Below are positions 1 through 64,000 of a stretch of 64,000 bases of DNA, in pieces. Made by a program: the position numbers and the translations under genes. The notes beneath the pieces were generated by a model. The model made no database searches. It had not been told where the DNA came from and saw only the letters and a list, made by a program, of their open reading frames with translations. This DNA comes from Archangium sp. (GTDB lineage: Bacteria > Myxococcota > Myxococcia > Myxococcales > Myxococcaceae): the NCBI GenBank assembly GCA_030695565.1, contig JAUYRZ010000007.1, positions 1 to 64,000 of the forward strand, read 5' to 3'. Numbering within the stretch: the first letter of the stretch is position 1; the number at the start of each line of letters is the position of its first letter.

Positions 1-3693
<3,693 letters not shown>

Positions 3694-3694
<1 letters not shown>

Positions 3695-5277
3695 TGCAGC
3701 CGCAGGTCAACGTCCTCATCGTCGACGACGATGAAGGGAGCCTGCTCGCGGTTGAGGCGGTGTTGTCGGGCCTCCAGCAGCGGCTGTTCAAGGGCAGCTC
3801 GGCGCGCGACGCGTTGAGGCTGGTCTTGATGTACGACTTCGCGGCGATCCTCCTCGACGTGAAGATGCCGGAGATGGATGGTTTCGAGTGCGCCCGCATC
3901 ATTCGCGGGCGTGAGCGTTCGGCGAAGACGCCCATCATCTTCCTCACCGGCATCGACGAGGGAAAAATGCCGCGTTTCCAGGCCTACGAGGTGGGCGCGG
4001 TCGACTACCTGATCAAACCCATCGAGCCGACCATCTTGCGCAGCAAGGTCTCGGTGTTCGTGGAGCTCGCCCAGAAGACGGCCGAAGTGCGCCGGGTGGC
4101 CGAGCAGCTGCGTGAGCAGGAAGCGCGCGAGCACACCCGCAAGTTGTTGGAGCGCGAGAAAGAAGCGGCGCTCAGCCAGCAGCGGTGGCTCGAGGCGATC
4201 CTCGACACCTTGCCCACCCCGCTGGTGCTGATGGACCCGATGGCCGTGCGGCCGCGTTTTGCGAATCAAGCGGCCTTCGGGTTGGCGGGTGGGGTGTTCG
4301 CCGGCGAGGCGCGCCCCGAGGGGTTGCTCTTGAAGGACGGCGAAGGTCAGCCCCTGGCTGAAGAGAACCTGCCCATGCACCGCGCCGCGCGAGGTGAGCG
4401 GTTGCACGGCGAGATGTTCTCCTTCGACGGCCCCGGGGGCTCCGGCACGGTGGTGGCGTTCTCCGAGCGGCTGCCCGCCCAGCACGGCAACACCGAGACC
4501 GTGCTGCTCAACCTGCACGACGTCTCGGTGCTCAAACACGCCGAGGCCACGCTGCGGGTGGCGCTCACGGCCCGCGAAGACTTCATCTCGGTGGGTTCGC
4601 ACGAGCTGCGCACGCCCATCACGGCGCTCAAGTTCCAGATCCGCAACGCCATCAAGACGTGGGATCGCCCCGAGGCGATCACCAACCCCGCCGAACACGC
4701 GTTGGGCTACCTGCGGCAGATGCACGCGAGCATCGATCGGCTGGCCAAGCTGGCCGAGTACCTGCTCGACGTCGGCCGGCTGTCTACCAACGAGTTTCAG
4801 CTGCGCCCGACCTCCTTCGCGCTGGAAGAGCTGGTGCGCGAAGTGGCCTTGCGGCCGGGCGACGGCTCGCTGGCCTCACCGGTGAAGATCACCACCTCGG
4901 GCGACACGACGGGTGAGTGGGATCGCGCCCGGCTGGAGCAGCTGATCTCGAACCTGCTGGAGAACGCGCGCAGGTATGCGCCGGGCCCGGTCGATCTGCT
5001 GGTGAGCGGCGCGGGTGATCACGTCACTCTCGAGGTGAAGGACTACGGGCCGGGCATCGAGCCCCAGGATCTGCCGCGCATCTTCGAGCGTTTCAGCCGC
5101 GCCCGCGCGCAAGACGACAACAAGGGCTTTGGCCTGGGGTTGTGGATCGTCTCTCAGCTGGCCTCGCACCACGGAGGCACGGTCACCGCGAAGTCGACTC
5201 TGGGCGAAGGGGCCCAGTTCATCGTGACGCTTCCCCGCACCGTTCCTGCCGCCGCGGCCGCGGCGAGAGCTTCGTGA
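3694..5277 (+). CDS. Receiver domain-histidine kinase fusion (REC-coil-PAS-like-HisKA-HATPase)
   Basis: 527 residues from the ATG at 3694, which overlaps the stop of the upstream kinase (TGATG); a GTG at 3691 is the alternative. The N-terminal receiver has VLIVDDD, phospho-Asp55 in LLDVKMPEMDG and a late Lys (LIKPIEP). A charged coiled coil and a PAS-like segment follow, then HisKA with His303 in GSHELRTPIT and an ATPase with NLLENA, DYGPGIEP and GFGLGLWIV motifs. A receiver at the front of a kinase usually lets an upstream phosphodonor tune its activity, and the preceding hybrid kinase is the obvious candidate partner (inference). No transmembrane helices, so cytoplasmic. Confidence 0.93.
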
Positions 5278-5432
5278 ACCCGGGAGAACGCTCTGAGGTC
5301 GCAAGGGACGTGGGGCCGCGCAGCTCCCCCTCGTGGTCAGACCCGACCCTGCAGCAGGTCAGTCCGTTCGACTGCGGCCAGATGACCCCTCCGGTGCAGA
5401 CGGGGTGAGCAACGCTGCAGTACGGTGGCTCC

Positions 5433-5801
5433 ATGTTGTTCGAGGAGTCGCAGCCCGGTTTGATCATCATTCGGTATCGGGAGAAGGCAGACCTGGAGGT
5501 GGAACGGCAGGGTGCGCTCCTCGCGCGCCTGGAAGCGGTCGCAGGGCCGGTGGTGTTGATCTTCGATGTGGCAGCGGAGATCCGCATGGTGCCGATGGAC
5601 GTGCCGAACTTCTGGTTGGGCGTCACCGGGCGGGCCGAGCTGCTCATCAAGGGCATGGCCATCGTCACCTCGTCAGCCGCCGTGAGGGTGGCCGCGGGTG
5701 GTTTCTCGTTGGCCAACACCGCGCGCGGCATATCCACCGAGGTGAAGACCGTCGGCTCGGTGGAGGCTGCGACCGACTGGGCGCGGGCGCTGCTGAGCTG
5801 A
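5433..5801 (+). CDS. Small STAS/SpoIIAA-like hypothetical protein
   Basis: 122 residues. The pattern is a beta strand (VVLIFDVA), then a segment ending in FWLGVTGRAELL, another strand (GMAIVTS), and a C-terminal stretch ending in SVEAATDWARALL. This layout resembles small STAS-like proteins that are frequent in myxobacteria. The protein at 18354 has the same C-terminal design (VTGSAIVV...SEGLSWL), so the two may be distant paralogues. No catalytic residues were recognised. It stands alone, 155 bp after the kinase pair. Function unknown. Confidence 0.65.
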   Translation: MLFEESQPGLIIIRYREKADLEVERQGALLARLEAVAGPVVLIFDVAAEIRMVPMDVPNFWLGVTGRAELLIKGMAIVTSSAAVRVAAGGFSLANTARGISTEVKTVGSVEAATDWARALLS

Positions 5802-5834
5802 CCGCCGCACGCTCTTGTGCCTTAATGGGGGCAC

Positions 5835-7427
5835 ATGGCCCGCTCGACGCTCTTCGATGCGCTTCGCAACACCCTCCGCACCTCGATGCTGGAGGGGCCC
5901 TCGAAAGAAGCGGTGGAGCTGGCGCGCAGCTCGCGTCGTGCCTTCGTGCGCAACTCGGCGCTGTTGAGCGCGGGGCTGGTTGCGGCGAATGGTTTCGCGG
6001 CGCCTCGCACGAACCCGAACCTTCGCATCGGCATCGTGGGCGCCGGGCTGGGAGGGTTGGTCGCGGGTTGGGAGCTGAAGCGCGCGGGCTACCTGGCCAC
6101 GGTGCATGAAGCGTCGGGTCGGGCGGGTGGCCGGTGTTTCTCGATGGGCGGCCGGTGGGGCGGGCCCGTCAACTTCCCCGGGCAGATCGTCGAACGCGGC
6201 GGTGAGCTCATCGACACGGGCCACAAGACGATGCTCGGCTACGCCAACGAGTTTGGCCTGGCGACCGAGAACCTGGTGAAGCAGCCGGGCGAGGTGCGCT
6301 ACTTCTTCTTCGGGCAACAGCACTCTGAAGCGACCATCGTCGACGAGTTCCGCGCCTTCGTGCCGCGCATGCATGCCGACTTGAGGACGCTCTCGGCCGC
6401 GCCGACGTTCTTCAACAAGACGGCCGCCGACGTGGCCCTCGATCAGGTGAGCATTCGCGAGTACCTGGTGACGCGAGGGGCCTCGGCGCTGCTCACCGAG
6501 GTGATCTGCGAAGCCTACGAAGCGGAGTACGGCCTCTCGGCGGATCAGCAGAGCTGCTTCAACCTGCTCTATTTCATTCGCGTCAACCGGCAGTCGAACT
6601 TCGAGCCCTTCGGCGTGAGCGACGAGCGCTACCACCTCGTCGACGGCAATGAAGCGGTGCCGCACGCCATCGCGGGCCGGCTGGTCAACCAGGTGCGTTA
6701 CGGCGAGCGGCTGGAGAGCGCGAAGAAGAACTCGGCGGGCGAGGTGGTGCTCAGCTTCCGCATCAACAACAGGTCGGTCACCGCCACCTATGACGCGGTG
6801 ATCTTCGCGATTCCGTTCTCGGTGATGCGCACGGTGAACCTCGACGCGTCGCTGGGCTTTTCGGCCGACAAGCGCCGGGCCATCGACACGCTCGGCTACG
6901 GCACCAACGCCAAGATGATGGTCGGCTTCAATGGGCCCTTCTGGCGCGCGCTCGGCAACGACGGCGCGACCTACTCCGACCTCACCGACCACCAGGCCAC
7001 CTGGGAGACGAACCACAGCTACGCGACCGCCTCGAACGCGGTGCTGGTCGACTACTCGAGCGGTGCGCGCGGGGCGAACCTCGACCCGAGCCGCCTGCAG
7101 ACCGAAGCGCAGAAGTTCGTCGCCGCCTACGACCGGGTGTGCCCCGGCGCGTTGGCCCGGGTGAAGAAGAACGCGGCGGGCCAGATCCTCGCGCACCTGG
7201 AACACTGGCCGAGCAACCCGCTCAGCCGGGGCAGCTACACCTGCTACACGCGCGGTCAGTTCACGGGCGTCGCGGGGCTCGAAGGGCAGACCCAGGGCAA
7301 CTGCTTCTTCGCCGGTGAGCACGCCAACTCGTTCTACGTGTGGCAGGGCTACCTGGAGGGCGCGTGCCTCAGCGGCAAGGACGCGGCGGCGATGGTGCTT
7401 CAGGCGATCAAGGTCGGGCAGCTTTGA
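5835..7427 (+). CDS. Tat-exported flavin-containing amine oxidase
   Basis: 530 residues. About 30 residues in is a twin-arginine-like export signal (SSRRAFVRNSALLSAGL). A Rossmann dinucleotide-binding motif (GIVGAGLGGLVAGWEL) follows at about residue 58, then the FAD-family continuation HEASGRAGGRC. The C terminus has the family's second FAD motif (FAGEHANSFYVWQGYLEGA). Members oxidise amines, amino acids or polyamines with O2, giving aldehyde, ammonia and H2O2; the substrate cannot be read from sequence. Tat export would place the folded flavoprotein in the periplasm or outside. The long region before RR is unusual for a Tat signal, so export is likely but not certain. Confidence 0.88.
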   Translation: MARSTLFDALRNTLRTSMLEGPSKEAVELARSSRRAFVRNSALLSAGLVAANGFAAPRTNPNLRIGIVGAGLGGLVAGWELKRAGYLATVHEASGRAGGRCFSMGGRWGGPVNFPGQIVERGGELIDTGHKTMLGYANEFGLATENLVKQPGEVRYFFFGQQHSEATIVDEFRAFVPRMHADLRTLSAAPTFFNKTAADVALDQVSIREYLVTRGASALLTEVICEAYEAEYGLSADQQSCFNLLYFIRVNRQSNFEPFGVSDERYHLVDGNEAVPHAIAGRLVNQVRYGERLESAKKNSAGEVVLSFRINNRSVTATYDAVIFAIPFSVMRTVNLDASLGFSADKRRAIDTLGYGTNAKMMVGFNGPFWRALGNDGATYSDLTDHQATWETNHSYATASNAVLVDYSSGARGANLDPSRLQTEAQKFVAAYDRVCPGALARVKKNAAGQILAHLEHWPSNPLSRGSYTCYTRGQFTGVAGLEGQTQGNCFFAGEHANSFYVWQGYLEGACLSGKDAAAMVLQAIKVGQL

Positions 7428-7439
7428 TCATCGGGTGAC

Positions 7440-7674
7440 GGGCGCGTTTGCCTTCGGCCAGACTGGTCACTCCTCGCAGACCGGCTGGTGACGCTCGATC
7501 TGTCGAGCAACAAGCTGACCGACGAAGGCTTCGAGCAGCTCGCAAGCTCGTTCCCGTGGTGCTCGACATCGGCAAGTCGAGTGACGCGCTGTTGGTGAAG
7601 CAGTTGCGCGAGCGATTTGCCGAGGCGCTCATCGGTGAGTTGAAAGACCTGAGCCTCGATGGGGGTGGTGACTG
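7440..7674 (+). pseudogene. Remnant of a leucine-rich-repeat protein gene
   Basis: One frame (about 7488-7560) reads LVTLDLSSNKLTDEGFEQLA, a textbook LRR of the ribonuclease-inhibitor type common in myxobacterial TIGR02996 proteins. It then loses its frame. A second frame continues with VVLDIGKSS and ends KQLRERFAEALIGELKDLSL before a stop at about 7673-7675. There is no start and the frame shifts, so this is the 3' end of a decayed gene. It runs straight into the first 270-bp direct repeat. Confidence 0.6.
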
Positions 7675-7926
7675 AAGGCTTTGCTTCGGCGCTCGTCGCG
7701 TGCGGGCTCTTTGCACGGCGCATGGTTCGCTCGTCTGATGCAGGTGGCGCCCGGTGCTCCTCTTCAAGCTGTAACAACCCGGTAGTGACGCGTGACTACA
7801 GGGTTTTGACAGCTGGGAGAGTCGTCCCGACCGGACCGCGTCACATGAGGATCCCCGCTCGCGGCTGAGAGGCCTGCGGGTGATGCGCAACGGAGCAAAG
7901 CAGTGAACTCACCGCCTTCTTCGGGG
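7654..7926. repeat. 270-bp direct repeat, copy A
   Basis: This segment matches 8273-8543 over its whole length with roughly 80% identity by eye and small indels. Shared blocks include GGTGCTCCTCTTCA, AGCTGGGAGAGTCGTCCCGA, GTCACATGAGGATCC and GGCTGAGAGGCCTGCG. It begins at the 3' end of the LRR remnant. No intact reading frame spans it. It is most simply the 3' end and downstream flank of a gene that was once tandemly duplicated. Confidence 0.85.
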
Positions 7927-7966
7927 CGAGAGCGTTCACGTCGAGCAGCGAGGACTCAGTTACGGC

Positions 7967-8251
7967 TTGCGCAGGTCGTCGAGCCGCCCGCTTCTCTGTT
8001 GCCTGCTGCTCGCGTCGGGTGTGGTTCACGCCCAGAGAGCGCCTCTGCAGCCGAGCGCACCGAACTCGGCTCCGACCCGGGATGAGGCGCTGTGGCCCAA
8101 ACCGCCTTCCCCCTCGGAGAAGGCGGCGCCCTCGACCCCGGCGAGCGGGCAAGTTCCGGCTGGTTCGGTGCTCGGCCCCTGGGCCTTCATGGACCTCGGG
8201 GCCTATCTCGGCGCGGACGCGATCCTCGCGCGAAATTGGATCGAGCGCTGA
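7967..8251 (+). CDS. Short putative secreted protein or truncated exported-protein fragment
   Basis: 94 residues from a TTG start. The N terminus is a convincing signal peptide (basic RRSSSRP, then LLCCLLLASGVVHAQ). A Pro/Ala/Ser-rich stretch and a short segment GPWAFMDLGAYLGAD follow, ending just before the second 270-bp repeat. It may be the surviving N-terminal part of a longer envelope protein, cut off by the rearrangement that made the repeats. Start codon and expression are uncertain. Confidence 0.4.
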   Translation: MRRSSSRPLLCCLLLASGVVHAQRAPLQPSAPNSAPTRDEALWPKPPSPSEKAAPSTPASGQVPAGSVLGPWAFMDLGAYLGADAILARNWIER

Positions 8252-8272
8252 AGCCAGGCCCCGGTCGTCCGG

Positions 8273-8543
8273 CCTCGATGATGGTGGTGGGTGAAGGGGT
8301 TGCTGAGGCGCTCCTCGCGAGCAGGCCCTCCGCACGACACAAAGTGCGGTTGTCTGAGGCGGGTGGAGCCCGGTGCTCCTCTTCAGCGCGTGACAACCGT
8401 GTTGCCTCGCGTGAGACAGGGTTGTCACAGCTGGGAGAGTCGTCCCGACCAGACCTCGTCACATGAGGATCCTCACTCGCGGCTGAGAGGCCTGCGTGTG
8501 ATGCGCAACGGAGTTCTGCCCTGCCTCACCGCCTTCTTGAGGG
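8273..8543. repeat. 270-bp direct repeat, copy B
   Basis: Second copy of the repeat at 7654-7926, offset by about 619 bp in the same orientation. The few codons just before it (LDDGGG then stop) resemble the end of the LRR remnant before copy A (LSLDGGGD then stop). This supports a duplicated gene 3' end rather than a mobile element. No terminal inverted repeats or target duplications were seen. Confidence 0.82.
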
Positions 8544-8550
8544 CAATCCG

Positions 8551-9125
8551 TCACATTTCGGGAGGCCACGTTCTCTCAGGCTCGTCGCCCAACCTCACCT
8601 CGTACGCATCGATGCGTTCGCGTCCGAGCTGCAACCGCGCCCAGAGCGGGTGCGACCGGCTGGGTGCAAGGCTCCAGATCACGCCGCTGATCACCAGCAC
8701 GCCCTCGGCAGTCACTTCGTCGAGTTCGACGCTGATTCCATCCGAGCCTGATGCGAGCGGTGACGTGGGAAACGCCCGCATCGTCCTGCAACGTGCCGTT
8801 GGGCAATCGCGCAGCATCGATGAGAGCGTTGCAGCAGTCGACCGCCGAGACAGCTTCGTCCCGAAGCAGCGTGCGCAAGGTCTCACCGGGCGCGTACTTG
8901 AGCACTCCATCGGTCGCGAGCAGCAGCTCTGCATCGCGCATGGGGAATGTGAAGGTCTTCGGCTCGGAGAACCCACCGCCGAGGAGAGGCTTGCGCGGTT
9001 GGTCGACCGTCAGCTCCCGCCAGCAGCAGCTGCCGCAATCCGCGCTCGTGGAGCTCTCGGCCTTCTTCGACGGCAATCCGGAGCCGATCGATCACCAGCT
9101 GCGCCGCTTCCGCTCCGAATGCCAC
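8551..9125 (-). pseudogene. Frameshifted remnants, including a PP2C-like phosphatase fragment
   Basis: Three protein-like stretches follow each other on the minus strand in three different frames. About 9125-9006 reads FGAEAAQLVIDRLRIAVEEG (unassigned). About 9001-8770 reads KPLLGGG, then ELLLATDGVLKYAP and LQDDAGV, which fits the C-terminal half of PP2C phosphatases (LLLATDG and DD motifs). About 8746-8551 reads VLVISGVIWSLAP...IDAYEVRLGDE up to a stop (unassigned). No single frame is open across the region and no start is visible, so these are decayed genes or one gene broken by frameshifts. Confidence 0.55.
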
Positions 9126-9148
9126 CTGAATACCCCAGCGCCCAGAAT

Positions 9149-10249
9149 CTATGGACCGCAGAGCCTGACCGAGACCGACCCCGGCACGTTCGAGGTCACC
9201 GAGGTCACGTTGCCGTTCGAGTCGTAGTTGAAGCTGGCGTTGAGGTCGGTGGTCGAGTTCGCGTAGTTGCGCGACCATGACGAGATGCGACCCGACGCGC
9301 CGTAGTTGAAGCTCTCGCTGAGGTCTTCCGTGGTGCCCGAGTAGTTGCGCGACCACGAGGAGATGCGGCCCGACGCGTCGTAGTTGAAGCTCTCGCTGAG
9401 GTCTTCCGTGGTGCCCGCGTAGTTGCGCGACCACGACGAGAGCCGGCCCGACGCGTCGTAGTTGAAGGACTCGCTGAGGTCTTCCGTGGCGCCCGAGTAG
9501 TTGCGCGACCACGAGGAGACCCGGCCCGACGCGTCGTAGTTGAACGACTCGCTGAGGCCCTCCGTGGAGCCCGAGAAGTTGAGCGTCCATGACGAGAGGC
9601 GGCCTGACGCGTCGTAGTTGAAGCTCTGCGTCCAGCCTTCGCCGGTGGACGGTGCCCAGGTGGCCGATGAGATGCGCCCCGACGCGTTGCGGTTGACCGA
9701 GAAGGAGCCTGCTCCGGGGGAGAGGGCCCCGGTGAGTTCGCGGCACGTCGCGTACTGCTCGCGGAGGTCTCCCCGGTCGAGCGCGAGCGAACTGTCGATG
9801 CTCACACAAAGGCCGTTCGAGGAGTTGAAGCCGAAAGGCGAGGCCGCGGGGTTGTCGAGCCGGTCAAAACGTTCGCAGTTTCCAGGCATCACGGGGACAC
9901 CGCCGCCGCCGCCACCGCCCGTCGCCGAACCACCGCCCGTCGCCGAACCACCGCCCGTCGCCGAACCACCGCCTGTCGCCGAACCACCGCCTGTCGCCGA
10001 ACCACCGCCTGTCGCCGAACCACCGCCCGCGCCGCTGCCAGAGGTGCACTGCCCCGTGAAGCAGGCGAGGCCGAACGAGCATGTGTTGCACGTCGCACCG
10101 AGCGTTCCGCAGGCATCGGTCGTCACCCCCAGCTGACACTTCCCCGCGGTGTCACAGCACCCGGCGCAGCTCGACGGGGTGCAGGTCTTCGCGGTGGGCC
10201 CGCAGGAAGTCAGAGTCACGAAAGCGAGGAGGACTGAGAGTCGGGACAT
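9149..10249 (-). CDS. Lipoprotein with Cys-rich head, Gly/Ser linker and YD-like tandem repeats
   Basis: 366 residues. The N terminus has a lipobox (LLAFVTLTSC), then a Cys-rich segment (SSCAGCCDTAGKC...CNTC...CFTGQC). A linker of about seven GGGSAT units leads to a C-terminal repeat region: about six 26-residue units of the form SFNYDASGRLSSWSRNYSG, which resemble RHS/YD repeats (Y-D-x-x-G-R). The protein is probably anchored in the outer membrane with a beta-rich outer domain. RHS core and toxin domains are absent. The stop lies at 9149, next to the decayed region. Function unknown. Confidence 0.8.
   Translation of the reverse strand: MSRLSVLLAFVTLTSCGPTAKTCTPSSCAGCCDTAGKCQLGVTTDACGTLGATCNTCSFGLACFTGQCTSGSGAGGGSATGGGSATGGGSATGGGSATGGGSATGGGSATGGGGGGGVPVMPGNCERFDRLDNPAASPFGFNSSNGLCVSIDSSLALDRGDLREQYATCRELTGALSPGAGSFSVNRNASGRISSATWAPSTGEGWTQSFNYDASGRLSSWTLNFSGSTEGLSESFNYDASGRVSSWSRNYSGATEDLSESFNYDASGRLSSWSRNYAGTTEDLSESFNYDASGRISSWSRNYSGTTEDLSESFNYGASGRISSWSRNYANSTTDLNASFNYDSNGNVTSVTSNVPGSVSVRLCGP
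9223..9690 (-). repeat. 78-bp coding tandem repeats
   Basis: About six head-to-tail units of 78 bp (26 codons) start near 9223, 9301, 9379, 9457, 9535 and 9613. They encode the YD-like repeats of the lipoprotein. Middle units are almost identical in DNA and edge units are diverged, as expected from internal expansion by slippage or recombination. Confidence 0.85.
9910..10032 (-). repeat. 18-bp coding repeats for a Gly-Ser-Ala-Thr linker
   Basis: About seven copies of an 18-bp unit (plus strand GCCGAACCACCGCCCGTC) encode a flexible GGGSAT linker in the lipoprotein. Only two variants of the unit alternate, so the array is young and its length is probably variable. Confidence 0.8.
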
Positions 10250-10388
10250 GGCCCAGCCGTTTACACCGATCTGCGCGGTGCGACCGTGGCCGCACGTCGT
10301 TCCGACGCGAATGCTCCGGAGCCTGCTGCCGCGTCACGTGTGCTCACGCACACAGAAGGCCCTTCAGTCGAGCTCGGCCCCAGGTCCT

Positions 10389-10820
10389 TCATGGCCCAAG
10401 AGCAGCGTGTTCTTCCTGGCCCTCTGGTGCCGCGCCGGCGCCGTCCTCGCCCGAAACGGGCTCCAGCGTTGAGATAAGGCGGCGAAGGTCATCGAGCCTG
10501 AAGGGCTTGGCGAGGATCACGCACGGCTGAATGCGCGGCAGGTCAGATGCCTTCAGATCGTGAAGCGAGCCCGAGACCAGGCACCGCTTCACATTCGGAT
10601 GGCGCTCCCTGGCGGCGGAGAGCACGTCGACTCCCGAGAGGCCGGGCATGTTGAGGTCGGAGATGATCAACGCGGGATGAGCTGCCTCCAGCGCCGCCGC
10701 CGCCAGGAGCGGGTCGCGCACCAGGTGGCCGTGGCAGCCCAGCTTGTCGAACTGCCGGAGCAACGAGTGCCCGACCAACGGTTCGTCTTCGACGATCACC
10801 ACCGTGATGCCTTCAGTCAT
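10389..10820 (-). CDS. Single-domain response regulator (REC only)
   Basis: 143 residues: one receiver with acidic pocket VIVEDEP, phospho-Asp55 in IISDLNMPGLSG, a Ser/Thr switch region (CLVSGS) and Lys105 in LAKPF. A roughly 30-residue acidic, Gly/Glu-rich tail (EDGAGAAPEGQEEHAA) has no output domain. Such stand-alone receivers pass phosphoryl groups or bind partners directly. No kinase is adjacent; the hybrid kinases at 1-5.3 kb and 26.8-30.6 kb are possible partners (speculative). Confidence 0.9.
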   Translation of the reverse strand: MTEGITVVIVEDEPLVGHSLLRQFDKLGCHGHLVRDPLLAAAALEAAHPALIISDLNMPGLSGVDVLSAARERHPNVKRCLVSGSLHDLKASDLPRIQPCVILAKPFRLDDLRRLISTLEPVSGEDGAGAAPEGQEEHAALGP

Positions 10821-11103
10821 TGCCTCTCCGGGCCGTGGGTCCTCCTGCGTTCAGTGCTCCTGACTGATGTCACGCGCAAGCGATGCTTGGGCTGCTGCGC
10901 TCTCCGGGGGAGTTCTCCTCTCCTCGTTTCAGGGGAGATTTCACGCGCTGCGGCACGTTCGGCGACCGCCCGTGCCCCGCGCATCGACGACGATCACGCC
11001 GAGCCGCTCCCCCGTTCGGAGTCTTCCGCTCCCTGAAGGCAGGCCGCCTCGGCAAATACCCGTCTGAATTCAGAGCCCGGAAACCGGGAGCCTCAGCGCC
11101 TGG
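10821..11103. other. Intergenic region without recognisable gene
   Basis: 283 bp lie upstream of the minus-strand response regulator and downstream of the minus-strand gene at 11104. The stretch contains a partly symmetrical CTCTCC/GGGGAGA segment near 10900-10945 loosely like the dispersed REP elements, but no convincing ORF, promoter or terminator. Confidence 0.5.
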
Positions 11104-11859
11104 TCATTCGGGCGACCAATAGCGGCTGGCCGACGCCACCACCTTCAACTCCGAGCCCTTGACGCGCAACACCTCGGCGTTTTCGCCCTCAGGGCCGGCC
11201 CACAACGCATAGAGCTCGAGGCCCGCGGGCCCGCTCATGGCGAAGGCCACGCGGTAGCTCGACGCATCGAACTCGCAGCCGTCATCGGCGCGCCAGCAGC
11301 TCGGTGCGCCGCGCTCCCAGGTCGCGGGGAACTTGCGGAGGGCGGGCGCTTCTTTCTCGCGGGTGAGCATCACGGTGGCGAGCGCCTCGCTGCCTTCGAG
11401 CTCGTAGCTGGCGAAGGAGAGCCGGCCTTCTGGAAACGTTCCCGTGGAGAGGCACTTCGTCACCTTGCGTTTGGTGAGCTCGGCGGCGGACGCGGACACC
11501 TTGGCTTCGCAATCACCGGTCTCGGGCGAGACGGGCATCAGCTTTCGTTTGGCGAAGGCAGCGTTGGTGCCCAGCAGACACAGCGCATCCGCGGGCAGGG
11601 TGCCCTTCACCCGCTTGAACAAGGCGCCCTTCACCTGGGTGAAGTTGCGCGCCGTCTGGCGGCCGGTATCTCTGGCGCCCGCGGGCTGATCCTTCACGAA
11701 CTTCACGTCGACCGACCGACCCTCGCAGACGGCCTTGGTGATGCTGGCGGCCGCGCTCACCGGAGGCAACGCGAGGATCTGAGAGCCGTTCTCGTTCGAG
11801 AACCCGAAGGCGAACTCAGGAGCGGCGGCGAGGGTGAAGGCGGCGACGATCGTGAGCAT
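11104..11859 (-). CDS. Secreted hypothetical protein
   Basis: 251 residues from the ATG at 11859; a longer frame exists upstream, but this start gives a clean signal peptide (MLTIVAAFTLAAAPEFA). The mature part has several Cys residues (VCEGRSV, ALCLLGT, GDCEAKV, VTKCLST, CWRADDGCE) and alternating strands, suggesting a disulphide-bonded beta-rich periplasmic protein. It follows the ABC exporter genes by 14 bp on the same strand, so it may be the last gene of that operon. No family recognised. Confidence 0.7.
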   Translation of the reverse strand: MLTIVAAFTLAAAPEFAFGFSNENGSQILALPPVSAAASITKAVCEGRSVDVKFVKDQPAGARDTGRQTARNFTQVKGALFKRVKGTLPADALCLLGTNAAFAKRKLMPVSPETGDCEAKVSASAAELTKRKVTKCLSTGTFPEGRLSFASYELEGSEALATVMLTREKEAPALRKFPATWERGAPSCWRADDGCEFDASSYRVAFAMSGPAGLELYALWAGPEGENAEVLRVKGSELKVVASASRYWSPE

Positions 11860-11873
11860 GTGTGAGTGGCTCC

Positions 11874-12632
11874 TCAGCTCTTCAGTTTGTAGCCAACTCG
11901 TAGCATCTGCCACGCGACGAGGGTCGAAGCGATCGCCAGCACGACCAACATGCCCAGCCCCAGCGTGGAGCTGTCGGTCAACCCGAGCATGCCCGCGCGC
12001 AGGCCCTCGACCATGTGCACCACCGGGTTGAACAAGCTGATGGTGCGGAACGGTTCCGGCAGGTGACGCACCGAATAGAAGACGCCGCCGAGGAACGTGA
12101 GCGGCATCATCAGGAAGGTGGGGAAGAAGTTGATCTGCTCGAACTTCTCCGCCCAGATGCCCGCGATGAAGCCGAGCATCGAGAACACGTAGGCCGAGAG
12201 CAGCAGGAACACCACGGTGCCGCCGATGTGCACCAGGTGGCCGCCGGTGAAGAGCAGGGCCACGACCCAGGTGAGCAGGCCGACCAGCAGGCCGCGCACC
12301 ATCGCTCCCGAGATGAAGCCGATGAGCAGCTCGATGGGCCCCAGCGGCGCCACCATCAAGTCGACCAGCGTGCCTTGAATCTTGGTGATGAAGAACGAGC
12401 TGGAGGCGTTCAAGAACGCGTTGTTGGCGATCCCTAAGAACACCAGCCCCGGCACGATGTACTGAACGTAGGGCACGCCTTCGATTTCGCTCTGCCGCCC
12501 GCCCAGCGTGTAGGCGAACACCACGAAGTAGAGCGAGGTGCTGATCAACGGCTGCAGCACGGTCTGACCCGGCACCCGCAGGAAGCGGCGCACCTCTTTC
12601 ATGAACAGCGTCCTGGCGCCGATGACGTTCAT
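11874..12632 (-). CDS. ABC-2 type transporter permease
   Basis: 252 residues with six predicted membrane helices (for example YIVPGLVFLGIANNAFL, GLLVGLLTWVVALLF, LGLGMLVVLAIASTLVAW). It contains the ABC-2 signature region FFPTFLMMPLTFLGGVFYSV...PEPFRTISLFNPVVHMVEGLR, as in the YadH/DrrB/NodJ family. Its ATG overlaps the stop of the ATPase gene by 4 bp, so the two form one exporter. Substrates of this family include polysaccharides, lipids and drugs; the substrate here is not predictable. Confidence 0.93.
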   Translation of the reverse strand: MNVIGARTLFMKEVRRFLRVPGQTVLQPLISTSLYFVVFAYTLGGRQSEIEGVPYVQYIVPGLVFLGIANNAFLNASSSFFITKIQGTLVDLMVAPLGPIELLIGFISGAMVRGLLVGLLTWVVALLFTGGHLVHIGGTVVFLLLSAYVFSMLGFIAGIWAEKFEQINFFPTFLMMPLTFLGGVFYSVRHLPEPFRTISLFNPVVHMVEGLRAGMLGLTDSSTLGLGMLVVLAIASTLVAWQMLRVGYKLKS

Positions 12633-13546
12633 GAAGCGGCCCCTTCGCCCTTGAGCACGCGCAGCATGATGTCTTCGAGCTTCGCCGGCTGCATCGCGAC
12701 GTCAGCCACCGGGAGCCCCGCGGCGAAGAGCGCCGACAACACCTGCGCAGAGGTCTGCGTGCCTGCTCGTTCGACGAACTGCATTTCGAGGTGATCCCTG
12801 GACAGCGTGCCGATGATGCCCGCGGGCAGTGCGTCGACCTTCGAGACGAAACGCACCACCAGCTGCTTGTGACCCAGGCGCTGCATGAGCGCGTCCTTCT
12901 CCTCGAGCAGCAGCAGCTTGCCCTTGTCGATCACGCCCACGCGGTCGGCGAGCTCTTGTGCTTCTTCGAGGTAGTGCGTGGTGAGCACCACCGTGGTGCC
13001 TTCGGCCTTCAACTTGCGCACGTAGTTCCACAGGTCGCGGCGCAGCTCGACGTCGACACCCGCGGTCGGCTCGTCGAGGAACACCAGCTTCGGCTTGTGC
13101 ACCAGCGCCTTGGCGATGAGGAGCCGCCGCTTCATGCCGCCCGACAACGCGCGGGTCTGCGCGCTCGCCTTCGAGGTGAGGGAGAGCGCCGCGAGCAGCT
13201 CGTCGATCCACGCGTCGTTGGCGGGCCGGCCGAAGTAGCCCAGCTGAATGCGCAACGACTCGCGCACGGTGAAGAAGGGATCGAAGTTGATCTCCTGCGG
13301 CACCAGGCCGACCTGGTAGCGCGGGCTCACCGAGTCGACGTCGAGGTCGGTGCCGAAGAGGCTGATCGTCCCGCTCGTCTTGCGCACCAGGCCGCAAGCA
13401 GCACCGATGAGCGTGGTCTTGCCGGCTCCGTTGGGGCCGAGCAGGGCGAAGATTTCACCCGCTTCGATTCGTAAGGACACGCCGTCGAGGGCGCGCATCG
13501 AGCCGTACTGTTTGACCAGACCCACCACTTCGAGCACCGGAGCCAT
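12629..13546 (-). CDS. ABC transporter ATP-binding protein (ABC-2 exporter)
   Basis: 305 residues. It has a Walker A motif (LLGPNGAGKTT, about residue 36), a Q-loop region (VGLVPQEINF), a signature (ALSGGMKRRL), Walker B (LVFLDEPTAGVD) and a switch His (LTTHYLEEA). A roughly 80-residue C-terminal extension is typical of the DrrA/YadG subfamily. Coupled to the permease downstream by a 4-bp overlap. It powers inner-membrane export by that permease. Confidence 0.95.
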   Translation of the reverse strand: MAPVLEVVGLVKQYGSMRALDGVSLRIEAGEIFALLGPNGAGKTTLIGAACGLVRKTSGTISLFGTDLDVDSVSPRYQVGLVPQEINFDPFFTVRESLRIQLGYFGRPANDAWIDELLAALSLTSKASAQTRALSGGMKRRLLIAKALVHKPKLVFLDEPTAGVDVELRRDLWNYVRKLKAEGTTVVLTTHYLEEAQELADRVGVIDKGKLLLLEEKDALMQRLGHKQLVVRFVSKVDALPAGIIGTLSRDHLEMQFVERAGTQTSAQVLSALFAAGLPVADVAMQPAKLEDIMLRVLKGEGAAS

Positions 13547-13651
13547 CTCGTGTTCCTCTACCGTTCACCCCGGGAGCAGTCGAGGGGCCACTTGGCGCAC
13601 GGACCATTGGGAAACGAGCAGGCACTCCTGTAAACCGGCAGCCACCACGCC

Positions 13652-14071
13652 ATGAAGATCTCTGCGCTTCTCCTTGCTGCGGTCGTTGCTCTTGGCGCGG
13701 CGCCCGTTCGCGCTGAAGACGTGGTTCAGCCTGCGCCGAAACAGCGCGGCTTCATGACCGGCCTCGGAATGGGTTTCCTGATCGGCGGGATGGCGAGCAT
13801 TGGCATGGGCGTGGGTGGGCTGCTGGGGGCGAACGACGCCGAGTACCACCTCTCGCGTTACGACTCCCCGACCGCGCTCGAGCAGCCCGGCTACGACGCC
13901 TTGAAGAGCCGCCTCGAGACCAGCACCGCCCTCGCCGTGACCGGCTTCATCGGCGGTGCGCTGGCGATCGCGGGGGGCATCACCTTCATCATGCTCGACG
14001 GCCCGACGCCTGCGGTGGCGTTCGTGCCGACGGCGCAGGGCGGCGTGCTGGTCTTCAGCGGCCGGTTTTAG
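13652..14071 (+). CDS. Small exported or membrane hypothetical protein
   Basis: 139 residues with a signal peptide (MKISALLLAAVVALGAAPVRA) and two Gly-rich hydrophobic helices (GLGMGFLIGGMASIGMGVGG and ALAVTGFIGGALAIAGGITF) separated by a charged loop. It is divergent from the ABC operon, with 105 bp between them. It converges with the hydrolase gene with only 9 bp between the stops. No family recognised. Confidence 0.7.
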   Translation: MKISALLLAAVVALGAAPVRAEDVVQPAPKQRGFMTGLGMGFLIGGMASIGMGVGGLLGANDAEYHLSRYDSPTALEQPGYDALKSRLETSTALAVTGFIGGALAIAGGITFIMLDGPTPAVAFVPTAQGGVLVFSGRF

Positions 14072-14080
14072 TCCTGCAGA

Positions 14081-16054
14081 TCAGTTGCAGGGGTCGTTGA
14101 TGCCACGCGCTGAGACGATCGCCGGTCCCTCGGAGGTGCCGACCCCCGCGAGGAAACAGCCGACCTGTGAACCCGTGCCCGCGACATCGAACACGATGAA
14201 GTGACCCAGCTCGAACGGTGTCTGCAATTGCACCGTGCCCGCGGTCACGCCGTTCAGATTGTTGCGCAGCGGGAAGGCCGTCGACGTGCTCTGCCCATCG
14301 AGCCGGAGCGTGCGGGGCAGGGTGGGGTCGAGCTCTTCACCCAGCAACGTGGTGCCCAGCGCGCCACCAATGGCCGCCTGCGCACCGGGGTGGAAGTAGC
14401 CGTCGGTCAACCCCTGCGGCAAGAAGAACGGCTTGGGCACCTGGCCGTCGTACGGCTCGCGCGCGACGTGACGGGCCTTCGCGGTCGGGTCCGTCGAGTC
14501 CCACAAGGTCTGGAACGCGTGCAGCAGCGGGTGCGAACGGTCGAGCACTTCACCGGTCTTGAAGCTGAGGAGCAGCTCGAGCGTGGTGCGCAGGTTGACC
14601 GGGTAGGTCGTCTGCGTGGCCACCTCGATCAACATGCCGCCCGCGCCTGAGAACACGTAGCCCTTGATGCGCGGATCCACCGTGGCCACCGGGATGCCGA
14701 TGGTGGAGCCCATCGAGTGACCCATCGCCGAGAGGCGCTCCATGTTCACGCGCGTGGTGCCGCCGCCTTCGACGGGCAGCTCGACGGTGGTGAGCAGGCG
14801 GGTGAGGTAGACCACCTCCATCGCGGCGACCGACATGTTGTCGACGGTCGAGTCGATGTCACCGAACAGGTCGTACAGCCGCAGCCCTGAGGTGTCGGGC
14901 GGGGTGTCGCGATCGCCGTGCAGGGGAAAGTCGAAGCCCAGCGTGGCCAACCCGCGGCGCGCGAGGAAGGTGGAAGGGCCCGAGCCGAGCGGAGGATCGC
15001 CCAGCATGTCGCGCGTCGAGGTCTGCGGGAGCGGGCCACGATCCATCACCTCGCGGTACTCCCCGCCGCTGCCGTGCAGGTACATGCTCAAGGGGAAACC
15101 CGTGGGGGGCGCCGCGGTCTTCGGAATTCCCAGCGAGAGCCGTACCGACTGCGTGCCCTGCTGCACCGGCGTCTGCCCGTCCGCGCTCCACACGATGCGG
15201 CCCTTGCCGGGGCGCGCTCCAGGCTGCACCTGCGGCACGCGATATCGCGCCGTGTAGAGCACGAAGTCGGGGAACTCTTCGACGCGGGTCCACGGCTGCT
15301 CGAGCACGGGCGCGGGCAGCGTCTCCACCCAGGCGGCAAGCTTCTTGAGCGTGGCGTTGGGGTCGATGGTGCGGAACACCGTGCCGCCGATCACCTTGTT
15401 GCGGCTGAAGCGCGAGGTGTCGAGGTAGCTGCGCAGCGGGGCGAGCGCGGCTTTCGCCTTCGCATCGGCCGAGGGGAGCTGCTCCAGCGCGTCATGAAAA
15501 GCGCGGCTGCGGCCGAGCGGCTTCCCGGCTGTATCCTTCAGCGCATCCAGCAGCACCACCGCGTACAGGGTCGACTCGCGGCGCGGGAAGCCCTGCACCG
15601 GCGTGACGGCCAGCAACGACGCGGGGCGGTAGGTGATGGCCTCGGCGGTGAACTGCGTGTCGACCGGAAATCGGCGGCCGTACTCCTTCGAGTCGGGGTC
15701 GATGTCGATGAGCTGAATCGCGGCGTCCTGCGTGAGGGTGAGCGCCGCGGTGGGGAGCGTCGCCGAATCGAGCGTGCCCGACAGGGTGAAGAACGCGCCG
15801 GCGTTGACGCCCCAGCCATCGCGCACGCGATCGTCGATGGTCTCGAGCCACATCTTCACCAGGGCGGGCCGCGCACCGGGCCAGCGCTCGAGGTTGTAAG
15901 TGCCGTCTGCCTGCTTCCGCAATTCACTGGGCAGCGGCACCGCCCAGAAGCCGTCACCCGCGGGGTCGAAGTTCACCTGGGTGGAGCGCTCGACGAAGGG
16001 CTCCTCGCAGCCGACGAGGAACAGAACCGACAGGGCCAGCACGATGCGTTGCAT
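14081..16054 (-). CDS. Alpha/beta-hydrolase-like lipoprotein
   Basis: 657 residues from the ATG at 16054. A lipoprotein signal (LALSVLFLVGC) precedes the mature protein. In the middle are an oxyanion-type motif (MYLHGSGG) and a nucleophile elbow (GHSMGSTIG), with a strand context (IKGYVFSGAGG) typical of alpha/beta hydrolases. A C-terminal His region (DGYFHPGAQ, ELGHFIVF) could supply the catalytic His. The large size and N-terminal domain of about 280 residues resemble bacterial lipase-like envelope proteins. Substrate unknown; an outer-membrane esterase or lipase is plausible. Confidence 0.75.
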   Translation of the reverse strand: MQRIVLALSVLFLVGCEEPFVERSTQVNFDPAGDGFWAVPLPSELRKQADGTYNLERWPGARPALVKMWLETIDDRVRDGWGVNAGAFFTLSGTLDSATLPTAALTLTQDAAIQLIDIDPDSKEYGRRFPVDTQFTAEAITYRPASLLAVTPVQGFPRRESTLYAVVLLDALKDTAGKPLGRSRAFHDALEQLPSADAKAKAALAPLRSYLDTSRFSRNKVIGGTVFRTIDPNATLKKLAAWVETLPAPVLEQPWTRVEEFPDFVLYTARYRVPQVQPGARPGKGRIVWSADGQTPVQQGTQSVRLSLGIPKTAAPPTGFPLSMYLHGSGGEYREVMDRGPLPQTSTRDMLGDPPLGSGPSTFLARRGLATLGFDFPLHGDRDTPPDTSGLRLYDLFGDIDSTVDNMSVAAMEVVYLTRLLTTVELPVEGGGTTRVNMERLSAMGHSMGSTIGIPVATVDPRIKGYVFSGAGGMLIEVATQTTYPVNLRTTLELLLSFKTGEVLDRSHPLLHAFQTLWDSTDPTAKARHVAREPYDGQVPKPFFLPQGLTDGYFHPGAQAAIGGALGTTLLGEELDPTLPRTLRLDGQSTSTAFPLRNNLNGVTAGTVQLQTPFELGHFIVFDVAGTGSQVGCFLAGVGTSEGPAIVSARGINDPCN

Positions 16055-16088
16055 GCACACGCTGCTACCACGAGACTGCGGTCACCTC

Positions 16089-16532
16089 ATGGCCGCGGCA
16101 GACGAAGTGAAGCGCATCTTGACCCTGACCCGGGGCGATCCGGTGAAGGCCTACGATTTGGTGCAGGCGCAGCTCTCGGTGTTGGTGCTCAGAACGCAGG
16201 TGATGTTGTCGCTCTCGGGCATCGTCATCACCGTCACCGGGTTCTCGGGGCGCACCATCGCGCAGACCAGTGAGCTCGCGCGAAACCTGGTGGCGGCGGG
16301 CATTCTCGTCGTGCTCGGAGCCGCCGGCGTGGCCATCGGTGGCGTGTTGCGGCTGCGGTGGCTCACGCAGGAGCTGAGCGATGACACCGAGGCGACCATC
16401 AGCCGCATGCTCGCCATGCGTGATCAGAAGGCGCGTTACCTCAACACCGCGTTGTTGCTCTTCATGGTGGGCTTCGCCTGCTACTGCGTGGCGATCGCGC
16501 TGATGCTCGCGGCCACCAAGGTCGGCGGATGA
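16089..16532 (+). CDS. Small inner-membrane hypothetical protein
   Basis: 147 residues from ATG 16089. An amphipathic N-terminal helix (ADEVKRILTLTRGDPVKAYDLV) is followed by three membrane helices: VMLSLSGIVITVTGF, LVAAGILVVLGAAGVAIGG, and ALLLFMVGFACYCVAIALML. Its TGA overlaps the ATG of a 39-codon gene (ATGA). Divergent from the hydrolase lipoprotein (34 bp), so the two share a promoter region. No family recognised. Confidence 0.7.
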   Translation: MAAADEVKRILTLTRGDPVKAYDLVQAQLSVLVLRTQVMLSLSGIVITVTGFSGRTIAQTSELARNLVAAGILVVLGAAGVAIGGVLRLRWLTQELSDDTEATISRMLAMRDQKARYLNTALLLFMVGFACYCVAIALMLAATKVGG

Positions 16533-16648
16533 AGCGCGACGAGGAGCGCAAAGATCACACCGGCCTGATCATCATCGTGGTGGTCGGTGTCCTGTCGCTG
16601 TCGGTGTGTTGCCTCGGCTCGGCGTTCCTGTTCGGCGTCGGCGTGTGA
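16529..16648 (+). CDS. 39-residue single-pass membrane protein
   Basis: Starts MKRDEERKDHTG and continues into a hydrophobic helix (LIIIVVVGVLSLSVCCLGSAF), then stops. The ATG overlaps the stop of the upstream membrane protein (ATGA), a hallmark of translational coupling. A strongly charged head, one helix and no tail fit a small regulatory or accessory subunit of the upstream protein (inference). It is short enough to be missed by standard gene callers. Confidence 0.6.
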   Translation: MKRDEERKDHTGLIIIVVVGVLSLSVCCLGSAFLFGVGV

Positions 16649-16672
16649 GGAGCTAAGTCGTCGTTTGTAAAC

Positions 16673-16724
16673 AAAATCACTGAGGGTCCGCCCTTCTCCG
16701 GGGGGCTCCGGCTCAGTGACTTTT
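16673..16724. terminator. Bidirectional terminator-like hairpin
   Basis: Inverted repeat AAAATCACTGAG (16673-16684) / CTCAGTGA-C-TTTT (16712-16724) with a GC-rich interior. An 8-bp perfect stem is flanked by A-runs on one side and T-runs on the other, so it could end transcription in both directions. It lies 25 bp after the small membrane gene. Confidence 0.6.
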
Positions 16725-17006
16725 GATGACAAAGCGTCGGTTGGCTCAGAGCACTCGCGGGGCGGGTGGCGAGAAGCAAGTTCGGAATTCGCACCGCCAA
16801 CCCCACTCTTCAGACCACCCCATTCAAGGCGTACGGTACCGGCATGACTCCGATGACCCCGGCTGGACCGCAGAGGTCGAAGAGCAGCACCGCGCTCCTC
16901 CTTTTTTCGAACACACGTACGCTCATTCCGGGAGCGCTCGACGGCGGCAGTCGGGCCGAGGGCAAACGCGGGCTCGATTGAGTCGGCACCACGGCGCCGG
17001 CGTCTG

Positions 17007-17043
17007 CCCTCTCCCCGACCCTCTCCCCCTCGGGGAGAGGGAG
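17007..17043. repeat. REP-like palindromic repeat, copy 1
   Basis: CCCTCTCCCC...CGGGGAGAGGG hairpin directly after the stop of the thioredoxin-TPR gene. It belongs to the same family as the elements near 22491, 52132, 54640 and 60242 (CTCTCCC/GGGAGAG core with CTCACCCC or GGGGTGAG flank). Confidence 0.7.
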
Positions 17044-17046
17044 TTC

Positions 17047-18282
17047 TCATTTGAGCTGAGCTTCCAGCGCGGCGATTCGTTTCTCGCTCACCTGCGTCTT
17101 CGGCAACTTCTTCGCGTACTTCACCGCCTCTTCGATCGTCTTCCGCTTCCCGGCTGCGTCGCCCTTCTTGTCCTGCAGCGACGCCTTGGTATCGAACAGC
17201 CGCAGCTTGCGCGGGCCTTCCTTGCACTTGCTGAGCGCACGCTCGATGGCCTTCAGACCTTCATCGAACTTGCCCAGCTCGCGGTAGATCACCGCCAGCC
17301 GCGCGGGCGGGTTGTAGTCCTTCGGGAACTCCTTCTCGGACAGGAGCAGCGGCTCGACCATCTTCTCTGCCTGCTTCGAGCCCAGCGCCGCGCTCACCCG
17401 ATGCGGATCGAACACGGCCCGCGCTGCCGGAGTCGCCGCCTTCGCGGCCTGCGCCTCGAGGAAGGCGAGCCAGTCACCTGCGAGCTTCTGCGTGGCGGCG
17501 TCATCCTTCGCGGCCTCGCGCTCCGCCACCAACACCTCGTACAGCCCCGACATGTCATCGGGCAGCACGCCTTCGAGCGGGAGCGCCTTGGTGGCCTCGC
17601 GCACCAGGGTGTCGAGGATCGCGCTCTTCTGCTTCCCCTCGGGCAGGTCGACAGCGCACCCGAGGCCCCAGGTGATCGCCGCGACGCGTTCCTGGGCGTT
17701 GGTGAAGAGGGGCAGCTGCTCCATCGTGGTGCGCGCGCAGGCGTCGTGCTGCTTGGCCAGTGACATCGCCGAGAGCATCGAGAGCACGGTGCGCGCCTTC
17801 ACCTCGCCGGCCTCGACGGCCTTCTGGTACTTCTCCGCCGCGACACCTGCGTTCCCGGCGCCCAGCGCATCGTCGGCGTCCCGCACCACGCCCGGCCCAC
17901 CCCGCGCCGCTTCGAGCAGCGCCTGCATCTGGGTCTCGTCGGCGCTGCCCAGCCACTTGAGCACCACCGTCTCTTTGACCGGGTCGATGAACAACAGCGT
18001 GGGCCACACCTCGACGGGGAACTTCTTCAAGAAGGCATCGCTCTTCGCCCGCTCCGTGTCGATGGACGCAAACACCACGTCCTTCTCGAACGCCGCAAAG
18101 GCAGCGCGGGTGAAGACCTGCTCCTTCATGGCGATACAGGTGTGGCACCAGGGCGCCCACGCATCGACGAACAGCAACTTCTTCTGCGCCTTCGCCTGCT
18201 TGAGAGCCCTCGGATAATCGTCGTCGATGAACTTCGGGCCTGTAGCAGCTGACAACACGAGAGCAATCAGAAGCGTCGACAT
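17047..18282 (-). CDS. Secreted thioredoxin-fold protein with TPR-like C-terminal half
   Basis: 411 residues from ATG 18282 with a signal peptide (STLLIALVLSAATG). The thioredoxin fold (about residues 20-135) has the redox motif WAPWCHTC and a cis-Pro site (VWPTLLF). The central and C-terminal parts are helical repeats (for example YRELGKFDEGLKAIERALSKC) like TPRs. Exported proteins of this type act in periplasmic disulphide reduction or redox quality control. The CHTC dipeptide is not that of DsbA or TrxA, so the role is open. Divergent from the STAS-like gene at 18354. Confidence 0.82.
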   Translation of the reverse strand: MSTLLIALVLSAATGPKFIDDDYPRALKQAKAQKKLLFVDAWAPWCHTCIAMKEQVFTRAAFAAFEKDVVFASIDTERAKSDAFLKKFPVEVWPTLLFIDPVKETVVLKWLGSADETQMQALLEAARGGPGVVRDADDALGAGNAGVAAEKYQKAVEAGEVKARTVLSMLSAMSLAKQHDACARTTMEQLPLFTNAQERVAAITWGLGCAVDLPEGKQKSAILDTLVREATKALPLEGVLPDDMSGLYEVLVAEREAAKDDAATQKLAGDWLAFLEAQAAKAATPAARAVFDPHRVSAALGSKQAEKMVEPLLLSEKEFPKDYNPPARLAVIYRELGKFDEGLKAIERALSKCKEGPRKLRLFDTKASLQDKKGDAAGKRKTIEEAVKYAKKLPKTQVSEKRIAALEAQLK

Positions 18283-18353
18283 GGCGCTCTCTATACACCC
18301 CTGACGAACGTCATGCCCACGCGGCGGCGACACTCTGAGATACTCGGGCGGCG

Positions 18354-18824
18354 ATGGAGCTGATCAAGACGTTCGATTCGGTCGATGCGCGTTTTGGTAC
18401 CGCGGGCCCCCTGCTGGTCGCCTTGTATCGGGGCAGCGCGAGCCTCGCGATGCTCGACGAGCTCGATCGCACGCAAGATGCGCTGCTGCGGAAGTTCACC
18501 CGCATCAGCACGCTCACGGTCATCGGGCAGGCCAGCGGAATGTTCAAGGTGGACGAAGCGGTGCGCACGCGCAGCGTGGAGCTCGGCAAGAAGTTCGACG
18601 GCAAGGTCACCGGCTCGGCGATCGTGGTGAACGCCAAGGGGCTCGCCGCGGTGATGGTGCGCACGTTCTTGACTGGGTTCTTTCTTCTCTCGCGCGCAGA
18701 GACGCCGATGAAGACGTTCTCCAAGATCAGCGAAGGGCTGAGCTGGCTGCAGTCGTTCCCCGACCAGGACGTGGGTATCAAGACGCAACTTTCCGAGACT
18801 GACATCGAGCGCTTCATCGCATGA
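18354..18824 (+). CDS. STAS-like hypothetical protein
   Basis: 156 residues. Strand-helix pattern with STLTVIGQASGMFKVDEAV, then KVTGSAIVVNAKGLAAVMVRTFL and a terminal SEGLSWLQSF segment. The design echoes the small protein at 5433 and STAS-like proteins of myxobacteria. Its last codons overlap the ATG of the ElaA-type acetyltransferase (ATGA), so the two are co-translated. No catalytic motif. Confidence 0.65.
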   Translation: MELIKTFDSVDARFGTAGPLLVALYRGSASLAMLDELDRTQDALLRKFTRISTLTVIGQASGMFKVDEAVRTRSVELGKKFDGKVTGSAIVVNAKGLAAVMVRTFLTGFFLLSRAETPMKTFSKISEGLSWLQSFPDQDVGIKTQLSETDIERFIA

Positions 18825-19270
18825 CGTACAGCTTCGATTGGTTGCCGTTCGATCGGCTGAGCGGGCGTGAAGTGCACGACGTGTTGCAGCTGCGTCAGCG
18901 CGTCTTCGTGGTCGAGCAGACCTGTCCGTTCCTCGACGCCGATGGGCTCGACCCGAAGTGTTGGCACGGCCTGGGCCGTGATGAGGCCGGCCTGTTGGTG
19001 GCGACCGCGCGCCTGGTGCCTCCGGGTCTCAAGTACGAAGAGCCCGCCATCGGCCGGGTGGTGACGGCGCCCGAAGCCCGCCGCACCGGAGCCGGCCGCG
19101 CGCTGATGAGCTCGGCCATTCAGCAGGTGCAGCGATTGTTTCCCGGCCAGCACATCCGCCTGGGGGCTCAGCGCTACCTGGAGACCTTCTACGGTTCGTT
19201 CGGGTTCCGCCCCGTCGGCGAGCCGTACGACGAAGACGGCATCGACCACATCGAGATGCTGCGCGGGTAG
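18821..19270 (+). CDS. elaA: ElaA-family GNAT N-acetyltransferase
   Basis: 149 residues, full length for ElaA. Family hallmarks: LQLRQRVFVVEQTCPF.DADG.D near residue 23, the acetyl-CoA segment IGRVVTAPEARRTGAGRALM, and the C-terminal LGAQRYLETFYGSFGFRPVGE.YDEDGI.HIEM. The acyl acceptor of ElaA is not established. Coupled to the preceding STAS-like gene by a 4-bp overlap. Converges with the porin gene. Confidence 0.92.
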   Translation: MTYSFDWLPFDRLSGREVHDVLQLRQRVFVVEQTCPFLDADGLDPKCWHGLGRDEAGLLVATARLVPPGLKYEEPAIGRVVTAPEARRTGAGRALMSSAIQQVQRLFPGQHIRLGAQRYLETFYGSFGFRPVGEPYDEDGIDHIEMLRG

Positions 19271-19333
19271 CCCGCTGGTCTGACTCGGGTGGGAGCTCGT
19301 GGCATTTGCGCTGACTTCCCCGGCGCACGCGGC

Positions 19334-20542
19334 TCAGCCCTTGAGCTTGAGTCTCATGCCGACGAGCAGCGCGTCGCGGCCGTCACCGCCGGGCGTGCGG
19401 TAGTACTGAAGGTCGGGCTGCAGGCTGATGAAGTGGGTGAGGCGCCACTTGTAGAAGAGCTCCACGAAGAACTCCGAGCCGGGGCCGGGCGCGCCGTTGC
19501 GCTGCTGCTGCACGGTGAAGTACCCGAAGCCGATGCCCACGGTGTCGTCCGAGCGGGCGCCCAGCCCGTGGTACGCGAGCGAGCTGCCCACGAAGAAGGA
19601 GATCAACGTGCGGTCGGGTTGCGACCAGCCCACCCGGCTGATCCACGTGAAGCAGCGCACGTCGTCTTTGTCTTCGGGTCGAAGGTAGAGGCGCTCGTCG
19701 TGCTGCACGAAGAAGCCGTAGTTGCTCTCGAAGGTGCGCGGCATCGGCACGTCGCCCACCTCGGCGATCGGCCCCTGCTGGCGGAAGAAGCCCGCGCTGC
19801 TGGTACCGGTGTTCTTCTCGTTCGCGCCGAACGTGTGTTTGGCCGCCACGCTCGCGATGAAGAAGTGACCTGCGCCGGGCACGAACGCCGTGTCGAAGCC
19901 GAAGCTGCCCACCTGCGGCTTTCCTTCGATCAACATCGCGCGGAAGAAGAGCCACTCCAGGGGATTGACGATGAGCGCCGCGCCCAGGCCGTTGGTCGGG
20001 TACGAGGGGAACGGCGTCGAGGGGATCAGGCCGAAGTTGTTGTTGATGAAGTTGCCGCCGAAACGGGGCGTTCCGAACTCGCGGTTCGCGTCCTGCTTGC
20101 CGAGGCGAAGGGTGATCAGCTCCTTGAACAACGACTGCTCGAAGAAGAACTCGCCCAGCTGCACATAGGGCGCCGCTTCGATGTTGCTGATCTCGCTGGT
20201 CGAGCCCACCAGCTGGTTGATGCCCAGGCCGTGGTTGGTCTGGCCGACCGCGTAGAACTTGCCGCCGGGCCACAGGCCGAGCGCTTCGGTCTCGATGGTG
20301 ATCGCCAGGTCGAGGTGGCCACTGACGGCCGAGTTGTCACCGGCAGCCGCCTGCGCCGCGTTCGCGAAGACCTCGGCCGCGTAGATGATGTCGAAGGTGA
20401 TTCCGTGATCGTCGAGCCAGGTGCGCGCGCCGCCCCACTCGCCGGTGAGGTGAGACCCATCCCAATACGCCGGTGGTGCCTCGGCCTTCGGCTCTTCGCC
20501 CGGTTCAGCACCCAACACGGCCAGCAACAGGAGGCCGAACAT
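19334..20542 (-). CDS. OprB-like carbohydrate porin
   Basis: 402 residues from ATG 20542 with a short signal sequence (MFGLLLLAVLGAEP). The opening motif YWDGSHLTGEWGGARTWLDDHGI is the hallmark of OprB/CarO_OprB porins, followed by alternating amphipathic strands (LRLGKQDANREFG, ISRVGWSQPDRTLISFFVGSS) and a terminal LLVGMRLKLKG strand. It should form an outer-membrane beta barrel for sugars or small solutes. The ATG overlaps the stop of the ion-channel gene by one base, so the two are coupled. Confidence 0.88.
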   Translation of the reverse strand: MFGLLLLAVLGAEPGEEPKAEAPPAYWDGSHLTGEWGGARTWLDDHGITFDIIYAAEVFANAAQAAAGDNSAVSGHLDLAITIETEALGLWPGGKFYAVGQTNHGLGINQLVGSTSEISNIEAAPYVQLGEFFFEQSLFKELITLRLGKQDANREFGTPRFGGNFINNNFGLIPSTPFPSYPTNGLGAALIVNPLEWLFFRAMLIEGKPQVGSFGFDTAFVPGAGHFFIASVAAKHTFGANEKNTGTSSAGFFRQQGPIAEVGDVPMPRTFESNYGFFVQHDERLYLRPEDKDDVRCFTWISRVGWSQPDRTLISFFVGSSLAYHGLGARSDDTVGIGFGYFTVQQQRNGAPGPGSEFFVELFYKWRLTHFISLQPDLQYYRTPGGDGRDALLVGMRLKLKG

Positions 20543-21522
20543 CAGACGCTCGCGATGAAGCCGGCGAAGATGACCGTCACCAGCACGGGGAAGATCCACC
20601 GAGAGGCGAGGTCGAGCTTGAGCGCCGCTTCTGGCTTGCCGTTGCCGTCGAGGATGAACGCGATGAACGTCTGCGCCAGCGTCAGAAAGAGCAGCACGTA
20701 GGTGGCGATGAAGAACTTGTCTGAGAGAACGAGGTAGCCGATCTCCGGCATGTTCTGGCTGACGGCCACGTTGTACGCCATGCACGAGAGCAGCGCGGTC
20801 ATCGCCACCGACGCGGCGGTGTCGAGCTGGTTGGGCGGCAGGAAGAACACCAGGTACGCCATCAGCAAGATGATCAGCAGCGGGATGAGGATCTTGAACG
20901 CGTACGACCAGTACTCGCGCACGAAGCTCACCTTGAGCGTGTACCGCGAGTAGTGCGTGCCGGCCGGGTTGCGGGTGGGGTCACCGAAGCTGGTGGGGTA
21001 CTTCGATTCGTAGATGTCGCGGTCGACGCGCGCGAGCGTGTAGTCGGGGATGCTCAAGGTCGGGCTCAGGCCCCAGCGCAGTTCGGGCGCGCCGCTCTTC
21101 TCGTAGCTGATCTTGTCGTCGACGAAGGTCATCTCCTCCAGCTCGAGCTGCGCGTTCTCGACGGTGATGGGGAGCACCTGCGTGTCGAACGGATAGTTCT
21201 TCAGGTCGGGCACGAAGAAGAAGGTGCCGGTGACGCGGTAGCAGATGTACCGCTCCGTCCCGATCACCTTGTCGTCGACGAGGTCCTTCGAGTCGAACTT
21301 GCCGTTCACCGGCTCGAGCTTCTCCACGATCTCCTTCGCGCGCGCCTCGTCGCCCACCGGGAACCGCAGCCACAGGTAGAGGTCGGCGTAGAAGCTCTCG
21401 GTGCGCGCGTCGACCGCACGCAGCTGCACCACGTGCATGCCGATGTGCACCGGCGTCGCTTCGGCTCCCGCCGCGAACGAGGAGAGCACGACGGCAAGGC
21501 AGCAAAGTCTGTGTGCGATCAA
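20542..21522 (-). CDS. Pentameric ligand-gated ion channel homologue (prokaryotic Cys-loop family)
   Basis: 326 residues. Signal peptide (about 1-22), then a beta-rich extracellular domain with the family core YPFDTQVLPI (residues 110-119, the FPFD.Q motif), then four membrane helices: M1 about 205-228 (KILIPLLIILLMAYLVFFL), M2 about 234-256 (TAASVAMTALLSCMAYNVA), M3 about 262-290, M4 about 307-325. The Cys pair of animal receptors is absent and the M3-M4 loop is very short, as in GLIC and ELIC. The ligand is unknown. Translationally coupled to the porin, which suggests the channel senses or passes a solute entering the periplasm (inference). Confidence 0.88.
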   Translation of the reverse strand: MIAHRLCCLAVVLSSFAAGAEATPVHIGMHVVQLRAVDARTESFYADLYLWLRFPVGDEARAKEIVEKLEPVNGKFDSKDLVDDKVIGTERYICYRVTGTFFFVPDLKNYPFDTQVLPITVENAQLELEEMTFVDDKISYEKSGAPELRWGLSPTLSIPDYTLARVDRDIYESKYPTSFGDPTRNPAGTHYSRYTLKVSFVREYWSYAFKILIPLLIILLMAYLVFFLPPNQLDTAASVAMTALLSCMAYNVAVSQNMPEIGYLVLSDKFFIATYVLLFLTLAQTFIAFILDGNGKPEAALKLDLASRWIFPVLVTVIFAGFIASV

Positions 21523-21641
21523 CGGCTTCCCGGGGGCAAGGAGACCTCAGCCCACACGGTGTTGAGGGCCCCCGCAACTATTCTTTCGAGGCCGGGTTCA
21601 TCAGGCAGGCCGGAACACGAACCCCTTGGAGATAAGAACCC

Positions 21642-22478
21642 ATGAAGATCCTTCGCAAGACGCTGCTCGCCCTGTCTCTCTCCGTTGGTGCCGTCGCGTG
21701 CCAGGGAGGGCAGATGACCGAAGAGGAGACCCTGGTCGGAGAAGCGAGCGCTGCGCTGACGGTGGCTGAGGAGTCGGGTGACGTCACCGCCGATGCGGTG
21801 GGCGGCGAGACGGCGACCGAACTGACGGCCAGTGGTGATGAGTCGGCGGTGTTGCCCCAGGCTCCGGATGGTGACGGCGTGTGCGATCTCGGTGCGCGGA
21901 AGGCGAGGGTGCTCGCTCGCTACGACGCCAACGGCGATGGCCGGCTCGGCCCGGTGGAGCGCGATGCGCTGCGAGACGATCTCCAGGCCCGCGTGGGTCA
22001 CCCGGTGGCGCTGCGTTTCGGCCTGATCCACCGCGCGCATGTGATCAAGCGCCTCCAGTGGGTGTTCGATACCAACCTCGATGGGTCGTTGTCGGCTGAC
22101 GAGCGCACGGCGATGGTGGATGCGCTCGAGGCGCGGTGTGAACGCCTTCGCGCGCAGGTCATCGAGCGTTTCGACGCGAACGCTGACGGCTCGCTGGATG
22201 CGACCGAGAAGCAGGCCGCGAAAGACGCGCTGGTCGCCCGCATTCAGGCGTTCCGCCAGCAGGTGCTCACGCAGTACGACGCCAACACCAACGGCGTGCT
22301 CGATGACGGTGAACGGCAGCAGCTGCGCAGCGATCGCATCGCGGCGTTCCAGGCCCGGCGCGCGGCGGTGGTGGCGCAGTTCGACGTGAACGACGACGGC
22401 ACCCTCGACGACGCCGAGAAGCGCGCGCTCAAGCAGGCCATCACCCAGCGCATCATCGAAGGCCGCGACGCCGAGTGA
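21642..22478 (+). CDS. EF-hand calcium-binding lipoprotein
   Basis: 278 residues, start preceded by GGAGA. Lipobox in SLSVGAVAC. After an acidic, Ala/Thr-rich spacer come five EF-hand-like loops: DANGDGRLGPVE, DTNLDGSLSADE, DANADGSLDATE, DANTNGVLDDGE and DVNDDGTLDDAE, each in a helical context. Several keep Asp at positions 1, 3 and 5, so Ca2+ binding is likely; the fourth has Asn at positions 3 and 5. A surface Ca2+ buffer or sensor is plausible. Divergent from the channel-porin operon with 119 bp between. Confidence 0.85.
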   Translation: MKILRKTLLALSLSVGAVACQGGQMTEEETLVGEASAALTVAEESGDVTADAVGGETATELTASGDESAVLPQAPDGDGVCDLGARKARVLARYDANGDGRLGPVERDALRDDLQARVGHPVALRFGLIHRAHVIKRLQWVFDTNLDGSLSADERTAMVDALEARCERLRAQVIERFDANADGSLDATEKQAAKDALVARIQAFRQQVLTQYDANTNGVLDDGERQQLRSDRIAAFQARRAAVVAQFDVNDDGTLDDAEKRALKQAITQRIIEGRDAE

Positions 22479-22490
22479 TTCGAGCTGAAC

Positions 22491-22526
22491 TCCCTCTCCC
22501 TTCGGGAGAGGTCTGGGGTGAGGGGC
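22491..22526. repeat. REP-like palindromic repeat, copy 2
   Basis: TCCCTCTCCC-TTC-GGGAGAGG followed by TCTGGGGTGAGGGG, in the gap between the converging EF-hand and ceramidase-like genes. The perfect 7-bp stem (22494-22500/22504-22510) could also act as a bidirectional terminator. Confidence 0.7.
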
Positions 22527-22578
22527 CCCATCGCTCACACACCCCGTAGCGCAACACGCGCGGGTGGGCCTCGGGCGA

Positions 22579-24531
22579 TCAAGGCACGTTCAACTCGAAC
22601 CGCCCCTTGCCCTCGTGGTGATCAAGCACCACGACCAACTTCCGCCCCGCGTAGTCCGCCCAGTCGGCCACCTCGACCGACCACCACAGAGCGCCATCGA
22701 ACTCATCGAGCAGCACGTGCGGTTCAATCGCCACCTGCTGCCCGCCGAGCGTCTCGAGCCGCAGCCAATCACCCCACTCGAACATCGGCACCGGCGCGTT
22801 CGCGTTCCACGTCAGCCCACCGGAAATGCGCAGCTTCGCCCGCAGCACCTGCAGCTTCGGCGCCTGCCGCATCGGCCCGCCCACCCGCACGTAGTTCGCG
22901 AGCCGCCGCCGCTTCGTCCCCGTGAACGGCTCGACCACGAAGCGGGCCAGCCCCGACGGAACCACCGGGGCCGCCCTGGCCAGCTTCTCCACCGCCTGAT
23001 GCACCCACCGCTCGGTGTACCGCCCCCACAACGTGCTCGCGCCCTCGTAGTGCTGCAGCTCGTACTCTCGGCCGCTGGTGAAGTACCCGGAGTAGTCCCC
23101 GCACGTACCCGCGATGATCACCTGCTTCACGCCGCTGCTCGCCTGAATGATCAGCTCACTGAGCCGATGCGCCATCCACGTGGTCGGCTCGCCGGACAAG
23201 CCCATCAGCGCCACGTCGCCCACCTGCACCAGACGCAGCGGCAGCTTCTCAGGCTGATACTGCAGCACGTCGAGCACGGGCTGGATGATGGCCATGCCCA
23301 GGTCGTCATCGACCTTCGGCCAGTGCGGATCATTCGCGTTCGCCGAGTCGTCATCGCGCAGCCCCTCAGACAAGTAGCCCGGGCCCAGCTCGGAACCGGC
23401 CAACGTCGACGCTCCGATGCGCGCTTCATCAGGCAACCGTGCGGGGCCGCGATCGGTGGGCACGGTCGCTCCCCGAATCTGCGCTTCGATGAAACGTACG
23501 CTCAAGCGGGGCTGGGTGGCGTTCTTCGCGGCGAGCTCGAAGGCCTCGACCAGGGCCGCACCGAGTCGCGCACCGTGATGCTTCACCAACACCACGTTGT
23601 CCGGCAGCGAGCCGCGTTTGCGGATCAGCTCCGACAGCGTCATTCCGGGAGGGCGGGGATCCACGTCGCCGATCGCCCCTGCGCTGAGCCCGATGACCGG
23701 CCGCACACCCGTGCGTGAGTACATCAGCGCCTCAGCCGACTGTTGCGCGGCCCCAAACCAATCACTGCCGAGCGCACCATGTTCACGAGCGAGCATCGAC
23801 GCGTGACCTGCGAACGTCGCGAAGGCACCGATGGGCGTGCCGTCGAGTGCACTCGCCGCGAGCACCTGCAGCCGTGGGTCGACACAGAGCCGCTCGAGCT
23901 CTCTGACCTCAGGCGGCGCATTGCGCAGCGTCGTCATGCGCGCGCGGACCTCCGACTCCGGCTGGCCCTGAAAGTTGTTCATCGCGGCCTCGAGGCTGCG
24001 ATTGACCGTCCAATTCCACACCGGCACCACGCCATGGCCCACGCGGGCAGGCCGCAGCACGGCGCAGGCCTGCTTCACCGCCGCCGCGATGCGCTCGGAG
24101 AGATCCTCCGCCAGCTCCCGATGAAAGCCGCGCACCCAGGGATAGCTGGTGCAGAACGCGTCGTAATACGGCGCTGCGTACAGGTTGCCGGGCCCCGCGT
24201 GGTTGTGCGCACCGGCCAGCACCACCCGGCCCACGTGGAGACCCTCACTCGCCGTGAGCACCGCCACCCGCTCCGCCAGGTAGCGGCTGCCCGCGTGGAG
24301 ATCGGCCGCGATCAACGCGATGCGCTCACCTTCACCGTCATCGAGCACCAGCACGCGCGCGAAGAGCCGGCTGACGAAGTTCACCGCGCGGCGCGGCGTG
24401 AGCCCCGGGCCCCAGCCGGCAGTCCACGTGCCCATCGGAGGCGTGATGTCGGTGATCGCCGCAGCGGCACGAAAGCCCAGGCCGGTGGGGATCGCCGCGG
24501 GCTCCGGCCGTGAAAACTCGATGACATCCAT
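22579..24531 (-). CDS. Neutral/alkaline ceramidase-like protein
   Basis: 650 residues from the internal ATG at 24531; a longer frame begins at 24588 but collides with the divergent start. Family features: AAAAITDITPPMGTWTAGWG near the N terminus, DDGEGERIALIAADLHAGS, and VVLAGAHNHAGPGNLY with the metal-binding H.H context. Later come ATFAGHASML, the GLSAGAIGDVDPRP catalytic-loop region and VIIAGTCGDYSGYFTSGREYE. Neutral ceramidases hydrolyse the amide of ceramide. Myxobacteria make ceramide-type lipids, so remodelling of their own lipids or attack on prey lipids are both possible. No signal peptide is evident with either start, which is unusual. Confidence 0.8.
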   Translation of the reverse strand: MDVIEFSRPEPAAIPTGLGFRAAAAITDITPPMGTWTAGWGPGLTPRRAVNFVSRLFARVLVLDDGEGERIALIAADLHAGSRYLAERVAVLTASEGLHVGRVVLAGAHNHAGPGNLYAAPYYDAFCTSYPWVRGFHRELAEDLSERIAAAVKQACAVLRPARVGHGVVPVWNWTVNRSLEAAMNNFQGQPESEVRARMTTLRNAPPEVRELERLCVDPRLQVLAASALDGTPIGAFATFAGHASMLAREHGALGSDWFGAAQQSAEALMYSRTGVRPVIGLSAGAIGDVDPRPPGMTLSELIRKRGSLPDNVVLVKHHGARLGAALVEAFELAAKNATQPRLSVRFIEAQIRGATVPTDRGPARLPDEARIGASTLAGSELGPGYLSEGLRDDDSANANDPHWPKVDDDLGMAIIQPVLDVLQYQPEKLPLRLVQVGDVALMGLSGEPTTWMAHRLSELIIQASSGVKQVIIAGTCGDYSGYFTSGREYELQHYEGASTLWGRYTERWVHQAVEKLARAAPVVPSGLARFVVEPFTGTKRRRLANYVRVGGPMRQAPKLQVLRAKLRISGGLTWNANAPVPMFEWGDWLRLETLGGQQVAIEPHVLLDEFDGALWWSVEVADWADYAGRKLVVVLDHHEGKGRFELNVP

Positions 24532-24586
24532 GTGAAGCGGGAGCTTTACAAATCCGCCTGCGAATCGCTCATGCTGTTCGCCTTCC

Positions 24587-25093
24587 ATGAGTGACGAAGC
24601 GTCGACGCAGAAGCTGAGTGAACACCGCCGCCGTCAGGCCGAGCTGAAGGCCGAGGTGCGAAAGCTCGAGTCGCAAGTCAGCCTGCTCGAGAAGCAGCTC
24701 GAGGCGCGTGACGACGCTGCCGTGCGCGCGAAGCGGGAGAAGTCAGAGGAGAACCTCGCCGCGGCGAACGAAGAGCTCCTGCGCGTGACCGATGCACTCG
24801 AAGGCACCGAAGCCGCGCGTGCTGACGCCGCCGCCACCATCGAAGCGCTGGAGCAGCTGGTCGACTCGTTCTCCACCGTGACGAAGGGCGTGCCTGAGTT
24901 GGTCGAGGTGCTCAGCGCGATGCGCCTGTGCGTGGGAGCGCTCGCCACCGCGCGCCGCCTCGAGCGGACTCAGGAGTCGCTGCAGGAAGCCAAAGACATC
25001 TCAGCTGCGCTCACTCAGGCGCTCATGCTGCTGGCCAACACGCTCGCATCGCAAGCCGGCCGCGCCGCCCTCGCTGCGCCCCGCACCTCGTGA
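24587..25093 (+). CDS. Coiled-coil hypothetical protein
   Basis: 168 residues, almost entirely helical. A heptad-rich first two thirds (RRRQAELKAEVRKLESQVSL, then KREKSEENLAAANEELLRVT) is followed by a more hydrophobic C-terminal helix (AALTQALMLLANTLASQ). No domain recognised. Its ATG and the longest ceramidase start share the palindrome CATG, one reason to prefer the shorter ceramidase start. Confidence 0.7.
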   Translation: MSDEASTQKLSEHRRRQAELKAEVRKLESQVSLLEKQLEARDDAAVRAKREKSEENLAAANEELLRVTDALEGTEAARADAAATIEALEQLVDSFSTVTKGVPELVEVLSAMRLCVGALATARRLERTQESLQEAKDISAALTQALMLLANTLASQAGRAALAAPRTS

Positions 25094-25204
25094 AGAACAA
25101 GCCACACCTTTCCCACGACAGAGGTGGCCGAACCCCTCGGCGTCGCCCGCGGGAGAATGGAGCCCTCGACGGTGTGTTTGAAGACGAGTCGGCGGGTCAT
25201 CTGA

Positions 25205-26569
25205 CTACGGCACCACACCGATGGTGCCGAGGATCTGCGCGTTCCCGGTGCCGCCGGCCGGCGTGCTCGACACGTCGGTGAGCCCGCCATCGGTCTCGAA
25301 CTGCAGCTGTCTGATGGCGTCGAGCTCGGCCACCAGCATGCGCCCGGTGAGCGGACCCCGTTCGATCATCACCGGCGCCGTCGGCAGTTGCGGCCTGCCG
25401 AAAGTGTACGGAATCGGCGGCGAGACGGTGAAGACGGTGCCCGTGGTGTCCCAGGTGAGCTTGCGAAAATGATCGGAGCCATCGGTGTTCACCACGAGGC
25501 CCAGGTCGGCGAACGGCGAGAAGGTCACCGACACTGGATTGTTCGTGCTCACGACTTGTTTGGTGGTGAGCACGTTGCCTGCGCGCTCGAAGAAGGCGAT
25601 GCGGTTGCCCGCCGCGAACCCGGTGTCGGGCAAGGCCACGAAGCGCTGGTCGCGCGAGACGGAGATGGTGGGCGCGATCGCGTTGCGATCGGGGAACCCG
25701 GTGGTGCTGGTGCGCACCGTGGGCACCGGCTGCGACACGTCGACCACGTGCAGGTCTTGCATCATCGGCGTGGTGGGCAGGCTTCGCGCCGCGACCAGCA
25801 GCTGTTGGGCTGCGGGCAGGTACACCGCGGCCGAGGCGTTGTTGCCAGGCATCACGTATTGCTCGTTCGAGAGCGTGCCGTCGCAGGCGATGTCGATGGT
25901 GTACACGCCGCCGCCGTTGTTCAGGGTGTTGAAGTCGAGCACCCAGAGTCGATTGCCCGACGGCTGCATGAGCAACTTCCGGGCGTAGAAGTCTCCCCTG
26001 TAGCCCGCGTGCACGATGGTGACGTTCTGCTCGTCGAAGCGGAAGACGCCGATGGTGCCGTCATCTTGCGCGACGAGGCCGATGCGGCCGTCGGAGGTGA
26101 AGACGATGGGCGATGCGGGATCAGTCGAGCGGCCCATGCGGAAGAAGGGGCCGGTGGGGTTGAGCGTGCCGGTCGGGCTGAGCGTGAAGACCTCCCAGAG
26201 GTTGTCGCGGAAGCCGCCATCGTCAGGGAACGGGTGCGAGACCACCACGCGGCGCTCGGCGTTTGCAGAGACGGTGACGAAGAAGCAGCCGGCGTCTGCG
26301 ATGCCCGCGTCGGGGAGGGGGAGGCCTGCGTCCTGGCCGGCGTCGGGCACGCCTGAGTCCACGCCCGCGTCGACGGCGCCTCCGCCGCCTCCAGTCGCGC
26401 CTCCGCCTCCACCCCCGGTCGCGCCGCCGCCAACGCCTCCACCGAGGGCGCCCCCACCGGTGCCGCCGCCCACGCCCGCGTCGACGTCCATCAAGCGGGT
26501 GCCGCCGCAGCTGCAGCCAGCCGTGAAGAAGCTGAGAATGAACCCGACCACGAGATGCTTGCCGTTCAT
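25205..26569 (-). CDS. Lipoprotein with Gly-rich linker and propeller-like domain
   Basis: 454 residues from ATG 26569. Lipobox in ILSFFTAGC, then two Cys and a long low-complexity linker rich in GGG, AGV and PDAG. The C-terminal part of about 340 residues has repeated strand motifs (GRIGLVAQDDGTIGVFRFDE, NRLWVLDFNTLNNGGGVYTI, RMLVAELDAIRQLQF) like seven-bladed beta-propeller or lactonase-like folds. Probably displayed at the cell surface. No active site recognised. Confidence 0.72.
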   Translation of the reverse strand: MNGKHLVVGFILSFFTAGCSCGGTRLMDVDAGVGGGTGGGALGGGVGGGATGGGGGGATGGGGGAVDAGVDSGVPDAGQDAGLPLPDAGIADAGCFFVTVSANAERRVVVSHPFPDDGGFRDNLWEVFTLSPTGTLNPTGPFFRMGRSTDPASPIVFTSDGRIGLVAQDDGTIGVFRFDEQNVTIVHAGYRGDFYARKLLMQPSGNRLWVLDFNTLNNGGGVYTIDIACDGTLSNEQYVMPGNNASAAVYLPAAQQLLVAARSLPTTPMMQDLHVVDVSQPVPTVRTSTTGFPDRNAIAPTISVSRDQRFVALPDTGFAAGNRIAFFERAGNVLTTKQVVSTNNPVSVTFSPFADLGLVVNTDGSDHFRKLTWDTTGTVFTVSPPIPYTFGRPQLPTAPVMIERGPLTGRMLVAELDAIRQLQFETDGGLTDVSSTPAGGTGNAQILGTIGVVP

Positions 26570-26802
26570 GGCGCGCACCTTGCCATGGAAGCGCCGGCTT
26601 CGAGGAGCGCGGTGTTCTCGCGACCCGCCCCCACGCTTCTTGCCTGCGCGATGCTTCTCAGCACCAGCGCTGCGTCGACCCGTGCGCGCGCGCGGCCGAA
26701 GAGCGGGTGAAGCCGCCGCTCGCGTTCTTCCTCATCGCTGAGGTGCGTTGGAGGATGGCGCGGCGGTGATTGCCGATCGCCCCCCTCGAGCTCCGCTGAT
26801 CA

Positions 26803-28413
26803 TCACCGCGGCCGGTCGAGCAACACGCGCACGTGCTCGCGGAGCTGACTGGGCGTGAACGGCTTCGCGAGGAAGTCGACCCCCTCGTCCAGCACGCCAT
26901 GGTGAATGATGGTGTTCTCCGTGTACCCCGAGACGAACAGCACCCGGAGCGAGGGCTGAGCTCGCTGCAGGAGGTCGGCCAGTTGCCTGCCATTCATGCC
27001 CGGCATCACCACGTCTGAGAGCAGCAGGTCGAAGGAAGCGCCTGCCGCGACGGTGAGCGCCTCGTCAGGGCGGGCGGCGCCCGTCACCTGGTAGCCCACG
27101 TCGCGCAGGGCCCTCACCACGACGGCCCTGATCGTCTCGTCGTCTTCGACCACCAGGATCCGCTCGAAGCCGTTCGTCGCACGGCGCGTGGTGGGCTCGG
27201 CGGGCACGAGCGCGTCTTCAGCAGACTGCGAGCGCGGGAAGTACAGCTTGAAGGTCGTCCCCACGCCCAGCTCGCTGTACACCCAGACGTGACCGCCGCT
27301 CTGGCGCACGATGCCGTAGACGGTGGCGAGCCCGAGGCCCGTCCCCTGCCCATGCGCCTTGGTGGTGAAGAAGGGCTCGAAGATGTGGGGGAGCACCTCC
27401 GGCGAGATGCCAGCCCCCGTGTCGCTGATCACCAGCATCACGTGAGGGCCTGCCCGCATCTCGGGGCGCCGGGTCAGGTCGTCGGGCTCCAGCGTGACGT
27501 TCTCGGTCTCGATGGTCAGCTTGCCCCCGTTGGGCATCGCATCGCGCGCGTTCACCGCGAGGTTCAAGATGACCTGCTCGAGCTGCGTCGGGTCGAGGCG
27601 CACGGGCCACACCGCGGGCGTCAACCGGGTCGACAGCTCGACGTCTTCCCCGAGGGCGCGCTGCCAGAAGCGCACGCCGTTCGAGACGAACGCATTGAGC
27701 GAGATCGTCCTGGGTGAGATGACCCGCTTGCGGGCGAAGGCCAGGAGCTGGCTGGTCAGCTCTCGGGCGCGCTCGGCGGCGGCTCTGATCTCCCGCAGGT
27801 CGTCCAGAGCTTGAGGCCCCGAGGGCGCCGCTTCTTCGAGCACCTCGGCGTAGCTCATGATCACGGTGAGCACGTTGTTGAAGTCGTGGGCGATACCGCC
27901 CGCCAGGCGCCCGACGCTCTCGAGCTTCTGGGCCGCCAGGAAGCGCTCTTCGCTGGCCTTGAGGTCACGCTCGGCCTGCTCGCGCTCAGAGATGTCATTG
28001 ATGATCGCGACGAACACCCGGGTCTCGCCGTGGGAAACCAGCTGGAGGTGCACCTCCACCGGGTAGGTGGAGCCCGACGCCCTGCGGTGCACGGTCTTGA
28101 AGACCAGCTTCTCTCGTTCAGCGGCGAGCAGCGGTTTGACGAGCGCCCTGAAGGACGCCTGCGAGTGGTCGGGCTTCAAGTCGATGGGGGTCATCGCCCG
28201 CATCTGTTCGAGCGTGTAGCCCAGGTTCTTCAGCGCGCCGGCGTTGGCGTACTCGAAGCGCAGGCTCTCGAGCTCGAAGATGTAGATCTCGTTGAGGCTC
28301 CGATCGAGGATCTGCCACAGCCGCGCGCTCCCCACCGCTGCGTTCGCGACTCGAAGCTCTTCTTTCAGGCGGTGGATCTCGGCCTGCAACGCTTCCACGG
28401 AGGGGGTGCTCAT
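26803..28413 (-). CDS. PAS-containing hybrid histidine kinase with C-terminal receiver
   Basis: 536 residues. N-terminal coil (about 6-28), PAS domain (about 35-142, ending VAIINDISEREQAERDL), HisKA of the IAHDFNN type with His176 in GGIAHDFNNVLTVI, HATPase_c (NLAVNARDAMPNGG, DTGAGISPE, GQGTGLGLATVYGI), then a receiver with LVVEDDE and LLLSDVVMPGMNG (Asp about 466) and a late Lys (FLAKPFTP). No membrane helices, so cytoplasmic. It lies downstream of another hybrid kinase on the same strand, separated by 118 bp that contain a perfect dyad. Confidence 0.93.
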   Translation of the reverse strand: MSTPSVEALQAEIHRLKEELRVANAAVGSARLWQILDRSLNEIYIFELESLRFEYANAGALKNLGYTLEQMRAMTPIDLKPDHSQASFRALVKPLLAAEREKLVFKTVHRRASGSTYPVEVHLQLVSHGETRVFVAIINDISEREQAERDLKASEERFLAAQKLESVGRLAGGIAHDFNNVLTVIMSYAEVLEEAAPSGPQALDDLREIRAAAERARELTSQLLAFARKRVISPRTISLNAFVSNGVRFWQRALGEDVELSTRLTPAVWPVRLDPTQLEQVILNLAVNARDAMPNGGKLTIETENVTLEPDDLTRRPEMRAGPHVMLVISDTGAGISPEVLPHIFEPFFTTKAHGQGTGLGLATVYGIVRQSGGHVWVYSELGVGTTFKLYFPRSQSAEDALVPAEPTTRRATNGFERILVVEDDETIRAVVVRALRDVGYQVTGAARPDEALTVAAGASFDLLLSDVVMPGMNGRQLADLLQRAQPSLRVLFVSGYTENTIIHHGVLDEGVDFLAKPFTPSQLREHVRVLLDRPR

Positions 28414-28439
28414 ACACCCCCGATATTAGTCCGTCGCTC

Positions 28440-28466
28440 CCTGCCACGGTGATGAAGCGTGGCAGG
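28440..28466. promoter_or_regulatory. Perfect 9-bp dyad upstream of the PAS kinase
   Basis: CCTGCCACG (28440-28448) and CGTGGCAGG (28458-28466) with a 9-nt spacer, 27 bp upstream of the PAS-kinase start. There is no T-run, so it may be a regulator-binding site or a stabilising RNA hairpin between the two kinase genes rather than an intrinsic terminator. Confidence 0.5.
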
Positions 28467-28531
28467 CCTCGGTGCTTTCTGCTTCGGCTGGCAGGTGTTC
28501 GCCAGCGTCGAAATCAACGGCTGACGCGGGC

Positions 28532-30607
28532 TCAGTTCGCCGTGGCCCAACGGGTCAGGCAGCCTTCCAGCGCGCTCAGGCTCAGGGGCTTGCTGACCAT
28601 CTCGTCCATCTCCGCGGCCAGGCACAGCTCGCGTTGGGCCTCGGTGGCGTGCGCGGTGAGCGCCACCACCGGCACCCGATCGCGGGCAAACGAACGCTCG
28701 CGGCGCCGCTGCTCGCGCGTCACGGTGAGGCCATCGACGTCGGGCATCTCGCAGTCCATCAGCACCAGGTCGAAACGCTCACTGGCCATCGCCTCCAGGG
28801 CCTCGTCACCGCGCGCCAGCACCAACGTCTCGCAGCCCAGCCGGCCCAACATGGCCCGCGCGATGGTGCGGTTGATGGCGTCGTCGTCCACCACCAGTAC
28901 ACGCTTGGAGCTCCATTGCGCGACGGGCGCCGGCGCGGTCGCCGCGACCTCGCCTGACAACACCCGCAGCGCGGCGGCCTCCAGCCCGGAACGGATCAAC
29001 GGAAAGGTCACGTGCGCCAGCCGGGGGTCGGCCCGCCGCTCCTCGCTCAGCGAGAGGGTCTGCTCCACCACCACGGTGGGCACCCTGGCCGTCGCGGGCC
29101 CGCGCGGGGCCACGTCGGTGATCAGCAGCGCCCCACCCTCGGCCTTCGCGGCGCCGGGCTCGACCTCGAAGCCCGCGGCGCGCAACCAACCGACGATGGT
29201 GTCGCGCGAGCCTTCGTGGGCCAGCTCCACCACCGCGCGTCGGCCGGCGCCCTGCAACGACGACGCGGGCAGCTCCATCGCGACGCCTGGCAGGTCGGCT
29301 TCGAAGTGGAACTCCGCGCCCTGGCCTTCTTCGGAGGTCACCTCCAGGGCGCCCCCCATCAGCTCCACCAGCTGGCGGGAAATGGCCAGCCCCAGCCCGG
29401 TGCCGCCGTAGCGCCGGGTGATGGAGACGTCGGCCTGCGCGAAGGACTGGAAGATGCGGGCTCGCGACGCCTCTGAAATACCGATGCCGCTGTCGGTCAC
29501 CCCGAACCGCAGCCGGCCGTTCGAGCCCGCCTTGATCCGCAGGGTGATGGAGCCCCGGGCGGTGAACTTGATGGCGTTGCCCAGGAGGTTGGTGAGCACC
29601 TGGCGCAGCCGCAGCTCGTCGCCGCGCACCAACACCGGCGCGCGAGCGTCGAGCTCGTAGGCGAGGTGCAGGCCCTTGCGGTGGGTGGCCACCGCGAAGA
29701 TGGCCATCAACTCTTCCAGCAGGCGCTCGACCTTGAAGGGCTCGGGGTGCAGCTCCACCTTGCCCGCTTCAATCTTCGAGAAGTCGAGCACGTCGTTGAT
29801 GATCGACAGGAGGGCCGAGCCCGACTGGTGCGCGGTCTCGATGAAGCGGCGCTCGTCGGAGCCCAGGCGCGAGGTGAGCAGCAGCTCGTGCACCCCGAGG
29901 ATGCCGTTGAGCGGCGTGCGGATCTCGTGACTCATGCGCGCCAGGAACTGACTCTTGGCCTGGTTGGCGTGTTCGGCGCGCGCGCGGGCCTCTTCGGTGT
30001 GCACCAACAAGGCCTTGTTCTCGAGGGCCAGCCGCAACGACTGGACCACCGCCGCCGACTGCTCGCGGCTCGTGCGCACCATCACCAGCATGTAGAAGCC
30101 CATCAACGTCCCCGCCACCGCCCCGTAGCGCGGGAAGAAGAGCGCGGTGGAGACCGTCATGCCCACCATGAAAGGCACCAGGTAGGCCAGGAAGGCCGGC
30201 CGCAGGGCAGACAGGGTGGCCACCGCCGCCGCGTTGAGCCCGCAGGCGACGATCATCAGGAGCATCTTCAGTTCGATGGGCGCGGACGGGTAGGTGCACA
30301 CGCCCACCAGGCCCCAGCTCACTCCGGCGAGCAACGACTCACGCAAGGTGCGGGCGCTCCACTGCGAAGGCGTTCGGGCCATCTCGTCGCGGGCGAACTG
30401 CCGGGCGCCCCACAGCCGACTGAGCTGCACCATCGCCACCAGCACGAACGGCACCAGCGCGTACCAGGGCAGGTCATTGGCGCGGCTCAGACCTGCGCAC
30501 GACGCGGCGATCACCATGTTGCCCAGGCCGGCGGTTCGCGTCTGCCGGAAGACGAGGCGCATCTGCTCGCGCAGGAGTTGCTCTTCGATGGTGCTGTTCT
30601 CGCTCAC
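28532..30607 (-). CDS. Membrane-bound hybrid histidine kinase with receiver
   Basis: 691 residues from the GTG at 30607, chosen because GGAGAGG sits just upstream. Five or six membrane helices occupy about residues 25-180 (for example WYALVPFVLVAMVQL, MLLMIVACGLNAAAV, YLVPFMVGMTVSTALFF). Then a coil, HisKA with His227 in ARMSHEIRTPLNGIL, HATPase_c (NLLGNAIKF, DSGIGIS, GGTGLGLAIS), a degenerate receiver-like segment, and a canonical receiver (VLVVDDDAINR, LVLMDCEMPDVDG, MVSKPLSL). The membrane domain resembles MASE-like sensors. Signal unknown. Confidence 0.92.
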   Translation of the reverse strand: MSENSTIEEQLLREQMRLVFRQTRTAGLGNMVIAASCAGLSRANDLPWYALVPFVLVAMVQLSRLWGARQFARDEMARTPSQWSARTLRESLLAGVSWGLVGVCTYPSAPIELKMLLMIVACGLNAAAVATLSALRPAFLAYLVPFMVGMTVSTALFFPRYGAVAGTLMGFYMLVMVRTSREQSAAVVQSLRLALENKALLVHTEEARARAEHANQAKSQFLARMSHEIRTPLNGILGVHELLLTSRLGSDERRFIETAHQSGSALLSIINDVLDFSKIEAGKVELHPEPFKVERLLEELMAIFAVATHRKGLHLAYELDARAPVLVRGDELRLRQVLTNLLGNAIKFTARGSITLRIKAGSNGRLRFGVTDSGIGISEASRARIFQSFAQADVSITRRYGGTGLGLAISRQLVELMGGALEVTSEEGQGAEFHFEADLPGVAMELPASSLQGAGRRAVVELAHEGSRDTIVGWLRAAGFEVEPGAAKAEGGALLITDVAPRGPATARVPTVVVEQTLSLSEERRADPRLAHVTFPLIRSGLEAAALRVLSGEVAATAPAPVAQWSSKRVLVVDDDAINRTIARAMLGRLGCETLVLARGDEALEAMASERFDLVLMDCEMPDVDGLTVTREQRRRERSFARDRVPVVALTAHATEAQRELCLAAEMDEMVSKPLSLSALEGCLTRWATAN

Positions 30608-30941
30608 GCGGACCTCTCCTGCTGCTGACTCACCGGGTCCCCTTCGACTGCCCACCACCGCGTGCAGTCGCGTGGATCAACTGCAGATCCACCCCGGCAG
30701 TGCGTGACTCAGCAAGCCCTGTTCCAGCCCCGCCGCTGGATCAGCGTGGGGCACGGCGTCGAGGTGCGCGCCGGCGGCTTCACCCTCCAGGGTGAGCCGC
30801 GCCCCAGCGAGGGCGCGGCGATGGTTCCCAAAGCACTTTCAGCGGTCTTCGCGCAGGTGCCCGGCCGTCGAACGCTTCCCCCTCCTGCCGAAGCTCAACC
30901 ACTCGATTGACAGTCTTGTTGGTTCGACTATATTCAACCGT
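30608..30941. other. 334-bp divergent intergenic region
   Basis: Contains the kinase ribosome-binding site, a perfect dyad at 30672-30692 and, at the right end, the ArsR-family promoter and operator. A short frame from 30662 (plus) reads QPRRWISVGHGVEVRAGG but has no start context or recognised motif, so no gene is called. Confidence 0.6.
30672..30692. promoter_or_regulatory. Perfect 7-bp dyad upstream of the hybrid kinase
   Basis: GTGGATC (30672-30678) and GATCCAC (30686-30692), 7-nt spacer, 65 bp upstream of the kinase GTG start. Centre-to-centre spacing of 14 bp is close to 1.5 helical turns. Possible binding site for a dimeric regulator. Confidence 0.4.
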
Positions 30942-30949
30942 ATGGTTGA
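30907..30949 (+). promoter_or_regulatory. Sigma-70-like leaderless promoter with ArsR operator over the start codon
   Basis: A consensus -35 TTGACA (30907-30912), a 16-bp spacer and -10 TATATT (30929-30934). The expected transcription start is about 30941-30942, i.e. on the A of the ATG at 30942, so the mRNA would have essentially no leader. The palindrome TCAACC-GTAT-GGTTGA (30934-30949) covers the end of the -10, the start point and the start codon. That is the expected place for an autorepressing ArsR-family dimer. AT-rich DNA is otherwise rare in this window, which makes the match stand out. Confidence 0.7.
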
Positions 30950-31298
30950 TGATTCCGCAGCGTCGATTGATCGCGCGTTTCGAGCGCTCGGCAGCGCGCC
31001 TCGCCGCGAGATCCTTCGGCGCACCGCTGCGCAGCCCTGCTCGGTGACTCAGCTGGCCGCACACTTCGACATGAGCCTCGCAGCGGTCTCGAAGCATGTT
31101 CGCGTTCTCGCCGACGCGGGGCTGCTGACGTCATCTCGCGAGGGGCGCATTCACTGGTGCCGTTTCGAGGTCGGCGCGTTGACGCAGGTCCGCGCCTCAA
31201 TCGACCAGCTCGCGACGTTCTGGGAAAAGCGGCTCGACGCGCTCGAGCAGGTGCTCGTCAGCGACACGGCCGCACGACGAGGAAGGAAGAAGCGATGA
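30942..31298 (+). CDS. ArsR-family winged-helix transcriptional regulator
   Basis: 118 residues. ArsR core: FRALGSAPRREILRRTA, then the recognition segment SVTQLAAHFDMSLAAVSKHVRVL and the wing DAGLLTSSREGRIHWCRF. No metal-binding Cys cluster (ELCVCDL type) is visible, as expected for the subgroup paired with SRPBCC proteins. First gene of a four-gene operon and probably repressed by its own product at the palindrome over its start. Its TGA overlaps the next ATG. Confidence 0.93.
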   Translation: MVDDSAASIDRAFRALGSAPRREILRRTAAQPCSVTQLAAHFDMSLAAVSKHVRVLADAGLLTSSREGRIHWCRFEVGALTQVRASIDQLATFWEKRLDALEQVLVSDTAARRGRKKR

Positions 31299-31717
31299 CG
31301 ACGAACGCTGTCTTCATCACGCGGCTCATGCCGGCCGCCATCGACCGCGTCTTCGCCGCCTGCAGTCGACCAGAACTGCTGTCTCGTTGGTTGGTCTGTG
31401 AGGAGAACGGCGAGGCGACCGCAACGAGCGAGTTTCGCGTGGGAGGCCGGTTTCGCATCGACATGAAGCGTGGCAGTACTGAAGGTGAGTATCTCGAGAT
31501 CGTTCCACCGCGCCGGCTCGTCTTCACCTGGAGCGCGCCCCACGTCGGGGTCGCGACCAGTGTCGTGACGATCGAACTCAAGGCCAGGAGCGACGAGCAG
31601 ACCGAGGTGCGCCTCACCCATTCCGTCGATCCCGCGACCGAAGCGGGAGCACGACACGCGCGTGGGTGGACCACTGCGCTCGCAAACTTGAACCAGATGC
31701 TGAAGGAGAAGCCATGA
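31295..31717 (+). CDS. SRPBCC (AHSA1-like) domain protein
   Basis: 140 residues. AHSA1/START-like pattern: ITRLMPAAIDRVFAACSRPELLSRWL, then GGRFRIDM, GEYLEIVPPRRLVFTWSA, and a C-terminal helix (GARHARGWTTALANLNQML). Such proteins bind hydrophobic ligands in a helix-grip fold and often sit next to ArsR-family regulators. ATGA overlaps link it to both neighbours. Ligand unknown. Confidence 0.9.
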   Translation: MTTNAVFITRLMPAAIDRVFAACSRPELLSRWLVCEENGEATATSEFRVGGRFRIDMKRGSTEGEYLEIVPPRRLVFTWSAPHVGVATSVVTIELKARSDEQTEVRLTHSVDPATEAGARHARGWTTALANLNQMLKEKP

Positions 31718-32073
31718 CGAAGACACTCGAGGTGGTGAAGGCCTACTACCGGGCGTGGACGACGAAGAACTTTGCAGCAGCAGGCGAGCACCTCGCGCCC
31801 ACGCTGGTCGTCGAGGTGCCGGTGAACGACTATCCAACCGTCGCCTCGTTCCTGCAGGCGCTGTCCGGCTTCGGCAGCATGACGAAGCGGATCGAGCTGC
31901 TCGCCGAGTTCGCGAACGACGCTGAGGCGATGCTTCTCTACGACATGGACGTCGAGGGGCTCGGAACGATCCGCATCGCAGAGCACTTCACCGTCGAGGA
32001 CGGAAAGATCTCTCGGCTCCGCCAGATTCACGACACCCACGCCATCCGCGCGGCTGGCTTCGTGAAGACTTGA
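31714..32073 (+). CDS. SnoaL/NTF2-like protein
   Basis: 119 residues from the ATG overlapping the previous stop. NTF2-like cone fold: N-terminal helix EVVKAYYRAWTTKNFAAAGEHL, then LVVEVPV, a central helix region, and the strand pair LGTIRIAEHFTVEDGKISRLRQI. Families of this fold include small isomerases, ligand-binding proteins and immunity factors. In this operon it may act on or store the same ligand as the SRPBCC protein (inference). Confidence 0.85.
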   Translation: MTKTLEVVKAYYRAWTTKNFAAAGEHLAPTLVVEVPVNDYPTVASFLQALSGFGSMTKRIELLAEFANDAEAMLLYDMDVEGLGTIRIAEHFTVEDGKISRLRQIHDTHAIRAAGFVKT

Positions 32074-32075
32074 CG

Positions 32076-32399
32076 ATGGCCACCGAGAAGCCGTTTCAGC
32101 AAGTGCTCGAGGAACTGACGTCTCGTGCACGGGTCACCGTGGGCCCGGGCTGGGGCAAGGGCCACGTCGTCGCGAAGCTTGCCGGCAAGATGTTCGCCTT
32201 GCTCGTCAACGGCGACCTCGTCGTGAAGCTGCCCAAAGCGCGCGTCGACAGCCTCGTTCAAGACCACGTCGGGACTCGCTTCGACCCGCGACGAAATGGG
32301 AAAGTCATGAAGGAATGGGTCGTGATCCCCGAGGGCGCGGCAGACTGGGTCGCGCTGGCAATCGAATCTCTCGAGTTCATGACCAAGAGCCGGGGCTGA
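32076..32399 (+). CDS. MmcQ/YjbR or TfoX-N-like protein
   Basis: 107 residues from ATG 32076; a TTG at 32070 overlaps the upstream stop and is the alternative. The core GKMFALLVNGDLVVKLPKARVDSL, followed later by KEWVVIPEGAADWVALAIESLEF, fits the MmcQ/YjbR-TfoX_N superfamily, proposed to have a CyaY-like fold. Last gene of the ArsR operon. Molecular role unknown. Confidence 0.82.
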   Translation: MATEKPFQQVLEELTSRARVTVGPGWGKGHVVAKLAGKMFALLVNGDLVVKLPKARVDSLVQDHVGTRFDPRRNGKVMKEWVVIPEGAADWVALAIESLEFMTKSRG

Positions 32400-32476
32400 C
32401 CAGCCAGCGGGCTGCCGAAGAGGGTTGCAGGACCGCCGAGCTGTAACGCCTCCGGGCCCTGAGGCGTACTGCGTCC

Positions 32477-32923
32477 ATGCGAACGCTCGTCCTCGTCCTC
32501 GTCTCGATGCTGGGCCTCTCCTGTGGCGCCCCTCCTGCGGGTGAGCCCGCGCTGGACCTCGACGCCGGACGGCCCACCTGCACCCGCACCGACCCGCGCG
32601 TAGGCTGGTTCGCCGAGCTGTCCACCAAGGCCCACGGGGTGCGCGGCCGGGTGACGCTCACCGATGCCTGCACGCTGACGCTGAGCGACTTCACTTACGA
32701 CGGCGGGGGCCTCGACGTGCGCCTGGTGCTGGCCCCGGCCATGACCGGCTTCGCCCGGGGCACCCCGGTGGGCCCGCAGCTGCTGCGCGGCGGCGGCTAC
32801 CAGAACGAGACGCTGTTGCTGGCCATCCCCCCGGGGTTGGCTCTCTCGGACCTGGAGCGGGTGTCGGTGTGGTGCGTGGCCGCGGACGCCGACTTCGGCA
32901 GTGGCACCTTCCGCGCCCCCTGA
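32477..32923 (+). CDS. DM13-domain lipoprotein
   Basis: 148 residues with lipobox in LVSMLGLSC. The mature domain has the DM13 features: VRGRVTLTDACTLTLSDFTYDGGGLDVRLVLA, then PGLALSDLERVSVWCVAADADFG, with the conserved Cys in VSVWC. DM13 domains are proposed to take part in electron transfer or redox chemistry outside the cytoplasm. Confidence 0.82.
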   Translation: MRTLVLVLVSMLGLSCGAPPAGEPALDLDAGRPTCTRTDPRVGWFAELSTKAHGVRGRVTLTDACTLTLSDFTYDGGGLDVRLVLAPAMTGFARGTPVGPQLLRGGGYQNETLLLAIPPGLALSDLERVSVWCVAADADFGSGTFRAP

Positions 32924-32950
32924 GGCCGACCTCGGCAGCGCTTCCGGGGC

Positions 32951-33766
32951 GTGATAGAGACCGCGCGCCTGAGCTTCCAGGTGCTCCCCCTCCCGCTCCT
33001 TCTCTCGCTCGCCCTCTCGGCGCCACCCAGCGCAGACGCGGTGCGCGCGTACACCGAAGGGGTCCGACAGGCGCGGGAGGGAGACCCCTGGGCCGCCCGG
33101 CTGTCTTTCGGCAAGGCCATCGCGCTGAACCCCGGCGACGCGCGCGCCCGCTACGCCCGCGCGGCTGCCGAAGCCCCCGAGTTCGGCAACAGCGGCAGCC
33201 TGGGCTCGAAGGGCATGGGGGAGCCCAGGTGCGCGCCGCCGAGCACCCTCGTCGACGACCTGACCTGGCTGCGGGAGCGCGCGGCAACCGACGCCGAGGC
33301 GAAGAAGCTGCTCGCGGCGCTGGCCACGGACCCGGCCTTCGACTCAGTCACCAATGGTCCCGAAGTACGCGCGGCGCTCGGCTGGCCCGCGGTGGCCACC
33401 CTGAAGCCCGCCGACCGATTGCTCGAGCGCGCGGGGCGCTGGTTCAGCTTTGGGATGGACTGCTCGTTCCCTGAGCTGACGCTGGCGTTCGCCGCGAAGG
33501 GCCGGGTGCGCTTGCAGGTGTTCCACCGCTGCTCCCTCGATCCCGCTGCGAAGCCACTCCTGACCACGGGCACCTGGAGCCTGCTCCCCGACGGGCGCGT
33601 CGAGCTTGCCTTCAAGTGGGACGAGACGGCCCCCTCAGACGAGCTCTGGCTGCCCGCGCGGACCACCATCGAGTTCGACGCCGAGCGCCAGCGCTTTCAC
33701 CTGGAGGGCACGCCCGCAGCAGGGCGGAAGTTCCTCGGCGACTTCTCCAACTCCCTTCGAAAATGA
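32951..33766 (+). CDS. Secreted hypothetical protein with short TPR-like segment
   Basis: 271 residues. A weak export signal (PLPLLLSLALSAPPSA), one TPR-like unit (REGDPWAARLSFGKAIALNP), and a C-terminal beta-rich domain with Cys residues (MDCSFPELTLAF, VFHRCSLD). The start at 32951 could be a few codons later. No family recognised. Confidence 0.65.
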   Translation: MIETARLSFQVLPLPLLLSLALSAPPSADAVRAYTEGVRQAREGDPWAARLSFGKAIALNPGDARARYARAAAEAPEFGNSGSLGSKGMGEPRCAPPSTLVDDLTWLRERAATDAEAKKLLAALATDPAFDSVTNGPEVRAALGWPAVATLKPADRLLERAGRWFSFGMDCSFPELTLAFAAKGRVRLQVFHRCSLDPAAKPLLTTGTWSLLPDGRVELAFKWDETAPSDELWLPARTTIEFDAERQRFHLEGTPAAGRKFLGDFSNSLRK

Positions 33767-33853
33767 CTCGGTTCGGCGGCTGGTGCCGAGACGAGCCCTG
33801 GCGCTGAGCGGCACCTGGCGCGGCCCTGACGGGTTGCCGTGGGCGCCAAGCCG

Positions 33854-34072
33854 TCAGCGGTCGCAGGCGCGCCGGCACTCGGCGACGCACTTCGACTTGT
33901 TCTGCGCGCCGTTGCAGCGCGAGTTGCACTTGCGCTTGCACTGCGTGGCGTCTTCTTTGCCGATGACCTGAGCCTCGTACGAGGCGTTGGGTTCGTCGGT
34001 CGCTGGCGCGACTTCGTGCTGCGCAGCGGGTGACCAGCACAACGCCAGAACGGAAAGGATGACGATCTTCAC
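33854..34072 (-). CDS. Small secreted Cys-rich protein
   Basis: 72 residues from GTG 34072, preceded by GGAAGAGA. Signal peptide MKIVILSVLALCWSPAA. The mature C-terminal half has six Cys with Arg/Lys (CKRKC, CNGAQNKSKC, CRRAC). The spacing looks like a compact disulphide fold. It may be a small structural, antimicrobial or surface protein. Codon bias supports translation. Confidence 0.65.
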   Translation of the reverse strand: MKIVILSVLALCWSPAAQHEVAPATDEPNASYEAQVIGKEDATQCKRKCNSRCNGAQNKSKCVAECRRACDR

Positions 34073-34295
34073 GGGGGCTCTCTTCCTTGGCAGCGAGTCG
34101 ACGCCGCGCCGAGGTTACCCCACAGCCCACGCTGCGGCGACCGAGGTGATTTCCGACTGCACTCAGGGCGCTGGTGCCGTCGCTGAAGCAGCGTCGCGAC
34201 CGATGCGTCGGCGAACTCTCTCCAGCACAGGCGCGCCTCGCCGCTGCAACGAATTGCCGCGAACACGCCCAGCCCACATCTGCCGTTTGGCTACG

Positions 34296-37200
34296 ATGCG
34301 CTGCGTGCTCACCCCCCAACGTGTCCTCGTCGCCGCTCTGCTTCTCAGCGCCTGTCACGATCTCACGCTCCCCCTGCCGCCCCCGCCGCCCGGGCCTGGC
34401 CTCATCGCGGGGCGGCTGGTGTGGCACCGACCGGGTCGCCTGCTCGCCGAGCCGGCCGCGGGCGCGCGCGTGTTCCTTCTGGGCACCAACCTCGCCGTGC
34501 AGGCCGACGACGACGGGCGCTTTCTGCTCAACGGCATCACCTCGAGCGATGGCGCCCTGCTGGCCCGCTTCGACGCAGAGGGTGACGGCACCATCGATCG
34601 CCAGCGCACCTTCTCGCTGCGGCAACTGGGCGCAGGCCTCGGCGTGCAGCTCTCCCTGGGCGACGTGTTGCTCGGTCGCTCGGCGGTGGTCTCGGGGCGC
34701 GTGCTGCGCGAAGACGTCGCGGGCCTGAGCGGCCACGCGGGCACCTCGGTCTTCGTCTTCGGGGCGCCCTTCGTCACCACCACCGGCGATGACGGCAGCT
34801 TCGTGTTCGAAGCGCTCCCCGAAGGCCCGGCCCGCATCGGCGCGATTCGCGGCGGCTACGAGCCCTTCGAGTGGGGCGAGCTCTCGTTGCGCCCGGGCGA
34901 GTCGGTCTCGATCGCCGTCGCCGACCTCACGCTGTCGAGCGAGGTCACCTCGACGCAAGTGCGAGGTCGCGTCCTCGACGCTGCGGGGGCGGGGCTCGCC
35001 GGCGTCACCATCACGCTCGCAGGAGGCGCGACGCCGTTGGTGAGCAGCAGTACGGCCACCGGCGGCTTCGAGTTCACGCAGGTCGGCGCGGGCCGCTACG
35101 ACGCGCGCTTCGAGCGCAGCGGCAACCAGCCCGCTGCCCTCTACAACGTGGTGGTGTTCGGCGCCGGTGCGGTGGTGCTGCCCGACGTCACGCTCTCCGT
35201 CGGGTCGGGTCAGCCTTCCCTCGTCGGCGAAGTGGGCAGCGCGCTCGATGGCGGGCTCGCGCTGCCGGTGGATGGGGGGGGCACGGTGCCCGACGGAGGC
35301 CTGCTCTTGCCGGACGGCGGACTGCTGTCGTTCTGCCCGACCTCCAATGGGGGCCCACCGCTGGTCTTCCTCGATGCGCCGGCGCTGGTGGGCTACGGCG
35401 AAGAGGTGGTCTTCAGCGCGGGTCGCAGCATCGACCCCGACTGCTTGCCGCTCACCTACCGTTGGACCGCGCTCGACGGCGGCGTGCCGCCCTTCACCGA
35501 CAACGACAGCCTCACCGCAGCGCAGCAACGCTTCACGGCCGGCGCCGTACCGACGGTGTACATGGTCGCCTTGACGGTCACGGATGATCAGGGCCTCACC
35601 GCGAGCACGAGCGGTCAGGTGCGTGTCACCCCGCGGCCGGTGGTCGATGCGGGCGTCGACTTCCCCATCTCGCTCATCAACCGCGACGTGACGCTCGACG
35701 CGAGCGGCAGCGTCGAGCCGTTGGGCCGCGCGCTCACCTTCACCTGGCGCGTGGTGTCTGGCCCCGGGCAACTGATGGCCACCACCGGCGCGATCGTGCC
35801 CCTCAAGATTCTGGCGACCGGGGTGGTCACCGCCGAGGTGAAGGCCTGCTACCTGCCGCAGCACTGCGCGGTGGGCACGGTGAGCGTGCAAGGCATCGCC
35901 ACCAACCAGGTCACCGCGGCCGTCTTGCCTGCGAACACCGTCACGCCGCTGACGCTGGGCAGCGCGGTCACCCTCACCGCACAGGCGACGACCACCACGG
36001 CGCAAGACCCGGTCACGTTCTCGTGGCAAGCGCTCGACGGGAACCTCTTCTTCACCAACGCCGGCACGGGCCCCACCATCGACGTCACCGCGTCGGCCGT
36101 GGGCGACTTTCGCGTGAGGCTCATCGCGAATGCGGGCGCCGCGAGCGCCTCGATCGATCGCCTGGTGCGCGTCTCACCGCCGCCCCCGCCGCCCCTGGTC
36201 ATCGTCGACGCGGGGGTGAGCGCGCTGTCGATGTGGATGACCGTCTCGCCGCGACCCGACCCGCAGAGCCTCAACGCCACCACCATCTCGCTCACCTCTG
36301 CGAGTGACGCAGGCGTGGTGCCCTTCTCGGCGCGCTACGACGGCGTCAACGATCGCATCGTGGCGCTGTTCACCACCCCGCAGGTCGACCAGCAGCTCCG
36401 GCTCTCGCTGGTGGGCGCGACGCTCGATGGCGGTGCGACGGGCCCGGTCTCGCTGGTGCGCACCACGCCACAGCTCCGCTTCGTCGACACCGTGCCGCAC
36501 AACGCGATCGCGCTCAACCCCGCCGATCTCGCCGCAGGCGTCGCCTATTCACCGCGCGGGCCGGTGGCCTTCGGTCGCTACAAAGGCGGGAGCTGTGCGA
36601 CGACGCCGTGCCTCACCGTCTTTGGCACGCGCACCCTCGAGCCCCCCGAGACCGCCTTCACGACCACCGCGACCGCCAGCGACCTTCAGCGGCGCCGCGC
36701 GCAACACGTCGGCGCTTCGATCTACGCGTGGTCCAACGCGTCGACGGCGATCGTTCGCACCGACGGCACGACTCCGGGGTTCACGCCCGCGCCTGCCCCT
36801 CCCGGCCCCCTCTTCTCAGAAGGAATGTCGGTGTGGAGCATTGGGTGGAACAACACCGCGAGCGCCTCCATCTCGCTGTGGAATGGGTCCGCGTGGCAGA
36901 CGCCGCCCGAGCCGACCGCCTCGGGCACCACGGCTCTCTTGCAGCCACGCGTCTTCGGAGACGCCGACAGCTCGAACCGCTACGTGCTGACCATCGAAGA
37001 CAACGACAAGGTCTTTCTCTACGTCTCGACGTTGGTCGGAGGCTTCACGGCGTTCGCCGGGCCCGCTGGCGCCATCTCGTCGTCCGGGGCGCAGGCGCGC
37101 GTCGCAGCCTCACCGAGCGGGCCGATCGTCGCGGTGAAGGAGCTCGACTCTGGGCTGAAGCTCTTCCGCTACGACGGCTCGGGCTGGGTGGCTTCTGTGG

Positions 37201-37481
37201 TCGAGGCCAGTGGCGTCACGGGCTTCGACCTCATCTCACGCGAAGGCACGGTGTTCCTCGCGTACGCCTCGGCCGCGACGTTGACGGTCGCGTCGGTCGC
37301 CCCGACGAGCCTGGTGCGCACCACCTTCACCTCGCCAGGCAACGCCTCGAACTTCGCGAGCGGCGCCGCGACAGGGGTCGGCGAAGTCGAGCTCTCGGCC
37401 AGCGACTTCGGAGAGCTCGCCCTCGCGTGGTCGGAGAGTCAGACCGGTGGCTGGCGACTCTTCGTGAGCGAGCTGCGGTGA
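34296..37481 (+). CDS. Large multidomain surface lipoprotein
   Basis: 1061 residues from ATG 34296. Lipobox in LLLSAC followed by a Pro-rich stretch. Three carboxypeptidase-regulatory/CNA-B-like beta domains come first (for example ARVFLLGTNLAVQADDDGRF; VSGRVLREDVAGLSGHAGTS; VRGRVLDAAGAGLAGVTITL). A DGG-rich linker leads to PKD-like domains (VVFSAGRSIDPDCLPLTYRW; VTLDASGSVEPLGRALTFTW) and a C-terminal propeller-like part. Probably a cell-surface structural or adhesive protein. Codon bias is even throughout, so this is one gene. Confidence 0.85.
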   Translation: MRCVLTPQRVLVAALLLSACHDLTLPLPPPPPGPGLIAGRLVWHRPGRLLAEPAAGARVFLLGTNLAVQADDDGRFLLNGITSSDGALLARFDAEGDGTIDRQRTFSLRQLGAGLGVQLSLGDVLLGRSAVVSGRVLREDVAGLSGHAGTSVFVFGAPFVTTTGDDGSFVFEALPEGPARIGAIRGGYEPFEWGELSLRPGESVSIAVADLTLSSEVTSTQVRGRVLDAAGAGLAGVTITLAGGATPLVSSSTATGGFEFTQVGAGRYDARFERSGNQPAALYNVVVFGAGAVVLPDVTLSVGSGQPSLVGEVGSALDGGLALPVDGGGTVPDGGLLLPDGGLLSFCPTSNGGPPLVFLDAPALVGYGEEVVFSAGRSIDPDCLPLTYRWTALDGGVPPFTDNDSLTAAQQRFTAGAVPTVYMVALTVTDDQGLTASTSGQVRVTPRPVVDAGVDFPISLINRDVTLDASGSVEPLGRALTFTWRVVSGPGQLMATTGAIVPLKILATGVVTAEVKACYLPQHCAVGTVSVQGIATNQVTAAVLPANTVTPLTLGSAVTLTAQATTTTAQDPVTFSWQALDGNLFFTNAGTGPTIDVTASAVGDFRVRLIANAGAASASIDRLVRVSPPPPPPLVIVDAGVSALSMWMTVSPRPDPQSLNATTISLTSASDAGVVPFSARYDGVNDRIVALFTTPQVDQQLRLSLVGATLDGGATGPVSLVRTTPQLRFVDTVPHNAIALNPADLAAGVAYSPRGPVAFGRYKGGSCATTPCLTVFGTRTLEPPETAFTTTATASDLQRRRAQHVGASIYAWSNASTAIVRTDGTTPGFTPAPAPPGPLFSEGMSVWSIGWNNTASASISLWNGSAWQTPPEPTASGTTALLQPRVFGDADSSNRYVLTIEDNDKVFLYVSTLVGGFTAFAGPAGAISSSGAQARVAASPSGPIVAVKELDSGLKLFRYDGSGWVASVVEASGVTGFDLISREGTVFLAYASAATLTVASVAPTSLVRTTFTSPGNASNFASGAATGVGEVELSASDFGELALAWSESQTGGWRLFVSELR

Positions 37482-37490
37482 GGGCCAGCC

Positions 37491-38051
37491 TTACCGCGCG
37501 TCGAAGGCCTCGAGGATGACCTGGGCCGCGGGGCGCACCGTGTACGTCTCTGCCAGTGAGCGCCACTGCACCACGCCTTCGGCGTCGGTCAGGAAGACCG
37601 CAGGCCAGGCGATGTCGTTGGCCGGGTCGTAGACGCCGAACGCGCGGGTGAGCTGGCGATCGACGTCGAGGCCGAGCGGGAAGGTGAGGTGCAGCCGCTC
37701 GATCAACGCCTGGCTCTTCGCCAGGTCGTCGACCGAGACGGCGACGAGCCTCAGCCCCCGCCGTTCGAACTCCGCCTTCTTGTCGAGCAGCTCACCGAGC
37801 TGCGTTCGGCAATACGGTCACCAATGGCCCCGGTAGAAGAACAGGGCCGAGGGTTGGCCGTGCAGCGAGAGGGTGGAGCCGTCGGTCATGGCGAGCTTCA
37901 GGTCAGGCACCTGCGCGCCAACGTCGAGCGCCTGCTCGAGCCCGGCAGGGGGCGTCTTGCGCCGCGCCTCGGGCGGAAAACCGCCAGCCTTCATCACGGT
38001 CGCACAGCCGCCCAGGAGCAGGGCCAGCACCAGAGCGGTTCGAGCACGCAT
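37491..38051 (-). CDS. Peroxiredoxin-like selenoprotein (lipoprotein, UxxC redox motif)
   Basis: The coding frame runs from ATG 38051 (GGAGAAGCC upstream) to the TAA/TGA stop at 37491, interrupted once by TGA at 37818-37820. Read as Sec, this gives 186 residues: a lipoprotein signal (LVLALLLGGC), then an AhpC/TSA-type fold. The TGA lies exactly where this family has its first redox Cys, in FFYRGHW-U-PY-C-RTQL (Sec78, Cys81). The part after TGA is plainly homologous (RLVAVSVDDLAKSQALIERL, then AVFLTDAEGV) and in frame with no other defect. A perfect hairpin with a GGU loop begins 14 nt after the TGA (SECIS entry). It should reduce peroxides or disulphides at the envelope. A nonsense-mutated pseudogene is the alternative. 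Confidence 0.87.
37787..37820 (-). promoter_or_regulatory. Bacterial SECIS-like element with its UGA codon
   Basis: On the coding (minus) strand, TGA at 37820-37818 is followed after 14 nt by GCAGCTC-GGT-GAGCTGC (37803-37787), a perfect 7-bp stem with a 3-nt loop. The first loop base is 22 nt after the UGA, inside the usual bacterial SECIS window, and the loop begins with GG, matching the conserved G requirement. Bacterial SECIS elements lie within the coding region as here. Confidence 0.82.
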
Positions 38052-38062
38052 GGCTTCTCCTA

Positions 38063-38239
38063 TCACGTTCCGCGGATGTTCAGGCGGGAGCGTTCATGGC
38101 GCCGATCGGGCCGCGTCGCCGAGGCGCCCGGCGCGCCCTCGTTGCCCCAACCGCCCAGCCCGGGCCCACTGCCCCAATCGCGCAGGTCGGGAAACGCGCC
38201 CCACATGCTCAGCTTCTTGCTCTTTCCTGGAGTGGCCAT
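38063..38239 (-). CDS. 58-residue Gly/Trp-rich hypothetical protein
   Basis: Starts MATPGKSKKLSMWGAF, continues DLRDWGSGPGLGGWGNEG and ends RRHERSRLNIRGT. Its stop lies 11 bp before the selenoprotein ATG on the same strand, so the two are probably co-transcribed. Third-position GC is about 80%, above random for short frames but below the best genes here. No hydrophobic segment or known motif. It accounts for most of the 314-bp gap at 38052-38365. Could be a real co-factor protein or a chance frame. Confidence 0.45.
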   Translation of the reverse strand: MATPGKSKKLSMWGAFPDLRDWGSGPGLGGWGNEGAPGASATRPDRRHERSRLNIRGT

Positions 38240-38365
38240 GGGGATTCAATGAGGGCCACCCGAACTCGGCGCAACGACTCCGGAGGGCCGTTCAGCCGGG
38301 CGAGTGCGTTGGCCCCGGCGACGAGCGACCTCGTCGATCATCATCACGAGAGGGGGCAGCCTGTT

Positions 38366-39580
38366 CTACTCGCTGACCTTCAGCTCGCCCTTTTCCACCA
38401 CCGGGGTGCCGTCGGCGGTCACGGTCGAGTCGGGCAGGAACAGCGTCATGTCGAAGGTGGTCTTGTTGGTGCCGCCCGCCCAGCCGTCGCGGCCGACGAA
38501 GAGCGTGACGGCGCCTGCGGGAACGAAGGACAAGAGCTGCTTGCCCTTCGGCGCCTTCACGTCGGCGTTGATGCCGAAGTCGAGCACCGAGAGCGAGTCC
38601 TTGCCGGCAGGCGAGGCCTCGAAGAGCGCCTTGAGGCGGTCGAACGCCTTCGAGGGTTTCGCGGTCATCGAGGTGACCTTGCCGCCCGCGATGGTGAGCG
38701 TGAGGTCTTTCACGTCTTCGCCTTCGAAGAGGTGGCGCGTCACCACCACCGTGCCCTCGGCCGAGCTGGGGTCGATCAACGCGTAGACCTCGCCCGCGGG
38801 CAGCCAGGTGAGCAGCCGGGCTCCGCCTTCTTTCAAATCTTCGGGGGTGATCACGCCGTCGCTGACGTTGAGCGTCTTGGACTTGAGGCGGAGCTTGAGG
38901 TTGGTCCCTCCGGGCGTGGTGATGACCAACTGCCGGGTCTCGGGCACCGCGGCCATCACGGCCGCCGCGCGGGAGGCGAGCTGCCGGTAGTCGGTGCCCA
39001 CCCCCGCCCAGAACAGCGAGCTGAGCTCGGCCTCGGTGAGGTTCAGCTGCTTCGCGTTGGCCTTGCTCGGCGTCAGCCCGTTGCCCAGCCACACCGAGCG
39101 CATCTTGCGCTTCATGCGCTGCTCACCGAGTGCCGAGAGCGTCTTCTCGTAGGCCGTGATGCGCGAAGGCGCGACGTCCTTGAACAGGGCGGGGTCGTCG
39201 GCGCGCTCGATGAAGATGCGCACGTCGACCAGGGGAATGAGCTTCTCTTCCAGCGCGGCGCGGGTGGCGTCGTTCGCTTCGGGCACGGTCTGCAGCCACT
39301 TCTTGTGCATCTCGGGCCACTCGATGCGGGTGAGGGGGAGCGCGCCCCGCTGGCCGAGGGCGACGTAGAGCGCTTCCACCATGGCCAGGTCGCCGGGGTT
39401 AGCGTCGATCGCGACGACCTCGCCGGCCTTCACGCCGAGCACATCGCCGAGAATGCGATCGGCCGTTGCGGAGAAGTCCGTGGCCTTCGCCCGCGGCGTC
39501 GCAGGCGGAGCGGCGAGCGCGAGCCAGGGGGTGAGCGAAGAGAGCAGCAACAGGCGGGCGAGAGGCTTGACCAGCTTCAT
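38366..39580 (-). CDS. Secreted M29-like aminopeptidase
   Basis: 404 residues from ATG 39580 with a signal peptide (LARLLLLSSLTPWLALA). The middle and end carry the M29/AmpS layout: GTNLKLRLKSKTLNVSDGVI, the metal-site region LTWLPAGEVYALIDPSSAEG (compare PGGEVF in the family), and a C-terminal LDFGINADVKAPKGKQL...GAVTLFVG segment. The final family metal ligands are not all obvious by eye, and export is unusual for M29 enzymes, so activity is less certain than membership. Confidence 0.75.
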   Translation of the reverse strand: MKLVKPLARLLLLSSLTPWLALAAPPATPRAKATDFSATADRILGDVLGVKAGEVVAIDANPGDLAMVEALYVALGQRGALPLTRIEWPEMHKKWLQTVPEANDATRAALEEKLIPLVDVRIFIERADDPALFKDVAPSRITAYEKTLSALGEQRMKRKMRSVWLGNGLTPSKANAKQLNLTEAELSSLFWAGVGTDYRQLASRAAAVMAAVPETRQLVITTPGGTNLKLRLKSKTLNVSDGVITPEDLKEGGARLLTWLPAGEVYALIDPSSAEGTVVVTRHLFEGEDVKDLTLTIAGGKVTSMTAKPSKAFDRLKALFEASPAGKDSLSVLDFGINADVKAPKGKQLLSFVPAGAVTLFVGRDGWAGGTNKTTFDMTLFLPDSTVTADGTPVVEKGELKVSE

Positions 39581-39641
39581 GGTGGGTTCTCCGAAGCGAG
39601 GGGCGAACCGGCTTATACGCCGGCTGGGGATTTCGCGCGTG

Positions 39642-39942
39642 AGAGGACAGCCGAACCACGCTCGTCGTGATCCACGCGCGTGGTCGCCGGTGCATCCGCT
39701 TCTCGCCGTCGAAATCGCGGGCCAGAACGAAGACGAAGACATGCTGCTCGTGAAGGCGCGCTGGTATTTCAAGCATGGCGTCAAGACTGTGTGGTTGGTG
39801 CTCCCGGAGACGCGCGAAGTCATCTTCCTTCGCGGAATGCGCAACCCGCGACGCCTGAAGATGGGTGACCCGGATTCCGGCAGACCCTGAGCTGCCCGCG
39901 CTCGAGCCGCTCGTCTCTCGGCTCTTTCACCAACTCCGCTGA
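39642..39942 (+). pseudogene. Remnant of a Uma2-family (PD-(D/E)XK-like) gene
   Basis: A frame reads HPLLAVEIAGQNEDEDMLLV and continues KARWYFKHGVKTVWLVLPETREV, the classic core of Uma2 endonuclease-fold proteins (VEV...E..LL.KA..Y...GV..VW.V.P..R.V). It ends early at TGA 39888-39890, but the next frame continues PELPALEPLVSRLFHQLR with a stop at 39942, matching the family's C terminus. The N-terminal half is missing. This is a 5'-truncated, frameshifted relic. Uma2 genes are typically multicopy in such genomes. Confidence 0.7.
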
Positions 39943-40003
39943 GACGAGCTGTTCGACGTCGGGGAGGGCTCAGCCCACCAGCACCACGCGAAGTCGCTAC
40001 CGA

Positions 40004-41281
40004 TCAGGCCGGCTTCCGCGGCCCATCGAGCAGAATCGCCACCACCATGTCGCTCATCACGTTCACACCCGAACGTGCGCGCGCGAGGATCCAGTCGACG
40101 GGCATCACGAAGGCGATCGCCACCGCCACCAGCTGCGGCGGCAACCCCATCGCCCCCAGCACCAGCGGCAACATCACCAGCCCCGCCTCCGGAATGCCCG
40201 CGATGCCGATGCCCGCCATCAACGACGAGAGCACCACCACCACCTGCTGACCGAACGTGAGCTCGAGCCCCAGCGCCTGCGCGACGAACAACGCAGCCAT
40301 CGCCTCGTAGAGCGTGATGCCGTCGTTGTTGAGGTTGGTACCCACGCACGCCGCCAGCCGGGCCGACTCGTGCGAGACGCCCAGCTTCTCCGTGAGGCAC
40401 TTCAAGGTCACCGGCACCGACGCGAGGCTGCTGTTGGTGGACAACCCGGTGAGCACTGCGTCTGCACCCTTGCCGATGTACTCGCGCGGCGTGCGACGGC
40501 CGATGAGCCAGGCCACCGCCGGGTAGTACACGAACGCGTGCAGGCCCATGCCGAGCAACACCACGCCTAAGAACGGCGCGAGCGTGGCGAACACACCCAG
40601 GCCCGCGCGGCCCACCACCTGCGCCACCAGGCCAAACACCGCGAACGGCACCGTCATCACCACCCAACCCAACACCAGCACCAGCGCTTGATACGCACCG
40701 TGCACGAACGTCTCGAGGGACTGAATGTCGAGCGCGTTCTCCTTCAAGCGGCGCAGCGCCGCGCCGAACAGCAACGCCAGCAACACCACCGGGATGATGC
40801 TGTTCTTGGCGAACGGGTCGACCAGGCTCTCGGGCACGTAGCTCTGCAGCGCCTTGATGGGCGAGAGCGCGTCGGGCGCCAGGGTGCTCTGGAGCGGCGG
40901 CACGTTGCCTTCCTCCAGCACCTTCTTGAAGTGCGCGCGCGAACCGATGCCCGGCTCGAGCACGTTCATCAAGGTGAGCCCGATGCCGAACGCCACGCTC
41001 ACGTTGACCGCGCAGATGAGCAGCAGCTTGAGCCCCGCGCGCGCGGAGATCTGCGTGGTCAAGAACGCGTCGAGCACCGCGAAGAGCACCAGCGGCACGG
41101 CCAGCGCCTTGAGCAGGCGGATGACCAGCAGGCCCAGGTCACCCAGTTGTTCGTTGCCCGCGCCGAGGAGGAAGGGCTCCTTGCCGAACACCACGCCGAG
41201 CAGCGCGCCCAGCGTGACGCCGATGATCACCTGCACGAAGAGCGGCAGGTGAAAGCCCTGCTTCCTGCTCAAGAGGTCCAC
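40004..41281 (-). CDS. Dicarboxylate/amino acid:cation symporter (DAACS, GltP/DctA family)
   Basis: 425 residues with about eight membrane helices and two re-entrant loops. Hallmarks: STNSSLASVPVTLKCLTEKLGV (the Ser-rich HP1 region), ACVGTNLNNDGITLYEAMAALF (the NMDGT-type motif, here NLNNDG), and AGIGIAGIPEAGLVMLPLVLGAMGLP (HP2). It couples Na+ or H+ to uptake of dicarboxylates or acidic amino acids. It lies just downstream of the DUF2378 gene with a 13-bp overlap, so it is probably co-transcribed. Confidence 0.95.
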   Translation of the reverse strand: MDLLSRKQGFHLPLFVQVIIGVTLGALLGVVFGKEPFLLGAGNEQLGDLGLLVIRLLKALAVPLVLFAVLDAFLTTQISARAGLKLLLICAVNVSVAFGIGLTLMNVLEPGIGSRAHFKKVLEEGNVPPLQSTLAPDALSPIKALQSYVPESLVDPFAKNSIIPVVLLALLFGAALRRLKENALDIQSLETFVHGAYQALVLVLGWVVMTVPFAVFGLVAQVVGRAGLGVFATLAPFLGVVLLGMGLHAFVYYPAVAWLIGRRTPREYIGKGADAVLTGLSTNSSLASVPVTLKCLTEKLGVSHESARLAACVGTNLNNDGITLYEAMAALFVAQALGLELTFGQQVVVVLSSLMAGIGIAGIPEAGLVMLPLVLGAMGLPPQLVAVAIAFVMPVDWILARARSGVNVMSDMVVAILLDGPRKPA

Positions 41282-41820
41282 TCGAGCCGCATGGTGAACC
41301 CTTCGGTGTCTTGCGTCTTCAGGGTCACGCGCGGCGAAGGCACGTGGAGGTGCGTGAGCATCTCCTCGATCACGCCCATGTCGTACTCGGGCAGGGTGTG
41401 CTTCTCGTTCAAGTGGAAGTCGAAGCAGGTAGGGGTGATCTGCGTGAGCAGCACCTTGGTGTAGTTGTTCGTCGAGGCGTAGCTGCGGGCCGCGCGGTCG
41501 AGCGCCCTGACCGGGCCGATGAGGCGCAGCAGGGGGAACAGCGCCTTGCCCATGAAGGTCTCTCCAAAGCCCACCACCGTGGAGCGCCCCAACTTCCGGT
41601 AGGCCTCGGGCGCCGCGTCCTCGGCATAGAGATGTTGGGCCGAGAGCGAGAGCACCGATGCCCAGGTCTCGACCGGATACGCGGGGTTGAAGGGGCGATC
41701 GAGGCGCACGCCCAGGGCCACCAACGCCTGATCCAGCTGGGGGGTCACCCTGTTTCGGAAGTCTTTGGAGAACAGCGCATCGAACCCAGAACCAAAGACC
41801 ACTCGCGTCTCGACAGCCAT
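41269..41820 (-). CDS. DUF2378/TIGR02265 family protein
   Basis: 183 residues from ATG 41820. Family features: a short N-terminal VVFGSGFDALF motif, FNPAYPVETWASVLSLSAQHLY, then YRKLGRSTVVGFGETFMGKALFPLLRLIGP and PTCFDFHLNEKHTLPEYDMGVIEEML. This family is largely restricted to myxobacteria and often occurs as multiple paralogues. It is a strong taxonomic hint. Its last codons overlap the symporter start by 13 bp. Function unknown. Confidence 0.85.
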   Translation of the reverse strand: MAVETRVVFGSGFDALFSKDFRNRVTPQLDQALVALGVRLDRPFNPAYPVETWASVLSLSAQHLYAEDAAPEAYRKLGRSTVVGFGETFMGKALFPLLRLIGPVRALDRAARSYASTNNYTKVLLTQITPTCFDFHLNEKHTLPEYDMGVIEEMLTHLHVPSPRVTLKTQDTEGFTMRLEWTS

Positions 41821-41889
41821 GAAGCGGAGATCTACCTCAGGTTGTGTGAAGCTGCGCCTCTGGCCGGCAGAGCAGCACCTGGAGTCGTC

Positions 41890-42591
41890 ATGAAGCGCGT
41901 CGTCACCGCCCTCTTTCTCCTCACTGGCGCAGGCTGCCTGTCGCCCGTCGACGATCGCTGGTGCGGGCCGCAGAACCCGTGTTCGGCCGGCTTCTTCTGC
42001 ACCAGCGACTTTCACTGCGTGCTCAGCCGCGATGGCGGCACCGGCGGCGGCACCATGGGGGGTGGCACCGGTGGCGGCGGTGGCAGGACCGATGCCGGTG
42101 TGGATGCCGGCGCGGGCGGTGGCGGAGGTCAGCGCTGCGACGGCATGAGCTGTTCAAGCGGCTGCTGCCTCGGGGGCAGCTGCGTACCGGTGAATTTGCA
42201 GGGTCAGAACACCTGCGGCTTCTTCGGCGACGCGTGCAAGTCGTGCTCTCGAGATGAAGGCTGCACGAGCGGCCGGTGCCAGCAGGTGATCTTCGATGCG
42301 GGCGTCGCGTCCAGCATCGGGGGGCCCTGCGCCGACGACTCGAACTGCGGCAACGACGGCCAGAGCTTCTGCATCCCCGAGTTCAGCGGCGGTCAGCCCA
42401 CCGGCTTCACCGGCGGCTACTGCAGCCGCACCTGCGACAACGAGCCGTGCCCGATGAACGGCGTGTGCGTGGAAGCCGAAACGGGAGGCGGTGACATCGT
42501 GAACATCTGCCTCGCAGGTTGCCCCAACAACATCTGCCGCGCGGGCTACCAGTGCGAGATGCAGGGCATGTCTGCGGTCTGTCTGCCGTAG
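41890..42591 (+). CDS. Cys-rich lipoprotein with Gly-rich linker
   Basis: 233 residues. Lipobox in LFLLTGAGC, a first Cys cluster (CGPQNPCSAGFFCTSDFHC), a GGGTGGGGG linker with DAG repeats, then further Cys clusters (CCLGGSCVP, CRRE-like positions, and CSRTCDNEPC...CLAGCPNNICRAGYQC). The last cluster resembles EGF/Cys-rich repeats found in surface proteins of myxobacteria. Divergent from the DUF2378-symporter pair. Confidence 0.78.
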   Translation: MKRVVTALFLLTGAGCLSPVDDRWCGPQNPCSAGFFCTSDFHCVLSRDGGTGGGTMGGGTGGGGGRTDAGVDAGAGGGGGQRCDGMSCSSGCCLGGSCVPVNLQGQNTCGFFGDACKSCSRDEGCTSGRCQQVIFDAGVASSIGGPCADDSNCGNDGQSFCIPEFSGGQPTGFTGGYCSRTCDNEPCPMNGVCVEAETGGGDIVNICLAGCPNNICRAGYQCEMQGMSAVCLP

Positions 42592-42659
42592 ACCGTTCGC
42601 ATCGAGCGCAGTCGAGATGCCAGAGTGGCTCGACGCAAACGGTGTGTGACAATGCCGCG

Positions 42660-43814
42660 ATGCGCTCCCTCGCGTTGCTGCTCTCGATGTCTGTGTTGGC
42701 GTGTGCAGGCGCCGGACCCACGCGAGACAAAAGGGCCTTCTTCCAGCGAGTCGATCTCCCTCGCTGGCAGCGGCTGGGCATCGAGCCGAACTTCCTCGCG
42801 CAGGCCCTCGACACCACCCACTCGATGTCCGAGTTCTTCGACGACGTCTGGGTGAAACGCTGGCTCGATGAAGGCAGAAGGCTCGAGGCCATCGCGGCCG
42901 GGCTCGAGAGCACCGACCCCACCGCAGCGGGCAAGGCCTACGCAGACGCCGCGCGCTACTACATCGTGGCGCACTACCCGAACCCCAGGACGCCGCTGAA
43001 GAAGGAGGCCTTCGAAGCCTCCTTGCGCACCACGAGCAAGGGCATGGCGCTGGGCGGTATCGCTTTCGATCCGATCGACTTCACGGCCCCCATGGGCGCG
43101 CTGCACGTGGTGCGCAGCAAGCCGCTGGGTGACGGCGTGAAGCGGCCGGTGATCATCGTGAGCGGCGGGCTCGACGGCTACAAGGAGGAGCTCGCGCTGT
43201 TGCTCCAGGGATCTCTTGCGGGCTCCGGCGTGGCGAATGGCGTGGTGCTGGTGTTGGCCGACATGCCGGGCACGGGTCAGAACCCGCGGCCGCTCTCGGC
43301 GAAGGGTCACGAAGAATACTCGGCGATCATCGACCGCCTCGCCACCGAGCCCGACATCGACAGCACCCGCATCGGCTTCATGGGCTTGTCGTTCGGTGGT
43401 TACTGGGCAGTGCGGTTGCCGCAGGTCGAGCCGCGCATCAAAGCCGCGGTGAACTTCGGAGGCCCGATGACCAGGGCCTTCACCCTGAGCAACTTCGGCC
43501 GGCTGCCCGATGCCTTCGTGCAGGCCGCGTTGCAGGTGATGGGCGTGAGCAACATCTTCGGTCTGGCCGGGGTCTCCGATTCATTGGCGAAGTCGGTGAG
43601 CGATGGCCTGGCCACGAATCAAAAACCACTGCTGACCATCAACGGCACGGAAGACTCGGTCATCCCCATGGAAGACACGATGTTTCCCGGCACTGCGGGT
43701 TCGCCGCGCACGTTCTTCCTCGTGCCCGGAGATGATCACTGCGCGATGGGCAACCTCGAGCTGGTCGTCGGCGTGGCGAAGTCGTGGCTCGACAAGGAAC
43801 TCGCCGCCCCCTGA
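42660..43814 (+). CDS. FrsA-like alpha/beta-hydrolase (esterase), probable lipoprotein
   Basis: 384 residues from ATG 42660. Possible lipobox (LSMSVLAC). The catalytic pattern is clear: nucleophile elbow GFMGLSFGGYW (Ser), Asp in NGTEDSVIPMED, and His in PGDDHCAMGNL, in the order of FrsA/DUF1100 esterases. An oxyanion strand VIIVSGGLDGYKEEL precedes them. Substrate unknown. Converges with the small DUF1279 gene. Confidence 0.85.
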   Translation: MRSLALLLSMSVLACAGAGPTRDKRAFFQRVDLPRWQRLGIEPNFLAQALDTTHSMSEFFDDVWVKRWLDEGRRLEAIAAGLESTDPTAAGKAYADAARYYIVAHYPNPRTPLKKEAFEASLRTTSKGMALGGIAFDPIDFTAPMGALHVVRSKPLGDGVKRPVIIVSGGLDGYKEELALLLQGSLAGSGVANGVVLVLADMPGTGQNPRPLSAKGHEEYSAIIDRLATEPDIDSTRIGFMGLSFGGYWAVRLPQVEPRIKAAVNFGGPMTRAFTLSNFGRLPDAFVQAALQVMGVSNIFGLAGVSDSLAKSVSDGLATNQKPLLTINGTEDSVIPMEDTMFPGTAGSPRTFFLVPGDDHCAMGNLELVVGVAKSWLDKELAAP

Positions 43815-43818
43815 ACCT

Positions 43819-44064
43819 TCAGGGAATCGAAGGCGGGGGTTTCGGCTTCGAGGGCGCGAAACGTTCGACGAGCTTCGCCACGATGGGGGTGAGCACCAGC
43901 GTGGCGAGAATGCGCAGCGGCTGGGTGAGCTTGGTGGCGACCCAGGCAGCGCCGATGGTGCCCGCGGTGCCGGCGGCGGAGTCGACCTCCACCCCGAACT
44001 TGATGGCGATCGCGAAGCCGGAGAGCACCAGCGCGAAGATGGTGAAGTAGATGATGATCGCCAC
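43819..44064 (-). CDS. DUF1279 (FAM210-like) membrane protein, start uncertain
   Basis: 81 residues from GTG 44064. It has a membrane helix (IIIYFTIFALVLSGFAIAI) and the family's C-terminal motif WVATKLTQPLRILATLVLTPIVA. Upstream, the same frame continues with the family-like KPPLKERLTTLLNEYGRVA for about 27 codons before a stop, but it has no ATG, GTG or TTG. So the real start is either the GTG or a rare codon further upstream. The upstream part looks coding. Confidence 0.7.
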   Translation of the reverse strand: MAIIIYFTIFALVLSGFAIAIKFGVEVDSAAGTAGTIGAAWVATKLTQPLRILATLVLTPIVAKLVERFAPSKPKPPPSIP

Positions 44065-44187
44065 GCGCCCGTACTCGTTGAGCAGGGTGGTGAGGCGTTC
44101 CTTCAGTGGCGGCTTGGGTTCGATGCCGGGGGCATATCGCGCTTATCGGTCAACGGCGACGCTCACGTGCGTCGTCGGGCACCCACT

Positions 44188-45717
44188 TCAACGGCGCCCC
44201 TGCCGGCCCTTCTCCTTCTTGCGGCGTTCATCCTCTTCCGCACGTTGAGCCTGTCCCTCACTCTCGAAGCGCTCCTCCTTCTCTTTCTCCCGCGCAACGA
44301 GCTGCTGCTCGCGCTGCCGTCGTTGTTCATCATCGAGACGACGAGCCTGCTGCTCAGACTCAATTCGCTGCCGCTGATCGGCCTCGAGGCGCTGCCGTTG
44401 GTCGGACTGTGCGCGCTGGGCCTGGAGCTCAGCCTCACGTTGTTGCCGGCGCTCAGCTTCGGCACGTGCAGCTTCACGCTGCGCCTGTTCCGCTTCAGCG
44501 CGCATGGTCTCTTGCTGTTGTCGACGCTCGGCCTCGATGCGTTCTGCATCACGCTGCTGGCGGCGCTCGGCCTCGACACGCGCTGCCTCACGCTGTGCGC
44601 GCTCGGCTTCCGCGCGCATCGCCTCTCGCTGCTGACGGCGCTCGGCTTCGACGCGAGCCGCCTCACGCTGAATCCGCTCAGCCTCCGCACGAGCCGCTTC
44701 ACGCTGGATTCGCTCCGCCTCAGCACGCGCCGATTCACGCTGCATGCGCTCGGCTTCAACGCGCGCCGCGTCACGCTGGATTCGCTCGGTCTCGGCACGC
44801 TCGGTCTCTCGCTGCTGCCGGCGCTCCGCTTCAACGCGAGCTGCTTCTCGCTGTATCCGCTCGCTCTCGGCACGCTCGGTCTCCCGCTGCTGCCGGCGCT
44901 CGGCTTCAACGCGAGCTTGCTCTCGCTGAATCCGCTCGCCCTCGACACGCGCCGCCTCGCGCTGCATCCGTTCCGCCTCAGCACGCGCCACTTCGCGCTG
45001 CATCCGCTCAGCTTCAGCGCGCGCCATTTCACGCTGCTGACGACGCTCCGCTTCGACCCGCTCGGCATCACGCTGACGACGCTCTGCTTCGACCCGCTCC
45101 GCATCACGCTGGCGACGTTCCGCTTCCACACGCTCGGCCTCGGCACGTTCTGCTTCACGCCGCCGGCGCTCACCCTCAACTCGCCCAGGTTCGCGCTGCT
45201 GACGGCGCTCGGCCTCGATGCGATCCGCTTCAGCGCGCTGCCACCGTTCAATCTCGAGCCGCTCATCCTCACGTTGGCGACGCTCGGCCTCAGCGCGTTG
45301 ACCCTCCCGCTGCCGGTGCTCGGCATCGATCCGCGCCGCCTCGGCGTCGCGCCGATCCTCCCGGCTGACCCGCATGCCGCGCTCGAACGGCCGCCGCCTC
45401 TGAACGTCACGCCGCCCCGGCGCCCACGCCCACGGCACCCCTTCACTGCGCCGCTCACGACGAACACACCGCTGCCCCTCGATGAAGACGTACGTGTCGC
45501 CCTCGAAGTACTGCTCGGTCACGTAGAAGAAGACGTCGCCCTCGTAGAAGTGCTCGTCGGCCACGTACGGATAGGCCTCGACCGTCTCGACCACGACCTC
45601 GGTCACCACCACCGGAGCAAGCCCGCCCGAGTGCACGCACCCCGAAGCCAGCAGCATCACCACCAACACGTTTGCAGTTCTCACGCGACCAGCGACGCGC
45701 GCTCCCCCCGAAGCCAT
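44188..45717 (-). CDS. Lipoprotein with about 330-residue highly repetitive charged coiled coil
   Basis: 509 residues. Lipobox in VVMLLASGC, a beta-rich head with [15 protein letters not shown] and [12 protein letters not shown], then a long stretch built from short units of the [14 protein letters not shown] and [20 protein letters not shown] types down to a basic end. Alternating Ala/Glu/Arg at about seven-residue spacing predicts one long, charged coiled coil or single alpha-helix. It could act as a ruler or tether from the outer membrane into the periplasm. The opposite strand is open for a similar length only because of this composition. Confidence 0.85.
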
Positions 45718-45809
45718 TCACGCCGCCGGTTTAAAGAAGCATTTTGCCCTCACCCTGCCGTGTAATTCTTCTTGGGAAACCTTCCGGAGGCCGCTCTCGA
45801 CAATTAAGA

Positions 45810-46007
45810 ATGCGAACCATCGCCGCCAAGAACCCCCCGATTCCCCGCTGCCCCCCGATGAACACCCAGCTGCTCGGCCCCAAGGGCCCCAAGCACCCCA
45901 TCCCTCGCTGCCCGCCGATGAACCTCCACCTGCACGGGCCCAAAGGCGGCAAGCACCCGATCCCGCGCTGCCCGCCGATGGACCTCTTCGAGCTCCGGAA
46001 GAAGTAA
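45810..46007 (+). CDS. 65-residue repeat peptide (three IPRCPPM units)
   Basis: The protein reads MRTIAAKN, then three near-identical units: PIPRCPPMNTQLLGPKGPK, HPIPRCPPMNLHLHGPKGGK, and HPIPRCPPMDLFELRKK. DNA differences between units fall mostly at third codon positions (for example CCC/CCT/CCG for Pro), so the amino acid sequence is under selection. There is no signal peptide and no family recognised. Repeated core-like units with one Cys each and basic spacers recall multi-core RiPP precursors or a small metal-binding repeat protein. No biosynthetic enzyme is adjacent. A weak AAGA precedes the ATG. Confidence 0.72.
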   Translation: MRTIAAKNPPIPRCPPMNTQLLGPKGPKHPIPRCPPMNLHLHGPKGGKHPIPRCPPMDLFELRKK

Positions 46008-47249
<1,242 letters not shown>

Positions 47250-47645
47250 TCAGCCCTGTTCCGTCGGGGGAGCGCTCATCACCTCGCGCACCTCGATGTT
47301 CAGATGCATCGGCTTGCCCCCCGGCCCGGGCGCCATCGAAGCCTCCGCGGCGATCCGGTACGCACGTTCGGCGGTCTCCACGTCGACCAGCCAGAAGCCG
47401 GCGAGGAACTCCTTCGACTCGGGGAAGACGCCGTCAGTGACGGGCTCACCATCAGGCCCCGCTTTCACCAGCTTCGCCTGATCAGGCCCTGCCAGACCCT
47501 GCGCTGAGAGCAGCTCACCGTTGCCCGCCAGCTTCACAGCGAAGCCCTTCATGAAGTTGATGTGCGCCTCGAGGTCTTTCCGCGCCCAACCAGCGACCTG
47601 GTAGGGCCCGTTGCCCGGCGTGTTCATCAGGAGCATGAACTTCAT
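47250..47645 (-). CDS. YCII-related (DGPF) domain protein
   Basis: 131 residues from ATG 47645. MKFMLLMNTPGNGPY start, then ELLSAQGLAGPDQAKLV, VTDGVFPESKEFLAGFWLVDVETAERAYRIA. This is the DGPF/YCII family typically encoded with ECF42 sigma factors; the D-G-V-F motif replaces D-G-P-F. It overlaps the VOC gene by 4 bp and abuts the sigma gene with no gap. Enzymatic function not established. Confidence 0.92.
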   Translation of the reverse strand: MKFMLLMNTPGNGPYQVAGWARKDLEAHINFMKGFAVKLAGNGELLSAQGLAGPDQAKLVKAGPDGEPVTDGVFPESKEFLAGFWLVDVETAERAYRIAAEASMAPGPGGKPMHLNIEVREVMSAPPTEQG

Positions 47646-48109
47646 GAGGTCCCCGCGCGGGCGCGCTCGAGGGCGGCCAGATCGATCTTCTGCATCGCCC
47701 TGAAGGCCTGAAACACCCGGCCTGCCTTCACGGGGTCTTTGTCCTGCAGGGTCTTCATCAAGCCGTTGGGCACCACCTGCCACGAGACGCCGAACTTGTC
47801 CTTGAGCCAGCCGCACTGCGTGGGCTTGCCGCCACCCGCGAGCAACTTGTCCCAGAACAGGTCGACCTCGGGCTGATCCTCGCAAGCGATCATCAACGAG
47901 ATGGAGTCGTTGAAGGTCTGCTTGGTGTTCCCATTGAGCGCGACGTAACGCTGGCCGCCAAGCTCGAAGCTGACGCTCATCACTGCGTCACCCATGCGAT
48001 CGACGGAGACGACGTGCGAGTCGCCGCCGAAGACCGAGACGTAGAACTTCGCCGCGTCTTCCGCTTCGGTGTTGAACCACAAGAAGGTGGTGATCTTCTG
48101 TGAAGCCAT
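47642..48109 (-). CDS. VOC-superfamily (PhnB/3-demethylubiquinone-methyltransferase-like) protein
   Basis: 155 residues. TTFLWFNTEAEDAAKFYVSVFG at the N terminus, then SVSFELGGQRYVALNG, and CGWLKDKFGVSWQVVPNGLMK near the end: the PhnB-like glyoxalase-fold pattern. Often found with ECF42 and DGPF genes. First gene of the three-gene operon; a perfect dyad lies 17 bp upstream. Ligand unknown. Confidence 0.9.
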   Translation of the reverse strand: MASQKITTFLWFNTEAEDAAKFYVSVFGGDSHVVSVDRMGDAVMSVSFELGGQRYVALNGNTKQTFNDSISLMIACEDQPEVDLFWDKLLAGGGKPTQCGWLKDKFGVSWQVVPNGLMKTLQDKDPVKAGRVFQAFRAMQKIDLAALERARAGTS

Positions 48110-48126
48110 GTGTTTCTCCCTGGTTG

Positions 48127-48143
48127 GAGCCCGGTTCGGGCTC
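48127..48143. promoter_or_regulatory. Perfect 7-bp dyad upstream of the ECF42 operon
   Basis: GAGCCCG-GTT-CGGGCTC lies 17 bp upstream of the VOC start on the operon's promoter side. Perfect symmetry suggests a hairpin in the 5' leader or a regulator site. No clear -35/-10 was recognised. Confidence 0.45.
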
Positions 48144-48275
48144 GGGTTTCACCAGTAAGTCGGAGCCGTCGCCGGAATATCGACATGGCATTTCCGAAAG
48201 AAGGAGCGACCGGTGGGGCACTCTTTAGACCGCTTCTTGAAGCCGCCCGTTGAAGCCCGCTCACCAGGGGCTCCC

Positions 48276-50186
48276 ATGTCTTCACGTGCTTGGCTCACCA
48301 CCGTCCTCGTCTCCTTCAGTGCGACCGCCGCGGTTCCCGGCGACGACACGCTCCGGCCGGCGGCCCAGAAGGGCATCACCTTCCTCGCGAAGACTGCGCT
48401 CGAGTGGCAGACCTCGCATGGAGGCTGCTTCGGGTGTCATGTGCAGGCGGTCTCCATCGAGGGCCTCTCGGTCGGTAAGCACCACCAGTACGAGGTGCCC
48501 AAAGCCGAGTTCAGCGCGCTGCTCGACAACCTCATCAAAGGTCCTTCAGGCATTCGCTCCGCCGGCGGGCTCTCACCTGCCACCTTCCCCAGGACCTCGC
48601 GCGCCTTCGCCGGTGCGGGGCTGGCGCGTTACGACCAGTACCTCGACGGCAAGTTCACCGACGACCTGCTGCGCGTCTGCAAGGAGCTCCTCCCGATTCA
48701 GCGCGCCGACGGAGCGGTCGTCGGTGATCACCCCGTCATGGGGCCAGTCGCCGCGGGTACTTTGCAGAGCACCCACCAGGCGATGCAGGCGTGGCGTCAA
48801 TGCTACGCGCGCTCGGCCGACGACGCCTGGCGTGCGCCCCTGCGCCGCGCGGAGACCTTCGTCGCCGCCACGGTGAAGTCCTGGAAGCTCGAGGGCACCA
48901 CGCCCGCCGACCTGCTCATTCAGAAGAAGGTCGCGCTGCAGGACCTCAATCACGCGCTGATGGCCCTGGTGGCCGCGGGCGTGGGCGGTACCGAGCCGTC
49001 GACCGCCGCCATCGTCAAGGAGCTGCTCTCTCGTCAGAGCAAGGACGGCGGCTGGGCGTTCGGCAGGACGGCGCACCCGATGACGGAGAACTTCATGTCG
49101 TACCCGGCCGACGACGTCGCCTCGAACCCGCTCGCCACGGGGCAGACGGTCTATGCGCTGCGCGCCGCGGGGCAGAGTGATCAAGACGCTCCCATCACGC
49201 GGGGCCTGCGCTGGTTGATCAGTCATCAACAGAAGGACGGCGGCTGGGGCAGCAGCGGTGCGGCCAAGGCCGAGGCGATGTGGGCGGTGCTGGGGCTGGT
49301 GTCGGTCGACGTGGTGACCCTGTCGGTGCGCGGCGTGAGTGATGGCGAGAAGGTGGTGCCCGGCGTGCGCGTCATCGTCGAGGCGAAGGACAACACCGGC
49401 CTCGCGGTCAACGAGGTGTCGCTGTTCCTCGACGACAAAGAGGTGGCGAAGGTGAAGGGCCCCGAGCTCTCCTTCGCGTTGCCTGCGCTGCCGACGGGCA
49501 AACACTTCATCGACGCGGTGGCGACGAATGCGAGGGGGCAGCTCAGCCGGCGCCGCCTCGAGCTTTTCTCGGGCGACGTGTTCCTCACGCAGCTCGGCAG
49601 CCAGTTCGACGAAGCGCGCCAGGTGACTGAGCTCTCGCTGCGCAACATCGCCACCAGCGCCGACAAGGGGAACGTGGTGTTCGAGGTGTTCCAGCTGGGC
49701 GAGAGCGGCGCTGACCCGAAGCCCGAAGCGCGGGTGAGCGAGTCGACCTCGCCCTCGGCGCCGGGCCCGGTGAGCCTCACGTGGGAGGGCAAGGGGAAGG
49801 ACGGAAAGCTGCTCCCCCGCGGGCGCTACCTGGCCCGGTTCTCGTTCAAGGACGCGCAGGGCAAGGTGCTTCAGAGCGAGTCGCAGGTGTTCTTTCACGA
49901 CAGCGAGCGGGTGCAACGCGAGAAGACCGGCGAGCTCGTCGGCAACCTCGGAATGAAGGGCGGCAGCGCGGGCTTCGCGGCGGATTCGACGGTCGAGCTG
50001 GTCGATGACGATGGCAAGGTCTTCGCGACGACGCGCTCGAATGAGGCGGGCAATTTTCGCTTCAAGGCGGTGCCGAAGGGCACGTACCGGGTGCGCGCGA
50101 AGAAGGACGGGTACAAGGATCTCGAGTCCGGCCCGATGAAGGCCGAGCCCGCCGCGGCGCCGGCTGCCGCCAGCATGAGCTGGTAG
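48276..50186 (+). CDS. Secreted squalene-cyclase-like alpha/alpha-toroid protein with CxxCH and Ig-like domains
   Basis: 636 residues from ATG 48276; signal peptide (TTVLVSFSATAA). Near residue 50 is CFGCH, a single CxxCH motif that could bind heme c. Helical repeats with prenyltransferase/squalene-oxidase QW-type motifs follow (SRQSKDGGWAFG, SHQQKDGGWGSS). The C-terminal 250 residues are beta-rich: a FlgD-like Ig domain (WEGKGKDGKLLPRGRYLARF) and a CNA-B-like domain (FRFKAVPKGTYRVRAKKDGY). The DxDD catalytic motif of hopene cyclases is not seen, so cyclase activity is unlikely. A heme-binding envelope protein is suggested. Confidence 0.8.
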   Translation: MSSRAWLTTVLVSFSATAAVPGDDTLRPAAQKGITFLAKTALEWQTSHGGCFGCHVQAVSIEGLSVGKHHQYEVPKAEFSALLDNLIKGPSGIRSAGGLSPATFPRTSRAFAGAGLARYDQYLDGKFTDDLLRVCKELLPIQRADGAVVGDHPVMGPVAAGTLQSTHQAMQAWRQCYARSADDAWRAPLRRAETFVAATVKSWKLEGTTPADLLIQKKVALQDLNHALMALVAAGVGGTEPSTAAIVKELLSRQSKDGGWAFGRTAHPMTENFMSYPADDVASNPLATGQTVYALRAAGQSDQDAPITRGLRWLISHQQKDGGWGSSGAAKAEAMWAVLGLVSVDVVTLSVRGVSDGEKVVPGVRVIVEAKDNTGLAVNEVSLFLDDKEVAKVKGPELSFALPALPTGKHFIDAVATNARGQLSRRRLELFSGDVFLTQLGSQFDEARQVTELSLRNIATSADKGNVVFEVFQLGESGADPKPEARVSESTSPSAPGPVSLTWEGKGKDGKLLPRGRYLARFSFKDAQGKVLQSESQVFFHDSERVQREKTGELVGNLGMKGGSAGFAADSTVELVDDDGKVFATTRSNEAGNFRFKAVPKGTYRVRAKKDGYKDLESGPMKAEPAAAPAAASMSW

Positions 50187-50191
50187 TTCAC

Positions 50192-50243
50192 CTGTTCTGA
50201 ATTGCTGAACAGTGGTGTTCTGAAAAGACAGCGACTCAGAACA
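50192..50243. promoter_or_regulatory. Cluster of TGTTCTGA motifs forming two inverted repeats
   Basis: CTGTTC-9 nt-GAACAG (50192-50212) is followed by TGTTCTGA-12 nt-TCAGAACA (50216-50243). TGTTCTGAA occurs twice in direct orientation (from 50193 and 50216) and once inverted. The cluster lies between the toroid gene stop and the next lipoprotein start (50300). It could be operator sites for the lipoprotein or a terminator structure. Confidence 0.5.
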
Positions 50244-50299
50244 ATCAGAGTGTGACCTCATGTGACTCCCGGCGGCCGGCCGGTCATGGAGGTCACGTC

Positions 50300-50797
50300 A
50301 TGTTTCGAACGCCACTGCTCACCATTTCGTTGTTGCTCACCGCTTGCGGAATCGAGTCCCCCGAACCCTCGCTGCAGGAGGAGGCGCCGCTGGTCGCACA
50401 GCAACCCGCTCCGACGAACGAACGCATGGAGATCCGTGAGCTCACGCCCCAGGTGCGCCCCTCGCAGATCGCTCCGCTGGGTGGCCTCATCGGCGTGCAC
50501 TCGCTCGACGTGCCCGACGGAACGCAGGTCCGGTACGTGCTCGGTATGCTGGGCTGCGGCATCTCGGTGGTGGGCCGCGGCACCGCGACGGTCCACGGCG
50601 GCGCGTTCGACATCGCCTTCGAGCCCGACCCGGCGCCGTTCGGCGGGCTGAGCCTGTTCATTCAGTTCGACCCGGCGGGGACGTGCGACCCTGAGACCAG
50701 CACCGTCTACGAGGTCGGGGTGAGCGAGTCGGGCACGGTCGATCTCTCCGTGCTGCCCGAGAACACCTTCGGTGGCTGCTGGGTGTTCGACCTCTGA
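50300..50797 (+). CDS. Small lipoprotein of unknown function
   Basis: 165 residues from ATG 50300. Lipobox in SLLLTAC. A Glu/Gln/Pro-rich spacer precedes a compact beta-rich domain with Cys residues (VLGMLGCGISVVG, AGTCDPETSTVYEVG, GGCWVFDL). No family recognised. The TGTTCTGA motif cluster lies upstream. Confidence 0.75.
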   Translation: MFRTPLLTISLLLTACGIESPEPSLQEEAPLVAQQPAPTNERMEIRELTPQVRPSQIAPLGGLIGVHSLDVPDGTQVRYVLGMLGCGISVVGRGTATVHGGAFDIAFEPDPAPFGGLSLFIQFDPAGTCDPETSTVYEVGVSESGTVDLSVLPENTFGGCWVFDL

Positions 50798-50844
50798 GCG
50801 CTGCTGCCGGTGCGCGCGTGAGTCGGGGCAGGTAGCGTCTGAGT

Positions 50845-51178
50845 ATGAATCATGAGGGCGCAGCCAGCCTCCAGCTCAGCGACACCACCCCGGCGCCCTG
50901 AAGCGATATCTCGACCGGCTGCGCGCGACGCCGCCCCGCGAGCGGCTGGAGCGCGCACTGAGACTCCGAGTTCGCTCCACGGCGACCCGCGCGCAACGAA
51001 CGACGCCGACCTGATCGCCGTGCTTTTCCCAATTCACTTCAAGGGCCTCAAGGCAGAGCTGGGTGACCGCTTCTACCTGGACGAAGAGGACTTTCTTCAC
51101 GCGGTGAAGGAGGAGCGGTCCTTCAACCTCGTGGACGAGATCGACCTCCTCGAGCGCGTGCTCGCCGACGCCGCCTGA
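50845..51178 (+). pseudogene. Collapsed two-gene locus: small helical protein plus nucleotidyltransferase-like protein
   Basis: From ATG 50845 one frame reads MNHEGAASLQLSDTTPAP and stops, while the next frame continues ALKRYLDRLRATPPRERLERAL, so a single-base shift broke a small helical gene. From about 50981 a third frame reads HGDPRATNDADLIAVL and then ALGDRFYLDEE-like LGDRFYLDEEDFLHAVKEER, the core of nucleotidyltransferase-like proteins (G-x-R-A-T-x-D-x-D). It jumps to a family C terminus (DLLERVLADAA) with the central part missing, so the gene has lost an internal segment. The pair is common in bacteria and this copy is dead. Confidence 0.65.
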
Positions 51179-51193
51179 AGCTCACCTCCCGAG

Positions 51194-52096
51194 TCAGCGA
51201 AGGGGGCGCGCGCGCAACGTCTTGGCCATGGTCGCGAAGAGCGCCGCGCGTTCGTCACCAGTGCGGCTGAACAACCTGAACCAGTCGGTGCGCAGCGGCC
51301 GTTTGGGCAGCAGCCGGAGCAACCGTCGGCGTTTGAGATCTTCAGCGACGAGGTATTCCGGCAGCACCGCCACGCCGTGACCCTGGAGCACGATCTCCCG
51401 CACCGCGGCGATGGTGCCCATCGAGAGCACCTCACCGAACATGAGGTCTGCGCCACCCGGAGCGCCGCGCAGGTACGAGGCGAGCGGCTGGCCTGCGTCG
51501 ATGTCGATCAGCCGGTGCGCGCGGAGATCGGAGTCCTTCTTGAGCGGCATGCGCGCGAGGTGTTTCGGACTGCCCACCAGCACGTAGCGCTCTTCATGGA
51601 GCGGATCTCCGAAGAGCGAGGGATCGACGATGCGCATCGAGCCGATGGCGCAGGGCAGGGTGCCGTCGCGCACGCGGCCGAGCAGATCTCCGCCGGCGCC
51701 GAAGCTGAGATGAAAGGTCACGTGCGGGAGCGCCTGCTGCAGCACCGGCAATGCGGGGAGGACCCACGACATGCCCAGCTCGTGGCGCGTGCCCACCGTC
51801 ACGTCGAGCGCCGGCGGGCCGAGCTCACCTCTCGCGATGCGCATGGCGCGTTCGGCTCGGAGCAGTGCGTCTTTCGCCGCGGGCAGGAGGACAGCGCCTG
51901 CGTCGGTGAGCTGCACCGAGCGGGTCGTGCGGATGAAGAGCGGTTGACCGAGTTGATCTTCGAGCTGGCGGATGCGGCCGCTGACGGCGGCCGGAGTGAG
52001 TGCGACTGCCTTCGCCGCCGCACGAAAGTTGAGCCGCTGCGCCACTTCGACGAAGCAACGGAACGAATCCAATGAGGGCAGCACTGTCAGGTTCAT
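51194..52096 (-). CDS. LysR-family transcriptional regulator
   Basis: 300 residues. N-terminal winged helix: LDSFRCFVEVAQRLNFRAAAKAVALTPAAVSGRIRQLEDQLGQPLFIRTTRSVQLTDAG (read in two parts, about residues 8-66). A periplasmic-binding-like effector domain follows (VTFHLSFGAGGDLLGRVRDG, then IVLQGHGVAVLPEYLVAEDL). The family usually activates a divergent gene, but none starts nearby; the only divergent neighbour is the TrmN6-like gene side, which is on the same strand. Effector unknown. Confidence 0.93.
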   Translation of the reverse strand: MNLTVLPSLDSFRCFVEVAQRLNFRAAAKAVALTPAAVSGRIRQLEDQLGQPLFIRTTRSVQLTDAGAVLLPAAKDALLRAERAMRIARGELGPPALDVTVGTRHELGMSWVLPALPVLQQALPHVTFHLSFGAGGDLLGRVRDGTLPCAIGSMRIVDPSLFGDPLHEERYVLVGSPKHLARMPLKKDSDLRAHRLIDIDAGQPLASYLRGAPGGADLMFGEVLSMGTIAAVREIVLQGHGVAVLPEYLVAEDLKRRRLLRLLPKRPLRTDWFRLFSRTGDERAALFATMAKTLRARPLR

Positions 52097-52131
52097 CTGA
52101 ACAGTGTCTCACAGGCGACGCCTTACCCGAC

Positions 52132-52152
52132 CTCTCCCGAAGGGAGAGGGAG
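52132..52152. repeat. REP-like palindromic repeat, copy 3
   Basis: CCTCTCCC-GAA-GGGAGAGGG between the LysR start and the methyltransferase stop. Same family as the other four copies; here the CTCACCCC flank is missing. Confidence 0.65.
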
Positions 52153-52156
52153 CACT

Positions 52157-52993
52157 TCAGGGGGGGAAGCCGAACGACAGCTTGATCGCCGAATACTCGG
52201 GGTGAACGGTGCCATCGGTGCGTCGGATGGTGAGCACCGGCTCGGCCCAGGTCTTCTCGCGAAAGGACTCCGGCAAATCACTCGCGCGGGCCATGGCGAA
52301 CAAACCGAGCAGCGGCGGCTCGCCTTCCTTCAACGCCACGTCCCGCCGCTTCACGATGGCCAGGCCCGCCTTCTTCGCCCCGTCGAGCACCCGCTCGAGC
52401 TGATGCGCCGGCAACACCGGAAACACGCACGAGAACCAGCCCGCAGGCGCGAGGTGTTTCACCGCGGTCGCGCAGTAGTCGCCGATGTCGCCGCGCACCT
52501 CGAAGCGGCAGGCGATCTTCTGCGGGTGATCCCCATGCATGCCCTGATCGAGCGGAAAATACGGAGGGCTGCCCAACACGAGGTCGAAGGTCTCGTCCTC
52601 CCTCAGCACGGCAGGATCGCGAAAATCACCCAGCCGCATCTCGTAGCGCTCGGTGAGCCCGTTGAACGCGGCCGACTTGCGCGCGAGCGCGATGCTGATG
52701 TCCTGCGCCTCCACGGTGACGAAGCGCGCACCGGGCAATCGCCACGCAGCGACCATACCCACCGACCCGATGCCGCTGCCCAGGTCGAGCACTCGCCGCG
52801 CGGTGGGCGCGTTCGTGGTGCCGTACCAGGCGACCAGCACGTCGTCGGTCGAGAACCGGTGGCCCTTCTTGTACTGGAAGAGCTTCCACTGGCCTGAGAT
52901 GGAGTCGAGCGAGGTGCCCTCCGGGTAGTCCCCCTCGGGGATTCCGGGTGGCGTGGGGCCGGGCAGCACGTAGCCCTTGAAGGTCGGTGACAT
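52157..52993 (-). CDS. TrmN6/YfiC-like tRNA adenine methyltransferase-family protein
   Basis: 278 residues from ATG 52993. The N-terminal segment QWKLFQYKKGHRFSTDDVLVAWY matches TrmN6-type enzymes. SAM-binding motif I is RRVLDLGSGIGSVGMVAA, and the catalytic (N/S)PPY-type motif is DLVLGSPPYF. Relatives methylate N6 of A37 in tRNA(Val). The first motif residue being Ser rather than Asn leaves the exact target base open; protein methylation by related enzymes is the alternative. Confidence 0.82.
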   Translation of the reverse strand: MSPTFKGYVLPGPTPPGIPEGDYPEGTSLDSISGQWKLFQYKKGHRFSTDDVLVAWYGTTNAPTARRVLDLGSGIGSVGMVAAWRLPGARFVTVEAQDISIALARKSAAFNGLTERYEMRLGDFRDPAVLREDETFDLVLGSPPYFPLDQGMHGDHPQKIACRFEVRGDIGDYCATAVKHLAPAGWFSCVFPVLPAHQLERVLDGAKKAGLAIVKRRDVALKEGEPPLLGLFAMARASDLPESFREKTWAEPVLTIRRTDGTVHPEYSAIKLSFGFPP

Positions 52994-53091
52994 CGGCTCG
53001 GGCCATAGCCCGAGAACGCACCCCTGCCCACGCCGACCGGGTGGTCGACCCATTCCCCCTCCGGGGCGAGACGGGGTATGGGCCCGCACCG

Positions 53092-54630
53092 ATGAGTACG
53101 CGTCGCCCGATGACCCTCGAGCAGTTGCAGGCCGCCACCGAAGTGCTGGAGGCCGTGGTCGCCGACCGCTCGCTGCTGGCCGAGGTGCCCGAAGAAGCAC
53201 GTCGTGCCTTCTTGATGGCCGCCGGCCGCGCGGCCAGCCCGCTTCGTCACGAGATCCAGGCGTTCAGCAAGGCGCTGCGCCGCGACCGCTTGAAGGAGCG
53301 CCAGGCCCGTGACCGCGTGGTGCGCGAGAGCACCGCCATCCGCGTGGCCCGCCAGGAGGCCGTCTTCACCGCTCCTTTACCCATGCTGCCCGGCGAGACG
53401 CGCGAAGGCCCGACGTTGGAAAAGTCGCGCTACTGCTACGTGTGCAAGGTCGAGTTCAACAAGGTGCATCACTTCTACGATGCGCTCTGCGTGCAGTGCG
53501 GTGACTTCAACTACGCCAAACGGTTCCAGACGGCACGGCTCGATGGCCAGGTGGCGTTGATCACCGGCGCGCGGTTGAAGATTGGTCAGCAGGCGGCGCT
53601 CATGTTGTTGCGCGCCGGTGCCCGGGTGCTGGTCACCACGCGCTTCCCGCACGACGCCGCCATCCGCTACGCGAAGGAGCCCGACTTCAAGCAGTGGGGT
53701 CACCGCCTCGAGGTGCACGGCCTCGACCTGCGTCACTCGCCCTCGGTGGAGTTGTTCGCGCGCTGGCTCTCCCGCCGGCTGCCGCGCCTCGACCTGTTGA
53801 TCAACAACGCCGCGCAGACGGTGCGGCGCCCGGTGGGTTTCTTCAGCCACCTCATGTCGCTCGAGGAGCAGGCCATCACCACGCTGCCCGAAGGTGCGCA
53901 ACTGCTGCTCCAGGGGCGGCAGGAATGTCTGGGCGCGATGGGCGCGCTGCCGCAGCTCGGCGCAGGAGCACCCGACGTGACGGGCCTCTCGAACTGGCAC
54001 GTGGCGCACGGCGCGGGTGCGGGCGTGGCGGCTTCCGCGCGCTTGAGCCAGGTCCGCTACACCTACGAAGACGCGACCTACGGGATGGAGGTGTTCCCAG
54101 AAGGCAAGCTCGACGCGGATCTCCAGCAGGTCGATCTGCGCACGATGAACTCGTGGCGCATGACGCTCGACGAGGTGTCGACGCCGGAGCTGCTCGAGGT
54201 GCAGTTGGTGAACGCCGTCGCGCCGTTCGTGCTCGCGGGCCGGCTGCGTGAGCTGATGGCGAGGAGCCCGGCCGAGGCGAAACACGTGATCAACGTGTCG
54301 GCGATGGAAGGCAGCTTCAGCCGCGGCACCAAGACCGACAAGCACCCGCACACCAACATGGCGAAAGCGGCGCTCAACATGATGACGCTCACCAGCGCGC
54401 CCGACTACGCCAAAGACGGCATCTTGATGAACGCCGTCGATACGGGCTGGGTGACCGACGAAGATCCCGCGCACCATGCGACCCGCAAGAAGGAGTCGCT
54501 CGGGTTCCAGCCGCCGCTCGACATCGTCGATGGCGCTGCGCGGGTGATCGATCCCATCTTCACCACCGCCAATGGCGCCGAGCCCTCGTACGGCAAGTTC
54601 CTCAAGGACTACCGTCCCACCAGTTGGTGA
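53092..54630 (+). CDS. SDR-family oxidoreductase with N-terminal zinc-ribbon-like domain and no catalytic Tyr
   Basis: 512 residues from ATG 53092. A helical N-terminal region precedes a zinc-ribbon-like module (YCYVCKVEFN...ALCVQCGDFN: two CxxC pairs). Then a classical Rossmann fold: VALITGARLKIGQQAALMLL (TGxxxxIG), LLINNAAQTVRRP and VINVSAMEGSF (Ser). Where YxxxK should be, the sequence reads HTNMAKAALNMM: the Lys is kept but the Tyr position is Thr. The enzyme is therefore either inactive as a standard dehydrogenase, uses another acid, or has a binding role. Insertions (for example residues about 260-360) make it longer than simple SDRs. Confidence 0.82.
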   Translation: MSTRRPMTLEQLQAATEVLEAVVADRSLLAEVPEEARRAFLMAAGRAASPLRHEIQAFSKALRRDRLKERQARDRVVRESTAIRVARQEAVFTAPLPMLPGETREGPTLEKSRYCYVCKVEFNKVHHFYDALCVQCGDFNYAKRFQTARLDGQVALITGARLKIGQQAALMLLRAGARVLVTTRFPHDAAIRYAKEPDFKQWGHRLEVHGLDLRHSPSVELFARWLSRRLPRLDLLINNAAQTVRRPVGFFSHLMSLEEQAITTLPEGAQLLLQGRQECLGAMGALPQLGAGAPDVTGLSNWHVAHGAGAGVAASARLSQVRYTYEDATYGMEVFPEGKLDADLQQVDLRTMNSWRMTLDEVSTPELLEVQLVNAVAPFVLAGRLRELMARSPAEAKHVINVSAMEGSFSRGTKTDKHPHTNMAKAALNMMTLTSAPDYAKDGILMNAVDTGWVTDEDPAHHATRKKESLGFQPPLDIVDGAARVIDPIFTTANGAEPSYGKFLKDYRPTSW

Positions 54631-54639
54631 AGTTCAAAC

Positions 54640-54688
54640 CTCGCCCTGCGAAGCGGGGAGAGGTCGGACGAAGTCCGGGTGAGGGGCC
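54640..54688. repeat. REP-like palindromic repeat, copy 4
   Basis: CCTCGCCCTGCGAAGCGGGGAGAGG followed by TCGGACGAAGTCCGGGTGAGGGG. Related to the other copies but with a different hairpin loop and an extra GGACGAAGTCC stem. It sits between the SDR stop and the next lipoprotein start. Confidence 0.6.
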
Positions 54689-54695
54689 CACGGCG

Positions 54696-55823
54696 ATGAC
54701 CAGAACACTGCTTCTGCTTCTGCTGACGCTGGCCGGCTGCACCACGCCAGCCGTGACCGCAGACGCGGGCTACACCCCGACGCAAACCCGCCTGTTGGGT
54801 CTCAACGACGTCACCTTTCTCCTCCCGCTCGAATCACTCGACGCCGGCACCGCCTTCCCGCCGCCCGTCGAGATCATCCCGTTCTCCACCTTCGATCGCC
54901 TCACGTCGGCCACACCGCGCGTGCAGACCGACCTCTCGCGCCTCAGAGTGCTCGCCGCCCGTTTCGACATCTGCGACCGCGCCACGCCGGGCCCCTGCGA
55001 AGCCGACGCCGACGGAGTCTTCCGCCTGGTGCTGCAACCCGTCTTCGGCGCTCCGCCGCGAGTCGAAGACGTCACCTTCCACGCCTTCTTCTCCGTGCCG
55101 CGAGCCGAAGTGCCGCAGGTCGTCGATGAACTACGCGAGCTGGCCGCGCTGCAAGACGTGCCCCGAGGAGCCGCGCTCAGAGTGAACACCGCCGACGCGA
55201 CCTCTCGGCAACGGCTCGCGCGGCTCGTCACCCGCTACGCGAAGAGCGCGCGCATGCACCGGCTGACCCTCTTCGGTCAGGAGACGGATCGCGCCGCGTT
55301 GATCTGGATCTTCCGCGGTGAAGAGCGCGCCCCCGACACGCTGGGCCCCATCGAGATCCCCGGCATCGCCACCACCTCGCAGGAGGTGCTCCTCTTCGGA
55401 GGCGACTCCTACGTGGTGACGCCGGTCGCCGACTTCCCTTCGGGGTTCTCGCGCGCCGTGATGGAGAGCAACTTCCGCAACGCCACCACCGCTCAACAGC
55501 TCGAGTCCGTGCGAAGCCTGCTGGCCATCGACAACCCTTCGCTGCACACCGCCAACACCGTGCAGTGCGCGAGCTGTCACCTGGTCACCACCCTGCTCCA
55601 ACCGCGCGCTGCTGACGCGGGCATCGACGTCACGACCCAGCCTGAGTCCTTCGGCTCGCCCAGCTTCGATCTCACTCCGCTCGGTGCCCAGAGCGCCCGC
55701 TTCCGCACCTTGCGCGCGCTGGGCTACTTCAACGACACGCCCCTCGTCTCCCAACGCGTGATCAACGAAACGGTCACCGTGCTGAATGAGCTCGAGCAGA
55801 GGTACCCCGTGGCGAGTCCGTAA
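54696..55823 (+). CDS. Lipoprotein with a C-terminal CxxCH motif
   Basis: 375 residues from ATG 54696. Lipobox in LLLLTLAGC. The body is beta- and alpha-mixed with VFRLVLQPVFGAPPRVEDV and a TDRAALIWIFRGEE segment. Near the end is VQCASCHLVTTLL, a CxxCH motif that could bind one heme c. No known electron-transfer family recognised. Upstream frame codons run through the REP element, so the shorter start is preferred. Confidence 0.75.
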   Translation: MTRTLLLLLLTLAGCTTPAVTADAGYTPTQTRLLGLNDVTFLLPLESLDAGTAFPPPVEIIPFSTFDRLTSATPRVQTDLSRLRVLAARFDICDRATPGPCEADADGVFRLVLQPVFGAPPRVEDVTFHAFFSVPRAEVPQVVDELRELAALQDVPRGAALRVNTADATSRQRLARLVTRYAKSARMHRLTLFGQETDRAALIWIFRGEERAPDTLGPIEIPGIATTSQEVLLFGGDSYVVTPVADFPSGFSRAVMESNFRNATTAQQLESVRSLLAIDNPSLHTANTVQCASCHLVTTLLQPRAADAGIDVTTQPESFGSPSFDLTPLGAQSARFRTLRALGYFNDTPLVSQRVINETVTVLNELEQRYPVASP

Positions 55824-55922
55824 CCCGCTCCACGGAATTGGTCTGCGGGCTGCCCGCTTTCCGCGTGGCCGCTCGAGCTCCGGCGCGGCACTCAGCCCCT
55901 GCAGCGGAATCGGGGGTTCTCA

Positions 55923-57008
55923 GTGCGGCTGGCCGTCCTCAAAGAAACGCAGACGAGTGAGCGGCGCGTCGCCCAGGTACCGGAGACGGCGGCGAAGCTG
56001 GTGAAGGCCGGTGTGAGCGTGGTGGTCGAGCGCGACGCGGGCCTCGCTGCCGGCTTTGACGACGCCGCATGGAACGCGGTCGGGGCCAGCATCGCCAGCA
56101 CCGCGGCAGAGGCAGTCGTCGGTGCTGCGATCGTCGTGGGCTTGCACGCACCGGAACTGCAGCTGGCCCCCGGAACGCTGCTCGTCTCGTTTCTCCCCCC
56201 TGCACGGCGCCCCTCGATGGCCACTGCGGGCATCTCCGCGCTCGCCATGGAGAAGGTGCCGCGCAGCACCCGCGGCCAGGCGGTGGATGCGCTCTCCAGT
56301 CAGGCCACGGTCGCGGGCTACCAATCGGTGCTGCTCGGTGCGAGCCGGTTGCCGCGCCTGCTCCCGATGATGACCACCGCCGCCGGCACGCTGAAGCCCG
56401 GCCGCGTGCTGGTGCTCGGCGCCGGCGTCGCGGGACTGCAGGCCATCGCCACGGCGAATCGCCTCGGCGCTCAAGTCTCTGCTTTCGACGTGCGCGCCGC
56501 CGTGAAGGAACAGGTGCAGTCGCTCGGCGCCAAGTTCGTGGAGATCGACGGCGTCACCAGCGCCGAGGGTGCAGGCGGCTACGCGAAGGAGCTCGCCCGC
56601 GATGAGCAAGCCCGCATCCTGGTCACGTTGAGCAGGGTCGTGCAGCAGGCCGACCTGGTCATCTGCACCGCGCAGATCCCCAACAAACCCGCGCCTCGGT
56701 TGATCACCGCCGAGATGGTCGCGGCGATGCAGCGGGGCGCGGTCATCGTGGATCTCGCGGCGGAGTCGGGTGGCAACTGCGAGCTCACCCGCCCCGGTGA
56801 AGAGGTGCTCACGCCCAACGGCGTGCTGGTGCTCGGCCCGCGCAACTTGCCTTCGACCATGCCGCTGCACGCCAGCATGATGTTCGCGAAGAACGTGCTC
56901 ACGCTGGTGCAGCTGTGCGTGAAGGACGGCGGCGTCAGCCTCGATCTGAAGGACGACCTGATCGCCGCCATGCTGGTCACCCACGCGGGCGAAGTGCGGC
57001 ACCCCTGA
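55923..57008 (+). CDS. pntA: NAD(P) transhydrogenase subunit alpha (NAD-binding part)
   Basis: 361 residues from GTG 55923. N-terminal VLKETQTSERRVAQVPETAAKLVKAG and the NAD-binding motif RVLVLGAGVAGLQAIATANRLG, then ICTAQIPNKPAPRLITAEMV and GAVIVDLAAESGGNCELT: the PntAA/alanine-dehydrogenase-like domain. First gene of a three-gene operon (10 bp to pntAB). It provides hydride transfer between NADH and NADP+ coupled to proton movement. Confidence 0.95.
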   Translation: MRLAVLKETQTSERRVAQVPETAAKLVKAGVSVVVERDAGLAAGFDDAAWNAVGASIASTAAEAVVGAAIVVGLHAPELQLAPGTLLVSFLPPARRPSMATAGISALAMEKVPRSTRGQAVDALSSQATVAGYQSVLLGASRLPRLLPMMTTAAGTLKPGRVLVLGAGVAGLQAIATANRLGAQVSAFDVRAAVKEQVQSLGAKFVEIDGVTSAEGAGGYAKELARDEQARILVTLSRVVQQADLVICTAQIPNKPAPRLITAEMVAAMQRGAVIVDLAAESGGNCELTRPGEEVLTPNGVLVLGPRNLPSTMPLHASMMFAKNVLTLVQLCVKDGGVSLDLKDDLIAAMLVTHAGEVRHP

Positions 57009-57018
57009 AAGGCCCGTC

Positions 57019-57306
57019 ATGACTCTCGCCGTCGCCGAGCTGTACGTCTTCATCCTCGCGGGCTTCGTGGGCTACCAGGTCATCACCCGGGTGCCGCCGC
57101 TGCTGCACACGCCGCTGATGTCGGCCACCAACATGATCTCCGCCATCTCGTTGGTCGGCTCGATCGTGGTTGCGGGCAGCGATCGCGGCACGCTGTCCAC
57201 CGTGCTGGGCACCGTCGCGGTGACCTGCGCCACCATCAACTTCGTCGGCGGCTACATCATCACCGACCGGATGTTGAAGATGTTCGCCGGGGGAAAGAAG
57301 TCGTGA
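57019..57306 (+). CDS. pntAB: NAD(P) transhydrogenase subunit alpha part 2 (membrane)
   Basis: 95 residues, three membrane helices. Contains LYVFILAGFVGYQVITRVPPLLHTPLMSATNMISA and the terminal FVGGYIITDRMLKMF, conserved in PntAB. Its stop overlaps the GTG start of pntB (GTGA). Forms part of the proton channel. Confidence 0.95.
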   Translation: MTLAVAELYVFILAGFVGYQVITRVPPLLHTPLMSATNMISAISLVGSIVVAGSDRGTLSTVLGTVAVTCATINFVGGYIITDRMLKMFAGGKKS

Positions 57307-58706
57307 GCCCCGAAGCGCTCGACGGGCGAACCGCGTTCATCTCCATCGCGTACCTGGGCGCGTCGATCGCCTTCATCCTCGGCTTGCGCGGGTTGACCCG
57401 GCCAGAGACCGCGCGCGGCGGCATGCAGCTGGCGGCGCTCGGGATGATCGGCGCGATCGCCGGCACGCTGGTGAACCACGACATCGTCAGCTACGGCTGG
57501 ATCTTCGTGGGCCTCGCGCTGGGCACGTTGCTCGGGTGGCCGCTGGGCATGCGGGTGGCGATGACCCAGATGCCGCAGCGCATCGCCATCTCGCATCTGT
57601 TCGGAGCGCTGGCCGCGACCCTGGTGGGCATCGCCGAGTACACCCATCACGTGTGGGGTGGTCACGAGCTGGGCCGCTTCACCGCGTTGGCCCTGGGCTT
57701 CGAGGTGCTCTTCGGAGCGCTCACCGTCTCGGGGTCATTCATGGCGTTCGGCAAGCTGCACGAGATTCTCCCCGGGCGCGGCATCACGTTTCGCGGGCAG
57801 AACGCGGTGAACCTGACCATCTTCGTGAGCGCCATCGGGCTGCTCGGCTACGTCGTCTTTGCACCGACCACCTCGTGGGCCTTCTTCGCCATGGCCGGGC
57901 TCGCGTTCCTCGCGGGCTTCATGATGGTGCTGCCCATCGGCGGCGCTGACATGCCGGTGGTGGTCTCGTTGCTCAACAGCTACGCGGGCCTCGCGGCTGC
58001 GGCGACGGGCTTCGCGCTGGGCAACGCGGTGTTGATCATCTGCGGCGCGCTCGACGGTGCCTCGGGTCTGCTGCTCTCGGTGTTGATGTCGAAGGCGATG
58101 AACCGCAGCTTCAGCAACGTGCTCTTCGGTGCGTTCGGCAGCGCGAAGCCGGCCCTGGCGGCAGGCGCGAAGGGCGAGATGAAGGAGGTCACGCTGGAAG
58201 ACGCGGCGCTCGCGCTCCGGTACGCGAAGAACGTGGTGGTGGTGCCGGGCTACGGGCTGGCCGTCGCGCAGGCGCAGAAGATCGTGGGTGAGCTGGCCGC
58301 GCTGCTCGAGGGCCACGGCAACGAGGTGCGCTACGCGATTCATCCGGTGGCGGGCCGCATGCCCGGTCACATGAACGTGCTGCTGGCCGAAGCGAACATC
58401 GGCTACGAAAAGATGATCGAGATGGAGGACATCAACGATCGTTTCGCCGACGTCGACGTGGCGATCGTGATCGGCGCGAACGACGTGGTGAACCCGGCGG
58501 CGCAGCGAGATCCCTCCAGCCCCATCTACGGAATGCCGGTGCTCAAGGTCGAGCTCGCGAGGCGCATCATCGTGCTCAAACGCGGCAAGGGCACCGGCTT
58601 CGCGGGCATCGAGAACGACCTCTTCACCGAAGAGAGAACCTCGCTGCTCTTCGGTGACGCCAAGGCCACCCTGCAACGTCTGCTCACCGAGCTCAAAACC
58701 CTCTAA
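57303..58706 (+). CDS. pntB: NAD(P) transhydrogenase subunit beta
   Basis: 467 residues from GTG 57303. Multiple membrane helices (for example YLGASIAFILGLRGL, GMIGAIAGTLV, MAGLAFLAGFMMVLPIGGADMPVVVSLLNSYAG), then the NADP-binding domain III with VVVVPGYGLAVAQAQKIVGEL, HPVAGRMPGHMNVLLAEA and VVNPAAQRDPSSPIYGMPVL. Complete. With pntAA-pntAB it forms the proton-pumping transhydrogenase that makes NADPH. Confidence 0.96.
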   Translation: MSPEALDGRTAFISIAYLGASIAFILGLRGLTRPETARGGMQLAALGMIGAIAGTLVNHDIVSYGWIFVGLALGTLLGWPLGMRVAMTQMPQRIAISHLFGALAATLVGIAEYTHHVWGGHELGRFTALALGFEVLFGALTVSGSFMAFGKLHEILPGRGITFRGQNAVNLTIFVSAIGLLGYVVFAPTTSWAFFAMAGLAFLAGFMMVLPIGGADMPVVVSLLNSYAGLAAAATGFALGNAVLIICGALDGASGLLLSVLMSKAMNRSFSNVLFGAFGSAKPALAAGAKGEMKEVTLEDAALALRYAKNVVVVPGYGLAVAQAQKIVGELAALLEGHGNEVRYAIHPVAGRMPGHMNVLLAEANIGYEKMIEMEDINDRFADVDVAIVIGANDVVNPAAQRDPSSPIYGMPVLKVELARRIIVLKRGKGTGFAGIENDLFTEERTSLLFGDAKATLQRLLTELKTL

Positions 58707-58811
58707 CCCCGCCGGGGAGTCCGTCTGGGCGCCCTGACGACGGCGCCAACCGTGACCCCGCCCCGGGGGAATGCGATGCTCCGCGCCATCCTTCCCCCCG
58801 GAGCACCACCC

Positions 58812-59450
58812 ATGATTCGAGGCCTCGTCGTCACCACGCTCACCGCCGTTCTGCTCTCTGCCTGCGGCGGCACGGGCACGCTCTACGTGAGCGCCCGCTT
58901 CTCTTCAGACGGCAGCACGCCCAGCTCGCGCGCGCGGGTGGTCGTTCGCGAAGCGGCCACCACGGGTTCGCTGGTGCTCGACGCGCAGGTGTCCGTCACC
59001 GGCAGCAAGATGCCCAAGACCGGCATTCCCTTCGCGATGAACTCGATGGACTACCGGGTCGACGGCTTCGGGTGGGACGAGTCGTTGCGCCTCGAAGTGG
59101 TGCGCGGCAGCGATCGCGTGGAGGCCACGGTGCAGTCGCCCGGCTTCTCGGTCATCACCGCCCCCACCCAAGACGGCTCGGTGGTGAAGGCCAACGGGCT
59201 CCTCGTCACCTGGCGCGACGCGAACAACGTGCCGGCCGACATCGCGCGGGTGGTGCTGCAGCAGGCCGACCTCGACGTGACGCTCGCCGACGACAAGTTC
59301 CAGTACCGCATCGGCGCCGAGCCGCTCGTGGTCAACGATCGCGAGACCGTCTACCTGGAGCGCAGCAACGAGATCGCCCCCGAAGGCGCCGCGCCCGGGT
59401 CGATCATCTCGGCCACCACCACGCACGCCATCAACTTCAAGGTCGAGTAA
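58812..59450 (+). CDS. Lipoprotein of unknown function
   Basis: 212 residues from ATG 58812. Lipobox in TLTAVLLSAC. The mature part is beta-rich (TLYVSARFSSD, ARVVVREAATTGSLVLDAQ, VVLQQADLDVTLADDKFQYR) with an Ig-like alternating strand pattern. No catalytic or Cys pattern, no family recognised. Separate from the pnt operon by 105 bp. Confidence 0.75.
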   Translation: MIRGLVVTTLTAVLLSACGGTGTLYVSARFSSDGSTPSSRARVVVREAATTGSLVLDAQVSVTGSKMPKTGIPFAMNSMDYRVDGFGWDESLRLEVVRGSDRVEATVQSPGFSVITAPTQDGSVVKANGLLVTWRDANNVPADIARVVLQQADLDVTLADDKFQYRIGAEPLVVNDRETVYLERSNEIAPEGAAPGSIISATTTHAINFKVE

Positions 59451-59514
59451 GCGCGGCGGCGACCTGCCTCAGGAGACAGCTGCCGACGTGCCGCGTTCGG
59501 TGTAGGCCTGTCGC

Positions 59515-60237
59515 ATGTCGAAATCGGTCGCAGTGGGCGTGTTGATCTTCGTGGCGGGAATCGTGGTGGGCCGCATCAGCGTGCTGTCGAACCAGCCGCA
59601 GGTGGCCACGCTCACGCCCGTCGCTGCGGCGCCTGCACCTGCGATGGCCGCTCCCGGCGTGCTCACGGGGACCATCGCCGAGGTGATTCAGGTCTCGCAG
59701 TACACCTACCTGCGCCTCGAGTCGGGTGAGTGGGCCGCCGTTCCTTCCGCGCCCGCGCTCGCCGTGGGGCAGCCCGTCTCGGTCTCGCTGCAGAACGAGA
59801 TGACCGACTTCACCAGCCCTTCACTCGGCCGCACCTTCGCGAAGATCTGGTTCGGCGCGCTCGAGGGCGCGGCGCCGGTCGCGCGTGCGGCTCCGCCGGC
59901 GCCTCCCGAGGTGAAGGCGGCCTTGCAGGCAGTGGGCTCCGGCGCGGCGTTGACGTTGCGCGTGGTCGACGTGTTCTCCGAGCGCAAGGCGCTGGCGGGG
60001 CAACGCGTGAAGGTGACCGGCACGGTCGATCGGGTGAACTTCGTGCAGGGCGTTCACTACGTGCACCTCAAAGACGGCACCGGCGCGGCCGCCGACAAGA
60101 CGGATGATCTGCTGTGTCTGAGCAGCGTCGAGGTCGCGAAGGGCGCGGCGGTGACCGTCGAAGGGCTCATCGTGCTCGACAAGGACGTGGGCATGGGCCC
60201 CGTGTCCGTCGTGCTGGATCAAGCGCAGGCTCGTTGA
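59515..60237 (+). CDS. Membrane-anchored NrfJ-like plus OB-fold protein
   Basis: 240 residues. N-terminal membrane anchor (VGVLIFVAGIVVGRISV). First domain (about residues 45-115): GVLTGTIAEVIQVSQYTYLRL...WAAVP, then MTDFTSPSLGRTFAKIWFGAL, like the NrfJ/GW-type domain found near cytochrome c nitrite reductase genes. Second domain: GQRVKVTGTVDRVNFVQGVHYVHLKDGTG, then DLLCLSSVEVAKGAAVTVEGLIVL, an OB fold. It faces the periplasm. Possibly a metal- or heme-chaperone-like protein (inference). Confidence 0.75.
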   Translation: MSKSVAVGVLIFVAGIVVGRISVLSNQPQVATLTPVAAAPAPAMAAPGVLTGTIAEVIQVSQYTYLRLESGEWAAVPSAPALAVGQPVSVSLQNEMTDFTSPSLGRTFAKIWFGALEGAAPVARAAPPAPPEVKAALQAVGSGAALTLRVVDVFSERKALAGQRVKVTGTVDRVNFVQGVHYVHLKDGTGAAADKTDDLLCLSSVEVAKGAAVTVEGLIVLDKDVGMGPVSVVLDQAQAR

Positions 60238-60241
60238 CGAG

Positions 60242-60274
60242 GCCCTCACCCCGACTCCCGAAGGGAGAGGGAGG
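60242..60274. repeat. REP-like palindromic repeat, copy 5
   Basis: CCCTCACCCCGACTCCC-GAA-GGGAGAGGGAGG, in the gap between the NrfJ-like stop and the Ser/Thr-kinase stop. Converging genes here suggest a possible terminator role. Confidence 0.7.
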
Positions 60275-62311
<2,037 letters not shown>

Positions 62312-62417
62312 TTTCACCCCCAACAGACTTCGTCACAGAAGGGCCGAAACCTAACCCAGACCGAAGTCCGGATCAGCAGCGGTAAACATCCCAAAACAGG
62401 GCTCCCCGACAGGGGGA

Positions 62418-63800
<1,383 letters not shown>

Positions 63801-63813
63801 TTAAACCACCCCT

Positions 63814-63963
63814 ATGTTCCTCGCCGTTCTGGCCCAGGCTTCCAAGCACGACTTCGACCCCACCCGCGAGAACCTGGGCATGGTGGCCATGGGCGTCATC
63901 GTGCTCGTCACCTGGCTCGCCTTCCGCCAGATGCTCAAGCTCTCCAACCGCAAGAAGCCGTAG
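63814..63963 (+). CDS. 49-residue single-pass membrane protein
   Basis: MFLAVLAQASKHDFDPTREN, then helix MGVIVLVTWLAFRQML, and basic end KLSNRKKP. Divergent from argG (67 bp). Positive-inside charge at the C terminus suggests Nout-Cin orientation. Small and of unknown function, but codon bias and topology look real. Confidence 0.65.
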   Translation: MFLAVLAQASKHDFDPTRENLGMVAMGVIVLVTWLAFRQMLKLSNRKKP

Positions 63964-64000
63964 TTACTGCACGCGGAACAGGCCGCGCAGCTCTTCGGTC
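63964..64000 (-). CDS. 3' end of a minus-strand gene (partial)
   Basis: Reverse complement ends TEELRGLFRVQ followed by TAA at 63964. The rest lies outside the window. The converging layout with the 49-residue gene and open frame suggest a real gene end, but too little is visible to identify it. Confidence 0.4.
   Translation of the reverse strand, partial: TEELRGLFRVQ

Follow-up and report, generated by a model that had tools for sequence, protein, structure and literature searches.

An in-frame UGA in an AhpC/TSA (PF00578) family gene of Archangium sp. is very probably decoded as selenocysteine (Sec) by the SelA, SelB, SelC and SelD of the same genome, and the sequence suggests that the product is likely an envelope-tethered UxxC thiol-disulfide oxidoreductase with a peroxiredoxin-like fold. 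The gene is located in a 64,000-nucleotide stretch of DNA that was analysed as a whole (the window). It occupies positions 37491..38051 of the minus strand, from an ATG at 38051 to a TAA that ends at 37491, and has 186 residues when UGA is counted as Sec. Only one TGA interrupts this frame. It is codon 78 (37818..37820, minus strand), the predicted Sec of the UxxC motif, and it sits where homologues have Cys. The second residue of the motif, Cys81 (37809..37811, minus strand), aligns with the peroxidatic Cys of peroxiredoxins. An AGGAG at 38057..38061 of the same strand, read from the sequence, is a likely ribosome-binding site and is separated from the ATG by 5 nt.

By motif, the N-terminal MRARTALVLALLLGG-C qualifies as a lipoprotein signal, with a charged N-terminus, a hydrophobic stretch and a lipobox Cys. 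The predicted lipidated residue is Cys16 of the LGG-C lipobox (38004..38006, minus strand). The reading frame, the single TGA, the lipobox-like sequence and the ribosome-binding site of the original prediction were all found on the minus strand. The lipobox occurs in 4 of 13 TGA genes and is not common to all relatives. Upstream, a 58-codon open frame beginning MATPGKSKKLSMWG (38063-38239, minus strand) ends 11 nt before the selenoprotein ATG, as read by eye; it is possibly a coupled small gene, or else due to chance. A TIGR02265 (Mxa) protein is encoded next door, which points to a myxobacterium. Inspection by eye of six relative loci revealed no shared partner.

The original prediction hinged on the presence of selA, selB, selC and selD, and all four are present in the genome (8.5 Mb, 134 contigs). 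The selA (547.6 bits), selB (295.6 bits, in a 701-aa frame) and selD (375.3 bits) matches are above their cut-offs, and there is one tRNA-Sec above the gathering score, with anticodon tca. It is on another contig, and ARAGORN found 0 tRNA genes in the window. The presence of selA tells little, because in the class the cut-off is exceeded by 130 of 147 genomes, and co-occurrence with selA was dropped as evidence for being uninformative.

Conservation of the UGA and its Cys counterparts

Relatives were sought in 99 genomes with the window protein, and in 147 genomes of the class and 195 genomes of the phylum with a profile (A1), each count including the window's own genome; in the class and phylum searches, scoring was confined to the best 16-22 candidates of each genome. 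Among the candidates so scored in the phylum, nine genes reached E <= 1e-28, namely the window gene, two genes in G083, and one each in G085, G101, G158, G081, G182 and G009. The TGA aligns with position 78 in 9/9 of these genes, three of the eight relatives (L055, L056, L059) having been part of profile A1 together with two Cys forms. The eight relatives come from other genera. Four lower-scoring genes (L062, L064, L066, L134) carry the same TGA. The gene next in rank (G139, 9.0e-27) has no TGA and reads FYRGGWCPFC.

The original prediction had also held that the part downstream of the TGA continues in frame and is homologous, and the relatives, which keep the TGA together with conserved downstream sequence, bear this out. 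In G009, the identity to the window protein downstream of the UGA is 64% over 102 residues. Relatives in which the TGA is a true stop followed by decayed sequence were looked for, and none was found. The G009 gene is distributed over two contigs, with a downstream piece (3.6e-37) and a TGA-bearing piece (1.8e-24). This copy is broken right at the hairpin (end of L057, start of L058), and its two contig ends carry an inverted repeat of 21 bases, 17 of them matching, a sign that a mobile element may have been inserted.

Within the genus, the protein search of five other genomes (two of them about 80% complete) gave no close copy (best E 3.1e-17), and the gene is therefore sporadic. A single-sequence scan of genome contigs found four loci, all of them distant (27-35% identity) and free of TGA. 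One match in the window's own genome (C121:9072), recorded with one TGA, proved to be a PF00578 match without stops and without a tblastn alignment, and was left uncounted.

Seventeen of the 102 proteins listed in the protein search were read in sequence. Cys relatives with the motif RG.WCP(Y/F)C are found in the protein searches (P0002, P0003, P0012, P0013, P0014). Other database proteins reflect the splitting of UGA genes by gene callers that had been anticipated. P0016 and P0038 are the exact downstream pieces of the UGA genes L132 and L133, respectively. Four further proteins (P0026, P0039, P0028, P0109) appear, from their sequences, to cover a single side of the UGA, some of them coming from short contigs: the window protein shares 72% identity with P0026 over 49% of its length and 76% with P0039 over 44%, and P0109 ends at FYRGDW. 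Such fragments exemplify how UGA genes can be lost from annotation. When 12 Sec rows and 17 chosen Cys rows are placed in one tree, the two forms intermix, with 9 changes between them (bootstrap range 7-10, unsettled). This number is about what shuffled labels give, and the starred branches force one change only.

The hairpin downstream of the UGA

The predicted bacterial SECIS hairpin (GCAGCTC-GGT-GAGCTGC, 37787..37803, minus strand) lies in the codons for QLGEL. Its stem has 7 bp and its energy is -10.1 kcal/mol; it starts 14 nt, and its loop 21 nt, after the UGA. Published rules, given in the legend to Fig. 2A of PMC13188914, call for a loop of 3-9 nt, a stem of 4-16 bp, a G within the first two loop bases, a distance of 16-37 nt from UGA to loop, and an energy <= -7.5 kcal/mol. 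When bulges are disallowed, 10 of 12 evaluable TGA genes pass these rules, compared with 2 among 14 control genes that have Cys in a similar motif, drawn from the loci examined up to that stage. L132 falls 0.1 short of the energy rule, and L133 (-4.1) passes only when a bulged C is allowed (-8.1). L057 was left out of the count because the gene is broken at the hairpin site.

Taken alone, the window hairpin is weak evidence, because shuffled sequences fold as well and random synonymous recodings can also pass. The 76-nt stretch after the UGA has a z of 0.29 relative to dinucleotide shuffles, with 121 of 200 equalling or exceeding it in folding. When the window gene was recoded at random with synonymous codons, 359 of 4000 versions passed the rules. 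For the other 11 TGA genes, the number of passing recodings among 4000 was as low as 6 (L062) and 39 (L066) and as high as 1085 (L059). Rfam at gathering cut-offs reported nothing in the window. The hairpin of the original prediction is thus confirmed in its perfect 7 bp, its GGU loop, its distance and its agreement with the SECIS rules, but by itself it does no better than shuffles.

As the plain z-score for folding carried no signal, tests of conservation were used instead. In the five core genes, over the 40 codons compared, the CAG, CTC, GAG and CTG codons of QLGEL are identical, and the Gly codon varies, with the rare GGT (5.6% of the Gly codons in these genes) in four genes and GGC in the fifth. 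Nine other residues are invariant in the 40 codons. Two of them use a single codon (TGC at U+3, TTC at U+17), and the remaining seven, from U+24 to U+38, vary in codon among the five genes. Because the five core hairpins hardly differ from one another, they represent few independent cases. The finding nevertheless stands above chance, because distant relatives keep the position of the TGA and the hairpin codons. A more distant UxxC pair, L062 (G091) and L066 (G083), has short N-terminal regions and another SECIS hairpin, whose loop is AGTTG. Between these two, the 6-bp stem persists although both bases of one pair differ (GUCAGC/GCUGAC versus GGCAGC/GCUGCC).

It is conceivable that a Cys codon was turned into TGA by mutation or by a sequencing error, with a stub of 77 residues as the only product. 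A single base change in TGC or TGT suffices, and only one assembly was seen for the window's genome. However, recurrence of the TGA in eight relatives of other genera, conservation of the downstream sequence (as in G009) and retention of the hairpin codons make such an accident scarcely credible. Alternatively, the UGA could be recoded in another manner, by near-cognate read-through with Trp or Cys or by Cys carried on tRNA-Sec, which would yield a protein without selenium. The location of the TGA at the redox-Cys position of homologues, the SECIS-type hairpin behind it, and the tRNA-Sec and SelB of the genome render this very improbable. The selenoprotein reading, which was that of the original prediction, is supported, and a well-supported selenoprotein candidate is added by virtue of the conserved UGA, the hairpin and the machinery.

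Family, active site and likely function

With C placed at position 78, the window protein matches PF00578 with 101.6 bits (cut-off 26) and PF08534 with 70.5 bits. None of the 13 NCBIfam models listed reached its cut-off, the best being SelL_rel_redox (NF040769) with 45.4 of 120 bits. The motif, UPYC, is a UxxC within the PF00578 domain, and a helix begins at residue 79. The TGA had been placed at the first catalytic Cys. This agrees with the Cys homologues, but Sec78 aligns with the Ser/Thr of the peroxiredoxin TxxC, not with the peroxidatic position. The position of the peroxiredoxin Arg is taken by Pro150 (AWPA; 37602..37604, minus strand). The classical motif is described in PMC13188914 as PxxxTxxC/U plus an active-site Arg; the window protein has RxxxUxxC, and Pro in place of Arg.

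These features bear on whether the selenoprotein might act as a peroxidase, with Cys81 or Sec78 reducing peroxides directly as in peroxiredoxins. The nearest folds are peroxiredoxins, which are peroxidases, and this speaks against the oxidoreductase. Replacement of the Thr/Ser of TxxC by Sec and of the Arg by Pro150, as well as the thioredoxin-like character of UxxC, argue in the opposite direction, and on balance a peroxidase appears rather unlikely. ResA structures match the window protein both by sequence profile and by fold, and the list of folds contains peroxiredoxins and ResA-type proteins and is compatible with other families too. SelB with Sec-tRNA(Sec) is predicted to bind the GGU-loop hairpin 21 nt downstream of the UGA, so that Sec is inserted and termination does not occur. 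The protein would then be exported and lipidated at Cys16. Sec78 could attack a disulfide (or peroxide-oxidised) substrate, like the N-terminal Cys of thioredoxin, the resulting selenenylsulfide would be resolved by Cys81, and a thiol donor of the envelope would presumably reduce the enzyme.

The protein is of a kind already known, the Prx-like UxxC selenoproteins, an assignment made from published descriptions. A Prx-like selenoprotein family with UXXC replacing TXXU is described in PMC1088965, 225 'Prx-like 1' PF00578 UxxC sequences in PMC2398784, and a 'Prx-like thiol:disulfide oxidoreductase' (PF00578, UxxC/UxxU) in Table 1 of PMC13188914. Like the window protein, they combine PF00578 with UxxC instead of the TxxU of Sec-peroxiredoxins. 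The window protein also carries a lipobox, whereas the words 'lipoprotein' and 'signal peptide' are absent from the main text on Prx-like 1 in PMC2398784. Table 1 of PMC13188914 further includes a peroxiredoxin-like cd02970 UxxS family, set apart from the window protein by its description as UxxS, and a Redoxin PF08534 UxxC family, whose Pfam model the window protein matches too. Sec peroxiredoxins (TxxU; NF040737 peroxi_PrxU, 29.6 bits at a cut-off of 270) belong to the same fold superfamily, but their Sec is peroxidatic, whereas that of the window protein is at the Thr position. The ResA/TlpA envelope thiol-disulfide oxidoreductases share a CxxC-type motif on a thioredoxin fold with the window protein, but the ResA score is 44.7 bits at a cut-off of 170, and the nearest folds are peroxiredoxins instead. 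The window protein may also resemble eukaryotic SelU/PRXL2.

No UxxC Prx-like selenoprotein from a myxobacterium turned up in literature searches, which were judged mostly by the titles listed. Anaeromyxobacter dehalogenans is a myxobacterium. The 11 selenoproteins listed for it in PMC1794560 include no UxxC Prx-like one. It is possible, and we propose it tentatively, that the genes described here form a separate subfamily, anchored in the envelope, in which the peroxiredoxin scaffold was turned into a ResA-like reductase, with Sec for Thr, Pro for Arg and a SECIS in the QLGEL codons, and which was hidden by gene calling. RNA structure, and not protein function alone, would then fix the QLGEL residues, and the genes would stay hidden because callers cut at the UGA. 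The natural Sec and Cys forms are available to test what Sec gives to an envelope redox enzyme.

Further candidate Sec genes were noticed. The window's genome has a second predicted one (G000:C134:95082-95447; L079, L131), a classical peroxiredoxin with FTPG-U-TRE (TxxU) and an 8-bp hairpin with the loop GGAC (-11.3 kcal/mol). A third possible Sec gene of peroxiredoxin-like fold (G000:C30:102209-102460, minus strand; L093) reads RHFG-U-LLC; its PF00578 match is weak and below the cut-off, and its 8-bp hairpin has the loop GTT (-11.9 kcal/mol). In relatives, several peroxiredoxin genes (L063, L047, L069, L071, L072, L074, L106) have a TGA at the peroxidatic position (query 81) and are TxxU-like.
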